Shown: positions 1 to 64,000 of the stretch, piece by piece
Layout of the letters: each line of letters starts with the position of its first letter
Position numbering within the stretch: position 1 is the first letter of the stretch
DNA from: Brevinematales bacterium
GTDB taxonomy: Bacteria; Spirochaetota; Brevinematia; DTOW01
Assembly: GCA_026415355.1 (NCBI GenBank)
Contig: JAOAHF010000003.1
Span: 62,001-126,000, forward strand
Direction: 5' to 3'
Length of the DNA: 64,000 bases
Notes under the pieces: generated by a model
Seen by the model: only the letters and a program-made list of their open reading frames with translations
Told to the model about the DNA's origin: nothing
The model's database searches: none
Translations under genes and position numbers: made by a program

Positions 1-7
1 TATCCAT
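1..7 (-). CDS. 5' tip of a minus-strand gene, cut by the window edge
   Basis: On the minus strand a GGAGGT ribosome binding site (complement of 15-20) sits 7 nt before an ATG at 7-5; another ATG at 11-9 is closer. Only two or three codons lie in the window, so the product cannot be named. The gene would be divergent from the LPS permease gene that begins at 193. Confidence 0.3.
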
Positions 8-113
8 GCATTTTACCTCCGAGTAGATAATATATTATAAACAAAAAGTTTCCGTTTTTCTAAATTCTCCCACTATTGTGAATTCGAAATTTTTCAGCAT
101 TACAGTAGTTTAC

Positions 114-130
114 AAACAGTTAGACTGTTT
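114..130. promoter_or_regulatory. Perfect 7-bp palindrome upstream of LptF/G gene
   Basis: AAACAGT-TAG-ACTGTTT is a perfect inverted repeat. It starts at the end of a possible -35 (TTTACA, 109-114) and lies before a weak -10 (GATTAA, 133-138), so it could be an operator. The rest of the 180-bp region between the two divergent genes shows nothing else clear. The promoter reading is inference. Confidence 0.3.
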
Positions 131-192
131 CTGATTAATAACTTTAAACTTGCCAAAAGAGATGTTCCTTATTTAGGATTTTTGCGGACAAA

Positions 193-1470
193 ATGTTAAA
201 AGTTATATTAAATAGGATTGTATCTCTAATAAAATCATTTACCCTTAAACAGGAGTATGTAGACCTGATTATCGAATACTTTAAAAGTGCGATAAATTTT
301 GGAAGAATACAAAGATACGTTATAAGACAATTTCTGATAACTTTTTTAGTTTCCTCTTTTTCACTAACTATTCTTGCTGTTGTTTTTAATTTAGTCATGG
401 ATATAACTTGGTTTTTGGCAAATCCTGATGTCTTGAGGACTAAGTTCAATTACATAGTACTTGTTTATGTATTGAGAGGACCTCATCTCTACACATACTT
501 GGCACCATTGTGTATGCTTATAAGTATTTCTTATGTAGTATCGAGAATGTCAAGAAATTTTGAACTCGTTGCGATAGTTAATTCGGGTATTAGTTTAAGA
601 CATTTGTTCGCACCTTTTATCTTGGTCACAATTTTTCTATCTTTGTTATATTTTATATTCCTTGATCAGGTTGTAACACTAGCAGGTAAAGAGTCTAGGA
701 AAATTGAGAGAATAAATGTTTGGAATGATATGAGTTTTCTTGATAATGAATATCTAGAAAACCTTAAGGAACCAATAAAGAGTCAAAATAAACTGATTAC
801 TTATACTGAAATAGGGTTTATCTCAAGAGATGGAAGAATGAAAGATGTGAAGATAAAGAAATTTTACGACGATTTAGGTAATATTGATTTCACAACAAGA
901 AGCTTTGAAGGAGGTCTTATACAATACACCATTACAGCATCCTTAGGAGTTTGGAGTAATGAAATATCTAATTGGGTTCTATACGACGTAGAGGTAATAG
1001 AATTTGATAAGAGAACAGAAGTAATTTCTAGACAAAGAATCAAAGAATATATACCTCCATTTAGGTTGGATAATCCTAGTTTCTTTTTTCCAAAAAAGTA
1101 TGATTTTATGTTTTTAACGATGTCCGAGATGAGAGAGGAGATAGATAAGTCTCTTGGAGCAAAATTTGCTTTTGAAGGTGGTAATTATTACCGAAGGCTG
1201 GTTCAAATGCTTTCAAGGCCTAGTATTTCTTTTTCATTACTTATATCTGCTCTTATATCTCTAGGATTTGTTTCAGTGGTATCAAGAAATTTAACTTTCA
1301 TTAATATGGTGTTTAATTCAGTAATTAGGTATGTGTTGTATTTTATAACTTTTCTAGGTGGAGTTTGGCTGGGAGAAAATAGAATACTACCACCTGTCAT
1401 CGCCGTATGGATACCTAATGTAACTTTTTTATCCTATGCTATATATCTAAATTACAGAGTTAGGACCTAA
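193..1470 (+). CDS. LptF/LptG family LPS export permease
   Basis: Inner-membrane permease subunit of the LptBFG transporter, which extracts lipopolysaccharide from the inner membrane and passes it to the periplasmic Lpt bridge. The 425-residue protein has the YjgP/YjgQ layout: N-terminal membrane segments at about 46-70, 87-117 and 139-158, a periplasmic middle domain, and C-terminal membrane segments at about 340-420. It has roughly 40 extra residues before the first membrane helix. The nearest ribosome binding site (AGGA at 175-178) is far from the ATG, so a later start is possible. Sequence alone does not separate LptF from LptG, and the partner permease is not in this window. Confidence 0.85.
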   Translation: MLKVILNRIVSLIKSFTLKQEYVDLIIEYFKSAINFGRIQRYVIRQFLITFLVSSFSLTILAVVFNLVMDITWFLANPDVLRTKFNYIVLVYVLRGPHLYTYLAPLCMLISISYVVSRMSRNFELVAIVNSGISLRHLFAPFILVTIFLSLLYFIFLDQVVTLAGKESRKIERINVWNDMSFLDNEYLENLKEPIKSQNKLITYTEIGFISRDGRMKDVKIKKFYDDLGNIDFTTRSFEGGLIQYTITASLGVWSNEISNWVLYDVEVIEFDKRTEVISRQRIKEYIPPFRLDNPSFFFPKKYDFMFLTMSEMREEIDKSLGAKFAFEGGNYYRRLVQMLSRPSISFSLLISALISLGFVSVVSRNLTFINMVFNSVIRYVLYFITFLGGVWLGENRILPPVIAVWIPNVTFLSYAIYLNYRVRT

Positions 1471-1482
1471 AAAATTTGTTTA

Positions 1483-1791
1483 TTAGTACACTGATGATAT
1501 TAACCATTCAAGATATTCCTGATTTACGTTCTCAACGTCAAGTGCAACTATTTCGGGAACTGTATAAGGGTGGTTCGCTTTTATAAAATCTTTGAGTTTT
1601 TCGAAGAAGTCTTTTCTGGTTTTTATAATCAATAAATCTTCAGTATCTCTTTCAATGTTACCCTTCCAATGATAAATGCTTTTTACTCCTGATACTATAT
1701 TTACACAACCAGCTAGTCTAGAATTTATTATTTTATCTGCTAGCTCTTCTCCTTTACCGGTTGGTATAGTACATAAAACTACTACCATCAT
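1483..1791 (-). CDS. cutA: CutA1 divalent-cation tolerance protein
   Basis: Small trimeric CutA1-family protein. E. coli CutA was linked to copper tolerance, but the real role is unsettled. The 102 residues cover the whole family length. They show the early GKGEELADKI segment, the AGCVN turn, the IYHWKG strand and the HPYTVPEIVALDV stretch typical of CutA1. Two adjacent ATG codons (1791 and 1788) could start it and no ribosome binding site is obvious. It converges with the LPS permease gene with a 12-bp gap. CutA1 proteins of thermophiles are known to be very heat-stable, which fits this genome. Confidence 0.9.
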   Translation of the reverse strand: MMVVVLCTIPTGKGEELADKIINSRLAGCVNIVSGVKSIYHWKGNIERDTEDLLIIKTRKDFFEKLKDFIKANHPYTVPEIVALDVENVNQEYLEWLISSVY

Positions 1792-1985
1792 GTATGATAT
1801 GATAGAATATGACTCTTTATTCTTTCAATCAAAGATTTCTACACTGTACCAGTATAAGTTAAGAGTTTCTTATAAGATATTTTGCATCATTACATAAATT
1901 AGTATTATTATACCAAAATTTTGAGGTATTTGAAATTGAAATTGGTGTGATTGGAGTTTATTATATTTTAGGAGGTTGTTGAATT

Positions 1986-2852
1986 ATGAAAAGATTTTTT
2001 TATTTGGTATTGTTTTTTGCTTTTGGTACCCTAGTTTATTCGCATCAAGCAGTTAAAGATGAAGAGATAAAAATAGAGTTATCTAAAGATTCTCCTATTA
2101 GGGGTAAAACTATACTTGTTTTCCCCTCTGCTTCTGAATACAAGACAATGCAGAAGGATGATGATTTGAAGTTCTTGGTTGATACCATAAACTCTTATCT
2201 TGCCGAACTAGGCATCGAGTATGTTGACTACAATAGAAGTTTAGAGATGAGTAAGAAATTTATTGCTATTTATGAAGAAAAGAAAGGACAGTCTATGTCT
2301 TTAGCTCAGATGTTAGCTAATGAGATAAAAGCCCCTGTTTATATTGAAGTCGATATTGACATAAAAGTCGAACCCTATCCTAATATAAAAGGTTGGGTTT
2401 TAGTTGATGGAATTTCTAGCATGAAAGCATATGATTCATCTACCGCTAGAGGGTTAGGATCTTCTCAGTCCGGTAAGAGAGTTGTAAATAATGCTGCCGA
2501 TGAGATAAAAGCAAGAAAGATTGTAATGTCATATATAGCAAAAAGTACTCTCAAAGACTTATTACCTAAAATTGAGAAATATCTCGTGAAAGGTGAAAAG
2601 ATAGAAGTAAAAGTTATAGGTCTTAAGAATTTGAAAGCAGTCAAAGATTTCTCAACTTTTCTAAATACCTTGCCTGGAATTCAAGAACTTAAGAGAAAAT
2701 CTGTATCTGGAGATCTAGCTGTTTTTGATGTTGTCTATGCAGGAGGAACCGAGGAATTTCTAAATGATCTTTCTGATCTCGCTACTACATATCCTGAATA
2801 CGAAAAAATAAAAGTTGACCATGTAGGAAATGTAGTTAACATAAAATTATGA
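1986..2852 (+). CDS. Secreted protein of unknown function
   Basis: A 288-residue exported protein with an N-terminal signal peptide (basic MKR, then a hydrophobic run to about residue 20). The mature part begins with a strand and helix pattern (KTILVFPSAS) like periplasmic domains of the FlgT/CsgG type. It ends in an alpha-beta domain (about 205-288) with an EVKVIGLKNLK segment. AGGAGG at 1970-1975 supports the ATG. It is a single gene, convergent with the next one (3-bp gap). I cannot assign a function; the FlgT/CsgG comparison is only a resemblance in secondary-structure pattern. Confidence 0.6.
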   Translation: MKRFFYLVLFFAFGTLVYSHQAVKDEEIKIELSKDSPIRGKTILVFPSASEYKTMQKDDDLKFLVDTINSYLAELGIEYVDYNRSLEMSKKFIAIYEEKKGQSMSLAQMLANEIKAPVYIEVDIDIKVEPYPNIKGWVLVDGISSMKAYDSSTARGLGSSQSGKRVVNNAADEIKARKIVMSYIAKSTLKDLLPKIEKYLVKGEKIEVKVIGLKNLKAVKDFSTFLNTLPGIQELKRKSVSGDLAVFDVVYAGGTEEFLNDLSDLATTYPEYEKIKVDHVGNVVNIKL

Positions 2853-2855
2853 GGA

Positions 2856-3440
2856 TTAATCAAAATATATATAATATGCTACGTTTGGGTGAGGTTTTTT
2901 GAAGTTCTTGCTTAATTCATAAGTGCCCATGTTTTTCCACTTTGTTTCACCTTTTTTATCTGATATTAAATAGTCAACATAGTATGTATATATTTTAGAA
3001 CTGCCATATTTATGAATAAAATTCATAACTTCAAACGAAGGTACTCTTCCGACAACTCTCAGATATTTTCCATCTTTTAGTTTGACAATATATTCTATTG
3101 GATAAAAATAGTAAGCTAATTTACCATCATTTTCGATTTTCGAAAACTCTGGAAACCAAGTTATAGGGTGAATGTATTCTATGTTCGTGTATGGAGTTAC
3201 AAGCTTTATTTTTGTGTCTTTGTCAATATGGTCTAAAGTCACGTTTGTTGTTGAAAATACTATTTTACCTGTTACGGATTTTTTATTAAAAAATTCGATT
3301 CTCGAGTTTATCTGTATTTCTGTCTTTTTTACATAAACAAGAGTATTTGTTAGTTGGTTAGTTAAGTTTTGATCACTTTGTTGGGGGAATGAGTAGATAG
3401 TAGGTAATAATGACAATAAAAGGATCACAATCAGATACAT
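2856..3440 (-). CDS. Secreted hypothetical protein directly downstream of tRNA-Glu
   Basis: A 194-residue protein with a signal peptide (MYLIVILLLSLLPTIYS, likely cut near residue 17-19) followed by a mainly beta-strand mature part. The last third, with SKIYTYYVDYLISDKKGETKW, looks like one folded domain. No family was recognised. The ATG is at 3440-3438, one nucleotide after the 3' end of tRNA-Glu on the same strand, so there is no room for a separate ribosome binding site. The signal peptide is complete from that ATG, which supports the start. It is probably the last member of the HIT-rpsU-tRNA unit. Confidence 0.6.
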   Translation of the reverse strand: MYLIVILLLSLLPTIYSFPQQSDQNLTNQLTNTLVYVKKTEIQINSRIEFFNKKSVTGKIVFSTTNVTLDHIDKDTKIKLVTPYTNIEYIHPITWFPEFSKIENDGKLAYYFYPIEYIVKLKDGKYLRVVGRVPSFEVMNFIHKYGSSKIYTYYVDYLISDKKGETKWKNMGTYELSKNFKKPHPNVAYYIYFD

Positions 3441-3441
3441 T

Positions 3442-3516
3442 CGCCCCCAACGGGATTTGAACCCGTGTTTCCACCTTGAGAGGGTGATGTCCTAGACCAG
3501 GCTAGACGATGGGGGC
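3442..3516 (-). tRNA. tRNA-Glu (anticodon CUC)
   Basis: A 75-nt cloverleaf on the minus strand. The acceptor stem is GCCCCCA with TGGGGGC, the anticodon stem TCACC with GGTGG, and the loop CTCTCAA gives anticodon CUC. The T arm has ACGGG with CCCGT. The 3' CCA is not encoded. It follows tRNA-Gln by 9 nt and should be processed from the same transcript as rpsU. Confidence 0.95.
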
Positions 3517-3525
3517 AAGACAACA

Positions 3526-3597
3526 CTGCGGGAGGAGGACTCGAACCCCCACTAGCTGATCCAGAGTCAGCCGTCCTGCCAATTAGACGATCCCGCA
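3526..3597 (-). tRNA. tRNA-Gln (anticodon CUG)
   Basis: A 72-nt cloverleaf on the minus strand. The acceptor stem is TGCGGGA with TCCCGCA, the anticodon stem GCTGA with TCAGC, and the loop CTCTGGA gives anticodon CUG. It starts with U, as tRNA-Gln usually does. CCA is not encoded. Its 5' end is 1 nt from the stop codon of rpsU. Confidence 0.95.
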
Positions 3598-3598
3598 A

Positions 3599-3805
3599 TT
3601 ATTTCTTCTTCTCTTTCGTATTCTGAAGCTTTCTTAACTTCTTTTTCAGAGCTGAGAGTTTTTCTTTTCTTTCTTCACTTGGTTTCTTGTATCTAAGATG
3701 CGCCTTATACTCCGATAAAATTCCCTCCATCTCTACAAACTTCTTAAACTTCTTAAGAGCAAACTCAATATTATCACCATCTTTTATTTCAACCATAAGG
3801 GCCAT
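3599..3805 (-). CDS. rpsU: 30S ribosomal protein bS21
   Basis: Small-subunit ribosomal protein bS21, which sits near the 3' end of 16S rRNA and helps initiation. The 68-residue, lysine-rich protein shows the family pattern: an early NIEFALKKFKK helix, the LSEYKAHLRYKKPSEERK core, and a basic tail. GGAGGT at 3820-3815 is 9 nt from the ATG. The gene lies between the HIT gene (24 bp upstream) and tRNA-Gln (1 nt downstream), so one transcript probably carries protein and tRNA genes that are cut apart by RNase P and RNase Z. Confidence 0.95.
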   Translation of the reverse strand: MALMVEIKDGDNIEFALKKFKKFVEMEGILSEYKAHLRYKKPSEERKEKLSALKKKLRKLQNTKEKKK

Positions 3806-3829
3806 AAATTTATCACCTCCATAACGTTT

Positions 3830-4171
3830 TTATCCTGGGGGCCACATCATCTGTCTTCCACCTAAGATATGAAAATGTAAGTGAAAGACAGTCTGACCAC
3901 CATTTTGTAGATGGTTAACAACAACTCTAAAACCATCCTTGTCTATATTTTTAACTTGAGCAACCTTTTGAATTGCTTTAAATATGTCAATCATAATATC
4001 ATTGTCCTCAAGCTCCATGATCGTTGATATGTGTTTTTTGGGAACTACTAGCACATGAACTGGTGCTTTAGGATTTATATCTTCAAAACAAAGAGTAGTT
4101 TCATCTTCGTAAACAATTTTTGATTTTATTTCTTTGTTTACTATTTTGCAGAATACACAATCATTTGGCAT
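3830..4171 (-). CDS. HIT-family nucleotide hydrolase (Hint-like)
   Basis: Histidine-triad protein of the Hint branch, which hydrolyses purine nucleoside phosphoramidates. It shows the N-terminal DCVFCKI zinc-type cysteine pair, the INPKAPVHVLVVPKKHI segment, and the catalytic HLHFHILGG triad near the C-terminus. I start it at the ATG at 4171 (MPNDCVFCK), which gives the usual length of about 113 residues. An in-frame ATG at 4234 would add 21 residues that are not typical of the family. The ribosome binding site is weak for both. It is the first gene of the compact unit leading into rpsU and two tRNAs. Confidence 0.9.
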   Translation of the reverse strand: MPNDCVFCKIVNKEIKSKIVYEDETTLCFEDINPKAPVHVLVVPKKHISTIMELEDNDIMIDIFKAIQKVAQVKNIDKDGFRVVVNHLQNGGQTVFHLHFHILGGRQMMWPPG

Positions 4172-4356
4172 AGGTAGCCTAAATATGTAAAGTGATATAT
4201 ATTTTAAAATAGAATTTAGACTCGTTTTCAACATAACTTAAAGTTTGATTAATCCTTTAAGAGTTATTCAACTACTATAACTCTATAGTAAGTAGAAACT
4301 TCCAGGTTTCAGGATTTATTTGAATTAATTAAGGTCTCTTCATATAATATATTACT

Positions 4357-5766
4357 ATGTTTGATGGTTCTGGAGAAAAGTGCGGTATAGTAGGTATATA
4401 TGGTAAAATCGATGGCATATCCGACAAATTATTTAAAATAATGAATGCTTTACAGCATAGAGGGCAAGAGGGAGCAGGAATTGTATTTAATGTTGATAAC
4501 AACACACAGAGAATTGTAGTTCAAGGATTGGTAAAAGACTTATTTTCTGCTAAGGAGATAAAGCAATTAGAATTCGCTACCAGTGTAATAGGACACATTA
4601 GATATTCAACAACAGGTTTCGATGATATCTCAAATATTCAACCGTTTATATCAAAGACAATTGATGGGAAAACTATTTCTCTTGCTCATAATGGTAACAT
4701 AACTAATGCTTTGGAAATAAGGAATAAGCTTATGAAAGAAGGACATACCTTTTCTACTACAACAGATAGTGAAGTAATGTTACATCACATAGTCAAAGAA
4801 TACAACAGGACAATTAATATTTTGCACTCTGTTGAAAGTGCTATAAGAGAATTTGAAGGAGCTTTTTCAATAATCATGCTGTTCGGGGATAGTATTATAG
4901 CATTTAGGGACAAATATGGTTTTAGACCTCTAGTGTTCGGATTGAAGGATGGTATTGTATTTTTTGCTTCGGAGGACAGTGCTCTTAAAAGTTTGGATGT
5001 ATTTCAATACGAAGAAGTTTTACCAGGTGAAGTAGTATTAGTAAATAGCAAAGGTATGAGAAGAAAAAAGGTTACGAATAATGAAAAGCTTTCACATTGT
5101 ATTTTTGAACTTGTCTATTTTTCAAAACCTTCCAGCAACGTCTTTGGAGAAAGTGTGTACAAATTCAGATATAGATGTGGAGTAAAATTAGCAGAATATG
5201 ACGAAGGGGAATACTTTGATGGCATAATACCAATACCAGATTCTGGAATGATAGCTGGCCTTGGATATTCTGATAAAAAAGGTATACCCATAGTTATGGG
5301 GCTCATAAGAAGCCATTTCATTGGAAGATCTTTCATACAACCAAATCAAGATATGAGAGACGATGTAGTCAAGGCAAAGTTTTTCGTTCCTACTGAAATA
5401 GTAGAAGGTAAAAGATTAGTTCTGATAGACGATTCAATAGTTAGAGGCACTACTATGAAGAGAATAGTTGAGTTACTTAGAAAAAACGGCGTGAAAGAAA
5501 TACATCTCAGAATAGCATCTCCTCCTGTTAAATACCCATGCTATTTCGGTATTGATTTTCCGTCACAAAGTGAATTAATAGCAAACCAAAAAACAATTAA
5601 TGAGATAAGAGACTACTTAAATGTTGATAGTATTAAGTACTTAGAGGTAGAAGATATGATGTCTTTGGTTAAGGAAAGTAATAGTTTCTGTAATGCTTGT
5701 TTTTCAGGTATTTACAAACAAAAAACAAAACAACTTAGTAAGGATATATTTGAGGTTAGGAGGTAG
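4357..5766 (+). CDS. purF: Amidophosphoribosyltransferase PurF
   Basis: First committed enzyme of purine synthesis: it makes 5-phosphoribosylamine from PRPP and glutamine. The N-terminal glutaminase domain starts at Cys9 (KCGIVGIYG), so a short propeptide must be removed to expose the nucleophile. The C-terminal phosphoribosyltransferase domain carries the PRPP loop at about 355-367 (VLIDDSIVRGTT). Cysteines near 248, 395, 445 and 448 match the four ligands of the iron-sulfur cluster in the Bacillus-type enzyme. At 469 residues it is full length. Its last codons contain the ribosome binding site of the PilZ gene that follows. Confidence 0.95.
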   Translation: MFDGSGEKCGIVGIYGKIDGISDKLFKIMNALQHRGQEGAGIVFNVDNNTQRIVVQGLVKDLFSAKEIKQLEFATSVIGHIRYSTTGFDDISNIQPFISKTIDGKTISLAHNGNITNALEIRNKLMKEGHTFSTTTDSEVMLHHIVKEYNRTINILHSVESAIREFEGAFSIIMLFGDSIIAFRDKYGFRPLVFGLKDGIVFFASEDSALKSLDVFQYEEVLPGEVVLVNSKGMRRKKVTNNEKLSHCIFELVYFSKPSSNVFGESVYKFRYRCGVKLAEYDEGEYFDGIIPIPDSGMIAGLGYSDKKGIPIVMGLIRSHFIGRSFIQPNQDMRDDVVKAKFFVPTEIVEGKRLVLIDDSIVRGTTMKRIVELLRKNGVKEIHLRIASPPVKYPCYFGIDFPSQSELIANQKTINEIRDYLNVDSIKYLEVEDMMSLVKESNSFCNACFSGIYKQKTKQLSKDIFEVRR

Positions 5767-5767
5767 T

Positions 5768-6121
5768 ATGGAAGAAAAGCAAGGAAGATTAAGATCTACC
5801 AGAATTCCCGTAAGTATAGAAGCAATCTATGAATTTAGAGGTACTAGAGACAAATGTAACATAGTGGATATTTCAGAAACTGGTATGAGATTAGAAGTTA
5901 AACAGATACTAGTTCCCGGAGATATGATCAAAGTGGTTTTTTCGATATTATACGATCAGAAACCTTATACTATAGAAGCTTGGTGTATAGTTAGGAATAG
6001 TAGTGGTAATGAAGTTGGCGTTGAATACGACGAATTGTCAAATGAGAATAAAAAACGTCTTGTTGCTTATGTAGAAAGTCTCTTGCTAAAGCATGGAAAG
6101 AGTAGATACGAGCCATTTTAG
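5768..6121 (+). CDS. PilZ-domain protein, putative c-di-GMP receptor
   Basis: A single PilZ domain of 117 residues. The two cyclic-di-GMP binding motifs are visible: an RSTRIP-type arginine motif at about residues 8-13 and DISETGMRLE (the D/NxSxxG motif) at about 37-46. PilZ proteins change motility or envelope functions when they bind c-di-GMP. The ATG at 5768 follows AGGAGG (5758-5763), which lies inside the end of purF; the start is 1 nt after the purF stop, so the two are co-transcribed and probably translationally coupled. An upstream in-frame start at 5693 would overlap purF and lacks support. The target is unknown. Confidence 0.85.
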   Translation: MEEKQGRLRSTRIPVSIEAIYEFRGTRDKCNIVDISETGMRLEVKQILVPGDMIKVVFSILYDQKPYTIEAWCIVRNSSGNEVGVEYDELSNENKKRLVAYVESLLLKHGKSRYEPF

Positions 6122-6157
6122 CTTTGACTCCTACAGTATAGAATTTCAATGTTAGTA

Positions 6158-7312
6158 CTAATCAACTAACCGAGTTATAAAGTATCTCAGTTCTGTTTCT
6201 AAATCTTTCATTTCTTCATTAAGTTTCTTTGATACTTCTAAATTTTTGTTCGTTTTGAATTTAGTATAACACTCTATGACTATTTCCGATATATCGCTAA
6301 ATTCAATATTACCCTCTTCAAAAAGAGATATACATATTTCGTTAGCAGTATTCAAAATTGCTCTTTCCAAACTACTCGTACTTTCAAGCTTATCAATAAG
6401 AGATGTTATTGGAAACTTTTCTTTATCTAGTGGTAAAAATCTAAGAGTCTTACTGGTTATAGAATCTATTTCAATATTTCTACTTACTAAGTTAGGTACA
6501 TGAGGGTAGAACATAGCATTCGCTATTGGAAATAGCATGTCTGGAGGATAGTAAGTCATCCAAATGGTACCATCCTGTAGCAAAACCATGCTGTGTATCC
6601 TTGATTCAGGGTGTATTACAACCTCTATACTACTAATAGGGATATTGAAAAATATATGTGCCTCGAAAACTTCTAGAAACTTATTAAACATTGTTGCACT
6701 GTTTATAGTTACGTTCTTTCCCATCTTCCAGTTCGGATGTTTCATTGCATCATCGAATTTCATATTTTTAATCTCTTCTATGGATTTGTTAAGGAATGGA
6801 CCTCCAGAGGCGGTTATAATATATTTCGAGACGTTATTTTTTCCTATCTTTGAAATCAAATTGAATATTGTATTATGCTCACTGTCAAGAGGTATTACTT
6901 CTACACCTTCCTTTTCTGCTAATAACATTATTTCGTAACCCCAGATGAATATGCTTTCTTTATTGGCAGTTAGAATCTTCTTTTTGGCTTTTATGCCTTC
7001 AATTGTTGGAAATACTCCGTAGTAACCATCAACAGCTACTATTATTGTATCTACTTCACTACTGTTGCATATTTCAACTATTCCTTCATAGCCAGTTAAT
7101 ATATTGTTAGTACCTAGTATATTCCTATCTACATTGTTTAGTTCACTTACATAAATAAATTTAGGTGAGAATTCTTTTATCTGGTTATTTAGCTCTTGAA
7201 CATTTTTTCTTACACCTAGCATTTTAATTTTAAACTCATCTGGAAAGAGTCTAACGATATCTAAAACTTTTTTTCCTATTGATCCTGTTGAGCCAAAGAG
7301 TGCTATATTCAT
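6158..7312 (-). CDS. dxr: 1-deoxy-D-xylulose 5-phosphate reductoisomerase
   Basis: Second step of the MEP isoprenoid pathway: NADPH-dependent conversion of DXP to MEP. The N-terminus has the nucleotide-binding loop GSTGSIGKKVLDIV. Later come the family signatures TANKESIF, IPLDSEHNTIF (metal-binding acidic pair) and the ITASGGPF loop, then MKHPNWKMGKNVTINSATMFNK. At 384 residues it is full length. It converges with the PilZ gene (36-bp gap) and is divergent from cheA. It indicates that isoprenoids are made by the MEP route. Confidence 0.95.
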   Translation of the reverse strand: MNIALFGSTGSIGKKVLDIVRLFPDEFKIKMLGVRKNVQELNNQIKEFSPKFIYVSELNNVDRNILGTNNILTGYEGIVEICNSSEVDTIIVAVDGYYGVFPTIEGIKAKKKILTANKESIFIWGYEIMLLAEKEGVEVIPLDSEHNTIFNLISKIGKNNVSKYIITASGGPFLNKSIEEIKNMKFDDAMKHPNWKMGKNVTINSATMFNKFLEVFEAHIFFNIPISSIEVVIHPESRIHSMVLLQDGTIWMTYYPPDMLFPIANAMFYPHVPNLVSRNIEIDSITSKTLRFLPLDKEKFPITSLIDKLESTSSLERAILNTANEICISLFEEGNIEFSDISEIVIECYTKFKTNKNLEVSKKLNEEMKDLETELRYFITRLVD

Positions 7313-7501
7313 AGTATGAATTTTATTTGAGTAATTATTGGACTTTTGAAATTCTGTAACCTTTGAGTAGTTGATCTACCATAAATTACTCTGAAAATAT
7401 TTTGAGTCAAACTATTTAGGTAAAACTTTTTAGTAGTATACCTATGATATCAATGGAGATATTTATAGTTTTTGGATTTTATCGAGTTAGCTTTGAATAA
7501 T

Positions 7502-7531
7502 TTGACTACAAAGGATTATTTTTAATATCAT
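7502..7531 (+). promoter_or_regulatory. Predicted sigma-70 promoter of cheA
   Basis: TTGACT (7502-7507), 18-bp spacer, TATCAT (7526-7531). Each box is one base from consensus. Transcription would begin near 7538, giving a leader of about 15 nt before the cheA ATG at 7554. The remaining 240-bp dxr-cheA region shows nothing else clear. Confidence 0.5.
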
Positions 7532-7553
7532 AGTGTTTAATGGGTATATATTT

Positions 7554-9752
7554 ATGAGTGAAGTTAGTGAACTTGAGAAAGTTTTCATAGATGAAGCGAA
7601 TGAAATGGTTCAAATGTTTGAAGATAGTGTTCTACAGATAGAGCAGGATCCATCAAACGAAAAAGCAATCAATTCTGCATTTAGATCAGTTCATACACTT
7701 AAAGGTGGAGCTGCCTCAATGGGTTATACAAGTCTGGAGAAAATATCACACAGTATTGAGGATCTTCTTGATGAGATTAGATCAAAGAAGGTTGAATTAA
7801 ATAAAGATGTTATAAATATATTACTGGATGGTGCTAAAGCACTCAGAATCACTTTAAATGCTATTCTATCATCTTCAGAGACTGATCAAAGTCTGCTTGA
7901 GAATGTTTTAGAAAAAGTGAGTAATATTTTGCATAGCAAGGAACAAGTGTTATCTGAGACTACAAACAACACTACATCAGCTTTACTTAATTACGGTGGT
8001 AAAATTAGTGTAGAAGAAATCAGTACATCAAACGAAGTGATAAAACAGATCGAGGAGTTAGAGTATTCAAATCAAAAGGTTTATTTATTAGAAGTTAATT
8101 TCAGAGAAGATTCTCCTATCAAAGAAGTTGGAATATTACAAATTGTGTCAATAATTAAAGATTCGGCTCAGATATTAGACTCAAATCCATCTCTTGAAGA
8201 GATTTACTCTAAATTCTACAAGAAAGTTAATTTTATAGTAGCATCAAACAATATACAAAAAAATATTAGTAGGATAAGTATATCTGATATTGTTGAAAGC
8301 GTAGTTTATTATGAAGTAGCTTATCAAAAGAAAAAAGAAAACAAAGGTGTCAAATCATCCGATAGCTCTGAAGTTAAGACCTCCATATTAAGAATAGAAA
8401 GCATAAAAGTGGATAAACTGATGAATATAGTTGGAGAGCTTGTTGTAAACAGATCAAATATAAATGAAAGTATGTTTTATCTAGGTGAAATGATGAGTGA
8501 AATATCAAATTACTATTACGATGTTATGAAGAGTATAAGGAGTTTATCTTCTCAAATTGCGGTTGACGTAAAAGAGGCTTCAGAGGAAATAGTAGAAAAA
8601 CTACAGAATTATCTAAATATAATTTCAAACGTTAATTCAATAGTTGGTCAGATAAATACCAAAATGATGGAACTTAAGAAGAGATATGATAATCTTTCAA
8701 GCGGCATAAAGTTATTCAATAACATCTCTATAGAGATACAAGAAAGGGTAACGGATTTGAGAATGATACCTATTAAATATCTTTTTTCAAGGATACCATT
8801 ATTTGTTAGGGAAGTTTCATCTCAGCTTGGTAAAGACATAAACCTTATAGTAAGAGGTGAAGATACAAATCTTGATAAGTCGGTTATCGATGAACTATTC
8901 GATCCAATAGTTCATATTATAAGAAATTGTATAGACCATGGTATTGAAAGTAGAGAAGAAAGGATATCCAAGGGTAAGCCACCTAAGGGTAATATAATAA
9001 TAGAGGCCTTCAATGAAGGCAGTAGTGTTATAATACGAGTAAAAGATGATGGAAGGGGAATAGATTTCGAGAAGATAAAACAGAAAGGTATAGAAAAAGG
9101 ATTTCTAAAAGAAGGAGTTGATTACGATAAGGAATACTTACTGTCTTTAATATTCCTTCCAGGTTTCTCTACTAAACAGGAAGTTTCCTCGCTTTCAGGT
9201 AGAGGTGTAGGAATGGATATAGTTAAATCAAAGATAGAAAAGCTTAGAGGTAACTTAATGATAGCAACTTCGAAAGATAAGGGTACAGTTTTTACAATAA
9301 AACTTCCGCTTACTATTGCAATAATGAAAGTACTGCTTTTTGAAATAAAAGGAGTTATATTTGCAATACCTGTTAATTCAATTGAGGAAGCAGTAACGAT
9401 AAAGAAAGACGAAATAACAACTTTTGAAGGTAAGTCAGTTATTAAAATAAGAGAGGAAGTCATCAAAGTATATTCATTAAGAGACATATATTTTGGAGAT
9501 ATGAGTTTTAGCGATGACGTTGATGTAATAATAGTTTCCTATCTAGGTAAGAAATATGCTTTAGTTATTGATAAGTTCCTTAAAGAGGAGGATATATTCC
9601 TTAGACCTATTGACCATTCATTAGTATCTCCACCTGGGGTAGTTTCAGCCACTATCCTTGGTAATGGTAAGGTTGGATATGTTATGGATATAGGTAATTT
9701 GGTTTCATATCTCGAAAAACAAAACAAGGGTGATATTTCTACACAACTTTAA
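7554..9752 (+). CDS. cheA: Chemotaxis histidine kinase CheA
   Basis: Histidine kinase that couples chemoreceptors to CheY and CheB. Domains in order: Hpt with the phospho-accepting histidine at about residue 47 (HTLKGG); a middle region at about 170-260 that could hold a response-regulator docking domain; the dimerisation helices (starting near ESIKVDKLMNIVGELV); the ATPase domain with N box HIIRNCIDHGIE at about 455-466 and G boxes DDGRGID and GRGVGMDIV at about 548-557; and a C-terminal CheW-like domain. The dimerisation region carries an extra coiled segment. I start at the ATG at 7554 rather than an upstream GTG (7533). Other chemotaxis genes are not nearby. Confidence 0.95.
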   Translation: MSEVSELEKVFIDEANEMVQMFEDSVLQIEQDPSNEKAINSAFRSVHTLKGGAASMGYTSLEKISHSIEDLLDEIRSKKVELNKDVINILLDGAKALRITLNAILSSSETDQSLLENVLEKVSNILHSKEQVLSETTNNTTSALLNYGGKISVEEISTSNEVIKQIEELEYSNQKVYLLEVNFREDSPIKEVGILQIVSIIKDSAQILDSNPSLEEIYSKFYKKVNFIVASNNIQKNISRISISDIVESVVYYEVAYQKKKENKGVKSSDSSEVKTSILRIESIKVDKLMNIVGELVVNRSNINESMFYLGEMMSEISNYYYDVMKSIRSLSSQIAVDVKEASEEIVEKLQNYLNIISNVNSIVGQINTKMMELKKRYDNLSSGIKLFNNISIEIQERVTDLRMIPIKYLFSRIPLFVREVSSQLGKDINLIVRGEDTNLDKSVIDELFDPIVHIIRNCIDHGIESREERISKGKPPKGNIIIEAFNEGSSVIIRVKDDGRGIDFEKIKQKGIEKGFLKEGVDYDKEYLLSLIFLPGFSTKQEVSSLSGRGVGMDIVKSKIEKLRGNLMIATSKDKGTVFTIKLPLTIAIMKVLLFEIKGVIFAIPVNSIEEAVTIKKDEITTFEGKSVIKIREEVIKVYSLRDIYFGDMSFSDDVDVIIVSYLGKKYALVIDKFLKEEDIFLRPIDHSLVSPPGVVSATILGNGKVGYVMDIGNLVSYLEKQNKGDISTQL

Positions 9753-10125
9753 ACTTCTCGCCAAAAAGAGCAATTCTCAGTGTTTCTAGGGATAGTATAG
9801 CACATTTCATTCTAGTAGGACTTATTTCTATCCCTAGTTCATTTATTATGTCATCTCTTGTTAGATTCTTGACAAATTCTATATCCTTTCCTTTAACTAA
9901 CTCTGTAAGTAGAGAAGCTGAAGCTTGACTAATAGCACATCCTTTGCCCTCAAACTTTACATCCTTTATAACTTTTCTATCGTCATCCAACTTGACATAC
10001 ATCCTTACCATATCTCCACATGTAGGATTACCACCCTCAAAGTATGCATCAGGATTCTCAATTTTACCATAGTTTCTAGGATTTTTATAATGATCAAGTA
10101 TGTGCTCCAAGTATATATCGCTCAT
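9739..10125 (-). CDS. Iron-sulfur cluster scaffold, IscU/SufU type
   Basis: Scaffold on which iron-sulfur clusters are built before transfer to target proteins. The 128 residues match the NifU N-terminal family. The three conserved cysteines are at 36 (NPTCGD), 63 (GKGCAISQAS) and 108 (MKCAILS), and the ligand-exchange aspartate is at 38. The spacing between the second and third cysteine is longer than in IscU and fits the SufU subtype. It converges with cheA and the coding ends overlap by 14 bp. No cysteine desulfurase gene is adjacent, so its partner must be encoded elsewhere. Confidence 0.9.
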   Translation of the reverse strand: MSDIYLEHILDHYKNPRNYGKIENPDAYFEGGNPTCGDMVRMYVKLDDDRKVIKDVKFEGKGCAISQASASLLTELVKGKDIEFVKNLTRDDIINELGIEISPTRMKCAILSLETLRIALFGEKFKVV

Positions 10126-10169
10126 AATGCTTTACAATATAATAAAATTGCAGAAATTTTTCAATTTTT

Positions 10170-10195
10170 GGATCTACATATTATTATGTAGATCC
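10170..10195. promoter_or_regulatory. Perfect 11-bp hairpin in a divergent intergenic region
   Basis: GGATCTACATA-TTAT-TATGTAGATCC is a perfect inverted repeat. It lies between two genes that point away from each other (iscU-like and the glycosyltransferase), so a terminator is not expected. A second repeat, AGTATTTA-AATC-TAAATACT, is at 10220-10239, just before the glycosyltransferase ATG. An operator or a leader hairpin are both possible. Confidence 0.45.
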
Positions 10196-10248
10196 TCGTG
10201 TTTTCAATCTTGAATTGAGAGTATTTAAATCTAAATACTTAAACTACT

Positions 10249-11730
10249 ATGGATCTCATTAGACAGTACTATTGGTATTTCTTTGTATTCGTAGTTGGAC
10301 TAAGTTTGTTTAATATATTTTTTAATCTTTGGGAATTACCTATACAAGAGTGGGATGAGGCTCGTCATGGAGTAAATGCTTATGAAATGCTCAAAAACGG
10401 AATTTGGTTTGCTAACCATTATGATGGTAAACCTGATTTTTGGAATCTTAAACCTCCTTTAGGAAGTTGGCTTATTTCTTTATCTTTTTCAATATTTGGT
10501 ATTAATCCATTCGGCCTCAGATTTTTTTCAGGACTGTCTGCTTTTCTTTCTATTTTACTGATTATGCTTTATGCTAAGAGTAAGTATGATGAGGTAACCT
10601 CCGTACTTTCAGGAATCATTCTTTCAACTTGCTTTTCATTCATACATGTTCACGGAGCAAGAACAGGTGATTTTGATGCTATATTTACCCTCTTGGTCTT
10701 AGTTGCTTTCATACTCTCTGAATTATCAAATACTAACAAGTATTACATTTATGCATCTATGTTTATATTTTCTATGTCATTCTTACTTAAAAGCTTTGCT
10801 AGTATAATTGTCGGACTTCTAATTGCATCATTTTTCTTTATGAATAGATCGTATAAAAAGTTGAATTGGTACGATTACGTCCTTTTACCTATTACTGCTA
10901 TAATACCTGTAAGTGTATGGGTATACGGTAGATACACATTTGATGGTAGTGTCTTTTTTCAGAAAATGTTTCTTTACGATTTAGTGGAAAGAAGTACCAA
11001 AGCAATAGAAGGACATTCTTCATCTATATTTTTTTATCTTGAACCCATATTTCTAAAGTTTCTACCTTGGTCATTGTTTTTTGTAATTGCATCAATTTAT
11101 GGATTTTTTGTTTTGAGTAAAGTTTATTACAAAGATGGACTAACAGGTATTATAAGCTTAGTAAAATCACGGGATTGGGCTTTAGTGGTCTATGCAATTT
11201 CAGTTTTAGTACCAGCATTCTTAGTTAAGACTAAAACAGAATGGTATGTAATGCCAGTATTTCCAGCATTATCAATTTTTATAGCAAAGTTTTTATATCT
11301 TATACCTTCTAGAAGCAAAGAGTTCATGTCTGAAGGTTTTACTAAGTTGTTTAATGTTGTATTAATCACATTTTTTGTAATTGCCGAAACTGCAATATTA
11401 GCTCAGACACTTAATCCAAGTTTAAGGGTAATTCAATACAAGCAAGGTAATCTCAAAGATTTTGTTACAGAAACAGAATTACAAAAGATCATGTATTCTG
11501 GTAAAATTCCTGAAGGAGCAATAGTTGGAATAGAAGGTAACATAACACAGTCTTACTATTTTTTGTCAAAAATTAGCGGCTACAAAATTGTAGAAATTTA
11601 CAAAGATAGTGATTTGGAAAATGTTCAATATTACATTACAAAATGTAGTAATACAAATAGGTTTAGTACATTGTATGAAAAATTACACAGTTACGGTGCT
11701 TGGTGCATTGTTAGGATAAAGTCACCCTAG
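10249..11730 (+). CDS. Membrane glycosyltransferase, GT39/ArnT-like
   Basis: Integral membrane GT-C glycosyltransferase that uses a polyprenyl-phosphate sugar donor; relatives modify proteins (PMT) or lipid A (ArnT). The conserved acidic pair in the first periplasmic loop is Asp36-Glu37 (QEWDEARHG), followed by the LKPPLGSWL segment seen in PMT_2 proteins. At least ten hydrophobic segments follow up to about residue 390, then a small soluble C-terminal domain. At 493 residues it has the usual length. It converges with a nucleotide-sugar dehydratase gene, which suggests surface glycan work, but acceptor and sugar cannot be told from sequence. Confidence 0.8.
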   Translation: MDLIRQYYWYFFVFVVGLSLFNIFFNLWELPIQEWDEARHGVNAYEMLKNGIWFANHYDGKPDFWNLKPPLGSWLISLSFSIFGINPFGLRFFSGLSAFLSILLIMLYAKSKYDEVTSVLSGIILSTCFSFIHVHGARTGDFDAIFTLLVLVAFILSELSNTNKYYIYASMFIFSMSFLLKSFASIIVGLLIASFFFMNRSYKKLNWYDYVLLPITAIIPVSVWVYGRYTFDGSVFFQKMFLYDLVERSTKAIEGHSSSIFFYLEPIFLKFLPWSLFFVIASIYGFFVLSKVYYKDGLTGIISLVKSRDWALVVYAISVLVPAFLVKTKTEWYVMPVFPALSIFIAKFLYLIPSRSKEFMSEGFTKLFNVVLITFFVIAETAILAQTLNPSLRVIQYKQGNLKDFVTETELQKIMYSGKIPEGAIVGIEGNITQSYYFLSKISGYKIVEIYKDSDLENVQYYITKCSNTNRFSTLYEKLHSYGAWCIVRIKSP

Positions 11731-11744
11731 GTCTACCTGAAAAT

Positions 11745-12737
11745 TTAGGCATTATCTATGTTCAGTACTTCAGAAATTAGATTATCACTTGATAGTGACT
11801 TTGCTATAGGTACCTGTTTCCATTCTTTAAGATAGGTTGCTTCTATTGGTTTTCTTTCATTTATTATTTCCGGGTACACTACAAAACAATCTTCACTTTC
11901 AAAGCATATTCTTTTCTCGTACTCAGATACTAGTTTCTCGTTTATTTTTTCTCCAGGTCTTGGAACAGTCTCTAGTATTTCCGCTTCAGGATACATAAGT
12001 TTTACAACATCAACAACTTTCGTCGAGGGCATTTTAGGAATGAATATTTCACCACCTATCATAATTGAGAGCGATTTAACTATGAATCTTGACGATTCCT
12101 CAATAGTTATCCAAAATCTAGTCATCTCTTTATTTGTAATATGTACAGGCTCTCTTTTTTTCTTTTTTTCATTCACAATTTCAAAAATACTACCCCTACT
12201 ATTTATGACATTGCCTAGTCTAACCACGGAAAACAATGTTCCAAAGTTATTCCTTTCGTCAACGTTTGCTGATAATATTATCCTTTCGGCTACGAGTTTT
12301 GTAGCACCATAAGTACTTGAAGGTTCTACTGCTTTATCTGTACTAACAAGTATTACTTTTTCTAATTTATTAGCAATACTTGCTTCAACTATGTTATATG
12401 TGCCTTGTATGTTTGTCTTGACTAGCTCATAAGGGTAATACTCACCAAATTCTACTCTTTTGAGTGCTGCTGAGTGTATGAGAATATCAACTCCTACTGT
12501 GTACTTTTTCATTATTTCCAAGTCCCGTATATCTCCTAACTTAGGAGATATTTTACCGAAACTTCTGTATTCTTCCATCAACTTCGATAGTTTGTATTCA
12601 TCTCTACTTAGTATTCTTATTTCTCTTATAGAATCATAAAAATTATTCACTAAGTACTTTAGAAATCCTCCACCTATAGTACCTGTTGCCCCTGTTATGA
12701 ATACTATTTTATCCTCAAAAACTTTCTCAATGGGCAT
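11745..12737 (-). CDS. Nucleotide-sugar 4,6-dehydratase, PseB/CapD-like
   Basis: Short-chain dehydrogenase-type enzyme close to UDP-GlcNAc 4,6-dehydratases (PseB, FlaA1, CapD), which start the synthesis of modified amino sugars for flagellin or surface glycans. It shows the NAD loop GATGTIGGGFL at about 16-26, the ALKRVEFGEYYP motif at about 91-102, and the catalytic Thr133, Tyr143 and Lys147 (STDKA, TYGATK). I start at the ATG at 12737; an upstream TTG at 12746 sits on the ribosome binding site. The ATG overlaps the end of the DUF3467 gene by 11 bp. Whether the product goes to flagella or LPS is unknown. Confidence 0.8.
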   Translation of the reverse strand: MPIEKVFEDKIVFITGATGTIGGGFLKYLVNNFYDSIREIRILSRDEYKLSKLMEEYRSFGKISPKLGDIRDLEIMKKYTVGVDILIHSAALKRVEFGEYYPYELVKTNIQGTYNIVEASIANKLEKVILVSTDKAVEPSSTYGATKLVAERIILSANVDERNNFGTLFSVVRLGNVINSRGSIFEIVNEKKKKREPVHITNKEMTRFWITIEESSRFIVKSLSIMIGGEIFIPKMPSTKVVDVVKLMYPEAEILETVPRPGEKINEKLVSEYEKRICFESEDCFVVYPEIINERKPIEATYLKEWKQVPIAKSLSSDNLISEVLNIDNA

Positions 12738-12999
12738 CTTTACCAAACTCCGGAAGTATTATGGAGCCAAATTTATTCTCATATTCAACTATGTTATTTG
12801 ATAGCAAACCTGCAAGTCTCTTAGCATTCCTTGGGTTTAATACTACTCTTGATACTATTCTAGGGTTACGATTTCCTGGCATAACTCTAGCAAAATCCAG
12901 TATAAATTCGTCTTCATTAAATGATATTATTACTAAGTTTGAATAATGCGTTATATCCTGATTCTCCGGAAGCTCTAGTTGAAGTTCTTTTTTTTCCAT
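12727..12999 (-). CDS. DUF3467 family protein
   Basis: A 90-residue protein matching the DUF3467 family: a central HYSNLVIISFNEDEFILDFARV strand pair, a PGNRNPRIVSRVVLNPRNAKRL segment, and a C-terminal helix (LSNNIVEYENKFG). Proteins of this family have no known biochemical role. GGAGGT 7 nt upstream supports the ATG at 12999; the site lies in the last codons of the M16-like gene. The gene bridges the M16-like gene and the dehydratase gene, with short overlaps or abutting ends on both sides, so all three are likely one operon. Confidence 0.8.
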   Translation of the reverse strand: MEKKELQLELPENQDITHYSNLVIISFNEDEFILDFARVMPGNRNPRIVSRVVLNPRNAKRLAGLLSNNIVEYENKFGSIILPEFGKDAH

Positions 13000-13000
13000 A

Positions 13001-14344
13001 TCATTCACCTCCCACTATCACTATTGTGAAATTTTCAGGCTTGATATATTCTCTTGCTACTTTGTGTATATCCTCTTTTCTTATTACGGAAATTTTTTCT
13101 ATTTCTTTAAGGAAATAGTTTCTATCTAATCCAAACATTTTCTCTGAAATCAGAAACGAGGCAATCACCGAGAAACTCTCCATCCCTAGCAATAGTGATC
13201 CTCTAGCAAAATTTTTTGTATCCTCTAACTCTTTATCTTCTATACCTTCTTTGATTATTTTCTCTACTTCGTTTGTTATTATTTGTATCGTTCTCAAAAC
13301 ATTCTTGCTTTCTGTCTGTGTTCCTATAAAAAAGTACCCATTTAACTTTCTATCTATATAGAAGTTACTAAATATACCATAAGCAAGTCCTTCTTTTTCT
13401 CTTACTTTCTCCATAAGTCTAGAACCAAATCCTCCCCCACCAAGAATAAAATTGAGTATCTTTAGCTCTGTTCTGTTTTTATCAGTTACACTTGTTGAGA
13501 TATGTCCTATTCTGATTGTTGATTGTTTTAGTTTTTTGTTTATCTTAATCTCCTTCCTCGCTGAGATCTGTGGTACTGTCGGAATTTTAGGCAACTTTCT
13601 TTTGCTGCTCCAATCTCCAAACATCTTTTCTACTAGGTTTCTAACTTTTTCTTTTTCTACTTTTCCAACAAAGACAAGTATAGCATTATCAGGAGTATAC
13701 AAATTATGGTAAAAACTTTTCACATCATTAACTGTCACTGACATTATACTTTCTTCATCAGCTTCAGGTTCTCTTCCATAGGGATGGTTGCCATATATTT
13801 CTTTCAGAAACACTTTTCTTGTATAGTCCCAAGGATCATCTTCTTTTGCTCTAATGCCTGAAATTATGCTGGGTTTAAGTATATCCAAAACTTGGTTATC
13901 AACTTCAAATCCTTTCACAAGGTCTACTAGTTTTGGCACTACCGTTTCAATATCCTCATATAAACATTTTACTGATATAACAGAGCTGTCATGATTTACG
14001 CTTACATTTATACTACCACCCAGGCTCTCTATTATTTCTGATATTTCAAGCATTCTATAGTTTTTGTTCTTAAACAATATGGATTGCCCCGTTACATATG
14101 CAACACCAGGTTTATCTTCATACAAACTTCCTGCGTTGAATCCTAATGTTATATTCACACTTCTTGCTCCTTCTACATTAAGAAGTACTACTTCAAGTCC
14201 ATTTGGTAATCTGAAGTCTATTCTATTTGATTCTACTATTGACTGTATATCGGAAATATCTTTTGCCATACTATACTCCAAACTAAAAGATAAAATCATA
14301 ATTATCATTACAAAATGTATCAAAAATTTTGAGATTAGTCTCAT
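13001..14344 (-). CDS. M16 (insulinase)-family protein lacking the zinc motif
   Basis: Exported protein of the M16B peptidase family (447 residues, two M16 repeats). A signal peptide spans about residues 1-27. The N-terminal repeat aligns well (LPNGLEVVLL, GFNAGSLYEDKPG, IESLGGSINVS), but the zinc-binding HxxEH motif is replaced by Tyr83-Val-Thr-Gly-Gln87. So the first repeat cannot bind zinc in the usual way and the protein is probably not a peptidase by itself. In some bacteria and in mitochondria a non-catalytic M16 subunit pairs with an active one; no active partner is seen in this window. It is the first gene of an operon with DUF3467 and the dehydratase. Confidence 0.85.
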   Translation of the reverse strand: MRLISKFLIHFVMIIMILSFSLEYSMAKDISDIQSIVESNRIDFRLPNGLEVVLLNVEGARSVNITLGFNAGSLYEDKPGVAYVTGQSILFKNKNYRMLEISEIIESLGGSINVSVNHDSSVISVKCLYEDIETVVPKLVDLVKGFEVDNQVLDILKPSIISGIRAKEDDPWDYTRKVFLKEIYGNHPYGREPEADEESIMSVTVNDVKSFYHNLYTPDNAILVFVGKVEKEKVRNLVEKMFGDWSSKRKLPKIPTVPQISARKEIKINKKLKQSTIRIGHISTSVTDKNRTELKILNFILGGGGFGSRLMEKVREKEGLAYGIFSNFYIDRKLNGYFFIGTQTESKNVLRTIQIITNEVEKIIKEGIEDKELEDTKNFARGSLLLGMESFSVIASFLISEKMFGLDRNYFLKEIEKISVIRKEDIHKVAREYIKPENFTIVIVGGE

Positions 14345-14503
14345 AATCTAATTGATAGTATATTTAATAAAATCTTTCCCTATCAAACTAAGCCTAGAGT
14401 AGTTCTCGGCCAAACAGTTAATTGATAATCAAGTTTCAAATTGCTTTCTATTGACACAATTATTCTTGTTTATTAACTTATTCTAAACCGGAGGATTCGA
14501 GAT

Positions 14504-14803
14504 ATGACAAAAGAAGAGGTTTTAGATCTTCTTAAAGCAATATATGATCCCGAAATAGGTCTTGACATAGTTAATTTAGGATTGATATACAGAATAGATA
14601 TAAGTGAAGATGCTAAAAGCATAGAACTTGACATGACACTAACATCAGTAGGTTGTCCTATAGGACCAACTATTATAAATATGGTTGAAGAAATACTCAA
14701 AGCGAAGTTTGAAAATGTAAAAGTTAATGTAGTTTTTGATCCACCTTGGTCGATAGATATGATTTCAGATGAAGGTAAACAAGCTCTTGGAATATTCTAC
14801 TGA
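14504..14803 (+). CDS. MIP18-family iron-sulfur assembly factor (SufT-like)
   Basis: Small MIP18/PaaD-like protein (99 residues) that helps mature iron-sulfur proteins; SufT is the usual name in bacteria. It shows the signature DPEIGLDIVNLGLIY at about 15-29, a DMTLTSVGCPIG segment with the conserved Cys51, and the final NVVFDPPWS motif. GGAGG at 14490-14494 supports the ATG. A TTGACA box lies at 14451-14456, but the matching -10 is poor. It is the first gene of a run with a DUF58 gene (2-bp gap) and ftsW. With the scaffold gene at 9739 it shows that iron-sulfur assembly genes are scattered. Confidence 0.85.
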   Translation: MTKEEVLDLLKAIYDPEIGLDIVNLGLIYRIDISEDAKSIELDMTLTSVGCPIGPTIINMVEEILKAKFENVKVNVVFDPPWSIDMISDEGKQALGIFY

Positions 14804-14805
14804 AA

Positions 14806-15654
14806 ATGTACCTTGAAAAAGTAGCAATAGATTATCTCAAAAATATTAGTATCGACAGAATATTTAAACGATATTTTGTATCTGAAAACACTAATAAGAG
14901 TATTAATGTCAAAGGAAATAACAATGAATTTCTTGAACATCGCGAGTACCAATATTCTGATGACCTTAAAAACATAAATTGGAAAATATATGCAAGAACA
15001 GAAAGATTATACTCGAAAGTTTTCTCAACTGATGTAACCAAAGATGTACTCATAATGTTGGATGTATCCAAATCAATGACTGCAGGAACAAGGATAAGTA
15101 AACTTGAGTATTCAAAATTTCTGGTAAGTATAGTGGCATACAAGCTAGTAAATGAAGGTTACTCTATAAAGTTTGCAACATTTAATGAGACAGTTAATAG
15201 TGTTTTATCTGTTACGCTCAAAAAATTTGGTAGGTTAAGTAATGTACTACTAAATACTCTGCCTCTAGGTAAGACTAGCTTTTCCAATGCACTTAAGATT
15301 GCTTCAAAATATATAAATAATAAATCTAATGTACTGATAATTTCTGACTTGATATTTATAAAACCTCAGGAGATTTCATTACTGAGAAAGTTGTTTCCTA
15401 AGAAGGATATTGTGATATTTCAAGTTTTATCAGAAGAAGAGATAAACTTCCTGAAAGGGGAATTTGTTGAGTTTATTGAACCTGAAGGTAATACCAAAAA
15501 ACTTGTACATTTGAGTGAAGTAAGTAAAGGATACTTAGAAAAGTTTTCTTCGTTTTTAGAGAAGATATACCTTGCAGCTGTAGATAACAAAATCACTCTA
15601 GTTACATTTAACACTTCTATACCATACTATATTACCTTAAAGAAAAACCTCTAG
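14806..15654 (+). CDS. DUF58 / von Willebrand A-like protein
   Basis: A 282-residue DUF58 protein. The family signature, running from HREYQYSDDLKNINWKIYART at about 45-65, precedes a von Willebrand A-like domain. Its metal-binding motif is Asp86-x-Ser88-x-Ser90 (LDVSKS). DUF58 proteins usually pair with MoxR AAA+ ATPases and other vWA proteins; no MoxR gene is adjacent. It has no signal peptide or membrane segment. It is 2 bp from the SufT-like gene and 37 bp from ftsW. The role is unknown; a chaperone-like function is inference from the usual MoxR pairing. Confidence 0.8.
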   Translation: MYLEKVAIDYLKNISIDRIFKRYFVSENTNKSINVKGNNNEFLEHREYQYSDDLKNINWKIYARTERLYSKVFSTDVTKDVLIMLDVSKSMTAGTRISKLEYSKFLVSIVAYKLVNEGYSIKFATFNETVNSVLSVTLKKFGRLSNVLLNTLPLGKTSFSNALKIASKYINNKSNVLIISDLIFIKPQEISLLRKLFPKKDIVIFQVLSEEEINFLKGEFVEFIEPEGNTKKLVHLSEVSKGYLEKFSSFLEKIYLAAVDNKITLVTFNTSIPYYITLKKNL

Positions 15655-15691
15655 TAGTTTAAGAATAACAATATAATCCGAAGATTTTCTT

Positions 15692-16891
15692 ATGGATTCT
15701 ATTAGAGGAATAGCTGAAAAAGATTTTTCTTTAGGATACAGGATAGATAAAATCGATAGTAGAGACAATTTGTTATTGTATATCCAGATGATTTTCATAA
15801 CTTCAATCTCACTTATAATAGTAGGACTTACTTTCATACTTTCTTCTACTTATTTAAGCTCACTTCAGAAATACGGTAACCCCTTTGTTTTATTCCTTAA
15901 GCAACTTTTATGGATCCTAATAGGTATTGTTTCTATGATTTTGTTATCTAAAATAGACACTTCATTCTACAAAAGATATGTTAAACTAATTTTACTTATA
16001 GGTATAGTGGTTGGAATTTTACCATTCATTCCTGGGATAGGTAAGGCAAAGGGTGATGCTTTTAGGTGGATTAACTTAGGTTTTATTAACATATCGTCAT
16101 CTGAAGTCATAAAGATGGTACTTATAATATATATATCTGTTGTAATGTCTAGAAAGAAAGACACTAAAAACTTTTTTAACGTATTCCTACCTATTTTTTT
16201 AGTTGTAACAATATTTTTCATGATAATTTCTCTTCAACTTGATATATCGATGGCTTTTTTGATACTTTTAAGCGGCATAATAGTTATGTATGTTGGTGGA
16301 ATACCAGTTATACAGATATTTTTGACTATACTGACATCTTCAATTTTTATATTTTTGATTAGCAGTAATTTCCCTTATCTTCAGAATAGAATAATAGCAT
16401 TTCTAGATCCGTGGTCTGATCCTTTTGGTAAGGGATATCATTACATAAGTATGATAAAGTCTTTTCAAAATGGAATATTTGGAGTTGGTTTGGGTAATGG
16501 AATAATAAAAGAAAAGTCTCTTCCGGAATCTCACACAGATTCAATATTTGCCGTAATAGGTGAAGAAACTGGTATAATAGGTACTTCAATAGTTTTACTT
16601 CTGATAACACTTTTTTTCTATTATTCTCTAAAACTGGCTATAGGAATTAAGGACACTTATAAAACTCCTTTAATAGTTGGTTTAGCTTCCTTAATATCTG
16701 TATGGGGGATTGTTAATATACTAGTGATAACTGGTTTACTACCTCCAACAGGCACAAATTTACCCCTTATAAGCTATGGTGGAGCAAACATAATAACTTC
16801 TCTTTCAGCAATAGGAATAATATACAGATGTTATAAGGAACACGTAAGTATATCCTCAACTTATTTAGCAACTACTAATAAGAGATACTAA
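15692..16891 (+). CDS. ftsW: FtsW/RodA/SpoVE-family peptidoglycan glycosyltransferase
   Basis: SEDS-family polymerase that builds glycan strands of peptidoglycan with a partner class B PBP. About ten membrane segments run from residue 30 to 385. Family motifs are seen: the AFRWINLGFINISSSEVIK stretch, the DPWSDPFGKGYH periplasmic segment, the PESHTDSIFAVIGEETG loop, and the C-terminal PLISYGG. The last two fit FtsW/SpoVE better than RodA. A soluble tail of about 25 residues precedes the first membrane segment. At 399 residues it is full length. It stands alone from the usual mur cluster. Confidence 0.88.
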   Translation: MDSIRGIAEKDFSLGYRIDKIDSRDNLLLYIQMIFITSISLIIVGLTFILSSTYLSSLQKYGNPFVLFLKQLLWILIGIVSMILLSKIDTSFYKRYVKLILLIGIVVGILPFIPGIGKAKGDAFRWINLGFINISSSEVIKMVLIIYISVVMSRKKDTKNFFNVFLPIFLVVTIFFMIISLQLDISMAFLILLSGIIVMYVGGIPVIQIFLTILTSSIFIFLISSNFPYLQNRIIAFLDPWSDPFGKGYHYISMIKSFQNGIFGVGLGNGIIKEKSLPESHTDSIFAVIGEETGIIGTSIVLLLITLFFYYSLKLAIGIKDTYKTPLIVGLASLISVWGIVNILVITGLLPPTGTNLPLISYGGANIITSLSAIGIIYRCYKEHVSISSTYLATTNKRY

Positions 16892-16951
16892 AATCTATCT
16901 AGCATTTAGGATTTGATAAGAAAATTTTTATGCTTTGAAGACTAATATGTA

Positions 16952-17530
16952 CTACCGTTGGTTGAAAAGTAAATATTTATATACTATTGATGAGTATTTT
17001 TCTAGTACCTCTAGTTTATAGAAGGCATCCCATAGATTCTCTCTACTTTTTATAATAACTCCGTGCTTATCTAGGATTATAACATCGTTTTCTACATCTT
17101 TCACAACATTAGCTCCTTCTGGTGTCCCAGGAGTTGCATATTCAGTTATGAATATATCTCCTAGGAAATAGTCCGCTTCTGCTAAGAATTTAGTTTTGTA
17201 GTTATGTCCTATAAGGTTTAAAGCTATAGTATTTTCAGGATGTGCATGTAAGATACATTTAATGGTGGTATCAGTATCATAACAGGCTAGATGAGTAAAT
17301 ACTTCACTTGATGCATTACCTCTTATACCTTTTCTAAGTTCTTCGATTCTCACAACAACTATCTCTTCTTCCGAAAGTTTGAATTTTGGTATCCCTGAAG
17401 GTGTTATAACAATCTTGTCTTCAACTCTGTAGCTTAGATTTCCTTCCTTTGAGGTTATGTACCCTTTTTCATACATGATTCTAGCCACATCAACTATTTC
17501 CTTTAGAATGCACCTATCTACACCTTTCAT
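16952..17530 (-). CDS. Class II aldolase/adducin family, fuculose-phosphate aldolase-like
   Basis: Zinc-dependent class II aldolase of the FucA/AraD family, which cleaves or epimerises sugar phosphates. The likely zinc ligands are His95, His97 and His156 (LHAHPEN, DKHGVII) and the catalytic acid is Glu76 (SSEVF). The substrate-phosphate loop GNLSYR is at 30-35 and TPSGIPK is at about 43-49. At 192 residues it is slightly short of FucA. Its ATG is 1 nt after the end of fliP, so the stop of the aldolase and start of fliP belong to different ends of one transcript. The substrate is not known; methylthioribulose phosphate or fuculose phosphate are options. Confidence 0.8.
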   Translation of the reverse strand: MKGVDRCILKEIVDVARIMYEKGYITSKEGNLSYRVEDKIVITPSGIPKFKLSEEEIVVVRIEELRKGIRGNASSEVFTHLACYDTDTTIKCILHAHPENTIALNLIGHNYKTKFLAEADYFLGDIFITEYATPGTPEGANVVKDVENDVIILDKHGVIIKSRENLWDAFYKLEVLEKYSSIVYKYLLFNQR

Positions 17531-17531
17531 A

Positions 17532-18281
17532 CTAGAAAAAACTTAAAACTAATTTATTGATTGTCAAAGCCCAACCATCTATCAAAAAGAAAAATATTAT
17601 CTTCAATGGAAAAGATATGACAACAGGTGGTAAAAAGAACATACCCATAGATATAAGTATACTAGAAACTACTATGTCTATTATGAGAAACGGTATTAGT
17701 AATATCGCTCCCATATAGAATGATACTGTTAATTCATTTACAATGAAAGCTGGTATTAACACATAAGTTGGTACATCATCCCTTGTTGCTGGTCGTGGTA
17801 AATTTGCTATTTTTATAAACTGATAAATGTATTTTTCATTGGTTTGTTTAAACATAAACTCCCTTATAGGTTTCATTGTGTTTTCGAATGCTTTTTCTAT
17901 GTTCATTTTGCCGTCTATGTACGGTTTTATTCCTTCATTGTAGGACTTCGTAAAAATCGGCCACATAATATATAAAGTTATGAATAACGCTAGCCCAATC
18001 AATACTTGATTGGGTGGTATGTTTTGAGTTGTCAATGCTCTAGGTATAAATGCTAGTACTATATAAACCCTAATAAAAGATGTTAGCATAATGAGTATTG
18101 ATGGTGCTAGAGAAAGTATGGTAAGGAGAAGCAATATTTGTAGTGATACCGACACTTCCTGTGGTGTTCTTGCCTCATCTACACCTATTGTAAACCTAGG
18201 TAGTGGTGTTTGTGCTGATAATATTGATGCCGCTGTCAATAATATAAAAACAGATACAATAACCACTTTGAAAATTCTCAT
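17532..18281 (-). CDS. fliP: Flagellar export gate protein FliP
   Basis: Core membrane subunit of the flagellar type III export gate, where it forms a ring with FliQ and FliR. The 249-residue protein has a cleavable signal peptide (about 1-23), then hydrophobic segments at about 44-66, 82-100, 180-205 and 210-245. Family segments are present: ILIMLTSFIRVYIVLAFIPRAL, PPNQVLIGLALFITLY and the C-terminal GMFFLPPVVISFPLKII. It normally sits in a fliOPQR run, but here the next gene on the strand is a sugar aldolase. FliQ and FliR must be elsewhere. It fits the spirochaete motility genes in the window. Confidence 0.95.
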   Translation of the reverse strand: MRIFKVVIVSVFILLTAASILSAQTPLPRFTIGVDEARTPQEVSVSLQILLLLTILSLAPSILIMLTSFIRVYIVLAFIPRALTTQNIPPNQVLIGLALFITLYIMWPIFTKSYNEGIKPYIDGKMNIEKAFENTMKPIREFMFKQTNEKYIYQFIKIANLPRPATRDDVPTYVLIPAFIVNELTVSFYMGAILLIPFLIIDIVVSSILISMGMFFLPPVVISFPLKIIFFFLIDGWALTINKLVLSFF

Positions 18282-18398
18282 AAACCAAATTTTATATAAG
18301 TTAATTCCTGTCTTTCTACTGAGTTTTTCCTATCTTTCACAATCTCCTCCATTATCAACTTGTTGAAAAATCTTTATTTATTCTTATATTATAGAAGT

Positions 18399-18629
18399 AT
18401 GACTTTGAAACTAAGCAATACATCTCAAGGCAGCATAGGTAAAATCCTAAAAATAGATGGTGCAAAGGATTTCAAGAAGAAGCTTCTAGTTATGGGTATA
18501 CTAGAAGGTGAAAATTTCTCAGTTGAAAATGTATCACCTATGGGATCTCCTATAGTTATAAATGTAAAGTCTGCTAAAATTGCTCTTAGAAAAGAAGAAG
18601 CTGATAAAGTTATAGTAGAAGTATCCTAA
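18399..18629 (+). CDS. feoA: FeoA-domain protein
   Basis: Small SH3-like FeoA domain (76 residues), a cytosolic partner of the ferrous iron transporter FeoB. The pattern fits: LSNTSQGSIGKILKI, the FKKKLLVMGILEGENFSV turn-helix-strand segment, and a final strand. I start at the ATG at 18399; upstream in-frame codons from 18360 add a short hydrophobic stretch that does not belong to the family. The gene stands alone and is convergent with thiL (4-bp overlap). FeoB is about 36 kb away at 54949-56982, so the usual feoAB pairing is broken. Confidence 0.85.
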   Translation: MTLKLSNTSQGSIGKILKIDGAKDFKKKLLVMGILEGENFSVENVSPMGSPIVINVKSAKIALRKEEADKVIVEVS

Positions 18630-19627
18630 AAATGTTTCCATCCTTGATATCTTACTTTATCAATCTTCTCATTGAAGTAGAATAATTCTAATTCGTTCGA
18701 TTCAGTTATTTCTCCTATTTCTGACAAGGGTATAGAAAGTTCAGAAGATATTTTACCTATTTCCTCTACCTTATTAGGCGGTACCGTAAATATTAGTTCA
18801 TAATCTTCACCACCTGATAAGGGATATTTAAAAAAGTCAACAAGAGAATTATAACGTTTTTCTCTTGATATGTAAATGCTATACTGTTCACTTGTAGGTA
18901 TTTTCTCTAATGATATCTTTGCACCTACTTTTGATGCTTTCATTATGTGTGATATATCTTGTATAAGGCCATCACTTATGTCTATACAAGATGTAGCAAT
19001 GTTTCTTATACGAAGTCCGAGTTCTACCCTAATTGGTGGAAGCACATGTCTTGAAACTAAATAACTTTCTATCTCTGACAGTTGTGGTCCTTTACCTTGT
19101 TTTAGCAGTATTTCTAATCCTAAAGAAGAATCCCCAACAAAACCACTTACAAATATTCTATCTCCAGGTTTTGCATTACTTCTTGTTAAGGGTTTTTTAT
19201 CAACCTCACCAAAGATTGTTATTGATATTGTAAGATCTCTACCTTTTGATATATTTCCTCCTCCTATATAGACACTCTGACCAATGAATACCTGAACCAT
19301 ACCTCTATACAAATCAAGTATGAAATCAAGATCAAAGTATTGAGGTATGATAAGCGACACTAACGCATATTTTGGTATTCCTCCCATAGAAGCTATATCA
19401 CTTATATTCGCGATAGCACTTTTGATACCTATATCGTATGGTGAAAACTTCTCTTTTAAGAAGTGTATTCCGTCAATTACTGTGTCCGTCGTCATTATTG
19501 AAATACCCTCTTTATTCACAAAACCAAAACAATCATCTCCATTGGGCACTATGACGTCTTTTGGAATGCCATAAGAGTCTGTTATCTCTTTTATGTACTC
19601 TATGAGAGTAAATTCATCAACTTTCAT
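18626..19627 (-). CDS. thiL: Thiamine-monophosphate kinase ThiL
   Basis: Last step of thiamine diphosphate synthesis: ATP-dependent phosphorylation of thiamine monophosphate. The 333-residue protein shows the PurM/AIRS fold motifs: PNGDDCFGF at about 28-36, the TTDTVIDGIHF metal and substrate loop, AIANISDIASMGG, and IGGGNISKG. The C-terminal half has GDRIFVSGFVGDSSLGL and DISDGLIQDI. Its ATG abuts the stop of the FAH-family gene upstream (19628), so both are in one transcript. No other thiamine biosynthesis gene is in the window except the YjbQ-like gene at 52814. Confidence 0.93.
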   Translation of the reverse strand: MKVDEFTLIEYIKEITDSYGIPKDVIVPNGDDCFGFVNKEGISIMTTDTVIDGIHFLKEKFSPYDIGIKSAIANISDIASMGGIPKYALVSLIIPQYFDLDFILDLYRGMVQVFIGQSVYIGGGNISKGRDLTISITIFGEVDKKPLTRSNAKPGDRIFVSGFVGDSSLGLEILLKQGKGPQLSEIESYLVSRHVLPPIRVELGLRIRNIATSCIDISDGLIQDISHIMKASKVGAKISLEKIPTSEQYSIYISREKRYNSLVDFFKYPLSGGEDYELIFTVPPNKVEEIGKISSELSIPLSEIGEITESNELELFYFNEKIDKVRYQGWKHF

Positions 19628-20395
19628 CTATTTCTCCTTGACAAAATAATTCTTCAAAGCTCCTATACCGTCAATTTGTATAACAATTTCATCACCATCC
19701 TTCATCTCCCCTACACCTGGTGGAGTTCCCGTAGCAATAATATCTCCAGGAAAGAGTGTCATAATTTTAGATACAAAACTTATTATCTCCTCAACGCTAA
19801 AAATCATGTTTGAAGTTGTAGAGTTCTGTTTGAGTTCTCCATTAAGGTATGCTTTAATACCTAATCCTTTCCAATCAATGTCTGTTTCTATCCAAGGACC
19901 AATAGGAAAGAATGTATCAAAGGATTTTGCTCTTGTCCACTGGCCGTCCTTATTCTGAAAATACCTTTCAGTAACGTCATTTACACAAGTATAACCTAAT
20001 ATACATTCTTTTGCCTCTTCAATGGAAACATTCTTAGAAATTTTCGAAATAACAACTCCTAATTCTGCTTCATAATCTACTCTTTTAGTAAAACTAGGTG
20101 CTACTATAGTATCACCATGACCTATTATAGTTGTTGGTGGTTTCAAAAAAAGTACTGGTTCTTCGGGTATCGGCATTCCTAGTTCTTCTGCGTGATCACG
20201 ATAATTTAAACCAATACATATAATTTTGTTTGGTATAACAGGTGGTAGCAATCTAACTTCTTTAGAAGGTATACTTTTTTCCTCTAACTCAAAATCCTCA
20301 AATATGTTGCCTTTTATAGGTATAATTATAGAATTGTCTGTGTCAAAAACCCCCCATCCGTGTTTTTTTTCAAAACTGTACCTACATATTTTCAT
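19628..20395 (-). CDS. Fumarylacetoacetate hydrolase (FAH) family protein
   Basis: Metal-dependent hydrolase, isomerase or decarboxylase of the FAH superfamily; many relatives are acylpyruvate hydrolases or oxaloacetate decarboxylases. The 255-residue protein shows CIGLNYRDHAEELG, PVLFLKPPTTIIGHGD, VDYEAELGVVISK with the metal-binding acidic residues, and GYTCVNDVTERYFQ followed by RAKSFDTFFPIGPWI. The C-terminus has the DIIATGTPPGVGEMKDGD motif. The substrate cannot be told from sequence. It is 1 nt upstream of thiL. The region from 20396 to 20513 holds a weak inverted repeat (TTGGATT-AGTA-AATCCAA, 20460-20477). Confidence 0.85.
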   Translation of the reverse strand: MKICRYSFEKKHGWGVFDTDNSIIIPIKGNIFEDFELEEKSIPSKEVRLLPPVIPNKIICIGLNYRDHAEELGMPIPEEPVLFLKPPTTIIGHGDTIVAPSFTKRVDYEAELGVVISKISKNVSIEEAKECILGYTCVNDVTERYFQNKDGQWTRAKSFDTFFPIGPWIETDIDWKGLGIKAYLNGELKQNSTTSNMIFSVEEIISFVSKIMTLFPGDIIATGTPPGVGEMKDGDEIVIQIDGIGALKNYFVKEK

Positions 20396-20513
20396 ATTTT
20401 ATAAGGTAAATATAACCGTTAACTTTTTTCAATTTTAGACACAAAAGCTTAAACCAAGATTGGATTAGTAAATCCAAACTGATTTCTGGAAGGTATCACG
20501 GTTAATGTAAGTT

Positions 20514-20969
20514 TTAGGGTATGTAACCTTCAAAAACTGTGTTCCCTTTAACATCTACAATTGTCAGAAATATTTTTTCTCTCAGAAATATACTTTTCTT
20601 CTCAGCCTTTACTTCAAAAATATCCTTCAACACGAAGCTTTTTACATACCTAGAATTTTGAAATGCAATTTCTTTCTTTATCTTCAAAGAAGAGGTATTG
20701 CTATCATACTTTCCTAAACGATATGTAATAGTTGAATTGGGTTTCAAAACTTCTATAGTTTCCCTGTTAACGTTAAATGTCTGTGAATTTATTACCTCTA
20801 GTTCAACATCTTTCAAAAATAGATTTACGGAAAAATCGAGTCTCTTTGAAAAAGTTTCAAAGAATCTAACTCCAATTGCTATTAGGTTATAAACAACCAA
20901 AAAGATAACTGAAGATAGAGTAACTACTATCATTATTTCAACTAGCGAAAATGCTTTATTGTGTTTCAT
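20514..20969 (-). CDS. Type IV pilin-like protein with prepilin cleavage motif
   Basis: A 151-residue protein with a type IV prepilin leader: a short basic stretch (MKHNKA) then FSLVEIMIVVTLSSVIFLVVYNLI, with the expected glutamate at position 5 after the cleavage site. Prepilin peptidase would cut before Phe7; alanine instead of glycine at the cleavage position is less common. The remainder is a beta-rich globular domain, so this is a minor pilin or pseudopilin. Its first codons overlap the 3' end of the RNase R-like gene by 14 bp. ComEC at 59252 could be part of the same uptake pathway. Confidence 0.75.
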   Translation of the reverse strand: MKHNKAFSLVEIMIVVTLSSVIFLVVYNLIAIGVRFFETFSKRLDFSVNLFLKDVELEVINSQTFNVNRETIEVLKPNSTITYRLGKYDSNTSSLKIKKEIAFQNSRYVKSFVLKDIFEVKAEKKSIFLREKIFLTIVDVKGNTVFEGYIP

Positions 20970-22575
20970 TATATACTTCGAAATCGAGAAATCCTTTTAT
21001 TAAGGAGTAATTTTTTAGCTTTACTTTCAACTTATTTCCTATGGTTATACTAGAACCTGTTTTTTTAGATACCAACATATTATTTTCTTTGTTATACTCA
21101 AAATCTTCACCTAAGTCCTTTAAGGATACAAATCCTTCTATACCATTTTGAACTATTTGAACGAATATACCATCTTCTTTGAGACCAGAAACTATTGCAT
21201 CAAAATACTCGCTAGAATAATTTTTTATAAATCTTATTCCTTTAAGTTTAGCAATAAATCTCTCTGCTGATACAGAATTCCTTTCTGTTTCAGAACAATG
21301 TTCTGCTATCTTCTTTAGTTTTTGAATAGACAACGAATTTGGTCTTTTTCTTTTTGGGGATAATGCAAACTTAACAAGTCTATGAATTATCAAATCAGGA
21401 TATCTTCTTATAGGTGAAGTGAAGTGTGTATAGTACTCGAAATCAAGTCCATAATGACCTATGTTGTTAGTGTCATATTTCGCCTGTTTCATAGACCTAA
21501 GTATAATATAGTTTACGAATTCTTCGTATTCTTTTTGTGACACATTCATTATGATGTTTTGTAAATGTGATGATCTTATGTCTTCAACTGGTGGTAGTTT
21601 AAAGCCAAAAAGTGACACTATTCTGGATATATTTTCAATACTTTCATGATCTGGTTCTTCATGTATCCTAAAGATGGAGGGACCTTTATCAGCCAAAAAT
21701 TTAGCAACTGTTTTATTTGCTATGAGCATAAACTCTTCTATAAGTCTTTCAGATTTCATCCTAGGATATACTTCAAATTTCAGAGGATTTCCATTTTCGT
21801 CAAGGTATATTTTAGTTTCTTTAAAATTAAAATCTATACCCCCTTTTGATATTCTTTTACTGTGTAGTTTCTCAGCAAGTTCCCACATAAGCAATAGTGT
21901 AGTAGCTAACTTCTTATCATTCTCCAAACTTGGGTTATTTAAAACTTTCTCAACGTAACTATACGTTAATCTATACTTACTTTTTATCACTGATTTGAAT
22001 ATTTCAAATTTATCAACTTCCACACTTTGTTTATTTATCCACATAACTACTGACATTGTGAGTCTATCTTCATTTGGGTTAAGACTACATATACCATTTG
22101 ACAACTCAAATGGTAACATCGGGAAAACCACATCAATAAGATAAGTAGAATTACCTCTTTTGAGAGCTTCTTCGTCGAGACTAGTACCTGGCTTTACATA
22201 GTGCGATACATCAGCTATGTGAACTCCAAGTATGTAATGTTTATCATTAACATCAATTGAAACAGCATCATCAAAATCTTTTGCATCATCTCCATCTATT
22301 GTGAAAATAAACTCATTTCTTAAATCAATCCTATCCTCCAAGTCTTCTTTTGTTATATTGTACTTCATTCTTCTGACTTCTCTAATAACTGATTTCGGAA
22401 ACCTATAGTGAATATCGTATTTCCTTATTGTAAGCAAAATATCAAGTAAAGGATTTTTTTCAAACAAACTTTCATCCAACCAAGGAAGCTTTTTGCGCTT
22501 GGAAATCTCTTCTAGTAATTCTCTCTTTGATAGTAACTCTAGTTTCTTTATCTTACTCGGAATCTTCTTTTTCAT
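20956..22575 (-). CDS. rnr: RNase II/R-family exoribonuclease, N-terminally short
   Basis: 3'-5' exoribonuclease of the RNB family. The catalytic domain starts at about residue 88, with the metal-binding aspartates in DGDDAKDFDDAVSID (about 94-108), and continues through HIADVSHYVKPG, PMLPFELSNGICSLNP and HYGLDFEYYTHFTSPIRRYPDL. A C-terminal S1 domain (about 455-535) is visible. At 539 residues it lacks the two N-terminal cold-shock domains and the helix-turn-helix of typical RNase R (about 750-800 residues). Only some 85 residues precede the catalytic core. It could be a compact lineage-specific form. It overlaps the pilin-like gene. Confidence 0.85.
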   Translation of the reverse strand: MKKKIPSKIKKLELLSKRELLEEISKRKKLPWLDESLFEKNPLLDILLTIRKYDIHYRFPKSVIREVRRMKYNITKEDLEDRIDLRNEFIFTIDGDDAKDFDDAVSIDVNDKHYILGVHIADVSHYVKPGTSLDEEALKRGNSTYLIDVVFPMLPFELSNGICSLNPNEDRLTMSVVMWINKQSVEVDKFEIFKSVIKSKYRLTYSYVEKVLNNPSLENDKKLATTLLLMWELAEKLHSKRISKGGIDFNFKETKIYLDENGNPLKFEVYPRMKSERLIEEFMLIANKTVAKFLADKGPSIFRIHEEPDHESIENISRIVSLFGFKLPPVEDIRSSHLQNIIMNVSQKEYEEFVNYIILRSMKQAKYDTNNIGHYGLDFEYYTHFTSPIRRYPDLIIHRLVKFALSPKRKRPNSLSIQKLKKIAEHCSETERNSVSAERFIAKLKGIRFIKNYSSEYFDAIVSGLKEDGIFVQIVQNGIEGFVSLKDLGEDFEYNKENNMLVSKKTGSSITIGNKLKVKLKNYSLIKGFLDFEVYNETQ

Positions 22576-22619
22576 TCCTACTTATCCTAACATACTCAAT
22601 TCAAATTATTAACAAATTA

Positions 22620-23300
22620 TAAAAATCCTTTCAAAAATACATTTCTTAAGCTTGGTATTTTCTTGTTGAATAGTATTTCGAATACTTCATATTCACAATT
22701 CATCGAAATAACCCTAAAATTTTCCTCCCCTAACCTTAGCAATATCCAACCTATCTATAACGTAGAAGAATATAAAATGTCCAGAATACCTCATCCTTCA
22801 ACTGCCATCTTAAACTCTCTCCTACTATCACCCCAAAATTCACCACCATGCTAAAAACAAAATTAACTTCACAACTTTCCTAAAGTCTTTTACCATCATA
22901 CTCTTCATTCCTAAACCCCTCCATACATCTCCGAAACTTTACCCTACTCCTCCATACTTCCAGCACTTCATAAGCTGTAAATCAGCAGTAGAAACTACCA
23001 GTTATATATATCATCCCCCTTGTAGATAACTAAATTAACATCACATCACCTTGTATAACCTTTCTTCTCATCTAATCTTCTACTCTCACATTCCATACCA
23101 CAATCTGATTTGCAACACCTACCCTATCCAAAAATACTCTCACAAATCCATACTCCACTCCTGGTCTTACTTTCTTCTCCACCCTTGAGAGAGCTTAGAC
23201 ATCCTAAAACTCCTAGAAAAACGATTGAAATAACTACTTCTCTACTTCCTTTATAATCTTGTGTGAGAGGCCAAGCAGAAGGTTTTTTGATAAAGCGATG
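22620..23300 (-). pseudogene. Decayed lipoprotein-like gene in a 970-bp gap
   Basis: The stretch 22576-23547 has no intact gene, but its minus strand is purine-rich and shows coding-like pieces in shifting frames. One open piece (23282-23127) reads like a lipoprotein signal with a lipobox (VVISIVFLGVLGC). An overlapping frame (23182-23075) continues with RPGVEYGFVRVFLDRVG. A third (around 22716-22617) contains CEYEVFEILFNKKIPSL. Stops and frame changes break them apart. I read this as a lipoprotein gene degraded by frameshifts; I cannot name it. Confidence 0.4.
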
Positions 23301-23547
23301 TATATTTTCCCTTTGTCATCTTCTTACTCTATTTTACAAGGAAATAATAGCTTCTTACTCATTAATTCGTAGTAAACTCTATTACAAATCTCGGAGATAG
23401 ATACAAAACCAAAATTTTCAGGATATAGCGTGTATACCAAAATAGATTCTTAACCATACAATATTTAATTCTGGAGTTGTAGAAAGATATGATTTATTAA
23501 TAGAATTTAGTTCATATACCTTTACAAATAAGGTTAAAGGAGGCTTT

Positions 23548-24519
23548 ATGAAAAGCATTGGCGTTTTAACCAGTGGTGGAGATTCAGCTGGTATGAATCC
23601 TTGTATAAGAGCAGTTGTAAGATATGCCATATACAATAATCTTAAGGTTTATGGAATATATAGAGGATACAAAGGTCTCGTTAATGGAGAAATATTTGAA
23701 ATGGATGTATCCTCTGTCGGTGGTATAATAAACAGAGGAGGTACAATACTTTATACTGCTAGACTTCCTGAATTCAAGAATATTGAGGTAAGAAAGAAAG
23801 CAGTTGAAAATCTTGGAAAGTTTGGTATAGATGCACTTGTTGTGATAGGAGGAGATGGATCATTTAGAGGTGCACATGAACTTTACAAAGACTTTGGTGT
23901 AAGAGTAATAGGAGTACCTGGAACCATTGACAACGATATTAAAGGTACTGATTATACAATAGGCTACGATACAGCAATAAATGTTGCCATGGAAGCACTT
24001 GATAAAATAAGAGATACTGCTACATCTCATGAGAGATTATTTATAGTTGAAGTTATGGGGAGAGATGCTGGATACATAGCAAGTGCGGTTGGACTTGCCT
24101 CAGGAGCAGAAGATGTTCTCGTACCAGAGGTTAAGAAGAACATAGAGGACACAATTGACAGAATAATAACCGGTAGGAAGAGAGGTAAAACTAGTAGTAT
24201 TATAGTAATGTCCGAAGGTTTTAGAGGTTCTATGAACATATTACAACTAGCAGGGTACATCGAAGGCAAAACAGGTTTTGAAACAAGAGTTACAATTCTA
24301 GGACACCTACAAAGAGGAGGATCCCCAACCGCTCTTGATAGAATTTATGCTTCAAGAATGGGAGCTTATGCTGTAGAACTTTTACTAAAAGGAGAAACAG
24401 ATAAAATGGTTGGAATAGTATCTAATGAACTAGTTTCTATACCTCTTGAAGAGGCATTTGAGAAGAAAAAAGATTTTGATTATGAAACCCATAGATTAAT
24501 CGAAATATTCTCAATATAG
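23548..24519 (+). CDS. pfkA: ATP-dependent 6-phosphofructokinase
   Basis: Phosphorylates fructose 6-phosphate to fructose 1,6-bisphosphate in glycolysis. The 323-residue protein has the short PfkA form. Motifs: TSGGDSAGMNP at about 8-18, YRGYKGL, the catalytic PGTIDNDI loop, and GGDGSFRGA, where glycine after GGD (rather than a second Asp) points to ATP rather than pyrophosphate as donor. Further motifs are EVMGRDAGYIA and LGHLQRGGSPTALDR. AGGAGG 6 nt upstream supports the ATG. It is followed by lysA after a short gap and may be in one transcript. Confidence 0.96.
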   Translation: MKSIGVLTSGGDSAGMNPCIRAVVRYAIYNNLKVYGIYRGYKGLVNGEIFEMDVSSVGGIINRGGTILYTARLPEFKNIEVRKKAVENLGKFGIDALVVIGGDGSFRGAHELYKDFGVRVIGVPGTIDNDIKGTDYTIGYDTAINVAMEALDKIRDTATSHERLFIVEVMGRDAGYIASAVGLASGAEDVLVPEVKKNIEDTIDRIITGRKRGKTSSIIVMSEGFRGSMNILQLAGYIEGKTGFETRVTILGHLQRGGSPTALDRIYASRMGAYAVELLLKGETDKMVGIVSNELVSIPLEEAFEKKKDFDYETHRLIEIFSI

Positions 24520-24550
24520 TAATTTGATACTGCGTCATATGGAGGTTAAT

Positions 24551-25774
24551 GTGAACGTAAGCAAATTAGACAACTTCAATGGCATAGATTTAGTTTCACT
24601 AGCAAAAAATTACCAAACTCCAATTTACCTATACAATCTCAACAAGATAATCCAGAATTACAATAGCCTTGTTAGTTCTATACCGTATGAAAATAAGAAA
24701 ATACTGTTCGCTATGAAGTCTAACTTCAACTACGATATACTAATCCTGATGAAAGATTTGGGATTAGGTGTTGACACAATATCAACAGGAGAGATACAGT
24801 ATGCTTTAGATATCGGCTTTAATAGAGAAGACATCCTATTTACAGGAATAGGTATATCTAATGAGGAAATTGAGTTTTGTATAAACAACGGCATAATTCC
24901 AAATGTTGGTTCAACAGATCTACTTGAAAGAATAGGTAGCAGATTCCCAGGAAGTAAGATAAGCATAAGAATAAATCCAGATTATGGAGCTGGACACCAT
25001 CATCATGTCATAACAGGTGGAACCCAAAGTAAGTTTGGTATACATGAATCTTACCTTGAAGATGTAAAGAGTATATCAAAAAAATACAAGTTAACAATAT
25101 CAGGTATACATTTTCACATAGGATCAGGCGCTTTGGATTACAAAGTTTATATAAAAGCAATACAAAAAGCACTTGATATATCTCTTACGTTTGAAAATGT
25201 TGAATTCATTGACATAGGCGGCGGTATAGGTATTCCTTACAAACCAAACCAAAAACCTTTTAACCTTAAAAGTTTCGGTGAAAGAATATCTGAACTTATG
25301 TATTCCTTTTCAAACAAGGAAAAAAGAAATGTGAAGCTACTTCTGGAACCTGGACGTTATTTAGTAGCAGAGAGTGGGGTCTTGTTAACAAAAGTTGTTG
25401 AAATAAAATACACGCCCGACTATAAATTTGTAATTGTAGATACAGGATTTAATCATTTAGTTAGACCTGTTATGTATGGTAGCTATCACGAGATAATAAA
25501 TCTTTCCAAACTTCACTCGGATACCTACGAAGAGCAAGTAATAGCAGGTAATGTGTGCGAAAGTGGAGATGTATTTACCAGAAATGAAAAAGGAATGGTT
25601 TCTATAAAACTTCCTAAAGCTGAATATGGTGACATAATAGGTATATTTGACGCTGGAGCTTACGGATTTGCTATGGCTTCACATTATAATCTGAGGAAAT
25701 TACCTAGAGAATTAGTAGCAAAAGATGGTAAAATAAAAATCTCTGAAAGGAATTATCTCAAATATATCCTATAA
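24551..25774 (+). CDS. lysA: Diaminopimelate decarboxylase LysA
   Basis: PLP-dependent enzyme converting meso-diaminopimelate to lysine, the last step of lysine synthesis. Motifs: FAMKSNFNYDIL with the PLP lysine, HFHIGSG, IDIGGGIGIPY, LLEPGRYLVAESG, and the dimer-interface CESGDVF. The catalytic region and YGFAMASHYN end are intact. I start at GTG 24551, because GGAGG (24541-24545) is 5 nt before it; an ATG at 24539 overlaps this site and would start with the binding site itself. That gives about 407 residues, normal for LysA. It follows pfkA by 31 bp. Confidence 0.92.
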   Translation: MNVSKLDNFNGIDLVSLAKNYQTPIYLYNLNKIIQNYNSLVSSIPYENKKILFAMKSNFNYDILILMKDLGLGVDTISTGEIQYALDIGFNREDILFTGIGISNEEIEFCINNGIIPNVGSTDLLERIGSRFPGSKISIRINPDYGAGHHHHVITGGTQSKFGIHESYLEDVKSISKKYKLTISGIHFHIGSGALDYKVYIKAIQKALDISLTFENVEFIDIGGGIGIPYKPNQKPFNLKSFGERISELMYSFSNKEKRNVKLLLEPGRYLVAESGVLLTKVVEIKYTPDYKFVIVDTGFNHLVRPVMYGSYHEIINLSKLHSDTYEEQVIAGNVCESGDVFTRNEKGMVSIKLPKAEYGDIIGIFDAGAYGFAMASHYNLRKLPRELVAKDGKIKISERNYLKYIL

Positions 25775-25887
25775 TTTATAAATTTTGCTAATTTCAACCT
25801 TCACTGTAAAGTTAGATTGATTTCAAATATAGCGTTGTTTAAATATAGCTATCCGATTCGTCCTTCAGTACCGAAAGTAATAAAGCT

Positions 25888-26466
25888 CTACGGTCTGTTT
25901 ATGATATTAGTATCCGTAACAGATAATATATTGTAAAATGTTTTTCTATATGTTGAATTCGCCAAATTTACTAACTCAGATGCCTTTTTGAAATCTGTTT
26001 TGAAAAGACTTATTTTCGACAAGCTCCTTCTAGCCTCATCAAGATATAGAAATGAATTAGCTTCATCATTTACTAAAGCATATGAAATTGACAGTGCAAC
26101 CATAAGTTCAATGTAATTTAGAGTATATACCTTCTTCTTGTCCATATTTTTGTGCACTGTTAGAGCATTTGTTCCATAGTTCAACGACAATGAATGAATG
26201 CCTCTTAAAGCATATATTAGAGACATTCTTGAAAGGGATACAAAGTCACTAGGGAAAGCATTCAAAACTCTTTCATAATATTTAAGCGATGCTACTTTTG
26301 AATTTTCGAATACCATGTCTGCTATTGCTCTGTACGTTAAATATTCATCGTATTTATTTATATCTTTCTCTTCTACCTCTATTCCATTTATGGTTAGCTT
26401 TTTGGGATAGAGATCAAATGCACTAAAGAAGATTAATACTATTACAAAAAATATTCTCAATCGCAT
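25888..26466 (-). CDS. Secreted TPR-like hypothetical protein
   Basis: A 192-residue exported protein with a signal peptide (MRLRIFFVIVLIFFSAFDLYP). The mature part is helical and resembles tetratricopeptide-type repeats: pairs of helices such as VASLKYYERVLNAFPSDF followed by SLSRMSLIYALRGIHSL, and a third pair near YIELMVALSISYALVND. TPR-like proteins usually bind other proteins; nothing more specific can be said. It is a single gene, divergent from the zinc transporter operon. The 210-bp region between them holds the predicted znuA promoter. Confidence 0.5.
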   Translation of the reverse strand: MRLRIFFVIVLIFFSAFDLYPKKLTINGIEVEEKDINKYDEYLTYRAIADMVFENSKVASLKYYERVLNAFPSDFVSLSRMSLIYALRGIHSLSLNYGTNALTVHKNMDKKKVYTLNYIELMVALSISYALVNDEANSFLYLDEARRSLSKISLFKTDFKKASELVNLANSTYRKTFYNILSVTDTNIINRP

Positions 26467-26602
26467 TATTTATATTATCGCAAGTGTATGAGTATTCATA
26501 ACTATAAATCTAATAAATAGACGAGTTTAAAACTTAAATCCCGTCTCTTGTGATAGTTTGGAATATTCCATCTATTTCGAACTTCATCAGCACTTAAGAC
26601 AC

Positions 26603-26632
26603 TTGATTGAAACATGTAAGTATTTGTATATT
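26603..26632 (+). promoter_or_regulatory. Predicted sigma-70 promoter of the znuACB operon
   Basis: TTGATT (26603-26608), 18-bp spacer, TATATT (26627-26632), 44 nt before the znuA ATG. A Zur-type operator was looked for and not clearly seen. Confidence 0.35.
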
Positions 26633-26676
26633 ATATTACATACCCTTCCATAGGATGTAGATATAGGGGGCATTAT

Positions 26677-27546
26677 ATGACAAAAAAGGTAACTACTGTT
26701 GCTTTAGTACTGCTATTTTGTCCATTTGGGTTTTCCTCCAAAACGGATATTTTGATAACAACAATACAACCTATTAAGTGGTTAATTGACAGAATAGTTG
26801 TAGATAAATTTGAAGTTATTTCTGTTGTTAGTAAAGGTAAAGATTATCATACGATTGAAATTCAACCCTCCTTAGTTGCAAAGTTAAGCAAAGCTAGAGC
26901 TTATTTTTCGATTGGTCTGGGAGACTCTGAAAAGGGTTTAATTATGCTTATAAAAAATTCAAATCCTAGTTTAGAAGATATAGATATATCTGAAGGTATA
27001 AACAAAATAATGGTCAAGCATCATCACAGTCATGATAAAGCATGTCAAAAGAATCAAATTGGCATTGATCCTCATATGTGGCTCTCGCCAAAAAATATGA
27101 AGATTATGGCAAAGAATGTCTTTGAAAGATTATCAAAGATGGATCCAGATAACATAGAATTTTATAGGTTAAACTATGAAAAGTTAATCAGAGATTTAGA
27201 TAAACTAGATGAATATCTAACAGTAACCCTAAAACCTTTTAGGGGTAAGAGATTTCTAGTTTTTCATTCTGTCTTTAAATATTTTGAGAGAGATTACGGT
27301 GTTGTAGAAATGTCAATCGAAACAGAAGGCAAGGAAATATCCCCGAGAGAATTAACCAAAATAGTCAACGAAGCAAAAAAACACAAAATAAACGTAGTTT
27401 TTGTACAGTCGGGATTTTCTCAAAAGAGTGCTATTACAGTTGCTAGTCAAATAGGCGGAAAAGTTATCGAGATAGATCACGTTGATTATGATTACTTGAA
27501 TAACATGCGAAAAATTGCTAACCTCATAAGGGGAAGTTATAATTAG
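26677..27546 (+). CDS. znuA: Metal ABC transporter substrate-binding protein, ZnuA-like
   Basis: Periplasmic binding protein of a zinc or manganese importer (cluster A-I family). A signal peptide spans about 1-21. Metal ligands are likely His58 (KDYHTIEIQPS), His133 (IDPHMWLSP) and His197 (LVFHSVFKYFERDYG), with an acidic residue near the C-terminus. A short histidine-rich loop (HHHSHD, 115-120) precedes the second ligand, as in ZnuA; it points to zinc rather than manganese. It is the first of three genes in the order binding protein, ATPase, permease. AGGGGG at about 26664 serves as ribosome binding site. Confidence 0.85.
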   Translation: MTKKVTTVALVLLFCPFGFSSKTDILITTIQPIKWLIDRIVVDKFEVISVVSKGKDYHTIEIQPSLVAKLSKARAYFSIGLGDSEKGLIMLIKNSNPSLEDIDISEGINKIMVKHHHSHDKACQKNQIGIDPHMWLSPKNMKIMAKNVFERLSKMDPDNIEFYRLNYEKLIRDLDKLDEYLTVTLKPFRGKRFLVFHSVFKYFERDYGVVEMSIETEGKEISPRELTKIVNEAKKHKINVVFVQSGFSQKSAITVASQIGGKVIEIDHVDYDYLNNMRKIANLIRGSYN

Positions 27547-27556
27547 ATTTCAGAAT

Positions 27557-28282
27557 ATGATAGATGCATTAGTTTTTGAAAATGTCTTCTTTGGATATAA
27601 TTCTAACTTTATTTTGTCTAATGTGAGTTTTAGGATAAAAGAGGGAGAATTCGTAACCGTAGTTGGACCTAATGGATCTGGTAAAACCACACTTATAAAG
27701 CTACTCATAGGTATACTAAAACCTAATCTTGGAACCATAAGGGTGTATGGAAAGAAACCAAAAGAATTGAATGGAATATTTGGTTATGTACCACAAGCCA
27801 GCAACTTTGATATACAGTTTCCGATCACAGTTGAAGAAACAGTGCTAGGTGGACTAGTAAAACCATTCGGCTTTGTATCAAACAAAGATATAAATAAAGT
27901 CTATGAATTACTCGATACATTGGGAATATTAGAATACAGAAATGAACACTTGTTTTCGCTATCAGGAGGACAACAGCAGAGAGTCCTCCTAGCTAGAGCT
28001 TTGGTATCTTCTCCTTCCATACTTATACTCGATGAACCTTCGTCTAATATTGATCATGAGGGTGAAGAAATTATAGGAGAAACACTGAAAAAACTAAAAG
28101 GCACAAAAACCATAATTGTAATAACCCATGATACTGGTTTTGTCAACAATCTTACAGATAAAACACTATGCGTGAATAACGGTAGAGTAGTTGAACATCA
28201 TATTTCTCCTGAAGAAGCATTAGCTACCATGTTTGGACATAGGAAAGAAGATAAAATGGTAGTACATAAAAACACCGTATAA
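27557..28282 (+). CDS. znuC: Metal ABC transporter ATP-binding protein, ZnuC-like
   Basis: ATPase subunit of the metal importer, 241 residues. Walker A is GPNGSGKTT at 37-45, the ABC signature LSGGQQQR at 135-142, Walker B ILILDEP at 155-161, and the switch histidine follows in VITHDTGF. The Q loop is at about residue 80 (GYVPQ). It begins 10 bp after znuA and ends 10 bp before znuB. Metal choice is set by the binding protein, which looks zinc-type. Confidence 0.92.
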   Translation: MIDALVFENVFFGYNSNFILSNVSFRIKEGEFVTVVGPNGSGKTTLIKLLIGILKPNLGTIRVYGKKPKELNGIFGYVPQASNFDIQFPITVEETVLGGLVKPFGFVSNKDINKVYELLDTLGILEYRNEHLFSLSGGQQQRVLLARALVSSPSILILDEPSSNIDHEGEEIIGETLKKLKGTKTIIVITHDTGFVNNLTDKTLCVNNGRVVEHHISPEEALATMFGHRKEDKMVVHKNTV

Positions 28283-28292
28283 AGGAGGGTTG

Positions 28293-29150
28293 ATGAATTT
28301 TTTTAATACTTTATTTTCTTCAGATATTTCTTTCTTAAGAAACGCAATTTTGGTTTCATTGATTTCAAGTTTTCCTATAGGAGTAGTGGGTGCTTTTGTA
28401 GTCGCAAATAGAATGACTTATATAGCAGGTGCTATAAGTCATTCTGTTATAGGTGGAGTTGGAATTGCTTTATATCTTGCAACTGTTTTTGGTATTGAAT
28501 TTTTAACTCCATCTATTGGTATTTGGGTTTTTGCAATTATTTCGGGACTTATTATAAGCTTCTTCTACGTCTGGAACAGGGAAAGAATCGATACTGCTAT
28601 TAGCATTGTATGGGTAGCTGGTATGTCACTTGGAATTATGTTTGCCTACTTTACTCCAAGATATTCAGATTTGAACAGTTATCTTTTTGGTAATATATTA
28701 CTTATATCAACTAGTGACATTACAAGTATTGCAATATTTTCTTTTATCACAACACTAGTTGCGATGATATTTTATCATCAGCTTTTGATCGTAAGTTTTG
28801 ATAGAGACTTTTCTATGATCAGGGGTGTCAATCCTAATTTATTTTTAACACTTATCATAGTATTAGTATCAATCGTGGTAGTTCTTATGATAAAAATGGT
28901 CGGTACAATTTTATCAATAGCATTAATAGCACTTCCATCAGCTACTGCTAATTTAATTACAAAACGTATGAAAGAAATAATACCAATTTCAATAGTTATA
29001 ACTACAATATCTCAATTTTTAGGTATCTACTTAAGCTTTGAATTAGATACCCCAACAGGGGTAACTATAACACTAACTTTAGTTTTTATATATGTTGCTA
29101 CCGTAATATTCAAGCTATTCATAAATCGTTTAAACTCACCAAAAGTCTGA
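28293..29150 (+). CDS. znuB: Metal ABC transporter permease, ZnuB-like
   Basis: Integral membrane permease of the ABC-3 family. About eight hydrophobic segments run from residue 15 to 280. Family segments are visible: FPIGVVGAFVVANRMTYIAGAISHSVIGGVG near the start (coupling loop) and MIKMVGTILSIALIALPSATANLITKRM in the second half. The start is the ATG at 28293; the TTG at 28290 lies too close to the ribosome binding site AGGAGG (28283-28288). It is the last gene of the operon. The region from 29151 to the HDAC-like gene's stop at 29283 shows nothing clear. Confidence 0.9.
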   Translation: MNFFNTLFSSDISFLRNAILVSLISSFPIGVVGAFVVANRMTYIAGAISHSVIGGVGIALYLATVFGIEFLTPSIGIWVFAIISGLIISFFYVWNRERIDTAISIVWVAGMSLGIMFAYFTPRYSDLNSYLFGNILLISTSDITSIAIFSFITTLVAMIFYHQLLIVSFDRDFSMIRGVNPNLFLTLIIVLVSIVVVLMIKMVGTILSIALIALPSATANLITKRMKEIIPISIVITTISQFLGIYLSFELDTPTGVTITLTLVFIYVATVIFKLFINRLNSPKV

Positions 29151-29282
29151 ATTTTAGAATTGTTTTCAAACTTTTTGACATAAGAAGTGTGAAAATCAAA
29201 TTTCTAACAATAACAATATATCTTAGCTAGATGTTAGTAGATTTCCTACAACGTTAAGACCTAATAACTTTTAGCTAGAAGT

Positions 29283-30332
29283 TTATATTATACTCCAGTA
29301 GTTATTTATATATCTATAGAAGTTATAAAACACTGTTTCAACTACAGTAGATATGTTTGGTTTAATTATATTTTCTTCTGATGTACATATTAACTCTTCG
29401 ATCACGTTATAAATTACTGAGGGCAAAGTATCTGTATTATATCCACCTTCAAGTATAAACACTATCCTACCATTACTAGAAGATTTGACTAGTACATTTG
29501 AAATATGTCTAAAACCAGTTTCTGTTAACGTCATACCACCAAGAGGATCTGAATAATGTGCATCAAATCCCGCAGAAACTATAATAAACTCAGGTTCAAA
29601 TTTATTTAGTATCCTAGATATTATGTTTGTATAGATGTACGCATAATCGTTATCACCAGTTCCCTCAGGAAGTGGTATATTCACAGTAAATCCTATACCC
29701 TCGCTTTTACCTATTTGGTTATAAAAGCCTGTTCCTGGATAGAAGGGATATCGATGAGTTGAAATGTATAAAACTTTGTCGGATTCGTAAAATATGTCTT
29801 GAGTTCCATTACCATGATGAACATCAAAATCAACTATAGCAACTCTCGAAAGATTGTAGTTTTTTATTAGAAATTCTGCACATATACTCGCATTATTGAA
29901 TATACAGAAACCCATAGCTTTATCTCGTGTTGCATGGTGTCCTGGAGGTCTAGATAAAACGAAAGCGTTATTTAATCTACCTTCAACAACCTCCATTACT
30001 GCCTTAATTCCTAAACTTACCGAAAGTATGGCTACATCTACACTGTTCCTACCCAAGACTGTGTCTGGATCCAAAAACACTTCAGAACTTATATTTTTAT
30101 ATCTTAGGATAAAATTAACATACTCTTTCTTATGAACTAGTTCGAGTACTTCTTCAGAAATCATATCATCAGAAGTTATAAATTGCACTCTACCTGCCAA
30201 TAAGTTTCTCAATTTAAGATAAGTTTTTCTAGTTCTATCCGGAGATTCAATATGTGATATGTTTTCTAAGTGTTTTTCAAGAAATTCGTTATAGAATAAA
30301 CCAGTTTTGTTCACTGGAATTATTTTTGACAT
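29283..30332 (-). CDS. Histone deacetylase-like amidohydrolase (AcuC/AphA family)
   Basis: Zinc-dependent deacetylase of the HDAC superfamily; bacterial relatives act on acetylated proteins, acetoin-related substrates or acetylpolyamines. The active-site motifs are intact: SRPPGHHAT (catalytic histidine pair), the zinc ligands in DFDVHHGNGT and SAGFDAHYSDPLGG, and the C-terminal LEGGYN. I start at the ATG at 30332; two TTG codons at 30371 and 30368 would add 13 residues and have no ribosome binding site. Acetylpolyamine or protein substrates are both possible; SpeD at 51490 shows that polyamines are made, which makes the former worth testing. Confidence 0.85.
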   Translation of the reverse strand: MSKIIPVNKTGLFYNEFLEKHLENISHIESPDRTRKTYLKLRNLLAGRVQFITSDDMISEEVLELVHKKEYVNFILRYKNISSEVFLDPDTVLGRNSVDVAILSVSLGIKAVMEVVEGRLNNAFVLSRPPGHHATRDKAMGFCIFNNASICAEFLIKNYNLSRVAIVDFDVHHGNGTQDIFYESDKVLYISTHRYPFYPGTGFYNQIGKSEGIGFTVNIPLPEGTGDNDYAYIYTNIISRILNKFEPEFIIVSAGFDAHYSDPLGGMTLTETGFRHISNVLVKSSSNGRIVFILEGGYNTDTLPSVIYNVIEELICTSEENIIKPNISTVVETVFYNFYRYINNYWSII

Positions 30333-30399
30333 GGTATCAGTGTAAAACACAATGTTATACTCTATCAACAAAAAACTGAAGCTTTATCAAAAGCTTTGT

Positions 30400-31110
30400 A
30401 TTTTTTGCAAAATAATACTCTGAACACCTATAAAAAACTTTCTTAAAATCTCTACTACCTACTCAACCGACACTGCATTATTAGCTATGACTATGATTTG
30501 TAGATAACTTATCTCCTCTACATACTACTATACTTTTCTAAAAATTCTCATACGATAAATCCCTTCAATATTCCAATCTCTATACCTAACATTAAATATC
30601 TGCTTATTCAGATTGCTTTCCATCTCTCTACACCAACATTACTTATATTAGCTCCTATTAGAACTTCTCTCCAATCATACTCAACATCTTAAATACCCCA
30701 AAAGATAACTCAATTTCTTACAATACAATAAACTCCTACCTTATTTCACAACCACTTAACAGCATCATGTTAACATTGGAATACTATTACATATCTTTCT
30801 TGTACATATTACTAAAGTCTGAAACATATATCCATCTCTTATTTCTTAACACACCAACGTATTTTTGATATTTTCTATTACTTTCCATTCTAATAACTAG
30901 TACACCTTCTCTAAGAGTCTCTCCATCAAATGACTTTATCATAGTACTACTCAAAATTCCAACTTCAAACATATCCAATGCTTTCACAAACTCTCCCATC
31001 AGCTTATCTAATTTTTTCTCTAACTAATTTCTATAGTACCTTACAAACTTCAGTTATTCCAGAAGGAAATCTAAAGACAACAGACTTACCCGGACTTCTT
31101 AACAATTACA
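30400..31110 (-). pseudogene. Decayed protein-coding stretch, unknown family
   Basis: The gap 30372-31155 has no intact gene. The minus strand shows coding-like pieces: VVFRFPSGITEVCKVL at about 31091-31032 ends at a stop, then an open frame of 70 codons (30999-30787) with GETLREGVLVIRMESNRKYQKYVGVL and SDFSNMYKKDM lies in another frame, and a shorter piece (ESNLNKQIFNVRYRDWNIEG) follows near 30600. No ribosome binding site precedes the 70-codon frame. It is most likely a broken gene rather than a small real one. No family was recognised. Confidence 0.4.
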
Positions 31111-31155
31111 AATATACTTAAATAATCGAGTATGTCTGTACATTTACGTACTACC

Positions 31156-32904
31156 TTAAAGGCTATCTTGCTGCTGGAATAGATATCTCTTGATTTTTCT
31201 TGTAGATGTTTTCGGTAATTCCTCCGTTAGTATTTTATACGATTTTATCTTTTTGTAGTCTGGAAGGCTTGAGTTAACATCTTTTACTATATTATCTATT
31301 ATTTTTTCGATTTCTTCATAGGATATCTTACTAACAGGTGTTTCTCTCACAAATTCTATATAGTTGAAATCCGGAACTATATAAGCGAATACCTCCTCTC
31401 CTATTGCCTCATCTTTATTTATCTTCTTTCCAACAACCAAACTTTCAAGTATATACGGAGATTCATTAAGTTTTTCTTCTATTTCTTCCGGATATACATT
31501 CTTACCGCCATGTGTTACTATAACATTCTTTATTCTACCAGTTATATATACATACCCTTCTTCATCTATGTATCCTAAATCTCCTGTCCTTAAATACCCG
31601 TTTACAAGTGTTTCTTTAGTTGCTTCAGGATTCTTGTAATAACCTGCCATTACATTAGGTCCTTTTATAAGGATTTCTCCATTACCATCTTGATTTGGTG
31701 AATCAATAACTATTTCAACCCCCGGTAAGGGTTTACCTACTGACTTATTTTTAGGTTTCTCATAAGGATTAAGCGTAGCAACGGGAGCACATTCTGTAAG
31801 TCCATATCCTTGTAATATATTAAATCCCATTAACTCCATAAGGTTTGCTACTCTTTCTGGTAATGGTGCAGCACCCGATATAAACAACTCTATCGATGAT
31901 AAACCTGCTTTCTTCCTAACTATTGAAAGCAACCTTTTACTTATCTTATTACTATTTGTTACAGTCTTTGAAACAGTAGCAAAGAAAAACAAAGTTTTAA
32001 CAAAAGTCTTCAAAACCAATCCCGATTTATCTATTTTTCTCAATATACCATCAGCTATCTTCTCAAGGAAAAGGGGTACAACTAACATTTTGTTTATTTT
32101 TTGTCTCGATACTATATCTAGAACAATCCTAGGATTAAGGGAAGGAGAATAAACTATTGAAACTCCTCCGTGCAGAGCCGTATAAAGTCCTGCTGTTGAC
32201 TCATAAGTATGATTAAGCGGTAGTATCGAAAGTAGTTTATCTTTTGGGCTAATTCTAGCCAAAGGAGGCATAACACTAACCTCGAACATTATGTTTCTAT
32301 GTGTCAACATAACACCTTTGGATAACCCAGTAGTACCAGATGTATAAACTATTTCAAAAAGATCATCTGGTGAAACTTCATTATATTTTTTAATCTCCTT
32401 ATCTCCGTATTCTTCTACTATACTACCTAATGAAATAATTTTCTTCCTTTTTGGAGTACCATCTATAAGTATGACTTCATAATCTTCAAGATTAACTTCT
32501 TCTTCAACATAAGAATACATTTTTTGAGATACAATCAACACTTTACTTTCCGAATGTTCTAATATCATCTTTATTTCGTTAGGAGACATCCTAACATCAA
32601 CAGGTACCAAAACAAAACCGTTATACACAACTCCTAAAGCACATAATCCCCATTCCGCTCTATTTTCAGATATTAGAGCAACTTTATCACCCTTCTTCAA
32701 TTTAAGAACATTTGTCAAATAGTAAGATATAGCCTTTGCATAAAGTTTTATATCCGAATACGTATACCATATATATTCCTCAAGGTTATCTTCAGAAACT
32801 GGCATACCAAGAGCTCTTTTATCTTGATACCTTTCAGATATGTAATCAACAAATTCTCTAGCATTTAAAAATTTTATATCCGGCTCAACATTACTTATAC
32901 TCAT
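31156..32904 (-). CDS. Long-chain acyl-CoA synthetase, AMP-binding
   Basis: ATP-dependent ligase that activates fatty acids to acyl-CoA through an acyl-adenylate. Motifs in order: the P-loop YTSGTTGLSKG at about 195-205, LPLNHTYES, the QGYGLTECAPV segment, and LRTGDLGYIDEEGYVYITGR with the hinge and ATP-contacting aspartate. The end has KTSTRKIKRYLF with the lysine-rich catalytic C-terminus. At 582 residues it is in the FadD/FACL range. AGGAGG 6 nt before the ATG at 32904 decides that start over one at 32922. It lies in a gene desert on both sides, with relic DNA flanking it. Confidence 0.9.
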   Translation of the reverse strand: MSISNVEPDIKFLNAREFVDYISERYQDKRALGMPVSEDNLEEYIWYTYSDIKLYAKAISYYLTNVLKLKKGDKVALISENRAEWGLCALGVVYNGFVLVPVDVRMSPNEIKMILEHSESKVLIVSQKMYSYVEEEVNLEDYEVILIDGTPKRKKIISLGSIVEEYGDKEIKKYNEVSPDDLFEIVYTSGTTGLSKGVMLTHRNIMFEVSVMPPLARISPKDKLLSILPLNHTYESTAGLYTALHGGVSIVYSPSLNPRIVLDIVSRQKINKMLVVPLFLEKIADGILRKIDKSGLVLKTFVKTLFFFATVSKTVTNSNKISKRLLSIVRKKAGLSSIELFISGAAPLPERVANLMELMGFNILQGYGLTECAPVATLNPYEKPKNKSVGKPLPGVEIVIDSPNQDGNGEILIKGPNVMAGYYKNPEATKETLVNGYLRTGDLGYIDEEGYVYITGRIKNVIVTHGGKNVYPEEIEEKLNESPYILESLVVGKKINKDEAIGEEVFAYIVPDFNYIEFVRETPVSKISYEEIEKIIDNIVKDVNSSLPDYKKIKSYKILTEELPKTSTRKIKRYLFQQQDSL

Positions 32905-33010
32905 ACCTAACCTCCTTAACACATGAGATTTTAAAAATCTTCTATTTAAGTATCAAGATTGAAACAACTGAAGTTTGTAGTAGAGTTTGGTAAGAATTAA
33001 AGTGGGAAAA

Positions 33011-33035
33011 CTTCCTTTTACTAGGTAAAAGGAAG
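33011..33035 (-). terminator. Perfect 11-bp hairpin, terminator-like on the minus strand
   Basis: CTTCCTTTTAC-TAG-GTAAAAGGAAG is a perfect inverted repeat. Read on the minus strand it is followed by TTTT, as in an intrinsic terminator, and would end transcripts coming from mnmG (stop at 33533). On the plus strand no T run follows. It sits next to relic DNA, so it may instead mark the end of a lost element. Confidence 0.45.
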
Positions 33036-33051
33036 GCAAAAGGAGAGAAAT

Positions 33052-33500
33052 ATGAGTAATAGAAAAACTATAAATCACTTTATCAAAAACTTCCTATTTA
33101 ACTTTTCACATAAGATCTGGAAGAAGATAACAGAATTTCTTCTTTCAATCGTCTTTATAGGAATTTGATGATATCTAAGTGTATTTTTCAACAGCAGGAA
33201 GGGAAAGGTATGAGTTTGTGAGGGATTTGTTAGAGGTATTGGATGTTAAGATCATATAAAGGGTTGTTGTTAAGTGTTTTGATGATGATAGTAGGCATCT
33301 AGATGGATATATATACACTTCACTACTGGGTATAAAGAAAGAGCCTTAGTGTTTGCGGTATTTTAACATTGCCAAAGATACTCTTGTGAGGATATAGGAA
33401 GCGAGCTTATTGTGAATGAGAGGGAATTGAGTTGTCTTGAGGGTTTAAGTGATTAGATAAGGCAGACGTGGAGTATCTTGATCTCTTTGAAAATAAATCT
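33052..33500 (+). pseudogene. Decayed plus-strand gene, possible transposase relic
   Basis: After a good ribosome binding site (AGGAGAG) an ATG at 33052 opens a 38-codon frame (SNRKTINHFIKNF, EFLLSIVFIGI) that stops at 33166-33168. Further plus-strand pieces in other frames follow: ERYEFVRDLLEVLDVK (about 33203), HFTTGYKERALVFAV (about 33318), CEDIGSELIVNERELSCLEG (about 33390). Together they look like one protein gene broken by frameshifts. The short basic N-terminus and HFTTGYK piece recall insertion-sequence transposases, but I cannot assign a family and saw no terminal repeats. Confidence 0.35.
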
Positions 33501-33532
33501 TCTCTATAATATTCCTAAACCTAAAATTTAGC

Positions 33533-35428
33533 TTAACTTTTTATTGATTCTTTATAATAGTGTTTATCGAGATAGTTCATTATAGCTATTACTGCAGCAG
33601 GTGTTATACCAGAAATTCTAGAAGCTTGGTAGAGATTATAAGGTCTAAACTTTGACAACTTCTCTATAACTTCTCTCGAAAGAGACTTTACCTTACTGTA
33701 ATCGAAATCTTCAGGTATTCTGACATTTTCTAACTTCGACAACTTTCTCACAGATCTAATTTCCCTCTGAATGTAACCTTTGTATTTAACTTCTATCTGT
33801 ATATACTCTATGATATCATCTGGAAGATTATATGGTACATTATCAGAAAACTCGTACAAATACTCCCACTTAAATCCATTTTTAAGCAACATTTCTTCTA
33901 GAGTTGTAGGTTTAGTAATAGGTTGAAGACCTAACTCTACAAGTTTTTGGTTATTTTCCTTAGAAGGTGTTATATGTTCAGTTGAAAGCACATGTAAAAC
34001 TGATCTTATCATGTTATACTTATACTCAATATTCTCCCACATAAATCTTGGTAATAATCCAACTTGATATCCTATTCTTGAAAGCCTAAAAACAGCATTA
34101 TCTTCTCTTAGAAGAAGTCTATACTCTGCTCTTGATGTAAACATCCTGTATGGTTCATTCGTACCTTTAGTAGTAAGGTCATCAATAAGTACACCTATAT
34201 AACTTTCTGTTCTACTCAAGACTATTGGAGACTTTCCCATAACTTTGAGTGCCGAATTTATACCTGCAACTATACCTTGTGATGCTGCTTCTTCGTAACC
34301 TGTTGTACCATTTATTTGTCCTGCTAAAAACAAATTCTCAACTAATTTAGTTTCAAGAGTTGGGTATAACTGAGTTGGATCTACATAATCATGCTCAACA
34401 GCATAACCATATCTAGTTATTCTAACATTCTCGAGTCCTCTTATACTTCTCACAAAGCTAAGTTGAGTTTCGTAAGACAAACTAGTTGATATACCATTTG
34501 GATACCATTCATCAAACATCAAGCTTTCTGGTTCTATAAAGACATGGTGCCTATCCCTCTGGGAAAACTTAACTATTTTATCCTCTATGGAAGGACAATA
34601 TCTTACTCCTGTACCCTTTATCATGCCACTGTATAGCGGTGATGTATGAAGATTACTTAATATAATGTTATGAGTTGTCTCATTTGTATATGTTATATAT
34701 ACTTCTCTCTGTGGTTGTATTGGAAATCTTCTTCTATCAGTCCATATGGAGAACGGTTTAAAATTATAGTCAGTTTTTTGAACTTCCATAACTGAAAAAT
34801 CTATTGTCTTACCATCCAATCTAGGTGGAGTACCTGTTTTAAATCTACCGACGTTAAAGCCTAGAGATATAAACTGTTCGGATAATTCGCTAACAGGATT
34901 TTCACCCATTCTACCACCAGGAGTTGTAGCTTTACCCACAAAAAGTATTCCTCTCATAAAAGTCCCAGGCGTAATTACAACTGCTTTAGCATATATACGT
35001 TCACCGAATATAGTTTCTATACCTACTACCTTTCTACCTTCTACTAAGAGTCTTTTGACACTACCTTGTTTTACAACTAAGTTAGACTGAGAAAACACAA
35101 CACGTCTCATATAATCTCTATACTGGTACTTATCGATCTGTGCACGGGATGCTTTAACAGCAGGACCTCTTGAGTCATTAAGTATCCTAAACTGAATTCC
35201 TGTCTGGTCGGAAGCTTTTCCCATCTCACCACCTAGAGCATCAATCTCCCTAACTAAGTGTCCCTTAGCAGTTCCACCTATAGAAGGGTTACAAGACATC
35301 TGTCCTATTGTATCTATATTTAGAGTCAGAAGCAATGTAGGCACACCCATCCTTGCACTTGCTAAGGATGCTTCTATACCAGCATGCCCACCACCAACAA
35401 CTATTACTCCATATTCTTCTTTTATCAT
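33533..35428 (-). CDS. mnmG: tRNA uridine-34 modification enzyme MnmG (GidA)
   Basis: FAD enzyme that with MnmE modifies U34 in tRNAs reading split boxes (cmnm5U). The 631 residues are full length. It shows the FAD loop VVGGGHAGIEAS at about 10-21, the CNPSIGGTAKGHLVREIDALGG signature, GPAVKASRAQIDKYQYRDYM, and FKTGTPPRLDGKTIDF. The second GidA signature GQINGTTGYEEAASQG with the C-terminal helical domain follows. In many bacteria mnmG lies near the replication origin together with parA and parB, which also lie nearby here (40604-42278). MnmE and RsmG genes are not in the window. Confidence 0.96.
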   Translation of the reverse strand: MIKEEYGVIVVGGGHAGIEASLASARMGVPTLLLTLNIDTIGQMSCNPSIGGTAKGHLVREIDALGGEMGKASDQTGIQFRILNDSRGPAVKASRAQIDKYQYRDYMRRVVFSQSNLVVKQGSVKRLLVEGRKVVGIETIFGERIYAKAVVITPGTFMRGILFVGKATTPGGRMGENPVSELSEQFISLGFNVGRFKTGTPPRLDGKTIDFSVMEVQKTDYNFKPFSIWTDRRRFPIQPQREVYITYTNETTHNIILSNLHTSPLYSGMIKGTGVRYCPSIEDKIVKFSQRDRHHVFIEPESLMFDEWYPNGISTSLSYETQLSFVRSIRGLENVRITRYGYAVEHDYVDPTQLYPTLETKLVENLFLAGQINGTTGYEEAASQGIVAGINSALKVMGKSPIVLSRTESYIGVLIDDLTTKGTNEPYRMFTSRAEYRLLLREDNAVFRLSRIGYQVGLLPRFMWENIEYKYNMIRSVLHVLSTEHITPSKENNQKLVELGLQPITKPTTLEEMLLKNGFKWEYLYEFSDNVPYNLPDDIIEYIQIEVKYKGYIQREIRSVRKLSKLENVRIPEDFDYSKVKSLSREVIEKLSKFRPYNLYQASRISGITPAAVIAIMNYLDKHYYKESIKS

Positions 35429-35812
35429 AACACTAAACCTATCTTAAAAGAGTATAGGCTACCAATTTAGTAATATTATATTACTTTTCAAAGAGATATG
35501 TCAAAATATCTTTTTAAGAAAACTTATTTTTCGTATAGCATTTTAAATCAGAATATTATCTGAGTAGCTTCAAATTTACCTAAAAACAGTCAAGTAAGAC
35601 AATTTATAAAACAACAAAACCGATATCTATCAAAAAAATATTTTAACCTTTAATATCTTTATTGTACCAAACAGAAAATAAATAACATTTTAATCTAGGG
35701 ACATGAAAATCTTGAATCTTCAGAATGCTACTACATATTATTATCCATCACAAAGCTAATTTTTAACTTGACTAGACAAATTCGCAATACTTATAATAAG
35801 TATATAAGTTGT
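35429..35812. other. AT-rich intergenic region upstream of tRNA-Asn
   Basis: About 380 bp with no gene. It contains the promoter of mnmG on one side (not clearly visible) and the tRNA-Asn promoter on the other. A weak repeat, AGATAT-GTCAAA-ATATCT followed by T, is at 35493-35510. One sequence at 35737 resembles a DnaA box (TTATCCATC, one mismatch) but stands alone. I see nothing else. Confidence 0.5.
35768..35803 (+). promoter_or_regulatory. Strong sigma-70 promoter of tRNA-Asn
   Basis: TTGACT (35768-35773), 18-bp spacer, perfect TATAAT (35792-35797), 15 nt before the tRNA. The -10 lies in a perfect palindrome, ATACTTA-TAA-TAAGTAT (35787-35803). Confidence 0.65.
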
Positions 35813-35885
<73 letters not shown>

Positions 35886-36031
35886 CATAAGCAATTCAAG
35901 TGTTTTTGAGCTTCTCCTTGATTTAGCTTTCCAAGTTAGTTACTTTGTTTCTTAGAGTTGTTAACTTTATACCCTAACAGTTAGGATATTCTAGGTGGCA
36001 AAATTATTGAGTTCTTCCTAATGTAAAAATA

Positions 36032-36736
36032 CTATTTTATCTTTTCTAATAGATTTTTAAGCATCTTCATTTCATACTCTTCAATTACAAGCTCGTTGCC
36101 TAAGGGTAGAGAAAGAGCTTTTTCAATAATTTGTCTTGCTTTCGATTTATCACCTCTGTTTATCAAAAACTCGGCATAGTTTCTATATGCTGATTTATTT
36201 TCATATTTTATTGCATTTTCAAAGTCACTTATTGCTTTATTTACATCACCTATGCTCATAGGCCAACCTGGTGCTTTTGAATAAACATTTGCTCTAACCA
36301 TATATGCCGAACCATCTCGGTAAGAAGGATTTTTCTTTATAACCTTAGTCATAAGATCAACTATTGGCCCCGCTAGAAACAAACTATTCATAACACCCTT
36401 TTCCTGAGCATAAGATCCGTAAGCAACTCCTAAAAAATAGTTAGCTTCAATACTCTCTGGATTTAGTTTAACTGCAATCTCTCCAGCATCTTTAGCTTCC
36501 TCAAATACCATTTCTCTTTCTTTTTTGTCTTTCAAAAAATAGAATCCATAAAACCTAGCATAAGCACAAAATTTCCAAGCAATTTCATAGTTATTCTTGT
36601 TTTTCGTAAAGAGGTCTTTGTAATGTTCATAAGCTTTTTTAGCATCACTTTCACTCTTTATGTCCTTAAATAAATCAGCACTCGCATACAAGCTAGAAAA
36701 AAGTACTAGAATCCAAATAATTACGAAAATACGCAT
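36032..36736 (-). CDS. Secreted TPR-repeat protein
   Basis: A 234-residue exported protein. The signal peptide runs from the ATG at 36736 (MRIFVIIWILVLFSSLYASA), supported by GGGAGG 7 nt upstream; the longer frame from 36787 lacks such support. The mature protein has several tetratricopeptide-type helix pairs, such as AGEIAVKLNPESIEANYFLGVAYGS at about 90-114 and ISDFENAIKYENKSAYRNYAEFL near 180-202. TPR proteins act as protein-binding platforms. It is 45 bp downstream of reverse gyrase on the same strand and might share its transcript. No specific family was recognised. Confidence 0.65.
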   Translation of the reverse strand: MRIFVIIWILVLFSSLYASADLFKDIKSESDAKKAYEHYKDLFTKNKNNYEIAWKFCAYARFYGFYFLKDKKEREMVFEEAKDAGEIAVKLNPESIEANYFLGVAYGSYAQEKGVMNSLFLAGPIVDLMTKVIKKNPSYRDGSAYMVRANVYSKAPGWPMSIGDVNKAISDFENAIKYENKSAYRNYAEFLINRGDKSKARQIIEKALSLPLGNELVIEEYEMKMLKNLLEKIK

Positions 36737-36831
36737 AATCAAACCTCCCATTGTCCAAATTTTAACATATTCCAATACCATCTTCAAGGAACTGAATTAT
36801 GTAAAATAAATTACAAGAAATTTCTATCTAC

Positions 36832-39800
36832 TCAATTAATATCTTCTGGAATAATATCTTTTGCTTCTCTAATTATCTCATCTAATGCTGCAAAATAATC
36901 TTTTTGGCCCTTTTCTACTTTATCCATTATCGCTTCTAAACTTCTTGTCCTATCTTCAGAGATAAAATCACTGTATCTGCTTTTAAGTACTTCATAAACT
37001 TTAAAACCCTTACTCATAGGTATAAGTCTGTTGTTCTTCGAGATAATATAACCTCTCTTAAGTAGCGTTGATATTATCTTTGAATATGTAGAAGGCCTAC
37101 CTATACCCTTATCTTTCATCATCTGAATTATATCACCTTCCGAAAATAAACTTACCTTTGGTTTCTTAACAGATTTAACATTCTTTATTTTCAATGAATT
37201 AGGCAATGGCTCATCTATCTGAAAATACCCCATCATATTCCACCCATTATCCACTACCTCAACATTCCTATTAACTTTTAGTTCAATATCACTTACTAAT
37301 ATAGAATATGTTACATTTTTTACAACAACAGCTTTCATCTGGGATGATATAAACCTCTTGAAAATTAAGTCATATATCAGTACATGATGTCTTTTTATAG
37401 TTGAAGTTGATATAGCACCTTCCGTTGTTAACTGATACAAAGTCTGAGCATCAATTGATTTAGTAGGCCTAATACACTCATGAGTTCCTTCTTCTTCCCA
37501 ACTTCTTGGTACATTTAGATTTTTAATATTTTTTATGGATAGGTATTCTTTTGCAACCTGTTGACCTACCAAAGAAACTTTCGTAGAATCTGTTCTGTGG
37601 TATGTAATCAAACCTTCTTCAAACAAATCCTGCAAAATATTCATAACCATATCAGAACTCATCTTATACAACCTATTTGCTTGTATGAGTATAGCATCAG
37701 TTGTAAACGGCGGTAGTGGTAGTATTTCTATCTCTTTTTCTTCGTCAATCTTTACACTCACTTCATCACCAACTTTTATATCTAACGTTTTTTTATTTCC
37801 TTCTACACTCAATACTATTTCTTCTGTAGTTTTGGAGTTACTCTCAGATAAATCTGTTGACAAAGTAATCTCAACAAAATTGGTTTTAGAATCATTATAC
37901 TGCTTAAACCTCTCTATTATCCATCCCAAAACTGGAGATTGAACTCTACCCGCTGAAATATTATCATGATTAAGCTCATCTTTAAGAATACCACTTAACC
38001 CAAAACCTATTATCCTATCTTGAACTCTTCTCAATAGTTGAGACTCAACCAAATTTATATTTATCTCTTCAGGATTTTGAATACTTCTATTTATAGCATA
38101 GTATGTAACTTCGTTAAATCTCATTCTCCTAACTTTACCATTAAAGAATTTCAGATAGGGAACTAAAAAAGAGTAAATATCGTAACTTATCTTTTCACCC
38201 TCAGTGTCAGGATCAGAAGCTAACAAAACCTCATCAACTTCTTTAGCAAGTTCTATTAAAGATCTAACATCATCTATCCTGTCACTAAACTTATCATTAC
38301 CACAATACACACATCTATTCTCACTACTTACAAACGTTTTCCTACATTTAGAACATCTCTTTATAGTATCATATACAGGTAAAGGAATCCCCTCCTTTAT
38401 TCTTATACCATATATATCTTCGTTGTCCATCGTCAATTCAAACATGTGACCTTTAGACGCAGTTATAATGAAAGTTACACTTCCGGTTGTAGTTTCATAA
38501 CAACTCAATCCTTTTATGATTCTTTCTGTTGGATTACCTAGTAATCTTGAAATTGTTTTTGCTTTAGTAGGAGACTCAACAATTATCAAAACTGTTTTAT
38601 TCAATTGTTTTATATTACTCTGCACGTTACCCTCAATCGCTAAACTAAGTTTCTCCCTATCTTCTTTCGCAACCTTTAAGTCCTCTAAAACTCTACTTTC
38701 TTCAAATTTAACCCATTCACTATCTTCAATCCATTTATACTTTCTGGATACTATCTCTAAAAGTTTATTATCTTTTTCAATTACAATAGATATCCCCTTA
38801 GTCATACCACCTATATAAAGTCTAGATGTTCTACCACTCGCTTGAAGGTAAGTATTCATATCTGGAATTACAATATAATTCCTACCATTGTAGCTCTGAA
38901 ATAAAATATCTTGAGAGTTTTTAAGTATATCTATATATTCATCTTTTGACAACAAATCCCTAAGAAGTTCATTCACTTGATTTACAATAAACTCATATTT
39001 TGAGTTGTTTTTAAGCTTAGTTATAAGACTCTGTACTTTCTTCTTTTGTTTTTCATCCTTGATATAATCAATCAATTCAGCAAGAATCTTCATCACTGTA
39101 TAACCCGATAAGTTTAAGTTATTAACGTCAACAACTACCTTAAATCTTGGTATTCCCAAAAAAACGGCATAAATAATTCTATCGGGTATATCTATACCTC
39201 TAACGAGTGTCCCGTAATATGTTGATACTCCTACTAGTATATTTATTTCCCCTTTTCTGAATTTTTTCAAAACTTCATCTCTTTTATTTGAAGAAATAAC
39301 AGCACTTTTTAGGCTAGTTTTTGAATTTATAATTTCAGAAACTTTTTCAGCATACTCAACTCCATCTTCAGTAGTAACAAAAACTATTCCACCATCTCCC
39401 ATGATACTTAACACTTTGATTAAATCTTGTTCATAATTTTCAGAAAAGATATAGTAATTGTTTATATTCCTTGTTATTTCAGTCTTACCCCCTATCTCAA
39501 AATCAAACAATTCTTTGAAAAGCTTAATTCTCACACCTTTTGGCTTAGCAGTCGCGCTAGATACTACAATTATACCTTTTTCCTTATTCTTTATACTCAA
39601 TACTCTTTCTTGTAACTTATTATAATTATCCAGATAATTCTCGTATCTTTCCTTACCTCTAGAAACTGCTAGTAAAAACTTAAGCTTTATAACTTCCAAT
39701 GTTACCTCAACATCTTCCTTTGACAAACCTGACAACATAATAACATATTCCACATTTTTCGACTTTTTAACCAAGGCATCAACATCATCAGCAAATATGA

Positions 39801-40404
39801 AATCAAATTTAATGTTTTCTCTAATAGTAAATAAATTTTTTATCATACTAGATGTTATAACTACTATATCGTAATCTTCCTTTTGTATAGCTTTCTTGAA
39901 GTTTTCTTTTTGTTTTCGAGTTATCTTTGAAGAATACATAACTATTCTAGGACTTACACCTATAGTACTTGATAGTCCCTGTAACTTTTCATAAACCTGA
40001 TTGACTAAACTAGTTGTTGGCAGTATTATTACAGATTTTTTACCTTCGGAATACAGATTAAGAGATGTCATAATACCAAAAGTAGTTTTACCTACACCAG
40101 TTGGAGCAATCAGAGAGAAACTCCTTTTGAGAATAACTCTTTTCATCCAACTAATTTGAGTATTCCAAGGTTCTGAATTTACGGCTTTTTTGAAATTATT
40201 TATCCATTTTTCAAGAATATCCTTAACATACAGTATTTCACTAAGATTACCACTAACTCCTATCTGTCTAAATACTTTTTCAATATTTTCATCTAGTCCA
40301 TTTTTATAGCATCTTTCACAAACACCTATGCTTATAAGTCTATCATCAGTTATCTCACTTCCACACGATACACAACCTCTCAAATAAATACTATGCGCTC
40401 TCAT
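36832..40404 (-). CDS. rgy: Reverse gyrase
   Basis: Single-chain reverse gyrase (1190 residues): a helicase fused to a type IA topoisomerase that introduces positive supercoils into DNA. From the start: an N-terminal zinc finger (Cys11, Cys14, Cys29, Cys32), the helicase Walker A APTGVGKTT at about 100-108, Walker B as ADDVD instead of DEAD, and the second helicase domain ending with QASGRTSRLYIGG. The topoisomerase half starts with the Toprim motif VLIIVESPTKAKT at about 605 and includes a second four-cysteine zinc finger, then SDPDTEGEKISYD, AGRVQSPVLG and the catalytic tyrosine region ITYHRTDS near 933. No intein and no gaps were seen. It is found almost only in hyperthermophiles and thermophiles, so it is a strong marker here. 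Confidence 0.97.
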   Translation of the reverse strand: MRAHSIYLRGCVSCGSEITDDRLISIGVCERCYKNGLDENIEKVFRQIGVSGNLSEILYVKDILEKWINNFKKAVNSEPWNTQISWMKRVILKRSFSLIAPTGVGKTTFGIMTSLNLYSEGKKSVIILPTTSLVNQVYEKLQGLSSTIGVSPRIVMYSSKITRKQKENFKKAIQKEDYDIVVITSSMIKNLFTIRENIKFDFIFADDVDALVKKSKNVEYVIMLSGLSKEDVEVTLEVIKLKFLLAVSRGKERYENYLDNYNKLQERVLSIKNKEKGIIVVSSATAKPKGVRIKLFKELFDFEIGGKTEITRNINNYYIFSENYEQDLIKVLSIMGDGGIVFVTTEDGVEYAEKVSEIINSKTSLKSAVISSNKRDEVLKKFRKGEINILVGVSTYYGTLVRGIDIPDRIIYAVFLGIPRFKVVVDVNNLNLSGYTVMKILAELIDYIKDEKQKKKVQSLITKLKNNSKYEFIVNQVNELLRDLLSKDEYIDILKNSQDILFQSYNGRNYIVIPDMNTYLQASGRTSRLYIGGMTKGISIVIEKDNKLLEIVSRKYKWIEDSEWVKFEESRVLEDLKVAKEDREKLSLAIEGNVQSNIKQLNKTVLIIVESPTKAKTISRLLGNPTERIIKGLSCYETTTGSVTFIITASKGHMFELTMDNEDIYGIRIKEGIPLPVYDTIKRCSKCRKTFVSSENRCVYCGNDKFSDRIDDVRSLIELAKEVDEVLLASDPDTEGEKISYDIYSFLVPYLKFFNGKVRRMRFNEVTYYAINRSIQNPEEININLVESQLLRRVQDRIIGFGLSGILKDELNHDNISAGRVQSPVLGWIIERFKQYNDSKTNFVEITLSTDLSESNSKTTEEIVLSVEGNKKTLDIKVGDEVSVKIDEEKEIEILPLPPFTTDAILIQANRLYKMSSDMVMNILQDLFEEGLITYHRTDSTKVSLVGQQVAKEYLSIKNIKNLNVPRSWEEEGTHECIRPTKSIDAQTLYQLTTEGAISTSTIKRHHVLIYDLIFKRFISSQMKAVVVKNVTYSILVSDIELKVNRNVEVVDNGWNMMGYFQIDEPLPNSLKIKNVKSVKKPKVSLFSEGDIIQMMKDKGIGRPSTYSKIISTLLKRGYIISKNNRLIPMSKGFKVYEVLKSRYSDFISEDRTRSLEAIMDKVEKGQKDYFAALDEIIREAKDIIPEDIN

Positions 40405-40603
40405 AAATTCAGGTAGTATTATACTAATACTATAGTTCTAGAATAAAGAAAAATATGTTTTCAATCTACACATCTAACAATCTAGCATAGTATGAAATTA
40501 CCTACAATGGCATCGTTCAAATTTAACTAGCACTGAATCTCGTTATTTTACAGATTTTGTTTTTGGGATACTAATAGTTTTATCATATAGTTAGGGAGGA
40601 AGT

Positions 40604-41371
40604 ATGGGTAAATGTATAGCAGTTGCTAATCAAAAAGGTGGAGTTGGCAAGACTACAACCGTTATAAACATATCCCATTATATCGCAAGTAGGGGATACA
40701 AGGTATTAGATATTGATATTGATCCGCAAGGTAATTTAGGCAGAGGACTTGGCATAGAGTTATCTCAAACTAGAAGAGGCACATATGAAGCCCTAATAAA
40801 CCAAGAAGATCCTAATGACTTAGTCATACCTTCAAAATATGACAATCTATTCATATTACCCGCAAATATGCAGCTTGCTGGAGCTCAAGTTGAATTACTC
40901 GACCTTAATGATAAAGAACATAGGCTAAAAAACTTTATACTTGAAGTAAAGGATCACTTTGATTTTATCTTCATTGATACTCCTCCATCACTTGGTATCT
41001 TAACTATAAATGGATTAGTAGCTGCTGACAGTGTAATGATACCATTACAAGCAGAATTCTTTGCAATGGAAGGATTAGTACAACTTATGAAAACAATAAA
41101 ATCCATTCAAAAATCTCTAAATACAAGTTTAGAGATAGAAGGAGTACTACTTACAATGTATGACATAAGAACAAAGTTATCAAAGGACGTAGCAGAACAA
41201 GCAAAAGATTATTTCAAAGATAAGGTATACAACACTTTTATACCTAGAAACGTGAGGCTTTCAGAAGCACCAAGCTATGGAAAGTCCATATTTGACTATG
41301 ATCCAACCTGTCCAGGTGCAATTGCTTATCAAAAAGTTTCAGAAGAGATATTGATTAAATATAAACCTTAG
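40604..41371 (+). CDS. parA: Chromosome partitioning ATPase ParA (Soj)
   Basis: Walker-type ATPase that moves ParB-parS complexes along the nucleoid. The deviant Walker A is KGGVGKTTT at about 11-19, with the signature lysine ahead of the GK. Walker A' and B features follow: DIDPQGNLGRGLG and FIFIDTPPSLGILTINGL. At 255 residues it lacks the long N-terminal helix-turn-helix of plasmid type Ia ParA and fits the chromosomal Soj type. AGGGAGG is a good ribosome binding site. It is 10 bp upstream of parB. It diverges from reverse gyrase; the 200-bp region between them shows no clear promoter boxes. Confidence 0.95.
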   Translation: MGKCIAVANQKGGVGKTTTVINISHYIASRGYKVLDIDIDPQGNLGRGLGIELSQTRRGTYEALINQEDPNDLVIPSKYDNLFILPANMQLAGAQVELLDLNDKEHRLKNFILEVKDHFDFIFIDTPPSLGILTINGLVAADSVMIPLQAEFFAMEGLVQLMKTIKSIQKSLNTSLEIEGVLLTMYDIRTKLSKDVAEQAKDYFKDKVYNTFIPRNVRLSEAPSYGKSIFDYDPTCPGAIAYQKVSEEILIKYKP

Positions 41372-41381
41372 GAGGAACAAC

Positions 41382-42278
41382 ATGAAAGAGAGAGGACTTG
41401 GTAAAGGTTTAAAATCTCTACTTGAAGATTTTGATTTAACAGAGAACTCAGGCGTCAAGAATGTTAGTATTACAAGTTTAAAACCAAACCCGAATCAACC
41501 TAGAAAAGTATTTAATGAGACAACTTTAAAAGAATTGGCTGATTCCATCAAAGAGAAAGGAATTTTACAACCAATAGTAGTTAGAGAAAAAGGCAATTAC
41601 TATGAGATAATTGCTGGAGAAAGACGTTGGAGAGCAGCACAGATGGCAGGCCTTACAGAGGTACCTATAGTTATAAGGAACGATATAAGCGATGTTGAGA
41701 GTCTAGAATTAGCACTAATAGAAAATATTCAAAGAGAAGACCTTAATCCTATTGACTTAGCAAATGCATACAACGAACTAATTGAAAAATATAATTTATC
41801 TCAAGAAGAATTATCAAAAATAGTAGGAAAAAGCAGATCCGCAATTGCGAATACTTTGAGATTACTTAAACTTCCTAACAAAGTTAAAGAATATATTGTT
41901 CAAGGAATTCTATCAGAAGGGCATGGCAGAGCTTTATTATCGCTAGATAGCGAAAAAGAAATACTAGAATTAGCAAAAGAATGTATAGAGAAAAATCTAT
42001 CAGTAAGAGAAGTTGAAGAAATTGTTAGTTTTCGCAAAAATGAAAAACTCTACAAAGAAACAACACAAATAGTTTCACATGAAACAAAAAAATCTTCTTT
42101 AAATAGAAGTACTGAAATAAAAAACATAGAAGAAGACTTAATCGAATCTTTAGGTACAAAAGTTTCTGTACTAGGAAACTTTGAAAAAGGGAAAATAATT
42201 ATAAACTATTATTCCAGAGAGGATTTAGAAAGAATCTACGATATTATAGTAAACAAAAAACCATCATCACAGTACTAA
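41382..42278 (+). CDS. parB: Chromosome partitioning protein ParB (Spo0J)
   Basis: ParB CTPase that binds parS and spreads along DNA to form the partition complex. The N-terminal ParB domain (about 25-115) contains the CTP-binding GERRWRAA motif and ENIQREDLNPIDLANAY. The middle KorB-type helix-turn-helix (about 125-210) has LSQEELSKIVGKSRSAIANTLRLLKL. The C-terminal dimerisation domain ends near 298. A parS-like site lies within the gene at 42071-42086 and another follows at 42286-42301. AGGAGG supports the ATG. Confidence 0.95.
   Translation: MKERGLGKGLKSLLEDFDLTENSGVKNVSITSLKPNPNQPRKVFNETTLKELADSIKEKGILQPIVVREKGNYYEIIAGERRWRAAQMAGLTEVPIVIRNDISDVESLELALIENIQREDLNPIDLANAYNELIEKYNLSQEELSKIVGKSRSAIANTLRLLKLPNKVKEYIVQGILSEGHGRALLSLDSEKEILELAKECIEKNLSVREVEEIVSFRKNEKLYKETTQIVSHETKKSSLNRSTEIKNIEEDLIESLGTKVSVLGNFEKGKIIINYYSREDLERIYDIIVNKKPSSQY
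42071..42086. promoter_or_regulatory. parS-like site inside parB
   Basis: AGTTTCACATGAAACA matches the bacterial parS consensus (TGTTNCACGTGAAACA) except for the first base and the centre CATG in place of CGTG. It encodes part of ParB (IVSHETK). In Bacillus subtilis a parS site also lies inside spo0J. Confidence 0.7.
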
Positions 42279-42285
42279 AAAAATA

Positions 42286-42301
42286 TGTTTCACATGAAAC
42301 A
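42286..42301. promoter_or_regulatory. parS-like site downstream of parB
   Basis: TGTTTCACATGAAACA, one base from the parS consensus. It shares 15 consecutive bases with the site inside parB, 215 bp away. It lies 8 bp after the parB stop. Confidence 0.8.
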
Positions 42302-42349
42302 ATTTATTAAGCCCCATTTAAGAATAACACACTTAATTTAGGAGGGCAC

Positions 42350-43285
42350 ATGTCACTTAAAAGTAGAATTGAGTTCGAAAAAGCTAAAGCAAGAGCAAAA
42401 CTAAATGAAATAATAATGAGTATATCTGTAGGAAGTGGTGAACTATTTTCTCTAGATGAAGTAAAACTTCTAACAAAATCTTATGCATATCGATATAAAG
42501 GAATACAAAGTATACCTCTGTCAAAAATAAAAGGAAGTGAAGGTAGATATAGAGACTTTGATAGAGAATTTTTACCTAAACACGAAGGAGTTAGAACTAA
42601 ATGGGAAAATATGATGGACTTTCTGGATAAACAGCCTAAAATACCCCCAATAGTAGTCTATAAAATAGGAGATAATTATATCGTTAGAGATGGAAATCAT
42701 AGAGTCTCAGTTGCAAAAGCTATGGGACTTGAATACATTGACGCAGAAGTAATAGAAATGGTAACAAAATTCAAAATAAAGGAACTATCAGAAAAAGAAC
42801 TTCTACTCGCAGATGCATATAATATGTTTCTAGAAGAAACTCATTTTGATAAAGTATTTCCCAATATTACTATATCACTAACAAACCCTTGGGGTTACAT
42901 AACTCTGATAGAACATATAAATACTTACAAATACTTCCTTGGAGAACGTTTGGGAAGAAACGTAAGCATTGAAGAAGCAGTTAAAGATTGGTATGAACAC
43001 CTATTCTTAAAAGTAGTAGAACTAATAAAAAAGAAAAAAATACCTAAATACTTTCCTAAAAGAACCCCAGAAGATATATATATATGGATAATGGACCACT
43101 GGCATTATCTAAAAGAGAATACAAATAACCCGTTAATACCAATAGAAGAAGCTATTGAAAATTTCGAAAAGTTCCAAAAAGATTTCAATATCGGAAGAAT
43201 AAAAAAAATGTTCATATCAATAGTTTTTGCACCTATAAAACTTCTTTATAAACTACTAAAATTTGTAATAAAAAAATTATTCTAG
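42350..43285 (+). CDS. ParB N-terminal-domain protein of unknown function
   Basis: A 311-residue protein with a ParB/sulfiredoxin-like fold at about 50-140. The key motif is RDGNHRVSVAKAMG (Asp114-Gly115-Asn116-His117-Arg118) in place of the GERR box of true ParB. The rest (about 145-290) is helical with WGYITLIEH and WYEHLFLKVVELIKKKKIPKYFP and ends with a hydrophobic, basic tail (FAPIKLLYKLLKFVIKKLF) that may bind membrane. AGGAGGG supports the ATG. It is 71 bp downstream of parB and next to a parS-like site. Family relatives are known as ParB-like proteins without defined roles; a role in nucleotide binding is inference. Confidence 0.7.
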   Translation: MSLKSRIEFEKAKARAKLNEIIMSISVGSGELFSLDEVKLLTKSYAYRYKGIQSIPLSKIKGSEGRYRDFDREFLPKHEGVRTKWENMMDFLDKQPKIPPIVVYKIGDNYIVRDGNHRVSVAKAMGLEYIDAEVIEMVTKFKIKELSEKELLLADAYNMFLEETHFDKVFPNITISLTNPWGYITLIEHINTYKYFLGERLGRNVSIEEAVKDWYEHLFLKVVELIKKKKIPKYFPKRTPEDIYIWIMDHWHYLKENTNNPLIPIEEAIENFEKFQKDFNIGRIKKMFISIVFAPIKLLYKLLKFVIKKLF

Positions 43286-44102
43286 ATTCCATGAAATCTC
43301 AATCAAATTCAAAATACATATACGTTAGAAATCTATTAAACTGTTATGATATTCTAATGAAATTACTTATAACCACGAGGTAAAATGCTTATTTCAAAAA
43401 ATTCTATCACTACATCCACAAGCATCTCAATACAATCTATTATGTTACAAAGATCAAATACCATCGATAGACTTTAACTTAATAGAAAATCCCTAACCAC
43501 ACAACCCATATTTACAATACAGAGGTTAATAAACCAAATGATTAGCTTCAATCATTCAATATATTCTAGATAAATTAATTTTAAGTTTCTGTGATACAAG
43601 AAACATACTGAACAAAACATACATAGTAAATAATCAAAATTAAAACACAAAACAAACTAACAATATTATAGTCATAAAAATTTTTTTCAGACTTATATTC
43701 ATGCAATTACTTAAAAACTAATTATTATCAAAAACTATTAGGTACCACTATAATTACATTTAACATTACAAACTTAAATTAACTCGAAACAATCAATCCT
43801 CATAAATACCTAATTCAATTGAACAAAAAACATTCCAAACTTAGATGTAATATAATCACATACTAACCCTATACAGTATATTGTTTTAATCATCTAATAG
43901 AAAAATATTAACCAGAATACTTTCATCTTATTGATTCCAAATATTCTTCGGGTTTGTATTAAGTTTGAGCAGTACTAAACTATCAACAAAACTTTTTCAA
44001 AATTGTATTGAATTTAAAAATCCTTAGATAAATAATTTTATCATGAGTTTCAAGTTGCCAATATATGAAACCGAAACTTAAAATAAGTCCTGGAGGCATT
44101 AT
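43286..44102. other. 817-bp AT-rich gap between the ParB-like gene and flaA
   Basis: No gene of credible length is found on either strand. A possible flaA promoter is at 44008-44036 (TTGAAT, 17-bp spacer, AATAAT). I looked for DnaA boxes and found no cluster, and saw no GC-rich stem typical of structured RNA in a thermophile. Nothing else is visible. Confidence 0.5.
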
Positions 44103-44834
44103 ATGCTAGTGGTAAGAAGTCTTCTTGTGGTACTATCTATTGTTTTCTTAGTTAGTTACATATATCCTTTCGGTTTTAGCGAGGTTGGTAGAAGAACTGT
44201 AAATTTACAAACAATACTTATATCAGATTTTGGGGATGAATACGACAAAGCAAACGATCTATTATGGTCTGCAAACTATTCATATTTCGCTCCAAAAATA
44301 AAAGATCCTCAAACTGGAGAAGAAGTAATCGATAAAGCATATTGTGACTTTAAGTATTTTCCAGGTCATCCATCTGGATTACTTGAGTCAATAATGGCTA
44401 AACAAACAAATGTCTTTGGCATAAAAGCAGCATATTTAAGGAAAGGATTTAACTGGATAGAGGTAACTCCTAACAAACCCATAGATTTTGTAGGAGTTGC
44501 AAAAACCATTGATTTCTGGGTTTGGGGTGGAAACTACAATTGGGTAATGGATATATACGTAAAAGACTACAAAGGATACACTTATAGAATAGAGGCCGGA
44601 AGTATAAAACACATAGGTTGGAAAAATTTCTTAGTAACTATACCCGTATATATACCTCAGTACGAACCTTACGTTCCATTCTCAAGACCACTGAAACTAA
44701 TAAAAATTAGACTTACATCAGCACCAACAGAAAGAGCAGATAAATTTTATGTCTATTTCGATTATCTACAACTGCAAACAGACGTATATATGGAGAGATT
44801 TGATGGAGATGATCTTGGTAAAATTGCTTGGTAA
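44103..44834 (+). CDS. flaA: Periplasmic flagellar filament outer layer protein, FlaA family (copy 1)
   Basis: FlaA sheath protein of the spirochaete periplasmic flagellum. A signal peptide covers about 1-23. The mature part has the beta-sandwich typical of FlaA: KAAYLRKGFNWIEVTPNKPIDF, KTIDFWVWGGNYNWVMDIYVKDYKG, IGWKNFLVTIPVYIP and a final FYVYFDYLQLQTDVYMERFDGDDL that is shared with the second copy. Length is 243 residues. GGAGGC at about 44092 supports the ATG. It lies 37 bp before the second flaA gene. FlaA is restricted to spirochaetes, so this is one of the best taxonomic markers in the window. Confidence 0.85.
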   Translation: MLVVRSLLVVLSIVFLVSYIYPFGFSEVGRRTVNLQTILISDFGDEYDKANDLLWSANYSYFAPKIKDPQTGEEVIDKAYCDFKYFPGHPSGLLESIMAKQTNVFGIKAAYLRKGFNWIEVTPNKPIDFVGVAKTIDFWVWGGNYNWVMDIYVKDYKGYTYRIEAGSIKHIGWKNFLVTIPVYIPQYEPYVPFSRPLKLIKIRLTSAPTERADKFYVYFDYLQLQTDVYMERFDGDDLGKIAW

Positions 44835-44871
44835 AACAATAATTTTTCCGATTATTTAGAGGGGTGATATT

Positions 44872-45627
44872 ATGAAAAATATATACTTTATAGTGTTTGT
44901 GTTGGCAATATTGTCAGTTGGTGTAGCAGTAGCTCAGCAAGCTCAGACAAACCAACCGCAAAATACTCAAAATCAAGAAACATCTGAATACTTAAAAGGC
45001 TTTAGGATACTTGGCGAACCTACAGAAGCAGAAATAAAAGACACCGCGAAACAGATGATACAACCCGTGTTAGTCGAAGATTTTGAAGTGCCTGGTGACT
45101 GGGAAGTCAAAATGTCAAGAGATTATGGAGTAGTATCATTCATGACAAGAGATGGATTTCCAAAAGCTCTTGCAGACATGAAAGATAAAAACAGTAAGGT
45201 TTTAGGAGTAAAAGTTAACTTCTTCAAAAGAGGACCTGCTGAAATACTTGTAAAACCCGTAAGACAGATAAAAATTCCTGGAATAACCAAAAAAATAAAG
45301 TTATGGGTAGTAGGTAGAAATTACACTCACACATTAAAGATTGTAGTTAAAGACTATCTAGAAAGAGAAAAAGAAATAACCATAGGTAAACTAAATTTCT
45401 CTGGATGGAAATTATTAGAAGTCAACATTCCCGATTTTATTGAGCAAGAAAACTATAAAGTTTCAGAAGAGAGGGGATTAGCTTTAACAGGTATAAAAAT
45501 AGTATGTGACATGACAGATATAGTACCTGGAAGACCTTTCTATATCTACTTCGACTACCTGACCGCAGAAACAGACTTGTTTGTTGAGAAGTTCAGAGAA
45601 GTTGATGATATGGTTGACTTGTGGTAA
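44872..45627 (+). CDS. flaA: Periplasmic flagellar filament outer layer protein, FlaA family (copy 2)
   Basis: Second FlaA paralogue, 251 residues. It has a signal peptide (about 1-21) and a glutamine/asparagine-rich stretch after it (about 23-36). Shared FlaA features: VLVEDFEVPGDWEVKMSRDYG, KVNFFKRGPAEILVKPVRQIKIPG, KKIKLWVVGRNYTHTLKIVVKDY, WKLLEVNIPDFIE and FYIYFDYLTAETDLFVEKF. It aligns with copy 1 from about residue 60 on. GGGGTG serves as ribosome binding site. In other spirochaetes two or three FlaA proteins with different roles exist; the roles here are unknown. Confidence 0.9.
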   Translation: MKNIYFIVFVLAILSVGVAVAQQAQTNQPQNTQNQETSEYLKGFRILGEPTEAEIKDTAKQMIQPVLVEDFEVPGDWEVKMSRDYGVVSFMTRDGFPKALADMKDKNSKVLGVKVNFFKRGPAEILVKPVRQIKIPGITKKIKLWVVGRNYTHTLKIVVKDYLEREKEITIGKLNFSGWKLLEVNIPDFIEQENYKVSEERGLALTGIKIVCDMTDIVPGRPFYIYFDYLTAETDLFVEKFREVDDMVDLW

Positions 45628-45629
45628 CT

Positions 45630-46436
45630 CTATATACTGCAAGAGTAAGTATAATCTACTGTATTTAAATCTTTGATTTTTTTATCATACCCACATAATG
45701 GGCATTTGGGATTTTTGTTGATAGAAAACTTGCTGAATTCTGCGAATAATGCATCGTAAACTAATAATTTACCAATAAGGGGCTCTCCTATGCCAGTTAT
45801 TAGCTTTATTGTCTCAGTTGCTTGGATGGTACCTATTACTCCTACTACGGATCCCAAAACTCCTACTTCTTTACAGCTAGGAGCAAATCCTGGCGGCGGA
45901 GCCTCCTCGTATATACATCTATAACAAGGATTTGAATCACCTGGAACAAAAGCAGTAACTTGTCCTTCAAACCTTAAAACTGCACCGTGAACTAAAGGTT
46001 TTCCCAAAAGATAACAAGCATCGTTTATTAAAAATCTAGTCTGAAAATTATCACTTCCATCAACAACCATATCATAATCTTTTATTATATCCATAGCATT
46101 CGTTTTATCTATAAATGTTTTGTATAACACAACTTCTACATCAGGATTGAGTTTTTGAACTCTATCTTTTGCGGATTCTCCTTTATGCATTCCTAAGCGA
46201 GTAGAATCGTGCAAAATTTGTCTTTGAAGATTTGAAATATCAACAACATCATTCTCAACTATTCCCAATCTACCAACTCCAGCAGCAGAAAGATAATAAA
46301 TTAGCGCAGATCCTAATCCACCTGCGCCTACAACCAAAACTTTCGAATTAAGTATCTTTTTCTGACCTTCAGCACCTATTTCATTCAATATTATATGTCT
46401 TGCATACCTCATCACCTGCTCATCACTAAAATACAT
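45630..46436 (-). CDS. ThiF/MoeB/HesA-family adenylyltransferase
   Basis: E1-like enzyme that adenylates the C-terminal glycine of a ubiquitin-like sulfur carrier (MoaD or ThiS). The ATP loop is VVGAGGLGSALI at about 35-46, the acceptor region has YDMVVDGSDNFQTRFLINDACY with the conserved aspartate, and the zinc site is formed by two CxxC pairs (CYRC, CPLC). At 268 residues it lacks the rhodanese domain of eukaryotic relatives. It converges with flaA copy 2 (2-bp gap). Between molybdopterin (MoeB) and thiazole (ThiF) roles I cannot choose: no moaD or thiS gene is nearby. Confidence 0.88.
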   Translation of the reverse strand: MYFSDEQVMRYARHIILNEIGAEGQKKILNSKVLVVGAGGLGSALIYYLSAAGVGRLGIVENDVVDISNLQRQILHDSTRLGMHKGESAKDRVQKLNPDVEVVLYKTFIDKTNAMDIIKDYDMVVDGSDNFQTRFLINDACYLLGKPLVHGAVLRFEGQVTAFVPGDSNPCYRCIYEEAPPPGFAPSCKEVGVLGSVVGVIGTIQATETIKLITGIGEPLIGKLLVYDALFAEFSKFSINKNPKCPLCGYDKKIKDLNTVDYTYSCSI

Positions 46437-46450
46437 AACTTAACCCCCTA

Positions 46451-46469
46451 AATTACTCTATGAGTAATT
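46451..46469. promoter_or_regulatory. 8-bp inverted repeat between two divergent genes
   Basis: AATTACTC-TAT-GAGTAATT is a perfect repeat just upstream of the ribosome binding site of the ThiF-like gene. It may be an operator or a leader hairpin. The PBP1A gene starts 183 bp further on. Confidence 0.35.
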
Positions 46470-46651
46470 AAGATAAAAAATACATACCTAATAGTCAAAT
46501 GTATTTGAAACGATACTTCCAAAATCTCTCTTAAATAAGATAAGAGCAAAGATGCTACAATCAATAAAACTCTACCAGTAATTTCCATTACCTGGATTTT
46601 GTGTTAAAATACACAAATATTTTATACTTCTGAGAAGAGGATAAGAGTTCT

Positions 46652-49060
46652 ATGATAAGAAGAATTGTTAGGCTATTCTTACCTAACATAACCCTAAAAA
46701 GCTTCATAAGATTTGCTATTTTGTCATTTGTGCTTTTTAGTATATTCTCTTCAGTTTTTTTCGCAATACTTATAGTATCATTATATGATCCCACCAATAT
46801 TAAGAACTTAAAATATTTGGCTATACCAGAACCGATGAAAATTTACGATCAGAATGGGAAATTAGTATCAGAGCTTTTCGTCGAAAGAAGAATACCAGTC
46901 TCATATAATCAAATTTCAAAAAATATTATAAACTCTTTTGTTGCAGTAGAAGATGAAGACTTTTTTTATCATAAAGGAATAAGTATTCAAAGAATAATAA
47001 AAGCCCTGATAAAGAATATTATGTCAGGTAGGATAAGAGAAGGAGCAAGTACTATAACACAGCAACTTGCAAAAAGAATCTATACATCAGGAGAAAGAAA
47101 CATATTTAGAAAGATAATAGAAATGTGGTATGCACTCCAAATAGAAAAAGAATACTCAAAACAAGAAATAATGGAAATATACTTAAACCAGATATACTTC
47201 GGATACGGAGCGTACGGGGTTGAAATGGCATCTAGAATCTACTTTGACAAAACTTCAAAAGAGTTGAATGTAGGAGAAGCAGCGTTATTAGCTGCAATTC
47301 CAAAAGGCCCACATATATATTCTCCATTCGTAAATATAGCAAATGCTCAAAAGAGACAGTACTTAGTCCTCAAAAGAATGGCTTCACTGGGATTCATATC
47401 CGAAAATAGCGTAGATAAAATTTATACAGAATTTTGGAGTAATTATCTACCAAAGGTAGAAAAACTAAAATCAAGAGTAGCAGATAACAGACAAATTGCA
47501 CCATTTTTTACAGAATATGTTAGACAGGTAGTAGCAGGAATGTTTGGAGATGAAGCAGTATACAAATCCGGTTATAGAGTCTACACAACCTTAGATATAG
47601 ATAAACAAGTAATAGCAGAAAAGTATGTACTAAAATACAGAGAAATAGCTCAAAAAACGTATGAAGAGATAACTTCACAAGCAATAAAAGCAAACCAAGG
47701 ATTTGTCGATCTGTTGTGGAGCATTTCAGAAATTATACCTATACTCAAAGTAAAGACATCAAGTAGATTAATAGAAACAAAGAAAAACCTAAAGGATCTC
47801 TATTATCTCACAGTCTTGGTATCAGAAGCAATAGGAGCAGAGAAAATAAGAGCAAACTCTTACGAGTTATTCCTTGGTATCTCAGAAACAAAGGTAAAAG
47901 AAAATAGAATAGAATGTGCTCTTGTAAGTATAAACTCCAAAAATGGATATGTTGAAGCAATGGTCGGTGGTAGTGAATTCTCACCACTTAATAGATTCAA
48001 CAGAGCAATACAAGCTAAAAGACAATTAGGATCAACTTTTAAACCATTTCTATATGCCTCAGGAATAGATGCAAGGCTAATAACTTCCGCAACAACCTTC
48101 GTTGATGAACCTATAGAATATAGATTTGCGGGTAGAGTTTGGTCTCCAAAAAATTACGAAGGTAATTATATGGGACAAGTCACACTCAGAGATGCATTGA
48201 GACTATCTCTTAATATAGTCAGTGTAAAAGTTCTAGACAAAATAGGACTTGGAATACTAAGAAATTATACAAAAAAATTTTTTAATCTATCAGATGAAGA
48301 AACAACAAAATTCGTTAGTAGTATGGCTTCAGCGTTAGGTATAATTGAAGTATCACCACTTGATTTAGCAGTTGCTACTACAGTGTTTCCTAGAGGTGGA
48401 ACAAGAGTTGAACCTGTAATGATACTACGAATAGAAGATAAATACGGCAGAATAATAAAGGATATGTCAAAAGATACTAAGGTTAACAATATACAAGTTA
48501 TATCTCCTCAAACAGCTTTCATCGTAACCTCTATGATGAGAGATGCAGTTAATAAGGGTACAGGTGCTTCAATAAGAAGTGTGGGATTCTATGGGGATGT
48601 TGCTGGGAAGACAGGTACTACTTCTTACTGGAGAGATGCTTGGTTTGTCGGATTTACAGGAGATGGACTTGTAACCTCAATATGGTATGGATTCGATAAA
48701 TCTACAATTTCTATGGGAAGAGGAATGGTTGGAGGAAGACTAGCAGCTCCCGCTTTTGGAGAATACATGAGAGATGTTTATAAAAACAAGTACCTACCAA
48801 ACATAGACATACCCTATACATCAGGCATAGTGTCAATTGAAATATGTGAAGATTCTGGAAAACTACCGACTCCTCTATGCCAGAAAACCAGATACGAATA
48901 TTTTATTACAGGAACAGAACCAACTGAAAAATGCGATATACACACCAAAGAATATTCTAAGCACAAAGACGAAATATTCGAATTTACTAAAACCAAAGAA
49001 GAAAAGGATACATTCAAAAATGATTTCGAAGAATTCAACGATGATTACTTAAAGTTTTAG
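46652..49060 (+). CDS. mrcA: Class A penicillin-binding protein 1A
   Basis: Bifunctional peptidoglycan synthase (802 residues) anchored by one N-terminal membrane helix (about 28-48). The glycosyltransferase domain shows EDEDFFYHKGIS, REGASTITQQLAKR and YLNQIYFGYGAYGVEMASR. The transpeptidase domain has the three active-site motifs: STFK (LGSTFKPF), SLN (LSLNIVSVK) and KTG (GKTGTTSYW). The C-terminal tail is acidic. It converges with argF with a 4-bp overlap. The upstream region may have an extended -10 (TGTTAAAAT, near 46605). Confidence 0.95.
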   Translation: MIRRIVRLFLPNITLKSFIRFAILSFVLFSIFSSVFFAILIVSLYDPTNIKNLKYLAIPEPMKIYDQNGKLVSELFVERRIPVSYNQISKNIINSFVAVEDEDFFYHKGISIQRIIKALIKNIMSGRIREGASTITQQLAKRIYTSGERNIFRKIIEMWYALQIEKEYSKQEIMEIYLNQIYFGYGAYGVEMASRIYFDKTSKELNVGEAALLAAIPKGPHIYSPFVNIANAQKRQYLVLKRMASLGFISENSVDKIYTEFWSNYLPKVEKLKSRVADNRQIAPFFTEYVRQVVAGMFGDEAVYKSGYRVYTTLDIDKQVIAEKYVLKYREIAQKTYEEITSQAIKANQGFVDLLWSISEIIPILKVKTSSRLIETKKNLKDLYYLTVLVSEAIGAEKIRANSYELFLGISETKVKENRIECALVSINSKNGYVEAMVGGSEFSPLNRFNRAIQAKRQLGSTFKPFLYASGIDARLITSATTFVDEPIEYRFAGRVWSPKNYEGNYMGQVTLRDALRLSLNIVSVKVLDKIGLGILRNYTKKFFNLSDEETTKFVSSMASALGIIEVSPLDLAVATTVFPRGGTRVEPVMILRIEDKYGRIIKDMSKDTKVNNIQVISPQTAFIVTSMMRDAVNKGTGASIRSVGFYGDVAGKTGTTSYWRDAWFVGFTGDGLVTSIWYGFDKSTISMGRGMVGGRLAAPAFGEYMRDVYKNKYLPNIDIPYTSGIVSIEICEDSGKLPTPLCQKTRYEYFITGTEPTEKCDIHTKEYSKHKDEIFEFTKTKEEKDTFKNDFEEFNDDYLKF

Positions 49061-49971
49061 AACTTTTCGTAAAGCATAACAAGAAGGGCTTTCTGAGTAT
49101 GAAGTCTATTCTCTGCTTGATCAAAAACAACTGAGTATGACGAATCAATAACTTCATCAGTAACCTCTTTACCCCTTTTAGCAGGAAGGCAATGCATAAA
49201 TATTGCATTTTTACCTGTTAAAGACATAATTTCACTATTAACTTGGTAAGGTAACATTACTCTCTCTCTACTCTCCTTTTCATTTTCAAATCCCATACTA
49301 ACCCACACATCAGTATAGACGACATCCGCATTCAAAACCGCTTTTTTTGGATCTAGCTCAAAGTAAAATTTAGTCTTACTACCAGAATACTTATATACAT
49401 CCTCTTGTATTTTGCTATCGAAAAACTCAGCAGGACCTGAAAAAACCAATTCTCTTGTTCCCAATTTTGACAAGGTAATAAACAATGATCTTGCTACATT
49501 GTTAAAATCACCTAAATAGACAACTTTCAAATCAAAACTTCTAAACCGTTCATAAATAGTAAAAGTATCAGCTAGTGCCTGACAAGGATGTTCGTAGTTT
49601 GTTAAAGCGTTTATCACAGGATAATCAAAATATTTTGCTAGCATCTCAACTTTTGATTGTTCATAAGTTCTTATCACTATTCCATGTGAATATCTAGATA
49701 ATGTTCTTGCAGTATCTTCTATGGTTTCACCTCTTCCAAGTTGTAATTCCGAAGAATTTATAGTAAGCGGTATACCTCCTAACTCAGATATACCAACAAA
49801 AAATGAAATTTTTGTCCTTGTTGAAGGTTTATCAAATATCATTAAAATATTTTTTCCTTTTAGATAATTTCTATAAAGGTATCTGTTTTTTTTTAACTTA
49901 GTTGATAGAGCAAAGAGATTTAGGATTTCATCTCTTTCTATGTCCTTTGAAGATAAGAGATCTTTGTTCAT
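49057..49971 (-). CDS. argF: Ornithine carbamoyltransferase
   Basis: Makes citrulline from ornithine and carbamoyl phosphate in arginine synthesis. The carbamoyl-phosphate loop is STRTK at 50-54, the HPCQALAD motif is near 130, and the ornithine-binding loop is HCLPAKRGKEV near the C-terminus, which separates it from aspartate carbamoyltransferase. At 304 residues it is full length. No ribosome binding site is evident before the ATG at 49971. It stands alone, 36 bp from tRNA-Asp. Confidence 0.95.
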   Translation of the reverse strand: MNKDLLSSKDIERDEILNLFALSTKLKKNRYLYRNYLKGKNILMIFDKPSTRTKISFFVGISELGGIPLTINSSELQLGRGETIEDTARTLSRYSHGIVIRTYEQSKVEMLAKYFDYPVINALTNYEHPCQALADTFTIYERFRSFDLKVVYLGDFNNVARSLFITLSKLGTRELVFSGPAEFFDSKIQEDVYKYSGSKTKFYFELDPKKAVLNADVVYTDVWVSMGFENEKESRERVMLPYQVNSEIMSLTGKNAIFMHCLPAKRGKEVTDEVIDSSYSVVFDQAENRLHTQKALLVMLYEKF

Positions 49972-50007
49972 AAGGTAAATTTTCGGAAGATGAAAAAATA
50001 AAAAAAG

Positions 50008-50082
50008 CGGGGTTGACGGGACTTGAACCCGCGACCTCCGGTGTGACAGACCGGCGCTCTGACCAGGCTGAGCTACAACCCC
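50008..50082 (-). tRNA. tRNA-Asp (anticodon GUC)
   Basis: A 75-nt cloverleaf on the minus strand. The acceptor stem is GGGGTTG with CAACCCC, the anticodon stem CCGGT with ACCGG, and the loop CTGTCAC gives anticodon GUC. CCA is not encoded. It is immediately upstream of argF on the same strand (36 bp). Confidence 0.96.
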
Positions 50083-50289
50083 AAACCATTAGGTATAATT
50101 ATATTTTGTATAATACAGTTATATTATTTCAAATAAATTTCAATTTAACACAATAAAACCCAAAAATTTCAGAGTATTAGTATTCTGATAATTGTGGGAA
50201 ATTTAAAAATTTTCTCATTAAAACTAATCAAATTTTTGTAAACGTTTAAAATAGAAAAAAAGTATCGCCATCATAGAAAATCAGAATAT

Positions 50290-51459
50290 ATGAGCAAAGC
50301 AAAAGTATTCTTTTCTGCTGGCGAGATATCTGGCGATATAAGTGCTAGTGAAATAATAGAAAAGTTAACAAAGATGGACATTGAGTGTATAGGAGTAGGT
50401 GGTAAAAGAATGGAACAGTCAGGAATGGTAAATATAACCAAAACCGATGAAAGCTTGAAAAGTTCCGTTGGCATTACAGAATCTCTTAGATATATATTGC
50501 CTAAACTAAGTTTACTTGTAAAAATCAAACGTTTCCTAAAAAACAATAAACCAGATTTGGTTATTCTCGTCGATAACCAGGGATTTAACATACCTTTAGC
50601 GAAAGTTTGTAAAAAACTAGGCATTGATGTTTTTTATTACTTCCCTCCTATGGTCTCAGTATGGGATGAGAATGTAAAGTATAAAATTGCTAAATATTGT
50701 GACAAGATAATTTGTACTTACAAGAAAGACTTTGAAATATACAAACAAGTTTCTAATAACGTATTTTACGTTGGTTCTCCTTTAGTTGATAGAATATCAA
50801 AAAATTACTCATCAAAGGAAAAGTACTTGAGATTTTTCAAAAATAATACTAAAAAAGTACTACTACTTTTCGGAAGTAGACATCAAGAAATAAATACACT
50901 AACAGAACCTATACTTGAGGCTGTTAAACTGGTAACATCGGGAAAAACTAACATTAATCCTTCAGAAATTGAATTCTATACGGTTCTATCGCATCCGAGT
51001 TTTGCTAGTAAAGTTAGCAAAACCATCGCAAAACTGGATTTAGTTGACAATATCAAAATATTTGAAAACATAAGAGATTATGCACTATACGACATATCCG
51101 ATCTGGCAATAGCATCCTCCGGCACTACTACTCTAGAATTAGCAATACTAGGGAAACCTACTATCGTAGTATATAAGGTTTCAAAAATAACATTTGAAGT
51201 AGCCAAAAGACTTGTAAAAGTCAGATTTGTATCTTTACCTAACATAATACTCAGTGACCAAGTTTATCCAGAGTTACTACAAAGTGATGTCAACCCTATA
51301 ACTATATCTAAAAAGATAGAAGAGCTTCTAACTAATAACACTCTAAGAAAGGAAATTATAAATAAATTAAACTTAATAAAAAACGAAGTTGAAGGAGGGG
51401 CTATTGACAAAGTTATAGATATCATATTAGCACACCTAGCCCCTTTAATTAAGGTTTAG
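50290..51459 (+). CDS. lpxB: Lipid-A-disaccharide synthase LpxB
   Basis: Glycosyltransferase that joins two acylated glucosamines to make the lipid A disaccharide. The 389 residues show FFSAGEISGDISASEI at the start, LVDNQGFNIPLAKVCKK, the YFPPMVSVWDENVKYKIAKYCD segment and the donor-binding IASSGTTTLELAILGKPTIVVYK. It shows that lipid A is made. The ATG has no strong ribosome binding site. It is a single gene; other lpx genes are not in the window. The 200 bp upstream, next to tRNA-Asp, show nothing else. Confidence 0.93.
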   Translation: MSKAKVFFSAGEISGDISASEIIEKLTKMDIECIGVGGKRMEQSGMVNITKTDESLKSSVGITESLRYILPKLSLLVKIKRFLKNNKPDLVILVDNQGFNIPLAKVCKKLGIDVFYYFPPMVSVWDENVKYKIAKYCDKIICTYKKDFEIYKQVSNNVFYVGSPLVDRISKNYSSKEKYLRFFKNNTKKVLLLFGSRHQEINTLTEPILEAVKLVTSGKTNINPSEIEFYTVLSHPSFASKVSKTIAKLDLVDNIKIFENIRDYALYDISDLAIASSGTTTLELAILGKPTIVVYKVSKITFEVAKRLVKVRFVSLPNIILSDQVYPELLQSDVNPITISKKIEELLTNNTLRKEIINKLNLIKNEVEGGAIDKVIDIILAHLAPLIKV

Positions 51460-51489
51460 CCTTTGTTTTTTAAAGAACTTGCTACTCAG

Positions 51490-51912
51490 TCATATCTTGT
51501 TGGAATATGCTGTTTCTGATGATACTGGTTTAAACAGCAATTTACCATCCTTGGTATCAATAAGGCCTCTTCTCATCTCCATAACTGTAAAGTATTTTGA
51601 CTTAAGAACATCCTTAAGGTAGTTAAAACCTATCCAAGGATCAACATCGTCTCCACAAGTAAAAAGATCGACAGCCGCAAATTTGTGTTCAGGCCAGGTG
51701 TGAATAGCGAGATGCGATTCTGCTATTACTACAACTCCACTTACACCGTGTGGACTGAAGTGATGGAAAGTATCGTTAATAATCGTTGCTCCAGATAGTT
51801 CTGCCGCTCTAACCATGGCATTTCTTATTTCTTCAACACTGTCAAGAACATCAACATCGCAATCGTAATACTCAACCAGCAAATGCCTACCAAGAGAATT
51901 TACTTTTTCCAT
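51490..51912 (-). CDS. speD: S-adenosylmethionine decarboxylase proenzyme
   Basis: Pyruvoyl-dependent enzyme that makes the aminopropyl donor for spermidine and related polyamines. The self-cleavage site is between Glu65 and Ser66 ([12 protein letters not shown]); processing turns Ser66 into pyruvate. His71 and Cys86 (FTCGDD) are the expected proton donors. The 140 residues match the short bacterial SpeH type. GGAGGTG about 10 nt upstream supports the ATG. Polyamines are often abundant in thermophiles. The enzyme that would use the product is not in the window. Confidence 0.95.
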
Positions 51913-52005
51913 CTCTTCTTCTCACCTCCTATAAAAATTATAGGAAGAATTTTAATAAAATTCTTTTCTACTATCAAATTTTTTGAAAACTCTATTCTCG
52001 TCCCG

Positions 52006-52671
52006 TTAATACACAACACTCCTTGTAATTGAATAAACAATGATGTTTATACCCATCCTAATAGCACTCTCTATAACCTCTGGAGGATTATTATGGACCT
52101 CTGGTTTATCCCAACCATCTCCTATATCAGTATTATAGGCATAGAAAAGTCTCAATTCACCATTTATGAATATACCCCAACCTTCAGGAGATCCTCCATC
52201 ATGTTCATGAATTTTTGGAAGTCCATTAGAAAACTTGTAGAAACCCCTATATATAGGATGATCATAAGGCACTAACTGAAGTTCATTTTCAGGAAAAACT
52301 CTCTTTATCTCCTTTCGAAAGCTTTCATCCATCCCATAATCATCATTTACAAACACAAAACCATTGTTCAAGAGTATATATTCCCTTAAATTCTTAATCT
52401 CTCTGTCACTGAAATATATAGGAGTATGACCACTAATATACAAAAAGTCATACTCAAATATTTCCCTAGAAGATAAATCAACAATTCCTGGATCCAATCT
52501 AATTTTCATAGTAGTACGTTTTGAGACCTCACTTAATAAGTTTTTAACTCCTTCTATATTATTATACCAATCTCCACCTCTGTACTTAACTATACCTAAC
52601 TTGAATTCATAAGGAAAAGAATTAAACAAAATAATTAAGACAAATACAGCTATTAGCAAAACCTTTCTCAT
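52006..52671 (-). CDS. DUF4159 domain protein, exported
   Basis: A 221-residue exported or membrane-anchored protein with an N-terminal hydrophobic segment (about 3-20, from the ATG at 52671; the frame can extend to 52707). The remainder matches DUF4159: KLGIVKYRGGDWYNNIEGVKNL, LYISGHTPIYFSDREIKNLREYILLNNGFVFVNDDYG, and HPIYRGFYKFSNGLP. The domain has a glutamine amidotransferase-like fold in other proteins, but the catalytic residues are not evident. The ribosome binding site is weak. The gene diverges from the YjbQ gene. Function unknown. Confidence 0.7.
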   Translation of the reverse strand: MRKVLLIAVFVLIILFNSFPYEFKLGIVKYRGGDWYNNIEGVKNLLSEVSKRTTMKIRLDPGIVDLSSREIFEYDFLYISGHTPIYFSDREIKNLREYILLNNGFVFVNDDYGMDESFRKEIKRVFPENELQLVPYDHPIYRGFYKFSNGLPKIHEHDGGSPEGWGIFINGELRLFYAYNTDIGDGWDKPEVHNNPPEVIESAIRMGINIIVYSITRSVVY

Positions 52672-52813
52672 CGAACTATGATGAAATAAGTTAAAAATAT
52701 TTTTCAAACTAGCCCACTTTTAACAAAACTAAGATATGAAATTCTTAAAATCAAATATTTAAACTTCATTAAAACGATCAATAAAAATACATTATTCATC
52801 CGGAGGTGTTATC

Positions 52814-53233
52814 ATGAAGATATTGTTTGAGGAAATTTCAATAAACACAAAAGGTAGAGGTGACATAGTAGACTTAACCACAATTGTTGAAAGTTTTGTC
52901 AAGAGAAATAATATAAAAAGCGGTATTGTCAACATATTCTCACCCGGATCGACGGTTGGAATAACTACTATGGAATATGAACCTGGGCTAAAAAAGGACT
53001 TAAATATTCTGTTTGACAAGGTAGCTCCTAGAGAAACGTATTACTACCATAACGAAACTTGGGGAGACGACAACGGTAGCTCACACATACTAAGTAGTAT
53101 TTTCAAACCATTCTATGTATTTCCAATAGTCAACGGAAATCTCCTTAGAGGTACTTGGCAACAAGTTGTACTAATTGAGTTTGACATAAGGGCCAGAAGC
53201 AGAAAAGTGATAATTCAATTAATAGGAGAATAA
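52814..53233 (+). CDS. YjbQ/UPF0047 family protein
   Basis: Small beta-rich protein of the UPF0047 family (139 residues). YjbQ of E. coli has weak thiamine phosphate synthase activity in vitro, so it is sometimes called a secondary thiamine-phosphate synthase; the physiological role is uncertain. Conserved stretches: GIVNIFSPGSTVGITTMEYEPGL, YHNETWGDDNGSSHILSSIF with conserved acidic and histidine residues, and LRGTWQQVVLIEFD. GGAGGTG supports the ATG. ThiL is also in the window, which is suggestive but not proof of a link. Confidence 0.9.
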   Translation: MKILFEEISINTKGRGDIVDLTTIVESFVKRNNIKSGIVNIFSPGSTVGITTMEYEPGLKKDLNILFDKVAPRETYYYHNETWGDDNGSSHILSSIFKPFYVFPIVNGNLLRGTWQQVVLIEFDIRARSRKVIIQLIGE

Positions 53234-53323
53234 TCTATTACTTAAGTTATTGAAAAAACATAAACAATTCTCTAAATTGAATCTAATAAAATTAGAAAGC
53301 TCGCCATAATAAAGATTAAATCT

Positions 53324-54772
53324 TTACTTTTTCTTGCGTCCTGTTGATTTTTTCTTATCTGTCTTTCTCTTAACCTCCCTCTCTATCTTGAATCTTTCAG
53401 ATATTGAAGATGGTAAGTTATAAATGGAAGATATCTCAAATATTGAATCATTCGTTGAAGAAATCAGTATGTTTGTAAAAGTAAAATCACTAACATCCTT
53501 AACTAGAATCTCACCCGAGTATTCTTGTACATTTGAAATTGAGTTACTCATCACTAGATTCGTCATTCTTTTTAGTTTAACAAACCACACATCCCGTTGT
53601 GTCTTATCGTTGTACATAGTCCCTAAAACATATATAAAGTTAGTTTCAACAAAAATTTCATATGGCATTTCATCATAACTAAAAGAATAAAACTCTTCCC
53701 ACTTGATGTTAAGGTTATAATCTGCTTCAAAAACAAATATATTCTTGTAAGAATACGGATCAAATATCGTTCCAGTAGCAAAAAGACTATCCTGAAATTT
53801 GAAAATAGATGATATACTACCGTTTTTGTATATCTTAGTCCATATAATATTACCATTGGTATCTATTTTAATGGCCGAGAAATGTCTTGCTGAAGTAGTT
53901 ACAATAACTCCATCGTCTAACTGTAATACATAATTAGGTGTCTCAGCAAACTTAGTACCATATACCTTAAACCACTCTATCTCATCATTAGTTGCGAATG
54001 ATACTATGAATATATCTGTTTCACCAAACCCAAATGACTTCGATTCTCCAATTATCCAGTATTTGCCGCTATTAAACTCTACAATCCTAACTGGAGTTTC
54101 TTTGAGAGTTCCAGAGATAACCAACGCTTTTCTAAAGTCACCACTTTTTGAGACTCTGATAACCACAAGGGAAAGAATATTCGAAATCAAAGAAGTAGTA
54201 GAAAATGATAGTATAACATCACCACTCTTCAAAACTTTACAAATAGGAGAAACGCTTTTAGAAGCTGTCCTTATAAGTATATCCCACTCTGGAACCATGT
54301 TTGTAAGTTTCAAAATCCATACACCATTTATGTTTCTCCCGGGATTCTGTAATTCAGAGGTAATATACACAAAATCTTTATAAACATCTAAACTCAAACC
54401 AACTTCATCATATTTGTCCTTGCCAAGCATCATGTTACTTACAATAGAACCATCTCTGTCAACATTAAAAAACCAAATGTCATTGAAACCATTTTTTGAT
54501 ACTCTACCACCAAGAAAATAAAACTTATCTTTCACAAACTTAGAATAATACAAGTTATCATCACTTATGTCTCCATAAACTCTGTAAGAAAATATTTCAT
54601 TTATTTGCATTATGTCATTTGTAGTAAGCTTTTCTTTTTTCGGAAGTATTATTTCATCTATAAACTTTTTGAGGTTTCTATCATTGTAATATAGAGAAAA
54701 TGATATGAACAAAACCGTCTGAATTACTAGCAAGATGGACAATATAACAACGGCTAACTTCCACTTAAACAT
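53324..54772 (-). CDS. Membrane-anchored beta-propeller-like protein
   Basis: A 482-residue protein with one N-terminal membrane helix (about 5-26) followed by a long beta-rich domain with repeated blade-like units (for example DIFIVSFATNDEIEWFKVYG, IVTTSARHFSAIKIDTNGNIIWTKIY, NIFVFEADYNLNIKWEEFYS). Trp-x-(K/R)-x-Tyr endings recur, as in propellers of the PQQ or delta-60 type. The last 25 residues are strongly basic (KREVKRKTDKKKS, RKKK). I start at the ATG at 54772; a TTG at 54796 would only add eight residues. Function unknown; scaffold or sensor roles are guesses. Confidence 0.65.
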   Translation of the reverse strand: MFKWKLAVVILSILLVIQTVLFISFSLYYNDRNLKKFIDEIILPKKEKLTTNDIMQINEIFSYRVYGDISDDNLYYSKFVKDKFYFLGGRVSKNGFNDIWFFNVDRDGSIVSNMMLGKDKYDEVGLSLDVYKDFVYITSELQNPGRNINGVWILKLTNMVPEWDILIRTASKSVSPICKVLKSGDVILSFSTTSLISNILSLVVIRVSKSGDFRKALVISGTLKETPVRIVEFNSGKYWIIGESKSFGFGETDIFIVSFATNDEIEWFKVYGTKFAETPNYVLQLDDGVIVTTSARHFSAIKIDTNGNIIWTKIYKNGSISSIFKFQDSLFATGTIFDPYSYKNIFVFEADYNLNIKWEEFYSFSYDEMPYEIFVETNFIYVLGTMYNDKTQRDVWFVKLKRMTNLVMSNSISNVQEYSGEILVKDVSDFTFTNILISSTNDSIFEISSIYNLPSSISERFKIEREVKRKTDKKKSTGRKKK

Positions 54773-54948
54773 ATCCTTATTGTTTAGCAAAAACAAAAAC
54801 TATTACAACTTAGCTAAGTATACCTCAATACCCTTATAAAAACTATTCAGCACAACTAACATACATATTTAAAATCTCCCCTTAAGATAAGTAAAAATCG
54901 AGATAAACCTGTGGAAATAAGTTCATAACTTAGGTAGCTTGTATTAAG

Positions 54949-56982
54949 TTATAATCCCAGGACCACTCCTACATTATAAACCAACACACTTAGACCCCAA
55001 GCAAGTGTTATTGTGTACAAAAAGCTGAAAACAGCCCACTTTTTACCAATTTCATTTGCTATAACAACAACTGTTGCTATACAGAGCATAGCAACTTGCA
55101 TAAATACCAAAAATGATATAGCAGAAAGTGGAGTAAATACACTAGGCAAAACTTCTGTTATACCTTCCTCGGATACCCCATACACAGAACCCAGAGTACC
55201 AATTACAACTTCTCTTGCTAGTATTGCAGTTAAAATTGAAACGGCTACTTGCCAGTGATCACCAAAACCTGTAAGAGAAAAAACAGGTTGTATAGTTTTC
55301 CCTATTATCCCAAGAAAACTATCTCCAGAAGCATATTCAACACCAAGTGGCAAAGAACCTAAGAGCCAAACTAGAATTACGACGGATGCTATTACAGTTC
55401 CAGCTTTTTTGACAAACATGAAACTTCTGTACCACATTTCAGATAAAAGAACTCTTAAAGAAGGAAATCTGAAGTCAGGTAATTCCATAACAAATAAAGA
55501 GTATTCTCCTTTTGCTATATTTCTCCTAAAAATTATACCAAATACACCAGCAAGTACTATTCCTAGAAGATACATCATAAATAAAATAATCCCCTGATAT
55601 TCCTTGAATAGAGCAGCAGTAACTACTACAAAAACCGTAAGTCTAGCAGAACAAGATATTAAAGGTAAAACCAAAACCGTAACTAACCTATCTTTAAAAG
55701 ATGACAAAACTCTGGTAGCCATTATACCGGGTATATTACACCCAAATCCTATAAGCATAGGTAAAAAGGATTTACCGTGTAATCCGAAAGTTGTCATTAT
55801 TCTATCCATCATTACAGCACTTCGAGCCAAAAAACCGCTATTCTCCAGTATTCCTATAAAGAGAAACAGCACTACGATATAAGGAAGAAAAACTAGTACA
55901 CTGCCAACTCCCGATATAAGACCGTCTGTAAGGAACGATATAAACATAGAACTCCATCCAAAGTCTTTGCCTAATGATAACACAGTTTCAGATAGGTAAG
56001 AAAATCCTTCTTCTATAAGTCTAGCAATAGGATCTCCTATATAATATACTAACTGAAATATTCCAAACATAATTCCAAGAAATATAATCAACCCCCACAA
56101 TTTACTTGTCAAGATTTCATCTACCTTCCTTTGAATACTTTCACTTCTCTTAGGGCTTACCTGAATAACATCTTTTAAAACTTTGTCTATGAAGTTATAC
56201 TTTGAGCGCACTATAGCAGTATCAATATCATCAACTGATAACATTCTAAGTTCTCTATCGACATCACTTATTATATCTCTCATCTGCCTAGATAGATTAT
56301 TTTGCTCAACTTTTAACCTCATTACAAGGTTGTTTTCCTCAAGTATCTTAATCGCAACACCTCTAGGATTTCTCGAAGCCACCACTTTTGTATCCTCTAA
56401 TACCTTAAGTATCCTAGATATTCCTTTCTCGATAGGGGAAGGATATGGTACTTTAAAGTCAACAAGACTCTTGTTTTCTAAATTATTTATTGCATTTATA
56501 ACTTCATTTCTTAACTCTCTAACACCCCTAGGAGTTCTACCTACAGTAGGTATAAACTTGACACCAAAAATACTACTTAGTTTATCTACATCTATCTTAA
56601 TACCGTTTTTTTTAGCAACATCATACATATTCAATGCTACAATTATTCTAAATCCCATCTCCAAAAGCTCAGTGAGTAAGAAAAGACTATTATACAAATT
56701 TACAGAACTAACAACTACAACTAGTAAATCAGGTTTCTCTAAAAGTACAAAATCTCTGGCAACAATTTCATCCAAGGAAGAAGCAGAAAGTGAATATGTA
56801 CCTGGTACATCAACAAAAATTATTTCTTTTCCATCAATATTTATCCTCTTTTCAACCCTTTCAACAGTTGTTCCAGACCAATTACCAACCTTTTCTCTAG
56901 CTCCAGAAAGACTATTGAATAGCGATGTTTTGCCTACATTAGGAGCACCAACAACACCAACTTTGTATACTTTTTTGTACAT
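54949..56982 (-). CDS. feoB: Ferrous iron transporter FeoB
   Basis: GTPase-coupled inner-membrane iron transporter, 677 residues. The N-terminal G domain has G1 GAPNVGKTSLFN at about 11-22, G2 GNWSGTTVERVEKR, G3 DVPGTYSLS and the NMYD (NxxD) G4 motif. A linker (about 170-290) precedes the C-terminal membrane domain, whose signatures include GCNIPGIMATR and the SGFLARSAVMMDRI segment. The gene stands alone; FeoA is at 18399. It lies downstream of the AsmA-like gene on the same strand, 134 bp away, so it may have its own promoter. Confidence 0.95.
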   Translation of the reverse strand: MYKKVYKVGVVGAPNVGKTSLFNSLSGAREKVGNWSGTTVERVEKRINIDGKEIIFVDVPGTYSLSASSLDEIVARDFVLLEKPDLLVVVVSSVNLYNSLFLLTELLEMGFRIIVALNMYDVAKKNGIKIDVDKLSSIFGVKFIPTVGRTPRGVRELRNEVINAINNLENKSLVDFKVPYPSPIEKGISRILKVLEDTKVVASRNPRGVAIKILEENNLVMRLKVEQNNLSRQMRDIISDVDRELRMLSVDDIDTAIVRSKYNFIDKVLKDVIQVSPKRSESIQRKVDEILTSKLWGLIIFLGIMFGIFQLVYYIGDPIARLIEEGFSYLSETVLSLGKDFGWSSMFISFLTDGLISGVGSVLVFLPYIVVLFLFIGILENSGFLARSAVMMDRIMTTFGLHGKSFLPMLIGFGCNIPGIMATRVLSSFKDRLVTVLVLPLISCSARLTVFVVVTAALFKEYQGIILFMMYLLGIVLAGVFGIIFRRNIAKGEYSLFVMELPDFRFPSLRVLLSEMWYRSFMFVKKAGTVIASVVILVWLLGSLPLGVEYASGDSFLGIIGKTIQPVFSLTGFGDHWQVAVSILTAILAREVVIGTLGSVYGVSEEGITEVLPSVFTPLSAISFLVFMQVAMLCIATVVVIANEIGKKWAVFSFLYTITLAWGLSVLVYNVGVVLGL

Positions 56983-57115
56983 CTAGCCTCCTAAAAACAG
57001 TAGTAATTTTAGCCAAACACTTTCATCTGTTTCAACATTCTAATAAAAATATTATAATCTAAAATTGTTTGAATTATCTAACTAGAATTAATCAGAAAAC
57101 CCAAAATCTACAAGG

Positions 57116-59140
57116 TCATAGATTTATCTCAAATGATTTAAAGGATAGGCTATTTCCTTCTATTGTATATCTTATGCCGTTTATCTCGTTTCTGAGGAAT
57201 AGTATTTTTGGTATATCTTCAATTACACTCCTATCTACTTTAAGGTAATCAAACTTGAGATTAATCTTTTCTTTAGGAATCATGTAAGTGGCAGAAAAGC
57301 TTGATGATATATCTCCTTCTACTACTCCTCTTGCTATTGTCGTTTGGTTCGTTATCTCGAGGTGCATACTAATCCTGTCGATAAATAAGTGTTTAAGGTT
57401 AAGATTTAATAATCTTGCTATTTCGTTTTGTATTTTGAGATCTACCATCTCAATATTTGTAACTTCTACTTGTGCTTTTACTGATAAGTCTCTATCAAAG
57501 GAGATAGAAAATTTGTCGATAACTCCCCTACCGTAAACTCTTCCACCCAAAGGTGTTCCTATTAGTGTATAAAGACTTGCTAATTCGAAAGGTATTGTAT
57601 GGAAACTGATAGTTAGCAAAAAGTTCGTTGATATAGTAACACTTCCTCTGCCAGATGTATTTAGATTCAAGATTCTAATTCTGTTCACCGAGAAATCGCT
57701 CTTAAGAATACCTTTATCAAATGTTGCTTTACCCGATATAGACAAATTGTTTATCTTAAAGGGTGTAGTGTCTGATATTAGTTCCTCTATTTCAATAAGC
57801 AAAGTAGTATTTGAAAGTAGAAAAGGTATATTTGTCGGCAAGCTAGTTAAACTTACTTTTTCACTGTTATTCTTTCCAACATCCTGGAAGTCTTCAAGGT
57901 AGAGTCTTTTTGACGTTACTGTTACACTATTTAAATTTAGTTTTCTATCCAGATTTCCTAGCATCTCGACATCTGTTTTTTGAGTTTTTAGATTTACTCT
58001 GATTGTTAACTCATTATCTTCTATTTCGATGTCAAGATTAATCCTTTTTAAAATGGAGTAATTTACTTTTGTAGCTATTTCACCTCTAAACCTACCTCCG
58101 ATATTTAAGTTATCTTCAGTAGCATGAAATTTCAAGTTGCCCTTAATGTCAATATTATCGATTGTTGTCTTCAAACTATCTAATATATCCTTATGTAGAT
58201 TGTTTGTCGATAGGTTCTTTACATCAACATTGCCAAAAATTCCATTTTCTGTTATGGTTATGATACCATCTACTTGTCCCGTACTGAATGTGATCTTAGT
58301 ACTTTTGTCAATCATGAGATGTAACTTTGTATTCGTAAATGACATATCCAAACCTGACAGTAAAAGTTTTACATTCTCTGCTACTCCTTCAAATCTGAGT
58401 TTTTGTAGATCACCTAACAATGAAAGGTTAGTAATCGATAGAAAATTTGAGTAAGAAAGAGATGAAATTACACCTTCAATAGACGAATTTGTAATTTTGC
58501 CAACAAATCTTTTCAGTTTTATATCTCCTAATACGTTACCTCCTTCGAAGTTGTCAACGACAAAGTTAGTGCCATCGAATGAAAACTTCGTTTTGGTAGT
58601 TGATAAGAAACCTTCAACTCTCAAGTTGTCCAAGTATACTCTACTCCAAGAGAATGAGAGTTTGATCTTTTCGTACGAAGCTACCATGTCTTGGAGATTG
58701 AGTAACTCCACGCTAAATCCTTGTTGGGAACCACTGTTACTTATAGATGATTTAAATGTGTCTGAAGTTATATAGTCTAGTAAGTTTTTTACATTCACAC
58801 TGGATCTTATTACTGTTATTTCTCTGATTTGTTGGGTTTCCAGGACATCAAGTATGTTGAAATGTATCAATACTTTGTCAGATCTACCTATCAGTTTTTT
58901 GGTGGTTGTGTGTTTTGAGTATATCTCTACTTCATTTAACTCGACTCCACTTATTATTGATAGAAAATTCTTCTGTTTTAGTTTGAATTTGACTTGTAGC
59001 TTATAGGTATCTTCTAGGACAGTGAGTAAATTTGAGATCAGAGCGTTTGGATCAAACACTAAGGTGAAATAAAGGAGTACTCCTAGCACGCCGAAAATGA
59101 CGGCAAAAATCAGAGTGATAATTACTGCTCTCAGCTTCAT
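57116..59140 (-). CDS. AsmA/TamB-like envelope protein
   Basis: A 674-residue protein with one N-terminal membrane helix (about 5-28) and a long repeat-rich beta-strand periplasmic part. This is the layout of AsmA-like proteins, which form grooves that carry phospholipids between membranes. Repeated Asn/Ser-rich strands (SSIEGVISSLSYSNFLSI, KLHLMIDKSTKITFSTGQ, RGEIATKVNYSILKR) run through it; they are too divergent for me to identify sub-families. The C-terminal MIPKEKINLKFDYLKVDRSVI resembles the AsmA C-terminal region. It follows comEC by 111 bp on the same strand. Confidence 0.65.
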   Translation of the reverse strand: MKLRAVIITLIFAVIFGVLGVLLYFTLVFDPNALISNLLTVLEDTYKLQVKFKLKQKNFLSIISGVELNEVEIYSKHTTTKKLIGRSDKVLIHFNILDVLETQQIREITVIRSSVNVKNLLDYITSDTFKSSISNSGSQQGFSVELLNLQDMVASYEKIKLSFSWSRVYLDNLRVEGFLSTTKTKFSFDGTNFVVDNFEGGNVLGDIKLKRFVGKITNSSIEGVISSLSYSNFLSITNLSLLGDLQKLRFEGVAENVKLLLSGLDMSFTNTKLHLMIDKSTKITFSTGQVDGIITITENGIFGNVDVKNLSTNNLHKDILDSLKTTIDNIDIKGNLKFHATEDNLNIGGRFRGEIATKVNYSILKRINLDIEIEDNELTIRVNLKTQKTDVEMLGNLDRKLNLNSVTVTSKRLYLEDFQDVGKNNSEKVSLTSLPTNIPFLLSNTTLLIEIEELISDTTPFKINNLSISGKATFDKGILKSDFSVNRIRILNLNTSGRGSVTISTNFLLTISFHTIPFELASLYTLIGTPLGGRVYGRGVIDKFSISFDRDLSVKAQVEVTNIEMVDLKIQNEIARLLNLNLKHLFIDRISMHLEITNQTTIARGVVEGDISSSFSATYMIPKEKINLKFDYLKVDRSVIEDIPKILFLRNEINGIRYTIEGNSLSFKSFEINL

Positions 59141-59251
59141 ACTCTTAATAAGTTTAATCGTTAATAGTTTCTTTCTACAAAGTAATGTTCCTTGATCTAT
59201 GAGGTAACATTTGGTTAATGTCTCAAGTGCTAGGAAAAAACTTTGAAAATG

Positions 59252-60787
59252 CTATGTAGTTTGTTTGGTTACTTTCATCTTGAACATTGCGTGTACCACA
59301 TTTTTGTTGGGGATATAAGCATAGATAGCAATTAGGATGAAATAGTACAGTACTACGAAGACTAGTGTCTCTGTAAAATTTGAGAATACTATTCCAACTT
59401 GTAGATTTATAGTTGAGAAGTACTCTGTGATGATAATAAAGATCAGGTTTATAAAGTTTACGCCCCTAAACATGTATTCGGCAATAGTACCTGAGACAGA
59501 TGAAAAGATGTATGAAATTATACCACTAGTTATATTTAGCGAAGAAAGAGGTACCAACACAATGGAAGAAAGTATGCCTACTAGAGAGGAACTTCCAAAC
59601 CATATTAGTATGACTGGCAATGTAAACATGACAGCTGTAAAAGATACGGATAGAAGTGATATAATTCCCTTCAAAGTTCTGTTGGGTTCGAAGCCGTACC
59701 TGTTAATTACTGATACTACTATTTCATCAATGTACCTTGAGAAAAGTATTGTGCTTATGATTGCAAAAAAAGATAGGATGAATCCCACATCTACGGAAAG
59801 GAAAGGATTGAGTGCTAGCATTATGATACCAACTACCAGAGTGGTACTTAGGTAATTAGGCCTTAAATTAAATGACCTAATTAGAAGCATTATTGAGGCT
59901 AGTAGTGATGATCTAACAACTGGAGGTTTTAGACCTACTATTAGGCTATAACCTACTAGGAACACTGAGATCACTACAAATTGTATTAGCTTAGGAATCC
60001 TTAGCACGTTGAGAAGTATGACAAATGCTATTACGATAACACCCACATGAAATCCTGAAACAGAAAATATATGCGAGATTCCTGAATCTTTTATCTTTTC
60101 CATAAACTCTCTTGAAATTTCAGATGTCTCCCCCATTATTAAGGAGGCTGATAAAAACGATGTGTGAGGTATGTAACTGTAGAATTTGTTATATATGTCC
60201 TGTCTTACTATGTTAACTAACCTTAGAAATAGAGAGCTTGATTCTACTACTTCTCCTACAATGTCATCTTTCGAGTATATTATGTATGGTGTGTTCTCTT
60301 TGAAGAGATAGAGGAAATACCCATACATGTTCTTGTTGGTCAAGTAGGTATATATGTGTCTTGAGTTTCCTGATATTACAACTTGGGCTCCTATAGATGA
60401 AAATTCATAATCGTAGTTTCTCAAATAAACTATTACGTTGTAATTTGAGACGCTTACGAAAACCTTGTTGAGAAAGCTTATACTCACTGTACCACTTACG
60501 AAGCTTTGATTGGGGGTCTTGAGCATTGAGTCGAGCCTTTTTTTGGAATTTATCGCTGAGTAGCAAAATGAGACAAACACGGTTGTGAATATTACACTTA
60601 GTAGGAGTAATTTCCTAGATTTTAGTACTACTGATGTAGTCGTAGTAACTAAAAATAGAGACAGCGCCATGGGAAAGTTTTTTACAACTTCCATGGACGG
60701 CATTTCTGGGAAATGATATGTAGTGAAGTACACACCTAGACCTGAGCCGATTAGGAGTGATACAAATACACTTAGTAGATATATCAT
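59252..60787 (-). CDS. comEC: ComEC/Rec2 DNA-uptake channel
   Basis: Inner-membrane channel for single-stranded DNA uptake in natural transformation. The 511 residues have about ten hydrophobic segments. The competence domain shows GETSEISREFMEKIKDSGISHIFSVSGFHVGVI and the KPPVVRSSLLASIMLLIRSFNLRPN segment. It ends near residue 511 without the C-terminal metallo-beta-lactamase domain of the full-length forms. The start overlaps the end of ylxP by 4 bp (ATGA). A pilin-like gene at 20514 could belong to the same uptake route. Competence is inferred, not shown. Confidence 0.85.
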   Translation of the reverse strand: MIYLLSVFVSLLIGSGLGVYFTTYHFPEMPSMEVVKNFPMALSLFLVTTTTSVVLKSRKLLLLSVIFTTVFVSFCYSAINSKKRLDSMLKTPNQSFVSGTVSISFLNKVFVSVSNYNVIVYLRNYDYEFSSIGAQVVISGNSRHIYTYLTNKNMYGYFLYLFKENTPYIIYSKDDIVGEVVESSSLFLRLVNIVRQDIYNKFYSYIPHTSFLSASLIMGETSEISREFMEKIKDSGISHIFSVSGFHVGVIVIAFVILLNVLRIPKLIQFVVISVFLVGYSLIVGLKPPVVRSSLLASIMLLIRSFNLRPNYLSTTLVVGIIMLALNPFLSVDVGFILSFFAIISTILFSRYIDEIVVSVINRYGFEPNRTLKGIISLLSVSFTAVMFTLPVILIWFGSSSLVGILSSIVLVPLSSLNITSGIISYIFSSVSGTIAEYMFRGVNFINLIFIIITEYFSTINLQVGIVFSNFTETLVFVVLYYFILIAIYAYIPNKNVVHAMFKMKVTKQTT

Positions 60788-61062
60788 ATTATTTCGATAT
60801 CGTAATTATTTACTAACCCTGGGAACTCCATATCCAGGTAGTTAAGTATTGAATGTAGAGTAGAGTTGATATGGTTTCCATCGTTTGATATTACCGCTAT
60901 GCCTATAAGAGCTCTTGAGTGACTATCGTTGTGGTCAATTTCAGCTATTGACACATTAAACTTGTTTCTCGTCTTGTCTTTTATGCTATTTATTATCCTT
61001 CTCTTCTCCTTTAACGTTCTAGCAGGTATGATGAGGTGTAGCTGTATGATTCCTACAAGCAT
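60784..61062 (-). CDS. ylxP: YlxP/DUF503 family protein
   Basis: Small DUF503 protein (92 residues) with the usual start MLVGIIQLHLIIPARTLKEKRRI, the DKTRNKFNVSIAEIDHND core and ALIGIAVISNDGNHINS. B. subtilis YlxP lies in the nusA-infB operon, and the family has been linked to ribosome maturation (RbfA-like), though the exact role is not settled. A longer frame from 61176 starts with TTG and adds residues foreign to the family. No ribosome binding site is evident. Its stop overlaps the comEC start. Confidence 0.85.
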   Translation of the reverse strand: MLVGIIQLHLIIPARTLKEKRRIINSIKDKTRNKFNVSIAEIDHNDSHSRALIGIAVISNDGNHINSTLHSILNYLDMEFPGLVNNYDIEII

Positions 61063-61192
61063 AGCCAAATTCTTTTGAAAGTGTACAAATTTTTTCAAAT
61101 TTCTGTGAGGTTTTGAGAGGTTGATCATAAGCCAAGTTTGCCACATGATAGCCTTCTTGAAAACTCTCAATGTCAAATTTAATATTATGGTT

Positions 61193-62590
61193 ATGAGAGT
61201 GTTTATTGTTATACTGGTTTCTACTTTTTCTTTTATATTGGTTGGATGTGATTTTTACACAATGTACTTCATAAAGAAGTCTCTTGAAGAGGATTTCGGG
61301 TATGTCGATATGTTTTCTAGAAAGTACCAACTCAAAGGGGATAGTATCTCAGATGTCCCAATTTCTGATGAAGAGAAGATATTACCGGAATTCGTTGAAG
61401 ACAAGATACGTCTCCTTGAGGATGAGAGAAACATGTTTCCTGGAAGTAAGGAAAAACCTGTATCCGTTACGTCTATATTTTCTACTAAGGGACAAAAGTT
61501 TACGATCCAATTACCGAGTGAGGATGGAATATGGCTTGTGAAAAAGTACCCTCTTAAAGTTGCGTTTCTCGATGGAACTTCTAGGGTAAGAGATAATGTA
61601 TTCATATTTACTACCAGAGATTACGGTAAAGATAACATCATATTTCAGCTTTTTTCTAGTAATGGTACAGTCATAAAAACTCTCGAATATGAAGTAACTT
61701 CAGTTGAAGCTTTTAGTGATAAGGCTACTAACTCTCAAGGAGTCATCTCAATTACTAACGGTGGTATAATGTTTGGTACTTCTCGAAAGGCCAACTTATC
61801 TGGAGACAGTAATGCTGGCAAATCAAACAATTACAGTTTCTCGAGTACGAATGATTTTGGTAATATACTGCTTGCCAATTCTGCCTCATACGATATTACA
61901 GATAACGAGAGAGAGAGTACCGAGCAAAGCACCGAATTAGGTCCCCCATCGAATGTTGGTAAGCTTGACCTTAAGTTTCTTGTTGGTGATGAGGAGAAGT
62001 TCTTTGAAAACATAGACAACATAGCAAGCAAGTATGGGTATTATAGAGCTATTAAGGAAATAGAGAACTTGGAGTCTAACGTATCTAGAGACGACTTACC
62101 TAAGCTCAAGCTAAAAAAAATGGAATTCTTAGGCAGGCTTAATAAGTTTTCTGATGCTATAAAGGAAGGTGAGGAATTTGCTGACAAGGATAGTATCATA
62201 AAACTTTACACGGGTATATTTTTTGGGAAGTCTAAAAACTACTCAATGGCTGATAAGAACATAAGAGAATCTCTTGCAAGGATAACAAATCCAAGAGAGC
62301 TATCATTCGCACTAAGAGAAATACTAGCTTACTATTCATCTGTTCCTGAGCCTCCTACGAGGGAAATGATTAATATTATCCTGCAGAGGAATGAGATAAT
62401 TCTGAAAGACTTTAAGAGAGAGTACTACGAAAATCTCGTGGCATTAGGAGAACTATTCGAGAGAATAGGTGAAGTTTACAAGGCAATGTCAATATACGAG
62501 AATGTTTGCAATTCTGATGTGGGTGAAGATATAAAAAACTTTGCTTCATCAAAGAAAGACAGGTTAAATAAGTTAATAAACTTTAGGTAG
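61193..62590 (+). CDS. Lipoprotein with C-terminal TPR-like helices
   Basis: A 465-residue lipoprotein. The signal runs from the ATG at 61193 (MRVFIVILVSTFSFILVGC) with the lipobox ILVGC, so Cys19 would be lipidated; earlier ATGs at 61121 and 61187 are less likely. The N-terminal half is beta-rich, followed by a Ser/Asn-rich linker (about 180-240). The C-terminal half has helix pairs (FENIDNIASKYGYYRAIKEIENLES, FADKDSIIKLYTGIFFGKSKNYSMADK) of the TPR kind. It is divergent from ylxP (130-bp gap). No family name can be given. Confidence 0.65.
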   Translation: MRVFIVILVSTFSFILVGCDFYTMYFIKKSLEEDFGYVDMFSRKYQLKGDSISDVPISDEEKILPEFVEDKIRLLEDERNMFPGSKEKPVSVTSIFSTKGQKFTIQLPSEDGIWLVKKYPLKVAFLDGTSRVRDNVFIFTTRDYGKDNIIFQLFSSNGTVIKTLEYEVTSVEAFSDKATNSQGVISITNGGIMFGTSRKANLSGDSNAGKSNNYSFSSTNDFGNILLANSASYDITDNERESTEQSTELGPPSNVGKLDLKFLVGDEEKFFENIDNIASKYGYYRAIKEIENLESNVSRDDLPKLKLKKMEFLGRLNKFSDAIKEGEEFADKDSIIKLYTGIFFGKSKNYSMADKNIRESLARITNPRELSFALREILAYYSSVPEPPTREMINIILQRNEIILKDFKREYYENLVALGELFERIGEVYKAMSIYENVCNSDVGEDIKNFASSKKDRLNKLINFR

Positions 62591-62790
62591 CTTTTGACTA
62601 GTGAGGTCATTGTTGTGACGTGTTTCATGATATTGATAAACATTGAATTTTTAGCGAGGGAATCTTATTCATCATTTCAGCCGTAATTCGGTAATTTGTT
62701 TTGTGGTATGTAATGTACTGATAGTGTTATTACTTCAATATTATTATTTATTATTTTTATTATTATCATTGTTTTAGAGGTGCAAATTTA

Positions 62791-63267
62791 TACCAAAATC
62801 CGTTGGTAAAAATGTAACACTTACTAGGTTTTATGCCTTGAGGCGATAACGCACAATTTTGTGCATTTAATGTGCATTTAATGTGCATAGCTCTGTGCAT
62901 TGTGCATTTTGACGCACAATTTTAGAAAAATTATGTTAACTTTGTGCGTTTAGAAAAATTTTTGATACCAAAATGTTTTGAAGAAATTGCTCAAAAAGCT
63001 TTTCCTATAGGCTATAACAACAATGCACATTTTGTGCATTTGATTGTGCATGCATACCCCAAAACATTTTGGTTTTTGACGCGAGAAAATCTTTTTTAAA
63101 GCCTTATAGCAACTATGCACAAAGAGAAATTTTTTTTAAAGATAAATTTACCAAAATTTATTGGTATTTTCTTATTCTAGATAGCTTTTTAAGAGACTAG
63201 ACCAAACACGCACATTTTGTGCGTTGTCTAAATAGTGCTAAAATAAAGCCAAGTTGAATACCAAAAT
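62791..63267. repeat. TACCAAAAT / TACCAA-N6-TTGGTA repeats
   Basis: TACCAAAAT occurs at 62791-62799, 62966-62974, 63149-63157 and 63259-63267. At two of these it is half of an 18-bp palindrome, TACCAA-N6-TTGGTA (62791-62808 and 63149-63166). A related palindrome, CCAAAA-CA-TTTTGG, is at 63059-63072. Confidence 0.75.
62851..63224. repeat. Cluster of TGTGCA(T/G) half-sites and palindromes
   Basis: About 13 copies of the TGTGC(A/G) element or its complement lie in 374 bp. Perfect palindromes: GCACAA-TT-TTGTGC (62851-62864), AATGCACA-TTT-TGTGCATT (63022-63040) and ACGCACA-TTT-TGTGCGT (63208-63224). Four direct copies of TGTGCAT are at 62871, 62882, 62894 and 62901. ACGCACAA and TTGTGCGT pair at 62912-62919 and 62942-62949. 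Single copies are at 63045 and 63115. Confidence 0.8.
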
Positions 63268-63457
63268 ATTTCTTAATTATATAAGACTAATTTAGTTAGA
63301 ATTATCAAATAGATAAAATGTTGTGTGTGAAAGATAGTATGGCTTACATAAACTTAAAGTGTGAAAGAAAAGTTTTATACTAGATTGTCAAATATGAAGT
63401 ATTTTTGAAATGATGTTAGAGTTATATTAATAATTCTAGTCAAATCGGAGGTAGAAG

Positions 63458-64000
63458 ATGAGCATTTCTTTTGACAGTTTACCTATTTCAGATGTATCTA
63501 AGAGAAACATGCAGGATATGATTAGAGAGTTTGGAAGAGAAGTAGAAGATGAGATTATTATGCTTATTAACCAGAAAAAGTTTGACGAGATAGAGGATAG
63601 ATTTTACAAGAAACTTGAGTTTGGAACTGGTGGTATGAGGGGTAAGGTGGGTATCGGAACTAATAGGATAAACAAATACACTATACATACTGCTACTCAA
63701 GGTTTTGCCAATTATCTTAAAAAGGTGAAAGGAAGCAAGAATTTGTCTTGTGTCATAGGATATGATACAAGAAAGGATTCTCGCAGTTTAGCGATAGAGG
63801 CTGCTAGAGTTTTAGTTGGCAATGGTATAAGAACGTATCTAATTAAAATACCGATGCCAACGCCTTTTATTTCATTTGCGATAAGGTACTTAAAGGCATC
63901 AGGAGGAGTGATATTAACAGCATCTCATAATCCACCTAATTACAATGGTTATAAAGTTTACTGGGATGATGGAGCTCAAGTAGTAGCACCACACGACAAG
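63458..64000 (+). CDS. Phosphohexomutase (phosphoglucomutase/phosphomannomutase), N-terminal part
   Basis: First 181 residues of an alpha-D-phosphohexomutase, cut by the window end. It shows EFGTGGMRGKVGIGTNRIN at about 54-72, VIGYDTRKDSR at about 99-109, and the catalytic phosphoserine loop TASHNPPNYNGYK with Ser156. The early EFGTGGMRG segment fits the PGM2/phosphopentomutase-like branch that also acts on glucose 1-phosphate. CGGAGGT at 63446-63452 supports the ATG. The substrate cannot be told from the N-terminal half. The repeat field lies upstream and may control it. Confidence 0.9.
   Translation, partial: MSISFDSLPISDVSKRNMQDMIREFGREVEDEIIMLINQKKFDEIEDRFYKKLEFGTGGMRGKVGIGTNRINKYTIHTATQGFANYLKKVKGSKNLSCVIGYDTRKDSRSLAIEAARVLVGNGIRTYLIKIPMPTPFISFAIRYLKASGGVILTASHNPPNYNGYKVYWDDGAQVVAPHDK

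Follow-up and report, generated by a model that had tools for sequence, protein, structure and literature searches.

An intergenic element at approximately positions 62727–63275 of the window, the 64,000-nucleotide stretch of Brevinematales DNA that was analysed, is very probably the origin of replication (oriC), in which DnaA would act on a set of boxes to open an adjoining AT-rich stretch and a second, dimeric protein would occupy five palindromes, P1–P5. What the sequence shows directly is how the element is laid out, that it is conserved and occurs once per genome, that weak DNA adjoins it, and that it lies at the GC-skew minimum. The comparison covered five genomes, namely the source genome (G000, 1.76 Mb), three of the same genus (G001, G002, and G003), and one of a sister genus in the same family (G004). 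All five are draft, MAG-like assemblies, so that skew is visible per contig only, and stability, too, was assessed contig by contig. Three contigs (C2 and C3 of G000, C1 of G003) were covered almost in full, and the remaining genome sequence by pattern only. The element-bearing contig of G000 is C3, which is 143 kb long, its position 124727 being window position 62727. The window also encodes a reverse gyrase (36832–40404, minus strand; TIGR01054, 1146 bits with a cut-off of 472), which makes a thermophilic organism probable.

The original prediction of at least 13 TGTGC(A/G) half-sites in less than 400 bp without a gene is borne out, as 14 YGCACA/TGTGCR sites were counted at 62850–63224 (approximately 370 bp) in a gene-free gap of 867 bp, which extends from the end of one ORF at 62590 to the start of the next at 63458. 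The gap is bordered by a lipoprotein-like ORF and a phosphohexomutase gene, the element lying upstream of the latter. Across the 64-kb window, TGTGCA itself is present at about the chance level (15 copies seen, 14.2 expected from shuffling), and nine of the 15 copies are inside the gap. Counted per 400 bp, the gap contains 14 TGTGCR sites, and no equal density was found on the two long contigs, since the next best interval of the 143-kb contig and the best of a second contig of 144 kb contain two each; the Poisson probability of the 14-site density is approximately 1e-30 at the contig background rate. The several palindromes described for this region were likewise recovered: GCACA-N0-6-TGTGC occurs at seven places in the 1.76-Mb genome, three of them within the element, and the reversed control pattern at none. 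A search of the gap against Rfam gave no match to an RNA element.

The element starts with an AT-rich stretch of TTA/TAT repeats (62727–62780), a putative DNA unwinding element that holds the least stable 40-mer of the 143-kb contig. A second palindrome, ACCAAAATATTTTGGT-like and absent from the original prediction, is present in five copies between the TGTGCR groups, and the two motifs follow each other in the order P1-B1-P2-B2-P3-B3-P4-B4-P5. P1 (ACCAAAATCCGTTGGT, 62792–62807) matches ACCAAAATATTTTGGT at 13 of 16 positions and has a counterpart at the same place in G001 and G003. The putative DnaA boxes of cluster B1 (62850–62906) comprise an inverted pair, GCACAATTTTGTGC, and then head-to-tail TGTGCA sites at 62860, 62871, 62882, 62894, and 62901, with spacings of 11, 11, 12, and 7. 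Relative to the weak stretch, these boxes run in the direction of box R1 of E. coli, and a direct array adjoining the AT-rich stretch is also present in G003, G001, and, partly seen, G002. A single putative DnaA box in the opposite orientation follows (CGCACA, 62913–62918, minus strand), together with the block AAATTATGTTAACTTTGTGCGT (62928–62949, plus strand), which has a putative DnaA box as its end (62943) and is near-identical across the four genomes of the genus, without conservation in the sister genus. At these same positions, AAATTATGTTAACTTTGTGC hardly varies within the genus and exceeds the length needed for a DnaA box, and an additional protein may bind there. P2 (ACCAAAATGTTTTGAA, 62967–62982) is followed by cluster B2 (63023–63051), made up of the inverted pair ATGCACATTTTGTGCAT and TGTGCAT at 63045, and P3 (CCCAAAACATTTTGGT, 63058–63073) by B3, a single putative DnaA box (TATGCACA, 63115–63121, minus strand) matched by a single box at the corresponding place in G001, G002, and G003. 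P4 (ACCAAAATTTATTGGT, 63150–63165) precedes B4, an inverted pair (ACGCACATTTTGTGCGT, 63208–63224) that is the same in 4/4 genomes of the genus, and P5 (ACCAAAATATTTCTTA, 63260–63275) is half preserved here and whole in G002 and G003. No clear DnaA-trio run was assigned in the element.

One palindrome cluster was found per genome, in the four genomes of the genus and in the sister genus alike (5/5, the assemblies being incomplete). Conservation in relatives, which had been proposed as a check, is lacking at the phosphohexomutase position and present for the element itself, which is kept at another locus in each relative: C1:206.0–206.45 kb in G003, flanked by a fliS-like gene; C30:16.6–17.1 kb in G001; C85:8.28–8.69 kb in G002, where it is interrupted by the contig end and flanked by a fliM-like gene; and C61:1.04–1.66 kb in G004, flanked by a xerC/D-like recombinase gene (the fliS-, fliM-, and xerC/D-like calls being made from translations without a profile test). 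The flanking genes are unrelated, and a common layout is shared by all five genomes, consisting of an AT-rich stretch, head-to-tail TGTGCR sites approximately 11 bp apart, and then inverted pairs. Within the genus, the order from P1 to P5 is held, with P spacings of 175/91/92/110 in G000, 174/93/104/110 in G003, 164/91/102/109 in G001, and -/92/93/110 in G002. In the three-way comparison of G000, G001, and G003, identical columns amount to 78% in the P sites, 70% in the boxes, 30% elsewhere in the element, and 14%–20% in the flanks, and in a circular-shift test the observed site conservation was reached by one of 494 shifts. Conservation of the P and box columns above their surroundings thus suggests the footprint of bound sites, independent of the neighboring genes. 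Thirteen genomes from more remote families of the class lack the P motif apart from one isolated match.

Locus C83 of G004, which the palindrome search had offered as the counterpart, proved to be a different repeat, the true counterpart being on C61. Short GCACA-N-TGTGC palindromes, mostly GCACANTGTGC, are scattered at 37 places in G004 (control pattern, two) and seem to be a dispersed repeat of another kind. The order of genes near the origin (C3 of G000 and C1 of G003) is strongly rearranged within the genus, single operons and parAB remaining in the region.

The boxes of the sister genus include TTATGCACA, the canonical DnaA box, which fits the general box TTATNCACA, and the sole tandem pair of the form TTATNCACA-N0-30-TTATNCACA in the five genomes lies inside the G004 element. 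The boxes of the genus read NNAYGCACA, departing from TTATNCACA at positions 1 and 2 and often at position 4. They were surveyed at 70 sites in the five genomes with GCACA as the query core, so the invariance of that core is fixed by construction and information comes from the flanks only. T stands at position 4 in 15/16 sites of G004, 9/14 of G000, 3/11 of G002, 3/14 of G001, and 0/15 of G003, the remainder having C with few exceptions; A predominates at position 3, and positions 1 and 2 are free in the genus. The DnaA protein is a clear member of its family (TIGR00362, 429 bits), and its domain IV reads GKVHSTA(V/M)RA where that of E. coli reads GGRDHTTVLHA, helix 5 being KVHSTA versus RDHTTV. 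R432, D433, T435, and H439 are replaced, P423 is changed to S, and H434 is kept; these positions are known to contact bases (PMC5043019). The altered reading helix and the altered box fit together as judged from these alignments, and TGTGCR/YGCACA would be a lineage-specific variant of the DnaA box. The boxes TTATGCACA, NNATGCACA, and NNACGCACA form a natural series of box drift alongside the changes in the reading helix of DnaA. In other families of the class, DnaA has GGKAHTTV or GKSHSTV. None of the 18 genomes of the class that were seen retains the Asp of the DnaA signature RDHTT, the motif reading KAHTT, KSHST, KVHST, or RTHST.

DNA stability was calculated from nearest-neighbor energies over 40-mers, with the whole contig ranked. 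In 4/4 contigs, the 40-mer of lowest stability overall lies next to the element (143 kb in G000, 278 kb in G003, 29 kb in G001, and 6.5 kb in G004); with 60-mers, the AT-rich stretch ranks first in three contigs and third in that of G000. This stretch adjoins the box cluster and lies outside it. The GC-skew check that had been suggested for an origin also turned out in its favor: cumulative skew, taken per contig, falls and then rises, with its turn 4.1 kb from the element in G000 (minimum at window 58647, contig 120647) and 2.4 kb in G001, and the element of G003 lies on a flat skew bottom, a broad plateau at 176–236 kb whose lowest point, at 181 kb, is 25 kb off. The dnaA gene is on contig C2, behind nusB, and does not adjoin the element, although such adjacency is common, if not required, for a bacterial oriC; the skew of C2 falls steadily over 144 kb without a turn, which argues that dnaA does not mark the origin. 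A P-motif match beside dnaA (C2:26771) was considered as a dnaA-promoter site and rejected, as it falls in the coding 3′ end of nusB, where the conserved protein end KNQxI accounts for it. The parA-parB genes (40604–42278, plus strand) lie approximately 21 kb from the element, and approximately 30 kb from it in G003. The parB product belongs to the ParB family (TIGR00180, 193 bits with a cut-off of 58), and that of parA is a ParA-type ATPase whose matches are below the equivalog cut-offs. Two parS-like sites, AGTTTCACATGAAACA (42071–42086) and TGTTTCACATGAAACA (42286–42301), differ from parS TGTTTCACGTGAAACA by two mismatches and one mismatch, respectively; they lie by parB, and no match to TGTTTCACGTGAAACA is present within the element. 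The mnmG gene is 28 kb from the element. No published origin for Brevinematales came up in a literature search.

The element resembles oriC of E. coli and B. subtilis in being an intergenic box cluster with direct boxes aimed at a weak AT-rich stretch outside the cluster, present once per chromosome at the skew minimum with parAB nearby (PMC4285127). It differs from them in the boxes of the genus (NNAYGCACA, not TTATNCACA), in having dnaA elsewhere, and in a second palindrome interspersed at fixed spacing with the box groups. Among spirochetes, oriC adjoins dnaA in Borrelia burgdorferi and Brachyspira (PMC9879097; PMC2897892), whereas here dnaA is on another contig; DnaA of Borrelia has also been reported to differ at base-contacting residues, its box being unknown (PMC9879097). 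A lineage-fixed base at position 5 together with changes in DnaA helix 5 is shared with the DnaA boxes of epsilonproteobacteria (PMC5043019), in which, however, position 5 is T (TTCACA), while here it is G (GCACA) in 70/70 sites, GCACA being the search core. CtrA, Spo0A, AdpA, and HP1021 are similar in having transcription-factor sites within the origin and further ones at promoters (PMC4285127), but their sites overlap DnaA boxes, whereas P1–P5 lie between boxes, and the P motif matches none of their motifs.

Outside the origin, few P sites were found at ≤1 mismatch in the five genomes. ACCAAAATATTTTGGT lies ahead of a secreted GH13 alpha-amylase gene in 5/5 genomes, with ≤1 mismatch in G000 (C1:62398), G003 (C2:32924), G002 (C154:3960), and G004 (C66:9934) and with two mismatches in G001 (C60), and the palindrome together with GTGCA sites also precedes a CBM48-bearing amylase in G000 and G004. 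At the amylase promoters, it is accompanied by three to five GTGCA sites 10–11 bp apart, the chance of ≥4 GTGCA in 320 bp being approximately 4e-5. The P motif was found both in the putative oriC and at amylase promoters, as it might be under a transcription-factor overlay of the CtrA/AdpA type. The amylase sites read DGTGCA[A/T] versus TGTGC[A/G]T at the origin, and in G003, where 15/15 origin sites are CGCACA, none of the amylase sites is of the YGCACA type; they therefore need not be DnaA boxes. In the G000 amylase promoter, the palindrome precedes a TTGACA hexamer by 23 bp, as would suit the binding site of an activator. Among the genes adjoining P sites at ≤1 mismatch, no evident regulator was found except a response-regulator/PilZ-like ORF upstream of the G000 amylase gene. 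Two further P sites, 149 bp apart, lie near uncharacterised genes in G001. The palindrome is also present in near-identical DNA flanking CRISPR arrays (repeat GTTTCAATCCCTGAAAGGGTAGGTAAAAAC) at G000:C6:24516–24693, G003:C18:467, and the contig ends of C13 and C107 in G001, with a GGAAACCCCTGGGGGTTTCC inverted repeat nearby.

Two other readings would account for the dense sites and are each very unlikely. A locus for DnaA titration or reactivation, of the E. coli datA/DARS type and away from the true origin, would be expected as a dense, gene-free box cluster with dnaA not adjacent to it; it is at odds with the weakest DNA of the contig adjoining the element in four genomes, with the position at the skew minimum, and with the canonical tandem box pair, which is found nowhere outside the element in the five genomes. 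Since GTGCA clusters and the P palindrome precede the alpha-amylase gene in 5/5 genomes and the CBM48 amylase in two, the TGTGCR sites could belong to a protein other than DnaA, and the element could be a decoy or sponge array for GTGCA-binding and P-binding regulators of secreted amylase genes. There is little chance of this either, as the two site types differ, with no overlap in G003, and both the weak DNA and the skew minimum would be left unexplained.

The remaining readings had been named in the original prediction, and each has a probability close to nil. A cooperative operator for the neighboring phosphohexomutase or lipoprotein gene would agree with the position upstream of the phosphohexomutase gene in G000; the upstream regions of that gene in G001–G004 have no such sites, and the element of the relatives stands beside fliS, xerC/D-like, and other genes. 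Repeated sites near parAB would also be seen at a partition (centromere) site or at the iteron origin of an integrated plasmid, but the parS-like sites are by parB, 21 kb away, the element contains no gene, no replication initiator gene was found adjoining it, and it is vertically conserved across two genera. From the suggestion of a replication or partition locus, then, the replication origin is strongly supported, while partition is dropped.

For the element as oriC, the general mechanism of model origins would have DnaA fill the boxes and form a filament on the direct array B1, which points at the AT-rich stretch, and this filament would melt the stretch for helicase loading. DnaA binding, unwinding, and the action of the P-binding protein are predictions from the site layout. 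The candidate dimeric protein on P1–P5 would probably hold or block the box groups and thereby regulate origin use or shape the origin DNA; as the P sites lie between the boxes and not on them, bending, wrapping, or contacts with DnaA appear more probable than mere competition. The presence of this palindrome at amylase promoters suggests the hypothesis that the P-binding protein reports carbohydrate supply, which we regard as less likely than not. A regulator of starch use on five phased P sites that lets food supply license or block initiation, at an origin with which the DnaA site has changed in step, is offered as a tentative scheme. For this family of uncultured thermophiles, the element provides a probable origin where a search with the standard box consensus and the rule that oriC lies by dnaA would both fail, and, through the palindrome common to the origin and the amylase promoters, a coupling of replication start to nutrient use becomes directly testable.
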